Below, piece by piece: positions 1 to 34,535 of a stretch of DNA of 34,535 nucleotides (the stretch's first letter is position 1; each line of letters begins with the position of its first letter). The stretch spans positions 1 to 34,535 of IMG/VR virus record IMGVR_UViG_3300008050_000144. One strand, written 5' to 3'. The DNA is from a virus. Made by a program: the position numbers and the translations under genes. The notes below the pieces were generated by a model, which searched no databases, was not told the origin of the DNA, and saw only the letters and a program-made list of their open reading frames with translations.

Positions 1-309
1 GCGGCTGGCCGAGAAATCGCACCAGACGATCCTGCGCAACGAGAAGCTAATCGGCGTGTAGCATCTATTGACGGCGTTTCTGTCTACTTCACAAAAGCCG
101 ATGAGATAGCTAGAGACAAGGAAGAGGCTGCTGTAGCTGCGAAACAAGCTGATTATGTAGCTAACCACAAGTGGAAAGATGACCGGCGAGATGCCTACGG
201 CGATGTCGGCGATCAACTCGATATGATGTTCCACGATCTCGCTGACGGCAGCACAACCTGGAAAGACCATATTGCTACAGTCAAAGCTGATAACCCGAAG
301 CCAGGCTGA
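1..309 (+). CDS. Partial tail-assembly/fibre accessory-like protein (3' end)
   Basis: Frame 1 is open from the first base to a TGA at 307-309, giving the last 102 residues of a gene that begins outside the window. The middle is charged and Ala-rich (consistent with a helix). The end reads YGDVGDQLDMMFHDL, then TWKDHIATVKADNPKPG. A 'YG..GDQLDml....W...I..VKa..P' ending is a pattern I associate with small phage tail-fibre accessory or XkdW-like proteins. That family link is from memory of the pattern, not a search. The stop overlaps the next start (TGATG), so the two genes are probably translationally coupled. No catalytic motif is visible. Confidence is high that this is coding and low on the exact role. 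Confidence 0.7.
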   Translation, partial: AAGREIAPDDPAQREANRRVASIDGVSVYFTKADEIARDKEEAAVAAKQADYVANHKWKDDRRDAYGDVGDQLDMMFHDLADGSTTWKDHIATVKADNPKPG

Positions 310-629
310 TGCTCAAATTCGCACCCCTTGCTGCCGCAATTTCTATCTGGTCGTTCTCAGCGACAGCGGCAATGATGTCAGGACAGGCGGTGGTGACAGT
401 TGTGTGCGGAACAGGCGACGAGATGAACACATTCCTGACCCAGGCGGGTGCGTCGCTGATGGGGCACGGTAGATCGAACGCCGGATCGGCGGTTGCTGTC
501 TGGGGGCTGAGCGACGGACAATTTGTCGTAGTTGACATCCAGGGTGATGACACGGCGTGCATAATTAACGCAGGTCAAAAATGGAAAAATGCGTCTCCCT
601 CGATCAAGATTCCAGATTTTGGGACATGA
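309..629 (+). CDS. Small secreted protein with signal peptide
   Basis: This is a 106-residue protein. It has an N-terminal Lys, a hydrophobic run (about residues 4-19) and an Ala-rich cleavage region (ATA-A near residues 18-21), which is a good Sec signal peptide. The mature part has two cysteines, C33 and C84, that could form a disulfide in the periplasm. The C-terminal half (WGLSDGQFVVVDIQGDDTACII, then AGQKW) resembles small exported proteins I associate with Alphaproteobacteria and their phages, of unknown function. The start overlaps the stop of the preceding gene (TGATG), which fixes the start by coupling. A role at the host envelope, such as superinfection exclusion, is possible but unproven. 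Confidence 0.75.
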   Translation: MLKFAPLAAAISIWSFSATAAMMSGQAVVTVVCGTGDEMNTFLTQAGASLMGHGRSNAGSAVAVWGLSDGQFVVVDIQGDDTACIINAGQKWKNASPSIKIPDFGT

Positions 630-637
630 GTTATGCG

Positions 638-659
638 AGAGGGACGACCGCGTCCCTCT
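638..659 (+). terminator. Hairpin after the secreted-protein gene, possible terminator
   Basis: A perfect 9-bp stem (AGAGGGACG / CGTCCCTCT) closes a 4-base loop, starting 8 bases after the stop codon of the upstream gene. It is followed by the AT-rich stretch gtattatttaatta rather than a clean T run. It could therefore be a weak intrinsic terminator or an mRNA 3'-end stabilising hairpin. Confidence 0.5.
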
Positions 660-706
660 GTATTATTTAATTAATGACCACTTAACAAAAGACGGGCAGG
701 GTACCC

Positions 707-964
707 ATGAATGATATAACAGAAAGACGGGGTGACGCGGAGATACTCGCTACTTTAGCACGCCTGGACGAGCGGTCAAAGGCGACCCTCATTATGATCA
801 GAAATTTAGACGATAAGGTCGAAGGCCACATGCGCGAAGATGGTGTGGAACTCGACTTTTTCGCAACCCGTCTCCGTACTGTGGAGCAGAAACAAGCGTG
901 GTATGCGGGAGCGGCTGCCTCTATTGGAATCGTTGGCGGCATTTTAATAAAGAAACTCTTTTAA
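707..964 (+). CDS. XhlA-like single-TM protein with coiled coil
   Basis: This 85-residue protein has a charged amphipathic helix over residues 1-62 (heptad-like, with LARLDERSKATL and LRTVEQKQ). A single membrane segment follows at residues 64-81 (WYAGAAASIGIVGGIL), then the positive tail KKLF. The architecture matches small phage XhlA-like or spanin/holin-accessory proteins: N-terminal coiled coil in the cytoplasm and one C-terminal TM. The likely lysis pair (3-TM holin and muramidase) lies far away at 24.0-25.1 kb on the other strand, so this protein may instead be a virion or membrane-anchoring factor. No enzymatic motif is seen. The role is inferred from architecture only. Confidence 0.65.
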   Translation: MNDITERRGDAEILATLARLDERSKATLIMIRNLDDKVEGHMREDGVELDFFATRLRTVEQKQAWYAGAAASIGIVGGILIKKLF

Positions 965-996
965 CCTTTGTGGGGGCGAAGCCAAAGGTAGGAAAA

Positions 997-1263
997 TTGA
1001 CTTACGAAGAACAATATCAAGAAGTCCACAAATTAGCTCAGTCCGCCGGATGGGCCATCCTCAAGCAAATGATGCAAGACGAATACGAAATCGCCTGCAA
1101 AAAACAAAATAGACCCGGCCCTAGACCGGACGATTACGAGTACATGCGCGGTGTTTTGCACTCAGCCGATCAATTAATGTCCATGCCGGATCGTGTCCTC
1201 AAACTTTTTGAGAACAATGCCCTTATCGAGTCAGCTTCCAATAAGGACGACAAGGTTCTGTAG
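997..1263 (+). CDS. Small hypothetical protein upstream of scaffold
   Basis: I place the start at the TTG at 997, which has a GGTAGGA-type ribosome binding site just upstream. The in-frame ATG at 898 lies inside the preceding gene, and the GTG at 970 has no visible Shine-Dalgarno sequence. The product is then 88 residues beginning (M)TYEEQYQEVHKLAQS. It is helical and charged, with no cysteine pairs beyond one Cys and no membrane segment. I do not recognise a family. Its position just before the scaffold and capsid genes suggests a head-assembly or packaging accessory role, which is inference. Confidence 0.6.
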   Translation: MTYEEQYQEVHKLAQSAGWAILKQMMQDEYEIACKKQNRPGPRPDDYEYMRGVLHSADQLMSMPDRVLKLFENNALIESASNKDDKVL

Positions 1264-1326
1264 CACATGCCACAACCAATATACACCACACAACTACCCC
1301 GCTAACGCCGGGTAAAGGAGACACAA

Positions 1327-2376
1327 ATGAAAGAACTCAATCCTGACGCATCCATCGTCGATGCCATTGCATCTCAACAGATGGGTGTTGACCCCGAACA
1401 AGTAGCCGCAACCCCTGACGCTGCCACCGGCATAGCTCAGACACCGTCTGACGCAACCGCGTCTCCAGAATCCCCGGCGGGGAAGGCCGCTGAGCAGCTC
1501 TCTCCCGTCACTGAGGACGACCGCGCCAACGCTGATCCTGTCGTTTTTAAGGTCAACATTAACGGCCAGGAACGTGAATTTACTGATGCGCAAATCCGTG
1601 GCACTTATGAACGCTACACTCACCTCAATCAAGCTCACGCCGATATGAAAGATTGGATTGATTACGGCAGGGCTATGAAGGCCGCCGCCGCCCAAAACGG
1701 CAAAGAAATAAATTACGCTGACTTGGCCAGCGAAACTCACAACGTGCTCAGCCGCGCCGTTCAGCATAATCCGCAAATGGGCAAGGGTGCCCAAGACAGC
1801 GCACCTGACGTGCCACAAGACGTCGCCCAATCCCTAGATCAATGGGAACAGGACAACGCTGTCGAACTCCCCCCTGGTTACAAAGAGGCCGGAGCACGAG
1901 TCTCTAGCGTTGAGCGCGCTGTGGCTGAGCTTGCCAATGTTGTCGGGCAGATCGCACAGGGTCAACAGGGCGTCACTGGTGCAGCCGAAGCGGTGCAGCA
2001 TGAGGCCAAACAAGAGGTGGCTAACGCTACCAAGCAGAGGATTGCCACTAACATCGATAATGCCCAGGCCAAGTTTGGTATTCAAGACGAAGAAGAGCCG
2101 CAGTTTATGGCATTTATGCAGACGAGAGGTTATACGCCCGAAGATTTTATTAGTCGCGAGCTGACGGAACAGGTCATGCAGGATTACACTAACGCCAAGA
2201 ACTCTCCTGAGTTCGCTCGTTTGCAAGGTCTTGCCGCGAAGCGCCAAGCCTTTACCGGCACTGTCGACGGTGCTCCGTCCGGTGAGGCCGGGGGGACTCC
2301 CAAACCGGCCCCCGATCAAGCTATCTTTGATGAAATGACTGAGATGGGCCTCAAAAGATTCGGCCCGCAAGCTTAA
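1327..2376 (+). CDS. Capsid scaffolding protein (putative)
   Basis: This is a 349-residue protein with a clear GGAG ribosome binding site (taaaggagacacaaATG). It has a disordered, acidic, Ala/Pro/Thr-rich N-terminus (residues 1-60). A long helical Gln/Glu/Ala-rich centre follows, including GQIAQGQQGVTGAAEAVQ at about 205-222. The C-terminus is Pro/Gly-rich and ends in a helix (FDEMTEMGLKRF). No enzyme motif is visible. Length, composition and position before the major capsid gene are typical of phage scaffolding proteins, whose sequences are poorly conserved. The call rests mainly on synteny. One oddity is that a second gene (the cupin protein) lies between this gene and the capsid gene. Confidence 0.7.
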   Translation: MKELNPDASIVDAIASQQMGVDPEQVAATPDAATGIAQTPSDATASPESPAGKAAEQLSPVTEDDRANADPVVFKVNINGQEREFTDAQIRGTYERYTHLNQAHADMKDWIDYGRAMKAAAAQNGKEINYADLASETHNVLSRAVQHNPQMGKGAQDSAPDVPQDVAQSLDQWEQDNAVELPPGYKEAGARVSSVERAVAELANVVGQIAQGQQGVTGAAEAVQHEAKQEVANATKQRIATNIDNAQAKFGIQDEEEPQFMAFMQTRGYTPEDFISRELTEQVMQDYTNAKNSPEFARLQGLAAKRQAFTGTVDGAPSGEAGGTPKPAPDQAIFDEMTEMGLKRFGPQA

Positions 2377-2400
2377 AGATAAATATATACGGAGACCGGT

Positions 2401-2973
2401 ATGCACCACGCAATAATCACCGACATGCTCGGTGAGCAGGACGCAGACGAGCTTGCTCAGTACGCTCATTTTATATTGTATTCTCAGCGCCCCCACCAAT
2501 TGTGTGTACCCGCACGCGCTCCTCTTCGCTACTGTGACGGGTTGCGCGGCATCGTCTTACACAGAGAGGGGCAGTTCCAAACCCAACTCTTTATTGTCGA
2601 CCCTGATAAAACAATCCCAGAACACCTTCACCCTACCGTAGATTCATATGAGGTCTATATGTATGGCATGACATTCACCAATGGCGACAGGCAGGTCGTC
2701 ACTGAGGAAGACGCCGTCAAGCCAGACGAATACGGTTTCCCCGTCCACCGCTACAAAATCATGCGCATTCGCCCTACTGACTGGCACGGCGGGACCGCCT
2801 CTAAAAATGGCGGTGCATTCATGTCTATCCAGCATTGGCTCAAGGGCCAACCGACCTCTATTGGCTTGGATTGGGACGTTGAAGAAAACGGTGAGGACCG
2901 TGGCGGTTATATGGGTAAAGGTCACGAGGGTGAAATTGACGAAATAAATTTAAAAACCGGGACGACAAATTAA
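2401..2973 (+). CDS. Cupin-fold metal-binding protein in the head module
   Basis: The product is 190 residues, with a GGAG ribosome binding site 9-10 bases before the ATG. It carries a recognisable cupin signature. Motif 1 is PEHLHPTVDSYEVYMYG, giving ligands H75, H77 and E84. Motif 2 is RIRPTDWHGG, giving H129. These are the four usual metal ligands of the cupin double-stranded beta-helix (established for the superfamily). The N-terminus and the acidic C-terminal tail (about 158-190) lie outside the core. The gene sits between scaffold and capsid genes, so the product could be a virion component, a capsid decoration or an enzyme acting on a small molecule or sugar. No substrate can be read from the sequence. 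The same frame stays open for 59 codons after the TAA stop. Confidence 0.75.
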   Translation: MHHAIITDMLGEQDADELAQYAHFILYSQRPHQLCVPARAPLRYCDGLRGIVLHREGQFQTQLFIVDPDKTIPEHLHPTVDSYEVYMYGMTFTNGDRQVVTEEDAVKPDEYGFPVHRYKIMRIRPTDWHGGTASKNGGAFMSIQHWLKGQPTSIGLDWDVEENGEDRGGYMGKGHEGEIDEINLKTGTTN

Positions 2974-3166
2974 CCCAATACCGGCTACACACGACTCCAA
3001 CAGACATTCTTTCCGCGTCTTGACCGCTTAACCGCCGTCGCACCAGCCGAAAGTCTTGATGTTACCGGCAACCGAGGCCCGCCAATCCGCGTTGATTTTT
3101 CCGCACTGGGTCAGACGAAGCCGTTGAACATTTTGATTTTAACCCCTTTTTAGGAGGATTTTTGAT
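2974..3166 (+). other. Gap before capsid gene with in-frame open extension of the cupin gene
   Basis: After the TAA at 2971-2973, the cupin reading frame continues without a stop for 59 codons to a TAG at 3151-3153. Codon choice looks like that of neighbouring genes and the segment contains FFPRLDRLTAVAPAESLDV. It has no ATG or GTG start in this frame and no internal ribosome binding site. The first base after the stop is C. Possible explanations are stop-codon readthrough, a recent nonsense mutation, or chance. The very strong capsid-gene ribosome binding site (AGGAGG) at 3152-3157 follows directly. Confidence 0.4.
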
Positions 3167-4348
3167 ATGCCAGCAGGCGTTCAAGGACTTCGGGGTACTG
3201 GTGAGTTTGACGCTGACCATCGCCCTAAAAACTACCGTGAGCTTTATACGCTCCTGGAACCCAATGGCTCCGCGCCGTTGAATGCTCTTCTGTCTATGAT
3301 GGGCACGCAAGCTACCGATGATCCTGAGTTCAAGCACTTCCGCGATGAGCTTCCCGATCGCACCCTGACGGTCAACAATGGAGCGGGTTATAATACATCA
3401 GCCACCTCTATTGCCGTTGACGCTGCGACTGAGATTGCTTTCTTCACGTCGGGCACCCTTGTTCAAAACACGGCCACTGGTGAAGTCATGCAGATCGACA
3501 CGGATGCTTCGGCTTCCCCGTTGACTGTGACTCGTAACATCGGCTCGACATCTTACAGCATTACCGACAACGACATTCTAGTTGCTATCGGTTATGCTGA
3601 CAAAGAGGGCGATACTTCACCGACCCCAATTGCGTGGGATGCGACCGTAGCATCGAACTATACGCAAATCTTCAAAACCCCCGTCTCTATCTCCGGTACA
3701 ATGCAGAATACTAATCTGCGGACTGGCTCCAAGGAGCAGGAGCTTCTGACCAAGGCTTTGAAGTTGCACATGTCCGATCTCGAACGGTCCATGTTCTTCG
3801 GCATTAAGGCCGAGGTTAACGGCTCAACCGCTCAACCGACTCGTTACACTGGGGGTCTGACCACCCAGATTACTAACGTAACCGATGCGGCCTCTGCCTT
3901 TACCACCGCCAACCAAGTGACGGAGAAAGAGTTCGATCGCTGGCTGGTCGAGACGGCGTTCTCCAAAGGCTCCAAGGAGCGTGTTTGCTTCGTAGGTGCC
4001 ACGGTGGCTGCCAACTTAATGGAAATCGCCAAGAACCGTTGGACGCCAACTTCTGTTGATGGTTCTTACGGCGTTAGCATGACCAAATATGCGACGTTCG
4101 CTGGCGATCTCATGGTTCATCTTCACCCGATGTTCCGTCAGGTTCCTGGGATGGCCGATGCCATGATCATGCTGGATATGCCTTATCTGAGCTATCGCTG
4201 TATGAAAAACCGCGACACGCAGTTGCAGCGGGATATTCACACCGCAGACTTCGACGGTGTGAAGCATCAATATCTCACTGAGTGCGGTCTGGAAATGACC
4301 CAGGCGCAGGTACACACATACCTCAAGAACTGGCAAACCGTCTCTTAA
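3167..4348 (+). CDS. Major capsid protein (DUF5309 / SU10-like HK97 fold)
   Basis: This 393-residue protein is preceded by a perfect AGGAGG ribosome binding site, as expected for the most abundant virion protein. The segment NYTQIFKTPVSISGTMQNTN at about residues 165-184, followed by a helical run with RTGSKEQELLTKALKLHMSDLERSMFFG, is characteristic of DUF5309-type major capsid proteins, which adopt the HK97 fold. Residues about 65-155 form a beta-rich Ser/Thr segment (including GYNTSATSIAVDAATEIAFF and TGEVMQIDTDASASPLTVT), probably an inserted domain on the capsid surface. The gene is followed by an intrinsic terminator, consistent with high-level expression of an mRNA ending here. Family assignment is by motif recall. 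Confidence 0.88.
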   Translation: MPAGVQGLRGTGEFDADHRPKNYRELYTLLEPNGSAPLNALLSMMGTQATDDPEFKHFRDELPDRTLTVNNGAGYNTSATSIAVDAATEIAFFTSGTLVQNTATGEVMQIDTDASASPLTVTRNIGSTSYSITDNDILVAIGYADKEGDTSPTPIAWDATVASNYTQIFKTPVSISGTMQNTNLRTGSKEQELLTKALKLHMSDLERSMFFGIKAEVNGSTAQPTRYTGGLTTQITNVTDAASAFTTANQVTEKEFDRWLVETAFSKGSKERVCFVGATVAANLMEIAKNRWTPTSVDGSYGVSMTKYATFAGDLMVHLHPMFRQVPGMADAMIMLDMPYLSYRCMKNRDTQLQRDIHTADFDGVKHQYLTECGLEMTQAQVHTYLKNWQTVS

Positions 4349-4370
4349 TAGGGACGACCCAGACCTATTA
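4346..4370 (+). terminator. Weak hairpin overlapping the capsid gene stop codon
   Basis: TAATAGG at 4346-4352 (including the stop TAA) pairs with CCTATTA at 4364-4370 across an 11-base loop. There is no T run. It probably protects the 3' end of the mRNA or assists the strong terminator that follows 10 bases later. Confidence 0.4.
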
Positions 4371-4380
4371 GATCAGCATT

Positions 4381-4416
4381 ATGGGCCGTGGGAAACCATG
4401 GCCCATTTTGTTTTTG
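4381..4416 (+). terminator. Strong rho-independent terminator after the capsid gene
   Basis: ATGGGCCGTGG at 4381-4391 pairs with CCATGGCCCAT at 4396-4406, an 11-bp stem with one G-T wobble. It is closed by a GAAA tetraloop, a stable GNRA type. TTTTGTTTTTG follows. This is a textbook intrinsic terminator. It likely reduces transcription into the adaptor, nozzle and fibre genes relative to the capsid gene. Confidence 0.88.
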
Positions 4417-4434
4417 TGTAATCGGAGAAGTCAA

Positions 4435-4719
4435 ATGGCTAAAAAGCCTATATCAAAGAACCCCCAAAAATCTGTCGTTGAAGAAGTTAAAGAAGATATC
4501 GCCGAAGAACCTGTCGTTGAAAAATCAGACGATGGCTTTACGGTCTTTGTGTCCACTGAGCCGGAAAACGGTACATGGAACATGCAGATTTCGGGGAAGA
4601 TTTATCGCGGTTTTTGGGACGGCAAAGGAACTCGCGTTAATTGGCGCATTGATAATGCTGTGGCTGACCGAGTTAAAGACCACATGCATTTTAAAAATGG
4701 CCGTATTGTAAAGGCGTAG
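4435..4719 (+). CDS. Small acidic protein between capsid and adaptor genes
   Basis: I start this gene at the ATG at 4435, which has a GGAGA ribosome binding site. The earlier in-frame ATG at 4381 forms the base of the terminator stem and has no ribosome binding site. The 94-residue product has a Lys/Pro N-terminus and an acidic, probably unstructured arm (EEVKEDIAEEPVVEKSDD, residues about 16-33). A compact beta-rich domain follows (FTVFVSTEPENGTWNMQISGKIYRGFWDGKGTRVNW). Location suggests a capsid-associated or head-completion protein. No family was recognised. The segment at 4525-4532 carries one copy of the TCAGACGA motif, read as Ser-Asp-Asp. Confidence 0.7.
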   Translation: MAKKPISKNPQKSVVEEVKEDIAEEPVVEKSDDGFTVFVSTEPENGTWNMQISGKIYRGFWDGKGTRVNWRIDNAVADRVKDHMHFKNGRIVKA

Positions 4720-4723
4720 CGTG

Positions 4724-5155
4724 ATGGCTGAGAGCAACTCCTCTCCGCATATCACCGAGCCATTCGCACCGCTCGAAACCATGATCTACCGGGCGCTGCG
4801 CAGGTACGGTGATGTAAACCCTGGCACCATCGACGGCGAGGTCTCGCTTATGTTCCTTGAGCTGGCCAATACCACCATTGAGGACATACGCCAACATGCA
4901 TATTGGGACAACGAAACCGACCCTCTAAATTATTACGAGGCCGTAAGTGAGATTAGGGGAGTGCCAGACAACATTATAGTGTCCGGTCTTCTTTTCAATT
5001 ACGCGATTCAACAAGGTTCTAAAAAAGCCGAATCCTATGCTTCCCTTTATAAAAAGACGCTCAACCAAACCCTGTATGAACGCAAGTATGGCGACCAGAA
5101 ACACTACCTCAAGCGAGTGGACGCGACGGCGGACGAAGCTGGGGAGGATAGTTAA
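4724..5155 (+). CDS. Head-tail adaptor protein (putative)
   Basis: The 143-residue product starts at the ATG at 4724. A GTG lies immediately before it at 4721, so a one-codon longer start is possible; the AAAGG at 4710-4714 fits the ATG better. It is helical, with ETMIYRALRRYGDVNPG near the N-terminus and VPDNIIVSGLLFNYAIQQ, then KKAESYASLYKKTLNQTLYERKYGD in the second half. This pattern of helices, length of about 140-150 residues and position between capsid and nozzle genes fits the phage adaptor or tail accessory proteins that dock on the portal. The gene overlaps the next by one base (TAATG), implying coupled translation and a matched amount of product. Confidence 0.7.
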   Translation: MAESNSSPHITEPFAPLETMIYRALRRYGDVNPGTIDGEVSLMFLELANTTIEDIRQHAYWDNETDPLNYYEAVSEIRGVPDNIIVSGLLFNYAIQQGSKKAESYASLYKKTLNQTLYERKYGDQKHYLKRVDATADEAGEDS

Positions 5156-6663
5156 TGTCCGCCTCCGTCTTATCGGTCTCACTTGTCGATCTTGATGTCC
5201 ATCCATACGAAGATTTCCAGGGCATTGATTCATCACGCGATGAAGCTGCCCAGGACACCGGCTCCAAGCAATCCCTCGTAAAATGTGAGAACGCCTACTG
5301 CGATTGGCGCGGCGCTATCACCGTCGAACCAGGCTCTACCAAAAGAGAGACATCGTCTGACGGCGTAATATCTCACATTGAATTTTATGGCCGCGACCTG
5401 GCCTGCTGGTCTCAGCTTGACGGCGGTGGAGTCACCCTGTGGTCAGACGCGGAGCATGAGGCTAATGAGGTCTACCCAGTAAATACGGCGGTGACATCAG
5501 CAGTCTTCAACCATAAAGCCTTATTCACTGCCAAAGGGGAACCCATGTACGCCTATGATGGCGTCAAATGGGAGGAGGTTGAGCAGCGCTCTGGAGCGCA
5601 GCCAGCTTATATGGTCGCCTGCCAACGGCGGCTGTTCACCGCCCGCATGGTTGGTAACGAAACACAAATCCTGGCTACTCGTGTGGACACATACGATGTA
5701 TTTCCCGACGATGAGGCGGATGATGAGACGAGCGTCCTCAAGGCAGCCGATATCGAGATCGGCAATATCATCGGCACAGCCGACGGCATCAAGGGTCTGG
5801 GTGTCCTTGAAAAAAACCGTCTGGCCGTATTTACCAATGATGTGACACTCATCTACAAAGTTCACCCTGATTACACAGGGTGGACGCTTGAGGACAAGGC
5901 CAATATCAATGTGGGCACAATCTCACATAACACCATCCAGCAAGTAGGCACCGATCTATACTTCTGCGCTCGTGACGGCGTGCACTCCCTCAAGCGGTCA
6001 GACGCAAACGGCGTCACCATCTATTCGGTTCCAATGTCCGAAAAGATTACTGAAATTTACCGTGGTTTACTCCAGCGGGTATCAAATCACGAAATGATTG
6101 AGGCTAACTACAGCCAAGATCACCGTCAATATAATATCTATTTTCCAGTCACAGACAGCGTATCGTATCGTCTGACACTTAGCCTCAACCCCGTCCGTGG
6201 CCAAGACCACAAATGGAGTACCGGCTCATTTCTTAATGCCAGGTGCGAGAGTTCCCTTGGAGGGGTGACATTATTGGGCACACCGGGTGGTGTCTATAAA
6301 AAGCACATGATTGAAGAGGAAGCCGCCCACTACCCTATAGCCGAAATAGTTACCCCTGTCTTGTGGCACGGCAAGATCAATGAAAACAAATCAACAAACA
6401 GTCTTATCGTCCAGGCCGCTGGCAGCGGGGTAGTAACCATCAGAGCTGTAGATGACACAAACCGCGATATGGCGACCCTGTCCTTCGAGATCACGGAGGA
6501 CAGCGTGGACGACAGCTTCATGGATGTTCCGCTATCACAGCAGTACACGCGGAAGTTTGAACACCAATATTTAGGTGTGCAGTTTTATATAACGCTCGCC
6601 CCCACCGGCCCCGGTCCAATGCGTATTACGGGTTTTGCGGTAGGCGTGAAGAAGGAGGATTAG
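5155..6663 (+). CDS. Tail nozzle / stabilisation protein (P22 gp10-like)
   Basis: This is a 502-residue, mostly beta protein with repeated blade-like strands typical of the propeller in P22 gp10-like nozzle or phage-stabilisation proteins. Recognisable blades include AVFNHKALFTAKGEPMYAYDG, PAYMVACQRRLFTARM, GIKGLGVLEKNRLAVFTND and QVGTDLYFCARDGVHSL. The last is the common 'F.a.dGvysl' turn. The C-terminal part (about 370-502) is a separate beta domain. In this tail type it would close the tail channel and anchor fibres below the adaptor. The start overlaps the adaptor stop. Length is within the usual range for such proteins. No signal peptide or TM is present. Confidence 0.75.
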   Translation: MSASVLSVSLVDLDVHPYEDFQGIDSSRDEAAQDTGSKQSLVKCENAYCDWRGAITVEPGSTKRETSSDGVISHIEFYGRDLACWSQLDGGGVTLWSDAEHEANEVYPVNTAVTSAVFNHKALFTAKGEPMYAYDGVKWEEVEQRSGAQPAYMVACQRRLFTARMVGNETQILATRVDTYDVFPDDEADDETSVLKAADIEIGNIIGTADGIKGLGVLEKNRLAVFTNDVTLIYKVHPDYTGWTLEDKANINVGTISHNTIQQVGTDLYFCARDGVHSLKRSDANGVTIYSVPMSEKITEIYRGLLQRVSNHEMIEANYSQDHRQYNIYFPVTDSVSYRLTLSLNPVRGQDHKWSTGSFLNARCESSLGGVTLLGTPGGVYKKHMIEEEAAHYPIAEIVTPVLWHGKINENKSTNSLIVQAAGSGVVTIRAVDDTNRDMATLSFEITEDSVDDSFMDVPLSQQYTRKFEHQYLGVQFYITLAPTGPGPMRITGFAVGVKKED

Positions 6664-6664
6664 A

Positions 6665-8206
6665 ATGGCGCGGTTAAAGCAGCAGCACCCGCAGAATTAC
6701 ATATCCAGTGGTAATATTAACACTGAGTTCGAGAGCATCATTCGCTACGTTAATGCGGCTGAGCTGGGTAACTTTACGATTGGTGAGTTGCTCGATAAAA
6801 TCTACGACGAAAACGGTGAGTTCGACGGCCCTATTGAATTTAGAGCCGACACCACGGTCGGCATTCAGTATCGTGTAGGCGAGTTTGACGCCAGTGAAGC
6901 AGACGAAGATTGGGTAACACTTATCGATTACGCTGATCTGCGCGGCCCCGCCGGGACCAGCGTCGGTTCAGTTGAGGGCGCAATCTTTTTTAACCGCCAA
7001 GAATTTACTGCGACATCCGCCCAGACTGTTTTTAGTTACACCTTCGACACTACCGATGATGTCATGGTCTGGACAAATGGGGTGCTCAACATCGAAGCTG
7101 ACTACACTAAAGATGCGGCAGCCAACACCGTTACGTTCGCAGTTGGCCGCGCCACCAGCGACAAAATAACCATCCTTACCGTCCGCGCTTCGTCTGTCAC
7201 CAATTACCGGCGCTCTGATATAGTAGCTTCTGCCTCACAGGCTGTATTCCCATTTGTTCATACTAATGATGAAACCCTCTTAGTCTATAAGAACGGGATT
7301 ATTCTTGTTGAGGGCGGCGGTAACGACTACACATCCAGCGCCTCGTCTGACACCATCACGTTGGTTAGTGCCGCTTCGGTATCTGATAAAATCACCATCC
7401 TGACTATCGAAAATCTGGCCGCACAAAATATCACGGGCCTCATGTTCGAAAGCGAATACACGGACAGCAGCGGTTCAATCATGTATTCCACCCTATTCAT
7501 TGAGGATGGCGACATTCCACAGGCAAAGGTCAACGGCCTAGTTGCCGCGTTATCTGATAACGCGACTCTCACGGTTTCAGCCTCAACCCCCGTATCACCC
7601 AGCACTGGCGATTTGTGGCAAGACACATCTGTCTCACCCAATAAGCTTAAATTCTATGATGGTGCGGCTTGGATCAGCACATCCCCCTCATCCGAACTTC
7701 CAGCATTTACCAGCTCAAACGCTGGTGAATATGTTCGCGTAAACGGCACCGGCACCAGCTACGAGTTGGGCACAATCGATTTCTCAACTCTCGTCCCCAA
7801 AACCTATATGGGCGCAGCTAATGGTGTTGCCTCTCTTGACAGTACCGGCAAAATGCCAATCACCCAACTGCCGGAAATCTTCTCGGTGGATACCATTAAC
7901 TTCACCGAAGCAACCGTGGCTAACGGCACCGGCAAGTTTATTAAATGGATTTATAAACAGAAAGTGCGCTTCGACGGCATCACTCACAAGCTATCAGCGG
8001 GCACATGTACTATTCAACTGGCTGTTGATGGTACTACCGTAGGCTCCACGCACGCTTCCACCACAAGCCAAACAAACAGCGCCATTTCTCCGACCATTGA
8101 GGTTGACGGCACTTCGACCGCAAAGCGAATTGAGCTAGATGTAACCTCGGCTTCTGGTACCGGTGATTTGGAGGTAGGGTTTTCCGTCGCAACACTGAGC
8201 ACATAA
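6665..8206 (+). CDS. Tail fibre protein with two repeated beta domains
   Basis: This 513-residue Ser/Thr/Gly-rich protein follows the nozzle gene directly, and an AGGAGG-like site lies in the end of the nozzle gene (gaaggaggattagaATG). Residues 1-105 form an attachment domain (YISSGNINTEFESIIRYVNAA, then DLRGPAGTS). Two related units follow at about 108-175 and 183-248. Each has an aromatic 'vFsYtFdTtDdvmVwtNGvl' or 'vFpFvHTNDETLLVYKNGII' core ending in SDKITILT, like fibre-anchor repeats in podoviral fibres. The rest is a linker and a C-terminal beta domain (FSVDTINFTEATVANGTGKF onward) likely to bind the receptor. No depolymerase motif is visible. It probably sets host range, which is inference. 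Confidence 0.75.
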   Translation: MARLKQQHPQNYISSGNINTEFESIIRYVNAAELGNFTIGELLDKIYDENGEFDGPIEFRADTTVGIQYRVGEFDASEADEDWVTLIDYADLRGPAGTSVGSVEGAIFFNRQEFTATSAQTVFSYTFDTTDDVMVWTNGVLNIEADYTKDAAANTVTFAVGRATSDKITILTVRASSVTNYRRSDIVASASQAVFPFVHTNDETLLVYKNGIILVEGGGNDYTSSASSDTITLVSAASVSDKITILTIENLAAQNITGLMFESEYTDSSGSIMYSTLFIEDGDIPQAKVNGLVAALSDNATLTVSASTPVSPSTGDLWQDTSVSPNKLKFYDGAAWISTSPSSELPAFTSSNAGEYVRVNGTGTSYELGTIDFSTLVPKTYMGAANGVASLDSTGKMPITQLPEIFSVDTINFTEATVANGTGKFIKWIYKQKVRFDGITHKLSAGTCTIQLAVDGTTVGSTHASTTSQTNSAISPTIEVDGTSTAKRIELDVTSASGTGDLEVGFSVATLST

Positions 8207-8251
8207 ATGAGGGGTAGCTAATCGGGCTAGGCCAAAAGGAAAAGGATAAAA

Positions 8252-9190
8252 ATGGATGAGACAGCAGTGAACAAGATTATAGAAAATCGTAGAGATAAAG
8301 CTCGTACTGGCCTGCCGCAGGTTGATGTCCCGTCCCGCGCCTCACTCATGCGTTCTTTGACCGATGATGCTGGGCACACGGACAGCCAAACAGTTCACGC
8401 CCAACCCGGCGAAATAATGATCCCCGTCAAGGTTCAAAAAGATAATCCAGATCTCATGCCTCTCATAATCGAAGCCTTCGAAAAAAGCGGAGCCGACCCC
8501 AGACAAGCTGTCGTAGGGCAAGGCAAACGAAACCCCTATACCGGCAATGAACAGCACGGCTTCTTCGATTTCATAGACGATGTCCTCCCCTATATCGGCG
8601 GGGCTGTCGGTGGCATATTCGGGCCAGTTGGTGCGGGCCTCGGCAGCGCCGCAGGCACGCTCCTGTCTGGCGGCGACATCAAAGACGCCGCTGTCTCTGG
8701 TATCGGCAGCTACGCGGGTGCTGAGTTCCTCGGCCCCGCACTTGGCCTGGATGGGACTGTCGGAAGCGCACTTGGAACATCTGGTATTGGTGGTGCGATT
8801 GCAGGTGCTTTGCCCGCAACGGCGCTTTCGTCCGGTCTCGGTACTCTCGGCGGTGGTTTATTAGGGACTGCTCTAGCTAGTACACTCATGTCAGACAAAA
8901 CTGAAACCGCAGAAGCGCAACAAATCAGCGCAGCGTCAGCACAGGCACCCGCTGCCAGCGAGAGGAGTATCCCACTTCCGGGCCAGTATAATCTGGAGAC
9001 TCCGCAAGGGAACCCGACCCCGTACCAAGGCGGGGCCAGAAAGAATACCGGCGTAAACTATATTTACGAGGTCACGGACCGAACCACTGGCCTTCCTCGT
9101 GAAATATCAACTGAACCACACGCATTTTCACGCAGCCTCGGCGACAACGAGCGTCGCAAGAAATTCCTTGGAGGTGCAATAACAGTATGA
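8252..9190 (+). CDS. Gly/Ala-rich internal virion (ejection) protein
   Basis: This 312-residue protein has an AAGGA-type ribosome binding site. The N-terminal domain (1-105) contains VHAQPGEIMIPVKVQKDNP, then GADPRQAVVG and NPYTGNEQHGFFD. I associate this arrangement with podoviral internal proteins. Residues about 108-215 are a long Gly/Ala/Leu-rich segment with several glycine-zipper-like stretches (YIGGAVGGIFGPVGAGLG; GIGGAIAGALPATALSSGLG), suggesting membrane insertion during DNA ejection. The C-terminus is polar. The gene overlaps the GNAT gene by 4 bases (ATGA). Role by context is a pilot/ejection protein. No enzyme motif is seen. Confidence 0.65.
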   Translation: MDETAVNKIIENRRDKARTGLPQVDVPSRASLMRSLTDDAGHTDSQTVHAQPGEIMIPVKVQKDNPDLMPLIIEAFEKSGADPRQAVVGQGKRNPYTGNEQHGFFDFIDDVLPYIGGAVGGIFGPVGAGLGSAAGTLLSGGDIKDAAVSGIGSYAGAEFLGPALGLDGTVGSALGTSGIGGAIAGALPATALSSGLGTLGGGLLGTALASTLMSDKTETAEAQQISAASAQAPAASERSIPLPGQYNLETPQGNPTPYQGGARKNTGVNYIYEVTDRTTGLPREISTEPHAFSRSLGDNERRKKFLGGAITV

Positions 9191-9621
9191 TTCGAGAGGC
9201 GACAATCCATGACGCTACCGCCCTTGTCGACCTTGGCCACGAACTCTTAAACGAGAGCCAGGACACGGCCAGATTTAGTGACAAGAGGGCACGTCAGACG
9301 ATCCTCCGGTACATAACAGACAAGAACAAAATCATATTTATTGACCAAGACGGTAGAGGGGCGATTCTCGCACACATAAGCCAATTTGATTTCTCAGACG
9401 AAACATACGCCTTTGAACAGTATTGGTTTGTTAAACAAGAAAGTCGGGGCGGGCCTACAGCCCTAAGACTCTATAAGGCATTCGAAGATTGGGCCAAAAA
9501 AAAAGGTGTGACTGATATACGCTTTGGGATCGGGACAGGAGTTAATCTTGCCGCCACAGAAAAATTATTAAAGCAGCTCGGCCACACAAAAATTGGCGGC
9601 TTTTATAAAAAGGAATTGTAA
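9187..9621 (+). CDS. GNAT-family N-acetyltransferase
   Basis: This 144-residue protein has the expected layout of a GNAT fold. The N-terminal strand and helix are MIREATIHDATALVDLGHELLNES. A central strand (YAFEQYWFVKQESRGGPTALRLYKAFEDWAKKKG) carries the 'RGGPTA..L' segment equivalent to the acetyl-CoA pyrophosphate-binding loop (about residues 90-97). The end is VTDIRFGIGTGVNLAATEKLLKQLGHTKIGGFYKKEL, the usual 'n..a...ye..GF......y.k' ending. The substrate is unknown. Genes of this type are seen among structural genes of other podoviruses, where their target is unclear. It starts within the stop of the upstream ejection-protein gene (ATGA) and is probably coupled to it. Confidence 0.82.
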   Translation: MIREATIHDATALVDLGHELLNESQDTARFSDKRARQTILRYITDKNKIIFIDQDGRGAILAHISQFDFSDETYAFEQYWFVKQESRGGPTALRLYKAFEDWAKKKGVTDIRFGIGTGVNLAATEKLLKQLGHTKIGGFYKKEL

Positions 9622-9622
9622 T

Positions 9623-11050
9623 ATGCTTTCTATCGCAGAGTTATTTGAAACAGAAAAAACCTATCTATGCTTTTGCGGCGAAGGCGAAGGCGAAAGCGGC
9701 GGCGAAAGCGAAGACGGCGGCGCAGCCTTCGACGCATGGGCAGACGCCACAGTGAATACCGCAGACGCCACAGTGAATACCGCAGACACCACTTCTACGG
9801 ATACCGCAGACGCCACAGTGAATACCGCAGACACCACTTCTACGGATACCGCAGACGCCACAGTGAATACCGCAGACACCACTTCTACGGATACCGCAGA
9901 CGGCGCTTGGGAATGGAACTCTCAGGGCGGATATAATTATCCAGGCGACGCCCAAAGCCCAACGGGTACAACAGCTTCGGCTGGTCAATTTCAAAATTAT
10001 AATGATGTTTCCACAGAGGCAGGGAAGGCAACCTGGGGAGCGCAGAATGACTACTTCAACAAATCCGTTGAGCCAGCTTTCGGTAGAATGCTTGGTCTAA
10101 ACCGCACTCAAGAAGAAATTGACAAGGACGTGACAGTTACGGCTGGTATGCTGGGTGGCTATCAGGGAAAAGACCTAAATAGATATGTAAATGCCATGAC
10201 GGACGCCGCTTACCGTAACTACACCCAAAACGCTATCGGCCCATATGCACAAGACCCAAACTTCGCTAAGAACAACCGGAGTATCCAGCCCTGGGTTGGC
10301 GCTAAAGAATATCTTGGTAAGGAACTCACCAATGTAATCGCGCCATTCAAGTCCGACCTACCAATGAGCACTAAACTTGGTTACGGGGCTAATCTGATAG
10401 GTAAGGCGGTGATGCCATCGTACTTCACCGTTGCGGGTGCGCTCGTTGATGGTGCTAATCGGGCGATGGGAATTGCCCCCGGTGCTGCAACATTTAACTC
10501 AATGGGTGTGCCGCCCAACGCTGAATTTACTGACCATGGGAATAATGTGTGGAGCGCCGAATACCCCGACTCGCTCAGCGGCACCTGGTCCAGGGGTTAT
10601 GTGACTGACCCCGACTTCAACCCCGACGCTTATTCTGTGGGCGGGCCAGGGACGATTTCTTATGCAACAGCCAATCAAGACAATCTAATAGCTATGGGCG
10701 GTTTAACCGGCGGACTTGCTGCCCTAACTCTTGGTAGTCCCCCCTATTCAACGAGCAATACCCTTACCGCAGGGGGCGCGTCTGACAGCGGCGACTCTGG
10801 TGGCATGGGTTCTTCGATCGCCAATTCTAATAATAATACATTTTCGTCCAATATTAGCGGCGACAGCCAGGGTGGTGTTCCAGAGTCGAACGCTCCAGCT
10901 ACTCCAAACCAACCACTCCCGGCTGGTGTAACATACGCTTTCCCGGTCAAGGAGCGCGAGTTTGGGACGACTAGCTATACAATTCCTGCAACAATAGATG
11001 ACTCAAAAAGGTTTGGTCGCAGACGCGGCCTTCTCGCTGGTCTTTACTAG
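9623..11050 (+). CDS. Internal virion-type protein with 15-residue tandem repeats
   Basis: The start is the ATG at 9623 with AAGGA 8-9 bases upstream. An in-frame ATG at 9593 would overlap the GNAT gene for no reason. The 475-residue product begins with a Cys-containing stretch (YLCFCGEGEGESGG) and a Gly/Glu/Asp-rich arm. The tandem repeat region at residues 40-91 has the unit ADATVNTADTTSTDT. Then comes a helical domain (YFNKSVEPAFGRMLGLNRTQEE, then YQGKDLNRYVNAMTDAAYRNY), and hydrophobic Gly-rich stretches (AVMPSYFTVAGALVDGANRAMG; LIAMGGLTGGLAALTLG). The C-terminal half is Ser/Asn-rich and ends RRRGLLAGLY. It lies between other candidate ejection proteins, so I call it a virion protein by context. 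No family was recognised. Confidence 0.6.
   Translation: MLSIAELFETEKTYLCFCGEGEGESGGESEDGGAAFDAWADATVNTADATVNTADTTSTDTADATVNTADTTSTDTADATVNTADTTSTDTADGAWEWNSQGGYNYPGDAQSPTGTTASAGQFQNYNDVSTEAGKATWGAQNDYFNKSVEPAFGRMLGLNRTQEEIDKDVTVTAGMLGGYQGKDLNRYVNAMTDAAYRNYTQNAIGPYAQDPNFAKNNRSIQPWVGAKEYLGKELTNVIAPFKSDLPMSTKLGYGANLIGKAVMPSYFTVAGALVDGANRAMGIAPGAATFNSMGVPPNAEFTDHGNNVWSAEYPDSLSGTWSRGYVTDPDFNPDAYSVGGPGTISYATANQDNLIAMGGLTGGLAALTLGSPPYSTSNTLTAGGASDSGDSGGMGSSIANSNNNTFSSNISGDSQGGVPESNAPATPNQPLPAGVTYAFPVKEREFGTTSYTIPATIDDSKRFGRRRGLLAGLY
9740..9895 (+). repeat. Coding tandem repeat, A-(A-B)x3
   Basis: Unit A (gcagacgccacagtgaatac + c, 21 bp) occurs at 9740-9760 and again at 9761-9781. It then alternates with unit B (24 bp, begins gcagacaccacttctacgg) as three 45-bp A-B units covering 9761-9895. 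The copies are identical at DNA level, indicating recent expansion. The units are multiples of 3, so copy-number change keeps the frame and only alters the length of an Ala/Thr/Asp-rich linker. Confidence 0.95.
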
Positions 11051-11059
11051 AGGTTTATC

Positions 11060-11905
11060 ATGGCACTAGGCGACGCGATTTCAAAAGGCGTAGACATTTA
11101 CAGCATCTTCGGTGGTGACTCCCAGATGGCGGATATCCTTGGCCTTGGCTCAGCCGCCTGGGGCGCATGGTCTGCCGGTGACGACGCTCAGAGGTCCGCC
11201 GATCTGTACGAGCAACAGCTCGCTGATCAACGTGCCGTAATTCAGAACGAGATGGGCTACCGTAACCTTGTGCGTGATCGCATGCTCGCCGAGACAGGCG
11301 GCTTACGCGAGTCACTCAGCGCTGCGGCTCAGAATCTTGGCCCTTATTCGCAGGGTCTCGATCCAAATCAATTCGAATTACGCGCCAACCAGATTATGGG
11401 CAACAACCTGCAAGCTCTTGATGCGGTAGTAAACCGCGTCAACTCAGAAAGCCGCGCCTCACTTTTGAACACCGGTCTCGCTGATGGCACCACCCACGAG
11501 GCAAACAGACAAGCCGAGATGATGGCCAGGTTCGCACCGCTGGTTAATAAAACCTTGGATGACGCTCGCACCCAGGCTCTTGCCGAATACACTGGTCTCA
11601 ACAAAGACATCGCCAAGAACCGCAAGAATGCTCTTGAGGAAATATCCTATATTTATGGCGAGCCTCTCGAATACGAAGCTAAACTCCTTGGCGATAACCC
11701 AAGCAGTGCAATGAATAGCCTGTCGTCGACCATGTCTGACTTCCAAACCTTCATGGACGAGAACGCAGCGGGTGCGAACACGGCATATGGCGACAGAATG
11801 AAAGCCGCCAAGGATCGTATCGCTGCTAGAAACACCAACACCAGCTTCTCCAGAAACGTCTCAGGTTTGACGAATGATGGATGGGGCGAGACGATGTACC
11901 TATAA
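11060..11905 (+). CDS. Internal virion protein (helical, ejection module)
   Basis: This 281-residue protein has an AGAGG ribosome binding site (tagaggtttatcATG). A short hydrophobic N-terminal part (DILGLGSAAWGAWSAGDDAQRSADLYEQQ) is followed by an almost wholly helical, Gln/Asn/Ala-rich body with NEMGYRNLVRDRMLAETGGL, NQIMGNNLQALDAVVNRVNS and MKAAKDRIAARN. The layout (hydrophobic start, then long amphipathic helices, and place before two larger virion proteins) resembles T7 gp14-type internal core proteins that cross the outer membrane first. This is an analogy, not a detected homology. The next gene begins 10 bases after the stop. Confidence 0.6.
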   Translation: MALGDAISKGVDIYSIFGGDSQMADILGLGSAAWGAWSAGDDAQRSADLYEQQLADQRAVIQNEMGYRNLVRDRMLAETGGLRESLSAAAQNLGPYSQGLDPNQFELRANQIMGNNLQALDAVVNRVNSESRASLLNTGLADGTTHEANRQAEMMARFAPLVNKTLDDARTQALAEYTGLNKDIAKNRKNALEEISYIYGEPLEYEAKLLGDNPSSAMNSLSSTMSDFQTFMDENAAGANTAYGDRMKAAKDRIAARNTNTSFSRNVSGLTNDGWGETMYL

Positions 11906-11914
11906 GAGGACACT

Positions 11915-13762
11915 ATGGCTTTAAGCTTTTTAAACGACCAGATCAAAGGCGAAGACCGCTCGGACAAGCGCTACGCTGGCAAACGCAAAGCCAACGCAGA
12001 GGCCATGTCCGCCCTCCTCAAAGAGGCGAAGACGAACGGTCAAGAGCTGTCCATGAAAAACCTGATGGATCACGTCAAGACTATTGCTGGCGATGATCCC
12101 GTCTTGCTCGGTCAGTTCCCTGCCAACAAGATAATGGAGATGCGTGCGCAGGCCACTCAAGAGAACCGCCAGAAGATGATCGAAGACCGCGAGTTCGATC
12201 TATGGCAAAACGGTCAGACGATGTTGACTGCTGGTCGCAAAATTATTGAAGAGGGTGTCGAGGGCAACCTTACTCCAGAGACTATTTCAGAGAACCTCCT
12301 CAAAGTCCTTGGCCCGGAAAAGCTGAAACAAATGGGCGGCGCTAAATGGATTGCTGGTTACCGCTTGCAGCATACCCAAAAGATAGCTGAGAAAGCCAGA
12401 ACAGCATTTGGCACAAGCATCGACCCCGAACGCCTCAAAGCGGTCGCTGAGCTTTACCCCGGAACAGAGAGTCTTCTCAAGCCTCTGATTGAAGAGAATC
12501 AGAGGGCACGCCTACTGTCTGACAATGCTGCTGCCATCAAGATGCTCGGTAAGCATCAAGACAAAGAGTGGTACGAATCAGTTGTTAAGCTGTATCCTAA
12601 AGCAGCGACGCAGCTTAGAGCGCAGTTGGAATCGAATCAAAGGGATGCCTCTGAGGCACGACAGACGGCATTGAAGGAAAAAATTCTGGCAGACAAACTT
12701 CTTATTAAAATGATCGCGACCGGCAACATCGACGAAGCAAAAAATTACATTGATTTATTTTCATCTGACGGCGACGGCAGAAGCGCATTCTCAGAACGCG
12801 ATATAGAAAATTTAATTAAGACCATGAAGCCGTTGGCAAGACTGGCCCAGTTAAATAAATGGGAGGCCAAGGAAGTAAAAAATACAGCAACAGCATTGGC
12901 GCAAACTAAGGCAACAATAGAAGCCGCCAAAAAAGATTTTGGATCATTCAACGAATATGAAAAGGGCACCCCCGGCGCAATGATAATGAATTATCTTGGC
13001 GGCAAATACTACATTCCTCAGAACAATGCTCAAGCTATTAAGGACGCCGTTAAAAAAGCGGTTAACGACGGCGTTGACCCACAGACGGCAGCAATCGAAA
13101 TAGTCAGTAAATTTGACCTTAATACTGTTGAACAAGCCACAGGCGTTATCAAAGCTCAAGTAATGTCATCTATAGATGGCGGCAGACTGCCCAAACCTGG
13201 CTTATTTCTGGATAAAGTGTTCCAGAGCTTTATCCAGACAACTAGGGACGCGACGCGGAAATTTCGGGAAGCCATTCCTCGTTATGAAGATGGTGATCTC
13301 GCGGCCCTTGACGCTACCAAGCAGAGGTATGAACAGAACTTGAAGATACTTGAGGCTGACCGCGATAACATTATTGAGAGGGCACAGACTACGCCAGATA
13401 CATGGCGAAATACTGAGGCGATTTTTGCAACCGATGGTGAAAACTTCTCTCTCATCGACGAACTAAACGCTGAGATCAAATGGTTGCGCGATGTGATGGA
13501 AAACACCAACGTCAACGCGGACCCTGACCACCTTCTTGAACCCAGAAAATCAACTGTGCCGCCAGCGCACGGTAAGGCCGTGGATGATGTTATAAAAATG
13601 GTGAGTAAGTATAAGAACATCTTTACAGATAGGGATAAAGTAATCAGGGAAGCTATCAGAAAGGTCTCTGAGGAGAGTGGTGTTTCGACTAAAGACCTCG
13701 CAAATGCCTACGATAAAAAGACCGGCTGGCACGCCGCTAATAACACCTCGATGACACCCTAA
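11915..13762 (+). CDS. Large helical internal virion protein
   Basis: The product is 615 residues with ribosome binding site AGAGGA 5-8 bases before the ATG. It is predicted helical nearly throughout and highly charged. Examples are IKGEDRSDKRYAGKRKANAE, RAQATQENRQKMIEDREFDL and RDASEARQTALKEKILADKL. No cysteine-rich, membrane or catalytic motif is evident. Two weakly similar segments (SIDPERLKAVAELYPGTESLLK and DKEWYESVVKLYPKAATQLR) look like internal helical repeats. Position just before the giant protein and after a gp14-like protein suggests the middle component of the ejected core, comparable in place to T7 gp15. This is inference from order and composition. No known family was recognised. 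Confidence 0.6.
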   Translation: MALSFLNDQIKGEDRSDKRYAGKRKANAEAMSALLKEAKTNGQELSMKNLMDHVKTIAGDDPVLLGQFPANKIMEMRAQATQENRQKMIEDREFDLWQNGQTMLTAGRKIIEEGVEGNLTPETISENLLKVLGPEKLKQMGGAKWIAGYRLQHTQKIAEKARTAFGTSIDPERLKAVAELYPGTESLLKPLIEENQRARLLSDNAAAIKMLGKHQDKEWYESVVKLYPKAATQLRAQLESNQRDASEARQTALKEKILADKLLIKMIATGNIDEAKNYIDLFSSDGDGRSAFSERDIENLIKTMKPLARLAQLNKWEAKEVKNTATALAQTKATIEAAKKDFGSFNEYEKGTPGAMIMNYLGGKYYIPQNNAQAIKDAVKKAVNDGVDPQTAAIEIVSKFDLNTVEQATGVIKAQVMSSIDGGRLPKPGLFLDKVFQSFIQTTRDATRKFREAIPRYEDGDLAALDATKQRYEQNLKILEADRDNIIERAQTTPDTWRNTEAIFATDGENFSLIDELNAEIKWLRDVMENTNVNADPDHLLEPRKSTVPPAHGKAVDDVIKMVSKYKNIFTDRDKVIREAIRKVSEESGVSTKDLANAYDKKTGWHAANNTSMTP

Positions 13763-13784
13763 TAGGGACGACAGCTACCCAGGC

Positions 13785-13824
13785 TCTCCAGTAATTTCGT
13801 CTGATCACAGGCGGAAACTGGAGA
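13785..13824 (+). promoter_or_regulatory. Stem-loop that covers the ribosome binding site of the giant gene
   Basis: TCTCCAGT at 13785-13792 is an exact complement of ACTGGAGA at 13817-13824. The GGAGA in the second arm is the only good ribosome binding site for the GTG start at 13831. The 24-base loop contains one copy of TCGTCTGA. If the stem forms it would lower initiation of the 3398-residue protein. An 8-bp stem over 40 bases could also be chance. Confidence 0.35.
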
Positions 13825-13830
13825 ACCGAA

Positions 13831-16800
13831 GTGGCATATGATGCAGGCAAGGGTCTTGACTGGTCTACCGACGCGGCCCCCGTAGAATCAGACTACACAA
13901 CCATACCCCCCAATGAAGTATTAAAGAGCGCACGCTTTGTGAACGATGCGGCTGAATACTATCGTGAGCGCGATGGTAAGGAGTTTGCGTCTCAGGAAGA
14001 TGTCATTGAATACTTCTTTAAGGACAGGCAGTGGCGCAATCTTAACTCCATTTCCGCAGGCATGGATGTCGCCAATTCATTCAATGACCCAGACGAGCAG
14101 AGATTGCGCCTTGGTCGTCTCCAAAAAGTCTACGAGAACCAGCCTAATTTTTGGAATCGTGAAGGCGGTTGGGAAGAGTTTGCTACCAACATCCTTCCCG
14201 CAGTCCTCCTTGACCCGGTAAACTTATTCGGCGCTGGCTCCGGTAAAATGGCCGCGACCGCAGCCATGACGGCAGCCCAACGCACTGCCGTCAGGCATGG
14301 CACGCAAATGCTTAGCGAAGGTGCGCTCAAGAAGGTGGGTATCAAGGCCGCCGCCAAGAAAGGTGCCTTGGTCGAGGGCGCGGTGAACGCGCCTATCGAA
14401 GCTGGCTTTGATGTTGCTGGCCAGGTGCGGGACATTCAGACAGGCATCCAAGACGAATATGATCCCACACGCACAGCCATCGCCTCTGGCCTTGGTACTT
14501 TAGCCGGTGGCGCACTCGGCGGTGCTTTCGGTGCTGGCGGTGGGATAGTGGCTAACGCAACGAAAGCCAGCCGCGCTGGTCGGAAGTTAGGCGAGGGCGA
14601 CATAGCCATTGAGGAGAATCTCGCATGGGATGCCCGCGATGAAGAGTTGGCAGACGAAGCTGCGCAGACAGCGCAGACCGCAGAAGAAGAAATGGCTGCT
14701 GTTGCTGATCTCCCCCCCTTGAACCCAACCCCAGAAGAACATCTCAGCAAGATCAATGAGGTCGAGTCTCGTCTGACTGAGGAACTTCAAGAGGTTCAAT
14801 CAGAACGCGGCCCGACCGACCCGGAAGTCCACGAAACACTGGTTGGTCACATTGATGCCATTCAACGTGTCAAACACTACCCGGAAATACGGGCAGACGC
14901 AGAAAGTAAACTTGCGGACCTCGACGCCTCTTCAAAAGAGGCTGGAGAGTTACGAAGGGCTGTCATTAGAGAGAACGCCCTTTATCGGGCAGTGCTTAAT
15001 GCGCCTGATGCCGCCACCGCCCGTGAGGTAATCGAACAACGCGCCATAGATGGAGCAGGCACTTCGAAAGAAAAGGCACCCAATGAAACTGTACGGACTG
15101 AGGAAACCGACGAGGTGGCACCCGCTGCCCCAGAAGCCGCGCAAGTTTTCGACGAACCCGATACTCCCAAGAACCTGGAAATCACAGACGAAGGCTTACA
15201 AAAGATTAATGACCGCGCCCTTGAACTAGCTAAAACAGAGCCGATCGATAGGGTAAACAGCACTCTTAAAAGCGAGTTTGGTGATGATGGTTTTCGCGCC
15301 TGGTCCGAGTGGTACGAGAAAAACCCGCCCACTATCAAAGAGGCCGAAGTAGTCGAGCGCACAGAAACAGACAACATCGACAACGTAATCACTGACCTCC
15401 AACGAGAGCGGACTAACGCCGTTCGTCGCGGAGACGAAAAAGCTGTCGTTACGGCAGACGAGCGCATCGCCGCCGCACACAGAACCCGTCGCGCCTCAAC
15501 CATCCCGACCATGCCGCCCAAGATCGAGACCAAGGCACCCCGTGCTGCCTACCTGCTTAATAACGGCCTGGACTCAGAGAAGATCGAGCGGCGCATTATG
15601 GAAGCGCGCAAGACTATTCCTAAAGGCAAGGGCAAGCAAACACGGTACCGCGACTCCGCTCGCCAAATCATCGAGCAAGCTTTCGCCGAGAGAGCCGCAC
15701 GCGAGTTCCTCCAATCAGCGATAGCCCGCATTAATGACCCTGACTATGAATTTAACCACGATGTAATCCGCGCCTACACCTTGGCCGATCCCGAAATGGC
15801 ACCCATGGAACATTTGGTTATGGATGCTCTGCGTGAGCACATTGCCACCGATGCTGTAGACTTTGTCGACACCTTAGAGGGTCTGGCTCCAGACGAAATG
15901 CGGATTGCTCTCGACCAGCGTTACGGAACGGGTATGACTGAGGTGGTTGAAAGCATGTTCGATCTTTTGTCCGGGCGGGCAGAAGACATCAAAGCCAATA
16001 TGTCAGTGACTCGCTGGAAAAACTTGCGGCCCGATCAGCGTGACCATATCAACGGCGAAGTAAAGAAACACGCCGACGCCCTGCGCCGTCTCAACCCCAA
16101 GATCGAAGATCATGTCCTCGATGCTGAGATCAGCCGCAAGCGCGAAGCACTCAAGGAAGAGCTGCGTATAGAAAACGCCGGTCTTATCCCCTCCCGTGGC
16201 TCCGGCGCAGAGGATAATCCCATCCTATCAGACGAGATCGTTACAGATAAAGAGGGCAATGCTCTCATCAACACCGAGCAGCTAGACCCCGTAACCGGCG
16301 AGCCGATGATCACCCTCCAACGTAAGACGGTGACTGGGCGGCAAGTCCTTACGCTACCGGGGGGCGTTAAAAAACTAGGTAAAATCCAAAGCGCTATTAA
16401 AGGTGCTCGCTACCGTGGCGTTGACGGTGAATACAGATATGACGGCGGCTACATCGGCAAACGCTTTGAGGATGCAGTAGAAGAAGTGCGTAGCTCCTAT
16501 GATGGTAAAGAAGGCTCAGCGATCCCTGTCAATGCCGACGATGTTCTCAAGTCCAGCCTGCCCAAGCGCCAAAAGAAGTTCCTCGCTGCCACATTATCAA
16601 ACGCTCAGAAGGAACTCGTCAAGGCACGCGCCGAAAGCACACAAATTTATGCCACGCGCTTACAGCTAAACGATACACCCGAAGCCAAGACCGGCACTAA
16701 AGTCCCATACACGGTCAGGGTTGGGGACGTTGTTGGCTTAAAGCAGCAAGGCAGAGCGCAAGCCAAAGTCGAAATGGCCGACGGCAAAGTAGTGGACAAT

Positions 16801-19800
16801 GCCGCAGCAGTAGAAGGCCAGAAGGTTAGGACCACAGAGGACACCATTCAGACGGCAGACGGCTACCGAGCCAGCCGAAACGATGCCCTATGGTATGACC
16901 CTGAGACTGGCCTCTTCTACCATGACCGTGACTTCCTTGGCTTTGAGCCTGGTGAAGTCCAGCAGGCCAAACTAGAAGACCTCATCCTAGAATATGGTGA
17001 GACCGGCTTTAATGAGACGGGTGGCCCCGCCGCCGCGAATACATTCTTAGGGAAGATCGACGTCCTAGAGCGTAGCTTTAATTCCGAGATCACTAACGAT
17101 GAGTTCGCCTTGGCTGTGGACAACATTCTCAAGCTTGAATCTGGGCTTGCCAATGACGCGGCTCGCATCGATGCGGTCATCGCTGAGTTCGCAGAAACAG
17201 GGGATGTTCAAAAGCTAGTCCAAGGTTTCAGAGAGGCCAACGGCGAAGTTCAGGCTGTCGGTAAAGTGGAGAAGATTGAGGTCGCCCGCGAGAACGCAGT
17301 CAAAAATGACGGCAAACCGCAGGGTGTTGGCGGACTGTCAGACGAGGACGTGGTTGCCCGCTTCGATAAAGTGGCAGACGACAACGGCTTAACGGGGCAA
17401 GAGTTGTCTGGTGCCATGCTTGGGCGTGGTGAAAAAGCCCATGTTGCCCTCGCTAATATGCTCAAAACTAAGGCTAAAAATCCTGAGAACTTCCAACGGG
17501 CCGCTGAACGCTATGACCGTCTTACCAAGGGGGAAGCTCCGTCAGACGAAGTCCTTGATCCCTCTATGGCACCTACCGTCGAGTATGTGTCCAAAGACGT
17601 GCCGGATACATCTAAGGTTGTTGACATCAACGATCTGTCCAAAATTAAAATCCCCGAAGGCACCTTCGGCGAGTTTGACAGCACTCTTAGAACGGCAGAG
17701 GACTTATACCGGACTATCCAGCGAGCTGAGAACGCCACCTGGCCAAAAGACTTTAATACTCTCAAAGAGCACACGGCCAATCTATCGACCCTGTACGCGG
17801 CTATGGAGTTGCTCGTGCCGCAGGGCGTAAAACTCCCCAATTCTAGTCGACGTACCGCAATCAATCGCCTCGATAAATTCATATTAAAAAAACACGGCGT
17901 CGAAACCATAGCCAATACCCGCGACATGTTGCGCCGTCTTGGTGGCGACCAGAGCGATGCGCCGACAATCAGACTCGCAGACGAGGATGCCTATCATGCG
18001 CCTACCGATGTCGACAATGCTAATAGCATTCTTCTCAATCCTGCTGGTGATGGCCGTGGGCCAATTCCAGATACTATTAAACTTGCGCACGAGATAGGTC
18101 ATTGGGCTTACACCAACATCCTCTCCAATCAGGATCGTCTGCATTTCTGGGGTAGCCTGGAAAAATACTTCGATGACATGGGTGACTTTGAAAACATTAA
18201 GGGTGGGATTGAGAACATGCTCCCCTTCATTGGCACCGGCCTAGAGGTCAACGCGATGCACTCCCCCCAAGAGTTCTTTGCCAACCAGTTTTCCCAGTGG
18301 CTGATGAGTCACAATAAGATTGCTGGAGGTGAAGTTTTCTGGAGGAAAGTTGCAAGATATGTCGAGAACATTATCAGCAACTTTACCTTCAAAGATAATG
18401 TCGACCCTGATCTTATTCCCCTCTTTGAAAAAATACTGCCCGACGACCCCAAGAGAGCAAACACATCCTTCCGCATGCCAGACGCTAATGAATGGGACGC
18501 CAAAGACCCGGCCCAGCGTATTGGTATGAATGTCCTGACGCAGTTAGAGGTGACACGCCTTGAGTTAGACGCGGCCATGTTGACAAACAACCCGGACACA
18601 ATACTACGCGCCCTCGATGAGGCGCGCCGTAAACTTTATGGCATGCTGTCTGACCGTAACGGTAAACGAGTTGAGTTCTTATACACTGCTGGCAAAAGTA
18701 AAAAGGCCAACAAAAAAACACACGGCCCATACGCCAGAGCTATGTGGGCTGCCCAGAAAAGGGTCAGTGATAAACTTACCGAATTGCAACAGAAGCGTGG
18801 CTTCTCAGACGAGGATGCTCTCAAGCACTCCCACATAGATGAAGAGGGATTACTCGTATCAGACGGAGAATATGCGATCCCAGTCGCTGACGATCAGTTT
18901 GATCAGCACATGATGGAGTTGACTGATCTGGCCAATGAAATGTTCATAGGCATTTCCGAGGGTCAGAAAGCGTCCTCCCTGTTCTTGAGCGGAGCGACTA
19001 AAGGGAAACTAGATATCGTTATTCGTGCCCCTGGCCGACGCAAAGCCAAGAAAGACCCGGTCGCTGCGAAGGTGGCGAAGCAAACTGTTAAGGCAAGGGC
19101 AAAAAAAACCAAGAAAGCCCGCCAGCAGAATGTGCGTAATACCAACACGGCCACTAAAGGGCGCAGCGGGAAGCCGACCAAGGCAGCGAAGACCGCAGGC
19201 ACCAAGTCGCCAAAAGATTATTCGTCTGGCGTTGAGATCGTCCGGGCTTGGCGGGCAGCCGGTGAGAAGAGCCAGTACGGCAAAGACCTAATGAATGAGT
19301 ACGTCAGGCGTACTCTTACCGAGATCGACCCCGTCGATGTTCCGCCGGGAGATATCCCGCCGGAGTTGTTTACGCTTAGCCTTGACGAAATGAAAACCGC
19401 GTTAGGGAAACTACTTGAGGGAGAGGGCAATGGTAAAGGTATCCGTGTTATTATGGCTGCGATGCAGCGGCGATACAGCCCCACTGTGGCCCGTCTTGAT
19501 ATTAAAGATGGTCGCGTGGCAAGTCTAATCAAGCGCGAGGCTGACGACAGTGCGGGCACATCCCCCCAGACAGGTTTCCCAGGCGGGACTCGTATGAATC
19601 AGGCTGAAACAGCCGCATGGTTTACGCACCGTGATAAGGACATACAGGCTACTCTGCAAACTCTCGTCTATCGCACGTTCAATATGATGGGGCGGACGTT
19701 AAGAAATGTTACGGAAAATACAGACTTTGTGGATATTGCAGACATCCAGAAAATTGCTGGCGTACCCATCTCGCCCCATGCGCGTGGCGTCACCGTTGAC

Positions 19801-22800
19801 CTTGGCAACATCCCGCCTGAGTTCAATGCGGTTCGTGGCCAATTGAGGCGTATCGCCGTAGGCATCACTAAGGGCACATCCTCTCCGATGGACTTGATGC
19901 ACGAAGTCGGGCACCTAGCCCTGCGCACAGCGATCTTTGATGACGCTGACATAGGCATTATGGTCGAAGCCTTCCGCAACGCGAGTGACCCCCTCGCCAA
20001 GAAAATCCGAGCAGATAACCCCAGCAAGACCATCCCCCACATGGCCGAAGAGTGGTTCGCCGAGGGCTGGTCACAATGGGTAACTGGTAAGATCGCCAAG
20101 GGTGACATCCCTGCAATAAGAGACGCCGATGGCGTCTTTATGGAGGGCGGCCTACAGATAAAGGGCAAGTTTTCCATGATGATCAATCGTCTGACGGAGA
20201 CCGTAGCCTATATGGTGAATGGTCTGTTGCGCCGCAAATCAGTCCGTCAAATGTATCGCCACATGACTCTCTACGGAGACATGTTTGAAGCCAGCCGCGT
20301 CACTAACAACTTGGTTAAAGCCGCACGCGCCGAAGAGGGCGGCGGTGTTGCACCCCACATGGCGAACATATACAAAAATAACCTGTTAAATAGAATGGCC
20401 CCCGAACGAGCCAAGCGCGTTCGCGCATTCGTCGGTGCCCGAAAAGACGAGAACCTCAAGAAATACCTGTGGTTTCACGGCACCCCCTTTGGCCAGGTGT
20501 TCGACCCGGCAGTCAATCCGATGGGCAGTGTCTATAAGTCCGGGACAGGGCTACATGGCGGCGGCTTCTATCTTACACGAGCAGAGGCTCTGGCCGACGC
20601 ATACAGCAGCACGGCTCGTGTCGAACAACTCCGTGGTGCCCTTCGCAGATTAGAAGTGTCAGACGAGAATATGGCCGAAGGCGGGTACATTATCAATCAA
20701 TTAGCTGGCGAAACCGGCGTCATTGCCCGTATCTCAGAAATCACGGAAGAGATCGAGAAGGTGAATTGGCATGCTTCGTCTGGCGCTCAATCATCCAAGA
20801 ATACTGACCAAGTCAATGTGAAAGCCACAGACCCATTCGGCTACCAGATCGAAGCGCCAGCCGAGCGTCTCGTCTACCTGGAAAAATCTTTGGCCGAGTC
20901 ACGCGACCACGAGAAGGCTCTTTGGGAAATGTTGCAAAAAATTGGCCTAGACCGCCAGCCCGAGACAGTGCCGTTCTTTGTCAATGACAGCAACATCTTT
21001 AACTTTGACCAAAGAACGACACTCACCGCCGACAGCCCAAGCGTGCGCGAAATCGTTGATGAACTCATTCACCGTGACCTCGCAGATACAGACGAAATCC
21101 TTACCGCGATCAATAATATCGAAGACGGCACTGATCTATACTTTAGCCTTATTGATTACGGTATGCGTGGGGACAATATGGAGGTGAAGCAGGCCCAACT
21201 TCGAGAGACCCTCGAAGCCCTTGGGTATGATGGTATTCGCACAAGTGAAACTGCTCCGTACAACGAAGCGATGCCGGAAGAATCTCTTGTTATTTGGAAC
21301 ACCAATAAGATTAAGCACGCTGATGAAGCCGAGATGTTTGATGGCGATGTTGATGACATCTTTTACGCCGACCACGCGGATCGTGTTGCCACCAACGGTG
21401 AACTCATGTCTGAGTGGATGGCGCAGCCGCACATCTTAGAAGGTGCTAACTTTCACCAACTCGCTATAGCTTTGGATCGTGCCAACGTGCCAAAACCTGT
21501 GCAGAAACTAATGCGCAAGCTGGCCCGCAAAGAAGAGATCGACGACGAGGCTCTACAGAGTGCTAAAAAATCAACCCATTTTGGTCTTCAAATAAAATCA
21601 AACGCACGTCGTTTGCGTGAGGGGGCCGGGGCTAACAATTTCGGTAATTGGCTTTCCCCGGATGACGGGGCAGGCTTCCACGAAAAGCATGCATCTGAGA
21701 TGGCCGAATTAGTCCAGCCTATCCATAGGATGCTGAATGCCCTGCCGGATGCAGGCGGCTTCGCTAAGCGGTGGGCGCAGCGTAATAAATTCTGGGGTCA
21801 AGTGAGCCAGCCAGCCAGCCATAACCGGATTGTGGCCGCTCTCAGACGAGGCAATATCGCCACACTTTCGTCTGAGGAGTACGCGGTAGCAGCGCATTTA
21901 CAGCAAGCGTTCCAAAAGGAGCTTAAAAGATTGCGCGATTCCGGCGTCAATATCGGTGAGATCAAAAACTATTTCCCTCAAGTGTGGGATAAAGACTTGA
22001 TCGAAGCCGACCCGAATAAATTTCGGTCAAAGATATTCCAATATATTAAGCGGGACGCCGTAAGAGAAGGTGCGGCCATCACAGATGCAGAGGCCGAAGC
22101 TGCGACGAACTCCATCTATCGTAGCCTGATGGATGAGAATGGTGTCTACCTCCCCGCCAACGTGGCAAAGAAGGGGGGTAAGTCTGACCACGAATATCAA
22201 AGAATGTTACGGTTTACGGCAGAAGACCTCGACGGGCTAGAGTTAGAGGAGTTCATGGTAAATGACCTGGCTGGTATCTCTATTAAATATTTTGACCAGA
22301 TGTCCCGTAAGCGGCAATTGGCTAAAAAATGGGGTTACGACGACCACGGGTATGAAGCCTACAAAATCGTGGCCGTGCAAGGTAAGCGCGGCATTGTTGA
22401 TTTATTGATGTCTCCCAAGGTTTTAAAAGTCGAGCGGTATATCCCATCCGTAGATGGCATGGAAACTGTGGCTATCGAGAGTGATAAAATTTTGCCGCTG
22501 CTCCCCCTGACAAAAAACCCTGTGGAAGCAGGTAAAATTGTCGATCGTCTGACGGAGCTTATGTCCAAAGAAGCTGTAAGCAAGCGCCAGGTGCTTGACG
22601 AGCTTCTTAAACTACACCCAAACGTAACCCTCGATTGGCGTATCCGCGCCGAGGCGATTGTTGAAGGCATGTACGATTTTGGAGTGAGCGGACGGGCTGT
22701 GCACTCAGACGAACTTCACTGGATGGATAATCTGATGAAGACAACTCAACGCCGCCCGTTCTTGACTGATCCATTCCAGCATAGCGCCAGTAAATTCTCA

Positions 22801-24027
22801 AAAAGAATGCGGAACTTCCAGTCTGTTACTCTCTTAGGATATACGACGCTCACATCTATTCCCGATATAGCCCTACCCGCTATCAGAAGCGGGAACCTGC
22901 CAGCCACTATCAAGGCGTGGAAGAAGTATGCGCAAGACCCGTCATACAGGGAAGCCATGCGCAATATTGGGGTATCTATTGAGGGCGTTCTGCATAATCG
23001 CATAGCGCACATTTACGGCGCTTCCGGCGGTAGGGGAGTTAATGCATTCTTCAACGCCACCCTGTTGTCCCCCTGGACACAACTCCAACGCGAGGTGTCT
23101 GGCCTCGTAGCTTTTGAGGCTTTTAAAGCAGAGCAGAACGCGGCTATCAAGGCTATCTCGAAGGGCAAGAAGGGCGTTCGCTATCGAACAGCCATGCGCT
23201 TTCTAAAACATTACGGCCTGGAGCACTACGCTGAGTTATCTGCCCCGACTTTGAATGATGTTAAGGCATTCCAAGATGATGACCAGATCAGATGGGCTAT
23301 CAACAAGTTCGTGAACGAAACAATCTTCGCACCTAGCGCAGAGCAAATTCCGCTGTGGGCGCAAACACCTTGGGGATCGCTGGCTTTCCAGCTCAAATCG
23401 TTCCCAATGATGTTTGGCCGTTTGAGCAAGCATGCCGTCAAGGAGTTCGGCCACGGCAACGTCACGCCAGCGCTCAATATGCTAACGGTTGGTGCCGGTC
23501 TGGGCATGGGAGCATTGGCCATTAAAGACGTTGTCCAGATGCGCGGCGGTGAGGATGAGAAGTCGGCGGACACACGCGATCGCAAGCTATCTAACTTCAT
23601 TGAGGCAGCAGAATCCCTTGGCCAGCCGGTTGATAAGGCTCTTGGCTGGTATCTCGATGGTTTTATGGCTATGGGCGGCCTGGGCCTAATGGGCGAACTT
23701 GTATTTAATACCGCCGCATCTATTGATAACGGCATCTGGGGTCACCAGCGTATTGCATCGCAGATCGCTGGGCCGTCTTTCGGCAGCGCTTTCGATGCCA
23801 TGAATGTGGCCAGCGGCGTTGTTGACGCAGCCGTAGGTGACGGCGGCTCTAATTCCAAAGAGCGCTCAGCCGCCCGAACCGCTGTATCACGAGTCCCATT
23901 GGTGGGGGGTAATAGGTTTTTGAGAGAAACTCTGACAGACACCATAGCCGGTAAGGCCGAGGAGAAGGGCGGTGGCTCTACAGGTGGCTATAAGAGCGGT
24001 GGCTATAAGGGTGGTGGATACAAATAA
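13831..24027 (+). CDS. Giant polyvalent virion protein: two metallopeptidase-like domains and an ART-like domain
   Basis: This is 3398 residues from a GTG start (GGAGA 6-10 bases upstream). Residues 1-240 end in a Gly/Ala-rich hydrophobic stretch. Residues 270-1400 are mostly charged helices and linkers. A first zinc-peptidase-like site is HEIGH at 1420-1424 with a downstream E1481 (QEFFANQFSQW). A Lys/Arg-rich histone-H1-like linker covers about 1733-1796. A second site is HEVGH at 2024-2028 with E2073/E2074 or E2078 (AEEWFAEGWSQW). An ADP-ribosyltransferase-like domain covers about 2211-2500 (LWFHGTP; GGGFYLT; LEALGYDGIR; EESLVIWNTNKIK). The C-terminal 900 residues resemble large-polyvalent-protein-associated regions, end with a hydrophobic segment near 3214-3235, and finish in GGYK repeats. 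By place and size it should be the terminal ejected protein, delivering effectors with the DNA. Enzyme activities are inferred from motifs. Confidence 0.8.
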   Translation: MAYDAGKGLDWSTDAAPVESDYTTIPPNEVLKSARFVNDAAEYYRERDGKEFASQEDVIEYFFKDRQWRNLNSISAGMDVANSFNDPDEQRLRLGRLQKVYENQPNFWNREGGWEEFATNILPAVLLDPVNLFGAGSGKMAATAAMTAAQRTAVRHGTQMLSEGALKKVGIKAAAKKGALVEGAVNAPIEAGFDVAGQVRDIQTGIQDEYDPTRTAIASGLGTLAGGALGGAFGAGGGIVANATKASRAGRKLGEGDIAIEENLAWDARDEELADEAAQTAQTAEEEMAAVADLPPLNPTPEEHLSKINEVESRLTEELQEVQSERGPTDPEVHETLVGHIDAIQRVKHYPEIRADAESKLADLDASSKEAGELRRAVIRENALYRAVLNAPDAATAREVIEQRAIDGAGTSKEKAPNETVRTEETDEVAPAAPEAAQVFDEPDTPKNLEITDEGLQKINDRALELAKTEPIDRVNSTLKSEFGDDGFRAWSEWYEKNPPTIKEAEVVERTETDNIDNVITDLQRERTNAVRRGDEKAVVTADERIAAAHRTRRASTIPTMPPKIETKAPRAAYLLNNGLDSEKIERRIMEARKTIPKGKGKQTRYRDSARQIIEQAFAERAAREFLQSAIARINDPDYEFNHDVIRAYTLADPEMAPMEHLVMDALREHIATDAVDFVDTLEGLAPDEMRIALDQRYGTGMTEVVESMFDLLSGRAEDIKANMSVTRWKNLRPDQRDHINGEVKKHADALRRLNPKIEDHVLDAEISRKREALKEELRIENAGLIPSRGSGAEDNPILSDEIVTDKEGNALINTEQLDPVTGEPMITLQRKTVTGRQVLTLPGGVKKLGKIQSAIKGARYRGVDGEYRYDGGYIGKRFEDAVEEVRSSYDGKEGSAIPVNADDVLKSSLPKRQKKFLAATLSNAQKELVKARAESTQIYATRLQLNDTPEAKTGTKVPYTVRVGDVVGLKQQGRAQAKVEMADGKVVDNAAAVEGQKVRTTEDTIQTADGYRASRNDALWYDPETGLFYHDRDFLGFEPGEVQQAKLEDLILEYGETGFNETGGPAAANTFLGKIDVLERSFNSEITNDEFALAVDNILKLESGLANDAARIDAVIAEFAETGDVQKLVQGFREANGEVQAVGKVEKIEVARENAVKNDGKPQGVGGLSDEDVVARFDKVADDNGLTGQELSGAMLGRGEKAHVALANMLKTKAKNPENFQRAAERYDRLTKGEAPSDEVLDPSMAPTVEYVSKDVPDTSKVVDINDLSKIKIPEGTFGEFDSTLRTAEDLYRTIQRAENATWPKDFNTLKEHTANLSTLYAAMELLVPQGVKLPNSSRRTAINRLDKFILKKHGVETIANTRDMLRRLGGDQSDAPTIRLADEDAYHAPTDVDNANSILLNPAGDGRGPIPDTIKLAHEIGHWAYTNILSNQDRLHFWGSLEKYFDDMGDFENIKGGIENMLPFIGTGLEVNAMHSPQEFFANQFSQWLMSHNKIAGGEVFWRKVARYVENIISNFTFKDNVDPDLIPLFEKILPDDPKRANTSFRMPDANEWDAKDPAQRIGMNVLTQLEVTRLELDAAMLTNNPDTILRALDEARRKLYGMLSDRNGKRVEFLYTAGKSKKANKKTHGPYARAMWAAQKRVSDKLTELQQKRGFSDEDALKHSHIDEEGLLVSDGEYAIPVADDQFDQHMMELTDLANEMFIGISEGQKASSLFLSGATKGKLDIVIRAPGRRKAKKDPVAAKVAKQTVKARAKKTKKARQQNVRNTNTATKGRSGKPTKAAKTAGTKSPKDYSSGVEIVRAWRAAGEKSQYGKDLMNEYVRRTLTEIDPVDVPPGDIPPELFTLSLDEMKTALGKLLEGEGNGKGIRVIMAAMQRRYSPTVARLDIKDGRVASLIKREADDSAGTSPQTGFPGGTRMNQAETAAWFTHRDKDIQATLQTLVYRTFNMMGRTLRNVTENTDFVDIADIQKIAGVPISPHARGVTVDLGNIPPEFNAVRGQLRRIAVGITKGTSSPMDLMHEVGHLALRTAIFDDADIGIMVEAFRNASDPLAKKIRADNPSKTIPHMAEEWFAEGWSQWVTGKIAKGDIPAIRDADGVFMEGGLQIKGKFSMMINRLTETVAYMVNGLLRRKSVRQMYRHMTLYGDMFEASRVTNNLVKAARAEEGGGVAPHMANIYKNNLLNRMAPERAKRVRAFVGARKDENLKKYLWFHGTPFGQVFDPAVNPMGSVYKSGTGLHGGGFYLTRAEALADAYSSTARVEQLRGALRRLEVSDENMAEGGYIINQLAGETGVIARISEITEEIEKVNWHASSGAQSSKNTDQVNVKATDPFGYQIEAPAERLVYLEKSLAESRDHEKALWEMLQKIGLDRQPETVPFFVNDSNIFNFDQRTTLTADSPSVREIVDELIHRDLADTDEILTAINNIEDGTDLYFSLIDYGMRGDNMEVKQAQLRETLEALGYDGIRTSETAPYNEAMPEESLVIWNTNKIKHADEAEMFDGDVDDIFYADHADRVATNGELMSEWMAQPHILEGANFHQLAIALDRANVPKPVQKLMRKLARKEEIDDEALQSAKKSTHFGLQIKSNARRLREGAGANNFGNWLSPDDGAGFHEKHASEMAELVQPIHRMLNALPDAGGFAKRWAQRNKFWGQVSQPASHNRIVAALRRGNIATLSSEEYAVAAHLQQAFQKELKRLRDSGVNIGEIKNYFPQVWDKDLIEADPNKFRSKIFQYIKRDAVREGAAITDAEAEAATNSIYRSLMDENGVYLPANVAKKGGKSDHEYQRMLRFTAEDLDGLELEEFMVNDLAGISIKYFDQMSRKRQLAKKWGYDDHGYEAYKIVAVQGKRGIVDLLMSPKVLKVERYIPSVDGMETVAIESDKILPLLPLTKNPVEAGKIVDRLTELMSKEAVSKRQVLDELLKLHPNVTLDWRIRAEAIVEGMYDFGVSGRAVHSDELHWMDNLMKTTQRRPFLTDPFQHSASKFSKRMRNFQSVTLLGYTTLTSIPDIALPAIRSGNLPATIKAWKKYAQDPSYREAMRNIGVSIEGVLHNRIAHIYGASGGRGVNAFFNATLLSPWTQLQREVSGLVAFEAFKAEQNAAIKAISKGKKGVRYRTAMRFLKHYGLEHYAELSAPTLNDVKAFQDDDQIRWAINKFVNETIFAPSAEQIPLWAQTPWGSLAFQLKSFPMMFGRLSKHAVKEFGHGNVTPALNMLTVGAGLGMGALAIKDVVQMRGGEDEKSADTRDRKLSNFIEAAESLGQPVDKALGWYLDGFMAMGGLGLMGELVFNTAASIDNGIWGHQRIASQIAGPSFGSAFDAMNVASGVVDAAVGDGGSNSKERSAARTAVSRVPLVGGNRFLRETLTDTIAGKAEEKGGGSTGGYKSGGYKGGGYK

Positions 24028-24031
24028 GGAG

Positions 24032-24544
24032 CTAACCCTCTTGGCGTTTCCTATTCCACTCCTTGATGGCGTCCAATGACATAGGCTTATCATCGGCTTT
24101 TAGCGCGAGGATTTCTCTTTGAACTTCGAGCACCTCTTTAATCTTTTTGGGAGACACCCTGTCAAACGTCATGTTATGAAGCATGCGCCCACCCATAAAG
24201 AGCAGGATTACCTGGGCTACCACGCCTGCTAACCACAACGGCATAAGCGACAGGCTGGTCATGGCCGCGCCAAAAGTGATTGGGTCAAGCACTGCCCAAT
24301 ACATGAGGGCTATTACATGTAACGCGAACAGGGGGCGGGGCAGACGATTAAAAAAATCAATGACAGAGTCTAGCCAGAACCGTCGGCCCCGCATCTGAAA
24401 TTCAGCGGCCATAGCATTTTGCGCAGCCATCTGCTCATCATGGATGTTCGTCTCGACGCTATCCTTGTTGGCCACAAAGCGACTGAGAATTTTATCTATG
24501 CCGCCAAAAATGTTACCGCCCAAAAGTTTTACTAACCAGCCCAC
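24032..24544 (-). CDS. Holin, three-TM gene-transfer-agent type
   Basis: This 170-residue protein has a GTG start at 24544-24542, supported by an AAAGGAG site 8 bases upstream on the - strand. After a polar N-terminal helix come three closely spaced hydrophobic segments at about residues 71-86 (PLFALHVIALMYWAVL), 88-101 and 102-119 (PLWLAGVVAQVILLFMGG). A charged cytoplasmic tail follows (KKIKEVLEVQREILALKADD). This layout and the 'R.fWlDs..d..nRLpRPl.al' lead-in match the GTA-type 3-TM holin family as I recall it. It overlaps the end of the endolysin gene by 13 bases, so the two form a lysis pair. It is the last gene of the leftward operon. Its stop lies 4 bases from the stop of the oppositely directed giant gene. 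Confidence 0.85.
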   Translation of the reverse strand: MGWLVKLLGGNIFGGIDKILSRFVANKDSVETNIHDEQMAAQNAMAAEFQMRGRRFWLDSVIDFFNRLPRPLFALHVIALMYWAVLDPITFGAAMTSLSLMPLWLAGVVAQVILLFMGGRMLHNMTFDRVSPKKIKEVLEVQREILALKADDKPMSLDAIKEWNRKRQEG

Positions 24545-25110
24545 GACTCAAACTCCTTTGCTCTCGCCACCCAACCATTTATAAACTTCCCCCTGACGGG
24601 GTCTCGTCTGACAATCTCGCGCAGCCACATGATTCTAGCTTCCACGAGTGAGTCATTAAGGATACCCGCGCCCACAATATCGACCGTCATTTCAGACGCA
24701 GAAATCGTCCTCTTGCCAATCAACCCGTCTGGGATGAGTGGTTTAAACGTCAGCACGTCCGAAGCCTCACTGCGTGCGTAGTCCAAAGTATTCTGTAACG
24801 TAATAACTGCCCGCCCAGGCCCGCTGTTTATCGCGAAGTCAACAAGCTGGGGTTGTATTTCAGACGGCAACATATTAATGCGGGGTACCAGCCAGAAATC
24901 CAGGCGATATAAGTCTTTAGCTCTCTCAGGAGTCACCAGTTCAATATCATCACGATCAGTATCACCATCATCATCAATATCCAGGCCGATGCCGCGAGCA
25001 TATCTAAGACTAATGCCATGTTTTGTCGGCCCGCCTGGGTCGGCGGGATCGTCCACAAAACCGCCTTCTCGTCTGAGGACATCATTTAAGACTCCTTCAA
25101 CGCTAATCAT
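24532..25110 (-). CDS. Endolysin, glycoside hydrolase family 108-type muramidase
   Basis: This 192-residue protein begins MISVEGVLNDVLRREGGFVD, then DPADPGGPTKHGIS. The E-G-G-(F/Y) motif with E15 as catalytic acid, followed by 'DpGGpTk.GIs', is the signature of GH108 N-acetylmuramidases. These cut the MurNAc-GlcNAc bond of peptidoglycan. Residues about 90-192 (PQLVDFAINSGPGRAVITLQ onward) match the peptidoglycan-binding/C-terminal domain usually fused to it. One oddity is an acidic insert, DIDDDGDTDRDDIE, near residues 44-57, which looks like a calcium-loop sequence. There is no signal peptide, so export depends on the holin. It overlaps the upstream gene by 4 bases (ATGA). Confidence 0.92.
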   Translation of the reverse strand: MISVEGVLNDVLRREGGFVDDPADPGGPTKHGISLRYARGIGLDIDDDGDTDRDDIELVTPERAKDLYRLDFWLVPRINMLPSEIQPQLVDFAINSGPGRAVITLQNTLDYARSEASDVLTFKPLIPDGLIGKRTISASEMTVDIVGAGILNDSLVEARIMWLREIVRRDPVRGKFINGWVARAKEFESWAG

Positions 25111-25613
25111 TCAACAGTACCGCCCTTTATTATGAAATCGTGTACATTCATCCGCGCCTCGATAATCTCATCGATGTCATCAGACGAGTTAATGTAGTCT
25201 TCATCAATCGCCTTAACCTTTGGGGTAACGTCAATCATCTTGGCCAAGAGTTCTGCTACCGGCGCGGTCTTGCCTACCGGCCTGTCGTCCTTGAGGTTGT
25301 CGATTTCAGTGCAGTCAATAATAATTCCAGCGCAGGCCCGGATGTGAGCCATATGTGGTTGGCCACTTTCGGGGTCAATTTCTTCTCCGGTGTACCAGGC
25401 AAAAAGGTGGCGCGAGATCGCGTCAAAATACACAGAGGCAACAACACCGGCCTCACCCCAGTTGAATGGGCCATACTTCGCCGCGCCGGAGTCCATAACC
25501 CTGCCCTCATAGAATAGGGCGCTGGGGGGGAGGTGTCGGAGCGACGGCTTGAGTCGTCCCGCTGCGTGCTTCGGATTTTTGTCCGGGTCCAGATGTGCAG
25601 ACTTGTCTGTCAT
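25107..25613 (-). CDS. DUF5664 family, dATP/dGTP diphosphohydrolase-like (MazZ-like)
   Basis: This 168-residue protein shows the conserved core of DUF5664: GAAKYGPFNW at 43-52, DAISRHLFAW at 64-73, and GEEIDPESGQPHMAHIRACA at 76-95. The family is a MazG-like all-alpha fold with acidic and His residues for Mg-dependent hydrolysis of dNTPs. The Pfam description links it to the MazZ enzyme of diaminopurine phages (recalled, not searched). The C-terminal 60 residues are acidic and probably separate. It overlaps both neighbours by 4 bases (ATGA), within one operon with an HD phosphohydrolase. It may adjust dNTP pools, but many phages without modified DNA also carry this family. Confidence 0.72.
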   Translation of the reverse strand: MTDKSAHLDPDKNPKHAAGRLKPSLRHLPPSALFYEGRVMDSGAAKYGPFNWGEAGVVASVYFDAISRHLFAWYTGEEIDPESGQPHMAHIRACAGIIIDCTEIDNLKDDRPVGKTAPVAELLAKMIDVTPKVKAIDEDYINSSDDIDEIIEARMNVHDFIIKGGTVE

Positions 25614-25852
25614 TCTTCGTCTCCATGTGCGTGTTTTTCAATTCGCGCCTCGATATCAATTAGTTTATTTTCCATCGTGCCAATCGAATCGAGGATGTGT
25701 CTGCGTTTGTCTGAGGCTCGGTAGCGCTCCTCAGAGCCTTCCCCCAGAGTGGCGATACGGTCCCCAACGCCAGCGAACTCTCGCTCCAACGCATTAAGTT
25801 TTTTTCTGACAATGGATTTCTCGTCGATAAGATCGATTATAGTTATGGGCAT
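25610..25852 (-). CDS. Small coiled-coil protein
   Basis: This 80-residue, highly charged and almost certainly helical protein contains heptad-like stretches (SIVRKKLNALEREFAGVGDRI and ILDSIGTMENKLIDIEARIEKH). It has no cysteine and no membrane segment. Its start lies in the end of the upstream gene (10-base overlap) and its stop overlaps the next start by 4 bases, so it is a true member of the operon despite its size. It is probably a dimeric helper or regulatory protein. No family was recognised. Confidence 0.65.
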   Translation of the reverse strand: MPITIIDLIDEKSIVRKKLNALEREFAGVGDRIATLGEGSEERYRASDKRRHILDSIGTMENKLIDIEARIEKHAHGDEE

Positions 25853-26091
25853 GCGCGCCTCTTCGTTTTTAGATCAACCTCCGCTAAGATATCTTTCCGC
25901 CGCTGTTCAATCCGCCTGGCTTTCCCGACCTTGGCCGCGTTGTTGGGCAGACATGCCACCTTGCGTGCGTCTTCCGCTAACACCTTCCACCTAATTATAA
26001 ATTCTCGCGGCCCATCGATAATTTCCTGGGGCATCCTGCCAATCCAGCCGAAGCTGCCCCGCTCGTCTGACCACTTACGCTGCTCTGGCAT
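25843..26091 (-). CDS. Small basic hypothetical protein
   Basis: The product is 82 residues, basic, and rich in Arg/Lys and Trp (MPEQRKWSDERGSFGWIGRM at the start and KARRIEQRRKDILAEVDLKTKRRACP at the end). The ATG at 26091 lies 17 bases inside the end of the HD-hydrolase gene. The overlap pattern on both sides supports it as a real gene. It could bind nucleic acid from its charge. No motif was recognised. The Ser-Asp-Glu at residues 8-10 is one of the TCAGACGA sites. Confidence 0.6.
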   Translation of the reverse strand: MPEQRKWSDERGSFGWIGRMPQEIIDGPREFIIRWKVLAEDARKVACLPNNAAKVGKARRIEQRRKDILAEVDLKTKRRACP

Positions 26092-26647
26092 GTTTCAATT
26101 CATCGTATTTCAAAAGGAACTCACATTCGGCATCATGTGGCGATAGCGGAATGATCACCATTTTTGCTGGCGAAACGTCGAAGCCCCACCGCGCCCGTGC
26201 ATCAATACGCATAAGATCGCGGGCCTCAGTCGCCAACATTATGTTGTCAGCATGATGTACCTCAATTGGGATACCCTGCGACAACCCCATAGCCTCGAAG
26301 CCAATCGTCTGGTGGTCGAGCGCCAAATCTTTCCATTTTGGGATAAGCGGTTTTAATGGCCGGGGAATGTCGGGTAGGAACACCTCATCCATTTCGTGAA
26401 ACAACGCCTTCAATTTAAATTCTGGCGCAACCAAATCGGCTACATGAATACAGTGCTGAGCTACACTGTAGAAAGAAATACACTGGCCGTTCCACCTCGT
26501 CTTGAGCGCTAAAGAATGAGCAATTGTGACGATGTCAAAGTCATCTAGGGACGGCGACATAGGGGCCACGGTTTTTCCCTGATAAGTTAGACACAACCCT
26601 TCCGGCATAAGGCCAAGGTAGTCGTTGGTGTGTGACCGGTCAGCCAT
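26075..26647 (-). CDS. HD-superfamily nucleotide phosphohydrolase (DatZ/YfbR-like) with HE in place of HD
   Basis: I start at the ATG at 26647, giving MADRSHTND. The longer upstream frame lies inside the nuclease gene. The 190-residue product has RWNGQCISFYSVAQHCIHVA (51-70), ALFHEMDEVFLPDIPRPLKP (81-100) and HHADNIMLATEARDLM (131-146). These are the metal-site regions of YfbR/DatZ-type HD hydrolases: H65, H84, E85 and D134. The usual HD pair is HE here, a conservative change that may alter the metal or substrate. Relatives remove phosphates from deoxynucleotides, and DatZ removes dATP in diaminopurine phages. It overlaps the nuclease gene by 8 bases and the next gene by 17 bases. Confidence 0.8.
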   Translation of the reverse strand: MADRSHTNDYLGLMPEGLCLTYQGKTVAPMSPSLDDFDIVTIAHSLALKTRWNGQCISFYSVAQHCIHVADLVAPEFKLKALFHEMDEVFLPDIPRPLKPLIPKWKDLALDHQTIGFEAMGLSQGIPIEVHHADNIMLATEARDLMRIDARARWGFDVSPAKMVIIPLSPHDAECEFLLKYDELKHARAA

Positions 26648-27458
26648 GGGGCACCGGCTCGTATCGCTTCCAATTTTCACAGGGGTCGTCACATTTAACG
26701 CCGGTACCTTGGCACCGCCACCCCCCGTCTGCCGTAGCGACAGAGGCGGCGCACGTTTTGCACTCAACTGGGGGATCAATCTTGAGCCAGCACACGTCGC
26801 GTTTAAAGCAGCCCTTGCACCGCCAGTCGCTTTCGTCTGTCGCGCATTTTACGGCCTCGTTCTCCAATATCTTTTCGACACGAGCCTCAATGGCCGAATA
26901 CGCAAACTCATCAAACCCAATGACCTGTGACAGGTAGCGACTTGTGTTCTTATTGTAAGCAACGAAGATAGATTTTTTACTACCGGACAGACCCATCATA
27001 AACTGCACCTGTGCGAAATAGATCGGGTGCGAATACCGCACGCCCTTCTTCTCGCACTCTTTAAACTTGCTGTCGTTCATCGACTTGATCTCTAGGATGC
27101 ACGAGTCGACGTCTCCGTCGTCTGACAGCTCCTCGATAAGGCCGTCAGCATGCCCGGCGATGTGGCCGCCGAATGCGTGATACTCATATTGTCTGCCGGT
27201 GGTTGGGTCTTTTTCAAGTACGGCAATGCCTGCTTTCCTCAAATCCCTGATAACCACGTTCTCTAAAGCGTGACCAAGATTAAAAATGCGTTGGAGTTGC
27301 GGGTCGGGTCGGGTGTCAGGCATACCCCTTAATGAAAACGCCAACTGGGCATCGCACTTAGCTCCAACAGACGACGCCCCAATGTACGATCGAGTCCTCT
27401 GTTGTGACTCTTCCAAATACGCCGCATCAATAAGATCGGGGATGCTTTTGAAATTCAA
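26640..27458 (-). CDS. Cas4/AddB-like PD-(D/E)XK nuclease with Fe-S cysteines
   Basis: This 272-residue protein has a TTG start at 27458-27456 with AAAGG 8-9 bases upstream; no usable ATG or GTG start was found upstream. The nuclease core has H63/E66 (LGHALENVVI), D105 (GHIAGHADG), E123-x-K125 (ILEIKSM) and Q150/Q152 (FAQVQFMM), the RecB-family motif set. C35 upstream of the core plus C214, C217 and C223 downstream (C-x2-C-x5-C) match the 4Fe-4S staple known in Cas4, AddB and Dna2. Beyond this lie five more cysteines (C233, C236, C249, C256, C260), possibly a zinc knuckle. It probably resects DNA ends for the Sak4-like recombinase encoded upstream in the operon. Confidence 0.85.
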   Translation of the reverse strand: MNFKSIPDLIDAAYLEESQQRTRSYIGASSVGAKCDAQLAFSLRGMPDTRPDPQLQRIFNLGHALENVVIRDLRKAGIAVLEKDPTTGRQYEYHAFGGHIAGHADGLIEELSDDGDVDSCILEIKSMNDSKFKECEKKGVRYSHPIYFAQVQFMMGLSGSKKSIFVAYNKNTSRYLSQVIGFDEFAYSAIEARVEKILENEAVKCATDESDWRCKGCFKRDVCWLKIDPPVECKTCAASVATADGGWRCQGTGVKCDDPCENWKRYEPVPHG

Positions 27459-27480
27459 TCTCGCAACCTTTGCGTCATCT

Positions 27481-27502
27481 GAAAAGGGGGCGGGGAACGC
27501 CC
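27481..27502 (-). terminator. Possible weak attenuator between SSB and nuclease genes
   Basis: On the - strand, GGGCG and CGCCC (27488-27502) form a GC-only 5-bp stem with a 5-base loop, followed by CCTTTT. It sits in the 116-base gap between the SSB stop (27575) and the nuclease start (27458), the largest gap in this operon. It is too short for a confident terminator but could lower expression of downstream genes. Confidence 0.25.
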
Positions 27503-27574
27503 GTCACTGGGAGGCGTTTAGTGATCAGGCGATCCCCACGATCCCCTCTAAGTGAGCGAATGGAGAACACTCGC

Positions 27575-28105
27575 CTAGAAGGGTATTGAGTCGTCCAAAT
27601 CACTTGCCGCCGCCTTGGCCTCGTTTGGTGGGCTGATAGGCCCGATAGATGTGCGGCCAGGATCAACGTCAGCCGGGTCGAAATATGCACCGCTGTTTCG
27701 AATCGCTGTTCCGTCTCTCTCTACGCCATTTTTATCGGTGTACTTAGAGGGTATGACACGAACGCCGACCTCCATCTTCTCCAGGCCAGCCACACCTTGT
27801 GTCGCGGCGTTATCGGGATCAGGGTGGCCGCCAAAAAAGTAAATCGATTTTAAACGCTCCATGCCAATGCGCTCGGCGGTGCGCGCCCTCTCGTCTTGAC
27901 GGGCGACGTGAAGGTTAATGTAGTCGCGGACTTTTCCTTGATCGTTTTGAAGGTAGACAACAAGCTGGTGTCCGCCCTTTGCCGTCTCTTTGATCTCAGC
28001 TTTATCGATGCGCATTATGTGCTCACCGACAGGCATTATTCCGCCACTCGACGCAATCTGAACGCCGCCAAGATTTAGGTTTTTGTATGACCATGCTTCT
28101 GCCAT
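27575..28105 (-). CDS. ssb: Single-stranded DNA-binding protein, DUF669-like
   Basis: This 176-residue protein has a GGAGA ribosome binding site. It ends DLDDSIPF, the acidic C-terminal tail with final Ile-Pro-Phe that in SSB proteins recruits partner enzymes. The core fits an OB-fold: GVQIASSGGIMPVGEHIMRI, then KGGHQLVVYLQNDQGKVRDYINLHV, and LEKMEVGVRVIPSKYTDKNG, as in phage DUF669/SSB-like proteins. The segment YFFGGHPDPDNAATQGVAGL is a loop between strands. It lies directly downstream of the Sak4-like ATPase gene and upstream of the nuclease gene, the usual grouping for phage recombination. It should coat single strands during replication and strand annealing. Confidence 0.85.
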   Translation of the reverse strand: MAEAWSYKNLNLGGVQIASSGGIMPVGEHIMRIDKAEIKETAKGGHQLVVYLQNDQGKVRDYINLHVARQDERARTAERIGMERLKSIYFFGGHPDPDNAATQGVAGLEKMEVGVRVIPSKYTDKNGVERDGTAIRNSGAYFDPADVDPGRTSIGPISPPNEAKAAASDLDDSIPF

Positions 28106-28142
28106 AATACTTCTCCGTTAGTAGTTTGTGGGTGTGCTTTTG

Positions 28143-28913
28143 TTAGCCGCCGGTAGACGACGACGCCTTCATCTTGTCGAAAAGATCGGTAATATCTCCA
28201 GTCTTTTCCCACGGTTTCAGCACGCGATTTTCATCGCGAACCTTGCCGTGATAACCGGCAAGCTCATCAGTAACAACGTACCGGATGACTTTGTTTTTTC
28301 CGTCGTCGTCTTTCTCAGAAGTGCGGACGCCGCAGAGGACGTTGTCAAAAATACCGGGGAGCTGCTTCTGGGCTGCCGACCCCTTAATCATTGGCCAGTA
28401 TTCAACTTCGCCATCGGGGTTCTTGTCCTCTTTGGCAAGGGCTGTGACGACAACATGATACGGCAAATCGCGCACCCATTTACATGCGCCGATCATCGCA
28501 TTAGCGTAGTCCCCCCATACCGCAAAGCCATTGTCACCTTGGCCTGCGGCTTCAAGCTCAGCTTTAATGGACTCAATCGCGAGATCAGAAAGCTCAGTCA
28601 AGCTGTCGAGCATGATCCATTTGTATCCCGCTTTCACAAAGTCGTCTGACGATATGATGCGGCATATCCCCCGGAACGAATAAACGTCACCGTCTGGATC
28701 ATGCTCTCCATCCCAGGATGTAAAGGGGAGATAATCAATTCCCGCAGATCGGATAGAGGCAAGGCCAGCTTCGCCGGAAATTATAAAACCCTTGCCGTAT
28801 TTCTTTTTATAGTGAAGAGCCTGCGTCGTCTTACCCCAGCCGGGTAGGGCATAAAGAAGTGTCTTGAAAAACGAGGTACCTTCGTCGCGGGTGTTTTTAG
28901 GGCGGAATGGCAT
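28143..28913 (-). CDS. Sak4-like RecA-fold ATPase, single-strand annealing recombinase
   Basis: The product is 256 residues. Walker A is PGWGKTT at 24-30 and Walker B is WIMLD at 99-103. The rest (GFIISGEAGLASI, then YHVVVTALAKEDKNPDG and DNVLCGVRT) matches the AAA_24 / Sak4 group of phage ATPases, a short RecA-core family that works with a phage SSB in annealing. The ATG at 28913 directly follows the TAG stop of the preceding gene, and the ribosome binding site lies in its last codons. Together with SSB, Cas4-like nuclease and the Hjc-like resolvase at 33.4 kb it makes a full recombination set. Confidence 0.85.
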   Translation of the reverse strand: MPFRPKNTRDEGTSFFKTLLYALPGWGKTTQALHYKKKYGKGFIISGEAGLASIRSAGIDYLPFTSWDGEHDPDGDVYSFRGICRIISSDDFVKAGYKWIMLDSLTELSDLAIESIKAELEAAGQGDNGFAVWGDYANAMIGACKWVRDLPYHVVVTALAKEDKNPDGEVEYWPMIKGSAAQKQLPGIFDNVLCGVRTSEKDDDGKNKVIRYVVTDELAGYHGKVRDENRVLKPWEKTGDITDLFDKMKASSSTGG

Positions 28914-29336
28914 CTATTCTTCTCCAGATATTTCTGTAATTGTGAAGCGTGGCGCACCGGGAGAGCGGGTGAGGGCAGGCAGCAGATCACCCTTCTCATC
29001 ATTATCAAGAGCCTGGAAGCTGCGCTTGTCTATCGACAGTTTTTTCTTGACATATGTGGGAAGAGGTACACTCGCATAAAGTGTATTCAGTTTAGTTGTA
29101 TCCCATGTCCAAGTCTCGCTGCGCTTCATCGTGACGGTAAAATCACCGAAAGCATCAACGAAATCCCCCGGCTCTTCTGGGAAATGCGCGGCAAGCCGCG
29201 TCTTTAATATACTTATCTTTTCTCTGGTGTCTTTCTCTTGCCGCTGTAGTCGCATCAACTCTTCGGCAAAGGTTTCGAGGGGCGTGCGCTCTAGGCACTC
29301 TAAAACGTCTTCATCACCCCAATCGATTTCAGCCAT
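28914..29336 (-). CDS. First gene of leftward operon, hypothetical
   Basis: This 140-residue protein has a GGAGA ribosome binding site. The N-terminus is acidic (DWGDEDVLECLERTPLE) and is followed by a coiled-coil stretch (EELMRLQRQEKDTREKISILKTRL). A beta part (GDFTVTMKRSETWTWDTTKLNTLY) and a basic helix (YVKKKLSIDKRSFQAL) complete it. I recall similar small proteins next to Sak4-type ATPases in other phages but know no function. As the first gene of the operon it is probably made early. It may be a recombination accessory factor, which is inference from position. Confidence 0.75.
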   Translation of the reverse strand: MAEIDWGDEDVLECLERTPLETFAEELMRLQRQEKDTREKISILKTRLAAHFPEEPGDFVDAFGDFTVTMKRSETWTWDTTKLNTLYASVPLPTYVKKKLSIDKRSFQALDNDEKGDLLPALTRSPGAPRFTITEISGEE

Positions 29337-29533
29337 ATTGTCTCCGTGTTCATATTGATACTGCTGTAAGCAAACTAAAGTTGTTTAATTAAAAATATGT
29401 TTAATGGAGATGTTGGCTGGTGGCAATAACTTTTGAGGTGCATATATGCACCATATATAGTATTTTGCTTAGTACTATTGCTAAAAATAAACTATATATG
29501 TCACTCCTACATGACTTACTGGATGGAAAAGTG
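29337..29533. promoter_or_regulatory. Divergent control region for early operons
   Basis: This AT-rich 197-bp gap separates leftward genes (start 29336) from rightward genes (start 29534). It holds the 16-bp palindrome at 29437-29452, a second small palindrome TAGTACTA near 29470, and two direct copies of GTTTAAT near 29382 and 29398. A possible rightward promoter is TTGCTT at 29465-29470 with TAAACT at 29488-29493 (17-bp spacer), but the match is modest. No convincing leftward promoter was picked out. This is the only long AT-rich divergent gap and so the best candidate for early promoters. Confidence 0.6.
29437..29452. promoter_or_regulatory. Perfect 16-bp palindrome, likely operator
   Basis: GGTGCATATATGCACC is fully self-complementary. 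It lies about 80 bases before the small HTH-protein gene at 29534 and about 100 bases from the start of the leftward operon. Its size and symmetry suit a dimeric HTH repressor. The natural partner is the product of the gene at 29534. Confidence 0.65.
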
Positions 29534-29713
29534 ATGGTAAAATTCGACATCGAAAGACTTGTCGATGATTTAGGGGGGGCGGCGAACGTGGCTGCCGTCC
29601 TTGGCCTGTCCCGCACCACCCCATACGGGTGGATCGCGAGAAACTACATGTCGTCCAGAAGCCTGGAACAAATCAAAGAAAGCTTTCAAATAAACTTAGA
29701 CGAATATTTTTAG
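29534..29713 (+). CDS. Small Cro/CI-like HTH regulator
   Basis: The chosen start is the ATG at 29534 (GGA a few bases before). Earlier in-frame starts at 29420 and 29498 lack a ribosome binding site, and the former would cover the operator palindrome. The 59-residue product reads MVKFDIERLVDDLGGAANVA, then AVLGLSRTTPYGWIARNYMS, then a final helix ending LDEYF. The segment GGAANVAAVLGLSRTTPYGWI fits a helix-turn-helix of the Cro/YdaS-like type (helix, Gly turn, recognition helix SRTTPYGWI). It would bind as a dimer, and the palindrome at 29437-29452 just upstream is the likely site, giving autoregulation and control of both early operons. The primase gene follows after 8 bases. Confidence 0.75.
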   Translation: MVKFDIERLVDDLGGAANVAAVLGLSRTTPYGWIARNYMSSRSLEQIKESFQINLDEYF

Positions 29714-29721
29714 GATTACCG

Positions 29722-31770
29722 ATGAGCACAGCTAAGACCGCCTTTGCGACCTATGAAGAATTTAAAAAGGTCATGTACAAATCTGCCCTCGAATATCTTG
29801 ATCGAGGATGGTCTATCATACCCATCAGCCTAGACACCAAGCGGCCAGTGCTAAAGTGGAAGGACTTTCAAATACGACAGACCACCGTTGAAGAGGTCGA
29901 CACATGGTTTAACGCCGGGGTTACTACTGAGTCTGGCCTAATTATTAGATACTTCAATCTGGCCCTGGTGTGCGGAAATCAAAGCGGTATCTGCGTCGTT
30001 GACGCAGACAATGCCGCTGCGATTAAATACGCCGAAGAAAATAATCTATCGTCACCGCTATACAATGACACACCTCGTGGTAAACATTTCTTTTGGCAGC
30101 ACCCCCAGGATGGGCAGCGCTTCCGCAATAAGACGGGCGGCAATCCTGGCCGGGACTGGCCGAATGTGGACGGTCTCGATTTTCGTGGGGATGGTGGATA
30201 TGTTCTGCTGCCCCCAAGTGTAAAATTTCGAAATGGTGAGGCTGTAGCAGAATACAAGGCATGTGATACATGGAACATCCTTGATGTGGAGGACGCGCCG
30301 GTATGGGTAAACACAAAACCGGTACTCAGGGATGTAACAGACGAAAACTCATTTAGCTTCGAGGATATGGATTTGGGTGCTGTCCGTGTGGCAAGCCCGG
30401 AAGACATGCTGCCAGTTCGTGATCAGATTAAAATGCTGGTCGCTCGGATTGGCCGCCCACTATCTGAGGGCGATAACACAGACACATGGATGATTAAATT
30501 TTGCGGACAGATGGTGCGCAATGGCTGTCTTGGGGATGACCTTCGCATGATGGCCCAGAAACTTTATGACGATTTCTTTAGCGACAGCTACTCAGACGAA
30601 GAGACAACCCGCTGGATAGACCGCAAGTGTCAGTCTGCCGCAGAGATGGATCGAAATAACTATCCATCTGACTACAACAGTAACGGCGAGAGAATCCAGG
30701 CAACGGTCGACACCTCCTCTCTTGTAACGGAATTACCAGACGATCCTGTCGAGCAAGCCCCGCCGTCACTCAAACTTCTAACAATATCAGAACTACGGAT
30801 GAGGGCTAAAAGTCAGGCTGACATCGGCTACTTCATTGATCCTGTCCTAGCCCCCGGCCAGATAACTCAGGTGGTTGGCTTCAATGGTCACGGTAAATCC
30901 CTGCTCACACTCGGCATGATCTATGGACTTACAACGGGCAGCGATTTTGGGCCATGGGCAATCCCGCGCCCGATCAGGACATTATATATGGACTTCGACG
31001 GTATCAGCGCTAACGCTATTTATGACCGCACTGATATGTACAACGACATATTTGGCGATCCCGGTGACTACCTCCTCTATTGGTCTCCGTCTATGCTTGA
31101 AGAAGATGAGGGCAGGAACATGAGTCTGGCCGATGACGGTGGTCTCAGACAGGCCAAGGAGTTAATCAATTACGCCCGTCCTGGGTGCGTCGTCATCGAT
31201 ACCGTCCGAAGTGGCTTTGAGGGAATGCAGGAGAACAGCGCCGAGGAATGGTCGCGGGTAAACCTGTTTGCCAAGGAGATCAGGGACGCCGGTTGTGCGG
31301 TCATCCTTGTGCATCACCGTAACAAGCCGGGAGAAGGTGGGTTAGGTCGAGAGGCAGGCAGTACAGCGCAGCTCAAAGACCTGGACACACAGCTTATCGT
31401 GACATCAGTGCATGAAGACCTTGACGCAGCCAACCGTCACGCCGGTTTACTGGACGGGAACCTCACTGTCTATACACACGGCGGTGTTGAAAAGACTCCA
31501 TTCGGATATATCAGAAGTTTCATCAACCCCGATGACACGATCATCACCATGGCCCAAGTGGCCTTTGGTAAGAAGCGAGATCAGACAGACAATAAGAATG
31601 ATAACTACATCGCCATCTGCCGTAAGCCTGACGGCGGACTCTACATACAGTCGACACTAAGCCCTCGTCTGAAAGCGCGAGCGCTTATTGCCGGGGGAAC
31701 TTCCCTTAAAAACGCAGCCAGCATACTGCATGTTCCGCCTGTAACGATTCAGAAATGGGAAAATATATAG
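29722..31770 (+). CDS. Primase-polymerase / helicase (PrimPol + RecA-like ATPase)
   Basis: The start is the ATG at 29722, with AGGA upstream; an upstream in-frame ATG lies within the regulator gene. The 682-residue product has an N-terminal PrimPol domain: D94-x-D96 (CVVDAD) as metal site, TPRGKHFFW (118-125, H122) and FRGDGGYVLLPPS (154-166). A hinge follows, then a RepA/AAA_25-like ATPase: Walker A GFNGHGKS at 386-393, Walker B CVVIDT at 489-494, and VILVHHRNKPGEGGLGREAG as sensor region. The last 28 residues (GTSLKNAASILHVPPVTIQK) look like a helix-turn-helix. It should make primers and unwind the fork. No separate DNA polymerase is in the window. Confidence 0.88.
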   Translation: MSTAKTAFATYEEFKKVMYKSALEYLDRGWSIIPISLDTKRPVLKWKDFQIRQTTVEEVDTWFNAGVTTESGLIIRYFNLALVCGNQSGICVVDADNAAAIKYAEENNLSSPLYNDTPRGKHFFWQHPQDGQRFRNKTGGNPGRDWPNVDGLDFRGDGGYVLLPPSVKFRNGEAVAEYKACDTWNILDVEDAPVWVNTKPVLRDVTDENSFSFEDMDLGAVRVASPEDMLPVRDQIKMLVARIGRPLSEGDNTDTWMIKFCGQMVRNGCLGDDLRMMAQKLYDDFFSDSYSDEETTRWIDRKCQSAAEMDRNNYPSDYNSNGERIQATVDTSSLVTELPDDPVEQAPPSLKLLTISELRMRAKSQADIGYFIDPVLAPGQITQVVGFNGHGKSLLTLGMIYGLTTGSDFGPWAIPRPIRTLYMDFDGISANAIYDRTDMYNDIFGDPGDYLLYWSPSMLEEDEGRNMSLADDGGLRQAKELINYARPGCVVIDTVRSGFEGMQENSAEEWSRVNLFAKEIRDAGCAVILVHHRNKPGEGGLGREAGSTAQLKDLDTQLIVTSVHEDLDAANRHAGLLDGNLTVYTHGGVEKTPFGYIRSFINPDDTIITMAQVAFGKKRDQTDNKNDNYIAICRKPDGGLYIQSTLSPRLKARALIAGGTSLKNAASILHVPPVTIQKWENI

Positions 31771-31808
31771 CGCGGGAGGTGGCGTTGGAATTTTATAGGA
31801 GATGAGAC

Positions 31809-32171
31809 ATGACACACACATACCACTTACACGCAGCAGAGCGCCTCAAGGAAAGGTGCGGCTTAACCATCACCTTCGAGGAGTACTCCTTAATGGTGGA
31901 TGCAATCCAGACACGCGCCCCCAATGTAATGAGGCTGTCAGGTAATCCAGAAAAAAAGTCAGAATATTGGTTGGTCGTCTTTCGGGGAAGGCCGCTACGG
32001 GCTGTCTACCGTACCGATTCAAAGCGGATTGTGACGTTCAAGTCTGCACTAAAGACGTCACGGAATTGGCACACTAAAAAAAATCTGAAAATTTCGAGTC
32101 AAGTGGGAGGGGACAGCCGGGAGAAAAAAATCCGGCTATCAAAAAAAACGAAGAGGCGCAGGCGTAGCTAA
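31809..32171 (+). CDS. Small basic protein, DUF4258-like pattern
   Basis: The product is 120 residues with ribosome binding site AGGAGA. The sequence HLHAAERLKERCGLTITFEE, then YWLVVFRGRPLRAVYRTDSK followed by RIVTFKS has the helix, strand, strand, strand order seen in RelE/DUF4258-like small folds ('H....R...R' then 'Y.vv..g..l..vy....k.ivT'). Toxin-like activity cannot be claimed. The C-terminal 35 residues are extremely basic (KKIRLSKKTKRRRRS) and could bind nucleic acid. The methyltransferase gene starts 1 base after the stop, so both are probably co-translated. Confidence 0.6.
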   Translation: MTHTYHLHAAERLKERCGLTITFEEYSLMVDAIQTRAPNVMRLSGNPEKKSEYWLVVFRGRPLRAVYRTDSKRIVTFKSALKTSRNWHTKKNLKISSQVGGDSREKKIRLSKKTKRRRRS

Positions 32172-32172
32172 G

Positions 32173-32685
32173 ATGGGGAAGCGAACATCATTCCAGCGTC
32201 GGGCGCGGGATTTTTACGCCACGCCAGCCGAGGCAACCACGGCGTTGATCCCACATCTGGACATCGCAAGATTCGATGAGCCGTGCGCCGGGGCTGGGGA
32301 TTTGGTTTCGCATCTGGAGCATGAAGGATTTTTCTGCGGCGGGATGTCAGACATCAAACCGCAATCGGAACATATCGCCCAAGAGGATGCGTTCAATCTG
32401 ACCGGATGCAGAGGAGAAATATTCGTCACCAATCCACCGTGGGATTTTAAAATTTTAGACCCGCTTATAAAACATTTAACTGATTTTGCCCCTGCGTTCT
32501 TATTGCTGAATGCAGATGTCATGCACAACAAGCGCATGAGTGGCCATATGCGGCGATGCAAGAAGATCGTATCGGTGGGACGAATTTCGTGGATGGGTAA
32601 CGGGAAAAAGGGATTCGAGAATTGTGCCTGGATGTTGTTTGTGGGCGAGGACGTGGCCACAGAATTTTTTGGTAGGTCAGTATGA
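32173..32685 (+). CDS. Adenine-specific DNA methyltransferase-like protein
   Basis: This 170-residue class I SAM-dependent fold has motif I as EPCAGAGDL at 36-44 and the catalytic motif NPPW at 87-90 (form of the N6-adenine (D/N)PP(Y/W) motif). The N-terminal FYATPAEATTALIPHLD is also usual in phage proteins of this group. At 170 residues there is no separate target-recognition domain, so specificity may be loose or need a partner. It may protect phage DNA against host restriction. Related phage proteins are common and rarely tested. No restriction enzyme gene is adjacent. Confidence 0.78.
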   Translation: MGKRTSFQRRARDFYATPAEATTALIPHLDIARFDEPCAGAGDLVSHLEHEGFFCGGMSDIKPQSEHIAQEDAFNLTGCRGEIFVTNPPWDFKILDPLIKHLTDFAPAFLLLNADVMHNKRMSGHMRRCKKIVSVGRISWMGNGKKGFENCAWMLFVGEDVATEFFGRSV

Positions 32686-32729
32686 GAACAGCAACCCGTA
32701 TCACGGACAGTATTATATATAATATATAT

Positions 32730-32746
32730 ATTACCTATAAGGTAAT
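32730..32746. repeat. 7-bp palindrome in AT-rich intergenic region
   Basis: ATTACCT and AGGTAAT flank ATA (perfect arms), right after the alternating TA stretch at 32711-32730. It could be a protein-binding site or a small hairpin. It is part of the 328-base gap 32686-33013, which holds no convincing gene. Confidence 0.5.
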
Positions 32747-32751
32747 AACAA

Positions 32752-32779
32752 AGAGCACTGACCGAAGGTCAAGTGCTCT
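32752..32779 (+). other. 12-bp hairpin with one bulge
   Basis: AGAGCACTGACC pairs with GGTC plus AGTGCTCT, with one bulged A and a GAA loop. The stem is strong enough to be stable RNA. No T run follows, so it is not a typical terminator. It lies 67 bases after the methyltransferase stop. Confidence 0.65.
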
Positions 32780-32793
32780 CAGGGCTACAGGAC

Positions 32794-32945
32794 TAGAGGA
32801 CTACAGGCTAGAAGTTAATCAATATAATATAAAAATATTAATATCATATTTTGGCGAAGATGTCAATCCTGGCAGCGAAAGTTTTCTCAAAGATGTTTCC
32901 ATGCTTGCAGCACAACGACAAACTTTCCTAGCCTGTAGTCCTCTA
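32794..32945. repeat. Long inverted repeat enclosing AT-rich segment, possible structured RNA or origin
   Basis: TAGAGGACTACAGGCTAG at 32794-32811 is exactly complementary to CTAGCCTGTAGTCCTCTA at 32928-32945. Directly inside the right arm, AAACTTTC (32920-32927) pairs with GAAAGTTT (32877-32884), which would continue the stem. The interior left part, 32812-32860, is strongly AT-rich. The left arm also holds direct copies of ctacaggact/ggactacagg. Eighteen perfect pairs plus eight stacked pairs are unlikely by chance at this distance. Options are a non-coding RNA, a replication origin near the primase genes, or a remnant of a small mobile element. Confidence 0.7.
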
Positions 32946-32958
32946 ATTCTCCCCCTCT

Positions 32959-32983
32959 GGCCTTGGGCCTTACGGCCCCGGCC
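32959..32983 (+). other. GC-rich hairpin upstream of the HTH/zinc-ribbon gene
   Basis: GGGCC (32965-32969) pairs with GGCCC (32974-32978) around TTAC. An outer GGCC/GGCC pair (32959-32962 and 32980-32983) extends the stem. It ends about 20 bases before the AGGAGA ribosome binding site of the next gene. It might act in the leader of that mRNA. Confidence 0.5.
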
Positions 32984-33013
32984 CCGTCCCAATATACAAA
33001 AAAGGAGACCACT

Positions 33014-33331
33014 ATGCCTCGCCGCATCCAGGTGGACGAGCACACGCTCGACTACCTCTGGGATGCCGTTGATGCGGGACACTCATATAAACGCATGTCA
33101 GACGAAGTGGGCTGTTGCGTGGACACACTTAAAAGAATCCTCCACCGTAACGGTATCGTCAAATTCGAAGGGGCAAAATATACTACCCCTATTTCTGAGG
33201 ACATTATTATGTGGAATCGCCCATGTAGCAGGTGTGGCTCTGAGGAATCTCGCCCAAAAAATCAATATAGATGCGACGCCTGCAAGGCGCGTGTCGAACA
33301 CAATGAATCTCTTCCCGATGAGTGGATATGA
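33014..33331 (+). CDS. HTH plus zinc-ribbon DNA-binding protein
   Basis: The start is the ATG at 33014, with a clear AAGGAGA ribosome binding site. The upstream in-frame ATG at 32963 lies in the GC-rich hairpin. The 105-residue product has an N-terminal helix-turn-helix (LWDAVDAGHSYKRMSDEVGC, recognition part VDTLKRILHRNG). A C-terminal zinc ribbon has C71-x2-C74 and C87-x2-C90 (CSRCG and CDAC). The combination suggests sequence-specific DNA binding, perhaps a late-gene or replication regulator. It stands alone after the inverted-repeat region, which might hold its target. Family not named. Confidence 0.72.
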   Translation: MPRRIQVDEHTLDYLWDAVDAGHSYKRMSDEVGCCVDTLKRILHRNGIVKFEGAKYTTPISEDIIMWNRPCSRCGSEESRPKNQYRCDACKARVEHNESLPDEWI

Positions 33332-33401
33332 ACAATGACAAAAATATTTAATACCTGCCAAATGAACCAGGCCCATTCGCAACCATACAGGAGTCAGACG
33401 A

Positions 33402-33809
33402 ATGGCCAAGCTCAAATCACCCAAGCAAAAAGGAGACGCTTATGAACGCGAACTTGCACACTTTATCAATGAAAAGATTTTTGGAGGACATGAAAGTGTC
33501 TATCGAGCACCCCTCTCTGGTGGAGGTAGGTCATTTGCTCGCGGCCTTAACGGCGATTCTGTTGGCGGGTCCGCTGACATTATTGGTACTCCTGATCTGT
33601 GGGTTGAAGCTAAGCGCACAGAAAAGTTTAGCCCGTATAAAGCAATGGAGCAGGCTGAGGCCGGTATCGAAGGCCACCAATCAGACGAGTTCCCCACCAT
33701 CATCAACCGACGAAATAGAATGAAGACAGGTGAGTCTCTTGTGTGCATGCGCATGAATGATTGGCTCAAACTTTACGACGCATACCTAAAGACAAAAGGA
33801 ATAAAATGA
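33402..33809 (+). CDS. Hjc-like PD-(D/E)XK Holliday junction resolvase (putative)
   Basis: This 135-residue protein has an AGGAG ribosome binding site upstream of the ATG at 33402. It starts with KQKGDAYERELAHFINEKIF (E15 in the first helix), then YRAPLSGGGRSF, GSADIIGTPDLWVEAKRTEK with D59 and E69-x-K71. This is the order of catalytic residues in archaeal-type Hjc/HJR and related phage PD-(D/E)XK resolvases: 'KG..yEreL...l....v.RaplSGg', D, then E-x-K. It would cut branched DNA before packaging and complete the recombination set encoded on the other strand. Other structure-specific or nicking endonucleases of the fold cannot be excluded. Confidence 0.8.
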   Translation: MAKLKSPKQKGDAYERELAHFINEKIFGGHESVYRAPLSGGGRSFARGLNGDSVGGSADIIGTPDLWVEAKRTEKFSPYKAMEQAEAGIEGHQSDEFPTIINRRNRMKTGESLVCMRMNDWLKLYDAYLKTKGIK

Positions 33810-33861
33810 AGATTTAACTAGGCATGTCAAAGAACCCAAGGGAGGTATGGACACATGACTC

Positions 33862-34356
33862 TTGAGAAAAACATGCAGAAAATGCAATATAAAACTGACG
33901 AAAAAAAATTCCGCAAAAAATGGCAAACTTGGCACTAAGCAATTGCGGCTTTCGTATTGCAAGCCGTGCCATCATCAGCGTAAGTATGCCAGCCTATGCG
34001 AGAGGCGCGCCAAAAGTTACTCCGCATATATCAGGCATGCAGTCAGAAAATTGCGCCACCTTCGCAGAAATACGCACGCTTTCACTGCGACTACAGACGA
34101 GCTAATTAAATTATGGGAAGACCAGCAGGGCCGGTGTGTCTTATCGGGCGCGCAGCTTACACATATCGTTGGCCAGGGACATGTCTCATCGAATGCCTCT
34201 CTCGATCGCATCGATCAGACGAAGGGGTACACTTTGGAAAATGTTCAGTGGGTTTGCTACGCCGTCAACATGATGAAACACACCCACCACCAGGACGACT
34301 TTATCGCGTGGTGTCAACTGGTGGCAGGTCAGCAGTCTGATTGCCAACCTCTATAG
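33862..34356 (+). CDS. HNH endonuclease with N-terminal zinc ribbon
   Basis: This 164-residue protein has C5-x2-C8 and C33-x2-C36 (CRKC and CKPC), then the HNH-like core 'C..SG..L....G....NASLDRID..KGYTLENVQWVC..VNMMK' with D115, D118, N127 and N136. It may be a free-standing (homing) endonuclease or have a packaging-type role. The start is uncertain. The TTG at 33862 gives the intact zinc finger but is 17 bases from the good GGAGG site at about 33840-33844. The best-spaced ATG, 33855, reads another frame for 27 codons (to a TAA) across an A8 run. The in-frame ATG at 33847 meets a TGA at 33856. The 3' end overlaps the ArfA-like gene on the other strand by 56 bases. Confidence 0.8.
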   Translation: MRKTCRKCNIKLTKKNSAKNGKLGTKQLRLSYCKPCHHQRKYASLCERRAKSYSAYIRHAVRKLRHLRRNTHAFTATTDELIKLWEDQQGRCVLSGAQLTHIVGQGHVSSNASLDRIDQTKGYTLENVQWVCYAVNMMKHTHHQDDFIAWCQLVAGQQSDCQPL

Positions 34357-34483
34357 TTTGGTGAGATTTGTCATGTCGTTTTTCCTTTTTTCGGTCATAA
34401 ACTTTCCTGGATTTCACGACACGCTTCCGATATTTCGGTGTCCGAAGATCGGCTGCGATGTGGTTGCGTCGAGTATCGGCCAT
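34301..34483 (-). CDS. ArfA-like ribosome rescue factor (putative)
   Basis: The product is 60 residues from the ATG at 34483, with GAGGAG 9-10 bases upstream. The sequence IAADLRTPKYRKRVVKSRKV, then YDRKKEKRHDK resembles the ArfA (DUF331) core 'A...L..P.fr.rVv...KGKGSY.RK', which lets stalled ribosomes be released by RF2. The known family has a short basic core and a dispensable tail, and often an mRNA that ends early. Here the tail after about residue 43 is read from the antisense strand of the HNH gene, which supports the tail being non-essential. The match is by eye and the KGKGSY part is only partly kept (KSRKVY), so a different small basic protein is possible. Confidence 0.55.
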   Translation of the reverse strand: MADTRRNHIAADLRTPKYRKRVVKSRKVYDRKKEKRHDKSHQTIEVGNQTADLPPVDTTR

Positions 34484-34488
34484 CAGTC

Positions 34489-34535
34489 TCACTCCTCATC
34501 AACATTCGACCACTCCTCGCCATGTAGTCTGGCGA
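34489..34535 (-). CDS. Partial gene at the right edge (3' end)
   Basis: The - strand reads ARLHGEEWSNVDEE followed by a TGA at 34491-34489. The acidic ending and the position 6 bases before the next start (with that gene's GAGGAG inside these codons) look like the end of a real gene in the same operon. Only 15 codons are visible, so no function can be given. Confidence 0.45.
   Translation of the reverse strand, partial: ARLHGEEWSNVDEE

Follow-up and report, generated by a model that had tools for sequence, protein, structure and literature searches.

A predicted cupin metalloprotein of a largely viral family, probably carried as cargo between the scaffold and capsid genes of a phage

The viral record IMGVR_UViG_3300008050_000144 (34,535 nucleotides in all, hereafter the window) encodes a predicted cupin between its scaffold and capsid genes. 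We propose that this gene is probably cargo, and that its product is a virus-restricted, single-domain cupin metalloprotein that would act as a small-molecule enzyme rather than as part of the virion. The evidence comes from the modelled fold and its conserved metal site, from the distribution of the family, and from the other genes that occupy the same interval in T7-like phages.

Genetic organization

As summarized in Table 1, the cupin ORF is flanked by two longer ORFs and begins 24 nt past the stop of the upstream one, which encodes 349 aa. It is a real gene. A read-through or otherwise longer product was considered and dropped: the frame continues for 59 codons past the cupin stop without a further stop, which in 2000 shuffles is expected by chance with P 0.16 in-frame and 0.69 in any frame, and the 58-aa stretch had no homologues in phage records searched by tblastn. 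A scan of window positions 1200-3300 found no sigma-70-type promoter and no coding-strand terminator, and the same scan was likewise empty for the scaffold-capsid interval of Roseobacter phage CRP-810. Co-transcription of the cupin gene with the head genes is plausible, with late expression judged from its position.

Table 1. Features of the cupin locus in the window.
Feature	Position	Strand	Basis
Putative scaffolding protein gene, 349 aa	1327..2376	+	Place and homology only
24-nt spacer with Shine-Dalgarno-like GGAG, 5' of the cupin ATG	2377..2400	+	Read from sequence
Cupin (predicted metalloprotein) gene	2401..2973	+	ORF, ATG start, 190 aa; AF2 model; PDB cupin matches; family alignment
Ligand codons of the cupin	H75 2623-2625, H77 2629-2631, E84 2650-2652, H129 2785-2787	+	
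193-nt leader from the cupin to the capsid gene	2974..3166	+	
Major capsid protein gene, 393 aa	3167..4348	+	PF17236 SU10_MCP E 2.3e-39; phrog_1328 E 3.6e-33

Judged by its profile matches, the downstream gene is a capsid gene of the SU10 type; its product is 59% identical to the major capsid protein of CRP-810. The 349-aa protein matches no family in PHROGs or Pfam. Its counterpart in CRP-810, gp46 (34% identity), lies directly 5' of the capsid gene of that phage, and homologues precede the capsid gene in 76 of 82 loci, the other six having no scaffold match. We call it a scaffold because of this position of its homologues. The initial annotation had placed the cupin gene between scaffold and capsid genes, and this placement stands, with the scaffold label given by place and homology. 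The window phage appears to be related to marine Roseobacter phages, the word marine being taken from its cyanophage and Roseobacter-phage kin. Elsewhere in the window, an ORF at 9593-11050 contains, close to its N-terminus, a repeated stretch resembling TADATVNTADTTSTD, and one ORF alone (13831-24027; GTG start, 3398 aa) takes up nearly one third of the record.

Predicted fold and metal site

An AF2 model of the window protein, built from a 47-row alignment, is a cupin barrel with a pLDDT of 94.0 and a pTM of 0.89; it supersedes a poor earlier model built from seven rows (pLDDT 65.7). Foldseek returns 346 matches in the PDB at E ≤ 0.001, the best being 7zvy_B (8.1e-07), and those listed are, we take it, cupins or enzymes recognised as having the cupin fold. 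In the VIA comparison, the phosphomannose isomerase 7zvy_A is matched with a Z of 10.4 (rmsd 2.4, 107 residues aligned), with many cupins tied within 1 Z. Helices at residues 17-27 and 173-186 of the model are additional N- and C-terminal parts of the family.

Conservation is concentrated at the predicted metal site and around it. H75, H77, H129, Q60, Q144 and W146 are invariant in all 47 family rows, while E84, D81, S82, S142 and R55 are each kept in 46. In the family, motif 1 has the spacing HxHx6E, against the shorter textbook cupin spacing of HxHx3-4E. The initial annotation had named H75, H77, E84 and H129 as the ligands; the translation, counted and re-indexed, has them at these positions. 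Its proposal that the protein is a cupin is likewise borne out, both by the double-stranded beta-helix that the model predicts and by the conservation of the three His and the Glu across the family. With a modelled barrel and the HxH...E/H ligands together, the window protein is best described as a member of the cupin superfamily (DSBH). From strand alternation, not coordinates, it seems that Q60, Q/E62, S82, E84, H129, F140, S142, Q144 and W146 share one face, presumably the inward one. Purifying selection on family members is shown by codon comparisons: dN/dS lies between 0.03 and 0.25 in nine of ten close pairs of relatives, with saturation in the remaining pair (L064/L079). A conserved metal site alone, however, is not proof of catalysis.

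Distribution of the family

Scanning viral contigs with the single protein retrieved six relatives. With the seven-row alignment, 376 relatives were found among 499 pattern matches in viral contigs, of which the best 80 were retained, and four among 60 pattern matches in genome contigs; one of the two patterns differed between these scans. In 50,697 phage records, tblastn found nothing with the window cupin or with five further members as queries (L015, L005, L081, L215, L265). Profile searches of three classes found no member beyond the seed genome of each class (0/384, 0/241 and 0/368 genomes). On these counts the family appears to be nearly confined to viruses, with a cellular source possible beyond the three classes and 993 genomes sampled. 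The homologues in bacterial assemblies have surroundings of their own. On one bacterial chromosome (L096), the cupin lies, by reading, among phage tail-like genes. The other three (L093-L095) come from assembled genomes, where their contigs measure 4.3-20 kb and are possibly stray phage DNA. In one of these, from an alphaproteobacterial assembly (L094:5622-7496), the cupin is followed by a protein with TPR and sulfotransferase parts (PF13469, E 7e-41).

Reference collections do not cover the family. Pfam has no family of its own for the cupin; PHROGs gives no significant family, the best single match being 0.0047 for one of the 47 members; and NCBIfam has no own family either, with one of 47 members matching TIGR04366 cupin_WbuC at 0.0033. 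None of the 47 members matches an anti-phage defence family of PADLOC at E ≤ 0.01. A predicted viral protein in BFVD, D6PF24, is 43% identical to the window protein over 166 columns (Foldseek E 2.3e-20, TM 0.80), and is apparently a family member already in UniProt, where it has no function attached. In the open-access PMC literature, no paper was recognised as dealing with the family; one article describes cupin-like proteins in jumbo-phage clusters (PMC7824862). The remark in the initial annotation that no function has been named for a cupin at this place still stands.

The window protein is 25-46% identical to its kin and sits on a long branch (1.26) of a quick tree of 105 rows. This tree derives from 174 ORFs in 172 loci, among which some contigs were fetched repeatedly. 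Rows covering 110 profile positions or fewer were excluded, as were near copies (97% identity), and the tree omits L097 and the repeat copies L001, L066 and L098-L102.

The scaffold-capsid interval as a cargo site

Within its own clade the window is exceptional. Of 76 clade loci (42 of them distinct at 95% capsid identity), it is the only one with a cupin between the scaffold and capsid genes, and its scaffold-capsid gap measures 790 nt against 148-521 nt in the other 75. A profile search of 44 clade records, out of 81 available and possibly including fragments, found no cupin anywhere. Several loci of the clade (L157-L163, L172, L173) have a gap of 384-385 nt with short ORFs (68-79 aa) on the plus strand; these could represent alternative occupants of the interval.

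T7-like phages, which are unrelated to the window phage, present a different picture. In Prochlorococcus phage P-SSP7 (NC_006882), hliP and psbA lie between the scaffold and capsid genes. Two T7-like contigs carry the cupin beside the same pair of accessory genes, in the order portal, scaffold, cupin, hli, psbA, capsid, gp11, gp12 (L215) or portal, scaffold, hli, psbA, cupin, capsid (L265), so that the cupin resembles the P-SSP7 cargo in being an accessory gene between gp9 and gp10. A third contig (L060) starts inside the scaffold gene, the end of which is 43% identical to P-SSP7 gp9, and continues with the cupin, an 80-aa ORF and a gp10A-like capsid gene (E 8.2e-89). A scaffold gene stands immediately 5' of the cupin in seven more (L217, L219, L220, L199, L075, L082, L089). 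The T7 scaffold family PF05396 scores above its cut-off in all ten T7-like contigs with this arrangement; counting every contig with the arrangement, four of 11 reach the capsid gene and the others end earlier. In a cyanopodovirus survey, accessory metabolic genes are described as highly syntenic, one hli excepted (PMC4646655).

The initial annotation had considered scaffold and capsid genes to be normally adjacent. This describes the window clade, where 75 of 76 loci lack the cupin, but not T7-like cyanophages such as P-SSP7. The cupin occupies the interval that carries hliP and psbA, an established place for cargo amid late genes. The arrangement was probably reached more than once, since its presence changes five times on the 105-row tree and at least three of these changes are forced by well-supported branches. 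In one respect the cupin is unlike its neighbors: close host homologues exist for hli and psbA, whereas it has almost no cellular homologues.

Family members also occur at many other sites, among them T4-like loci. Reading of translations places the cupin in tail modules (L007 and the L030 group), between tail-tube-like genes (L063), next to a DNA polymerase gene (L005, L006) and upstream of scaffold and capsid genes (L002/L003). Three cupins that are 88-95% identical to that of L060 instead precede a terminase-like gene (L103-L105), and the gene therefore moves between sites. Neighbor scans covered 72 of 114 upstream and 78 of 123 downstream genes; among the first 25 families of each are endolysins (phrog_894 and phrog_28234, six members each), DNA polymerase, primase, head scaffolding, terminase and exonuclease. 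These neighbors are too diverse for one pathway, and an attempt to derive function from them was dropped. Such a scatter over sites is the behavior of a cargo gene and unlike that expected of decoration proteins. Because hli and psbA occupy the scaffold-capsid interval and relatives of the cupin lie elsewhere, we regard this place as a cargo slot that implies no role in the capsid.

Three of the contigs have further features. A tandem pair of cupins lies 3' of a primase-like gene in L064:4995-5940 and L079:4995-5940, the second copies forming a long separate branch. On another cupin contig, ORFs that by eye are like IMP dehydrogenase and adenylosuccinate synthetase (L117:6423-7529, 10709-11701) may hint at changed purine metabolism. 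Upstream of the cupin in L054:44-1175 stand two ORFs (199 and 184 aa) that look like paralogues; neither has a Pfam match.

Alternative assignments

The initial annotation suggested, as one possibility, a capsid decoration protein with a cupin fold, which the position between scaffold and capsid genes, recurring in other phages, would favor. Such a protein, or one for head completion, would attach to either face of the SU10-type shell and stabilize it, and beta-helix barrels can indeed serve structurally. We consider this quite unlikely. The gene is missing from nearly every locus with a homologous capsid protein, and the family is seen with T7-type (gp10A), SU10-type and other capsids as well as far from head genes, in lysis, tail, terminase and replication modules; moreover, a purely structural barrel would have no need of invariant metal ligands and pocket residues. 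Recent capture of a host metabolic gene, which would make the cupin an auxiliary metabolic gene strictly speaking, would account for a place shared with hli and psbA and for the four homologues in bacterial assemblies. It is nevertheless improbable as well, given 0/993 genomes of the three classes sampled with a member besides the seeds, the phage tail-like genes around the chromosomal copy and the possibly phage-derived short contigs of the other three.

Among enzymes, a thiol dioxygenase of the PCO/ADO or cysteine dioxygenase (CDO) kind, which would oxidise thiols, either free or N-terminal, in the infected cell, has the most matches in its favor. PCO_ADO (PF07847) is the commonest Pfam match of the family (42 of 47 members at E ≤ 1, best 1.4e-5), and plant cysteine oxidases are the best PDB sequence matches (E 0.0089), with an IPxHxHP stretch that aligns ungapped. 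The similarity is limited to about 50 residues, and the window protein scores 12.4 bits against PF07847, below the cut-off of 27. PCO/ADO enzymes have a 3-His site that lacks an acidic fourth ligand, and PCO2 and PCO5 have Ser where 46 of 47 family members have E84; this Glu and the sub-threshold score speak against a PCO/ADO assignment. After the third His, the family reads S-x-Q-x-W, against S-x-N/H-x-Y in the bacterial CDO proteins L267 and L268 and the S-x-H-x-Y triad of cysteine dioxygenases (PF05995). With S142 kept in 46 rows and Q144 and W146 in all 47, that assignment is disfavored as well, and a thiol dioxygenase of either kind is unlikely. DMSP lyase, or another marine sulphur or organic-acid cupin carried by the phage, is the least probable of these alternatives. 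It is recommended by matches to PF16867 in 20 of 47 members (E ≤ 1, best 0.0017) and by DddK in the VIA list (Z 9.5, rmsd 3.6, 114 aligned), a metal cupin with a similar barrel. However, the HxH..E spacing of these proteins differs from that of the family, and where PF16867 proteins have E-x-Y in motif 1, position 86 of the family is Tyr in only 10 of 47 members and Phe in 26, which speaks against the assignment. The hhalign probabilities of 42.6 for PCO/ADO, 27 for DMSP lyase and 0.5 for CDO are superfamily-level signals; the reference loci that passed selection were six of six, 14 of 15 and two of three, respectively.

The best fold matches are single-domain metal cupins: the archaeal phosphomannose isomerase 7zvy, TM1459 (8awn, Foldseek E 1.1e-06) and KdgF (5fpz, VIA Z 9.7). 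Their VIA rows have tied scores and show 6-17% identity, and the extra termini and HxHx6E spacing set the family apart from this type. Derivation of a function from the fold was dropped, as neither Foldseek nor VIA singles out a reaction: both list generic cupins, and the scores are tied. Because the marker features of thiol dioxygenases are absent, the sequences lean slightly towards chemistry of the non-oxidative isomerase or lyase type.

Proposed role

For the cargo enzyme that we favor, the following course may be envisaged. The lineage of the window would have inserted the cupin gene into its scaffold-capsid interval, where the gene is presumably read together with the late head genes. 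The predicted product would bind one divalent metal inside the barrel through H75, H77, E84 and H129, beside a predicted polar pocket formed by Q60, Q/E62, S82, S142, Q144 and W146, with R55 at its edge. Late in infection it would then be a soluble enzyme of the infected cell with a small molecule as its substrate, an infection-time helper like the products of hli and psbA. In this scheme, metal occupancy, pocket geometry, catalysis and expression timing are all inferred. Of the two proposals in the initial annotation, a metal enzyme is thus the favored one; its further suggestion that the enzyme acts while the head is built was drawn from the position of the gene alone, which a cargo slot explains better.

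A broader reading can be offered more tentatively, at somewhat less than even probability. The cupins may form a virus-specific metalloenzyme family that has no close cellular source and has been loaded repeatedly into the slots of unrelated phages, in cyanophages beside photosynthesis genes, for the sake of useful chemistry that is independent of the host. During infection they might, for example, remove some widespread metabolite or signal molecule or convert it.

The odd position of the gene becomes an ordinary one, that of a cargo slot, and the single oddity becomes a family: a conserved metal-site protein of many uncultured phages, not covered by PHROGs, NCBIfam or the phage records tested. 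As a compact and expressible target, it is suited to a direct search for substrates. If the protein is an enzyme, phages with very different hosts would share a need for its reaction, yet this version of it is seldom encoded by cells.
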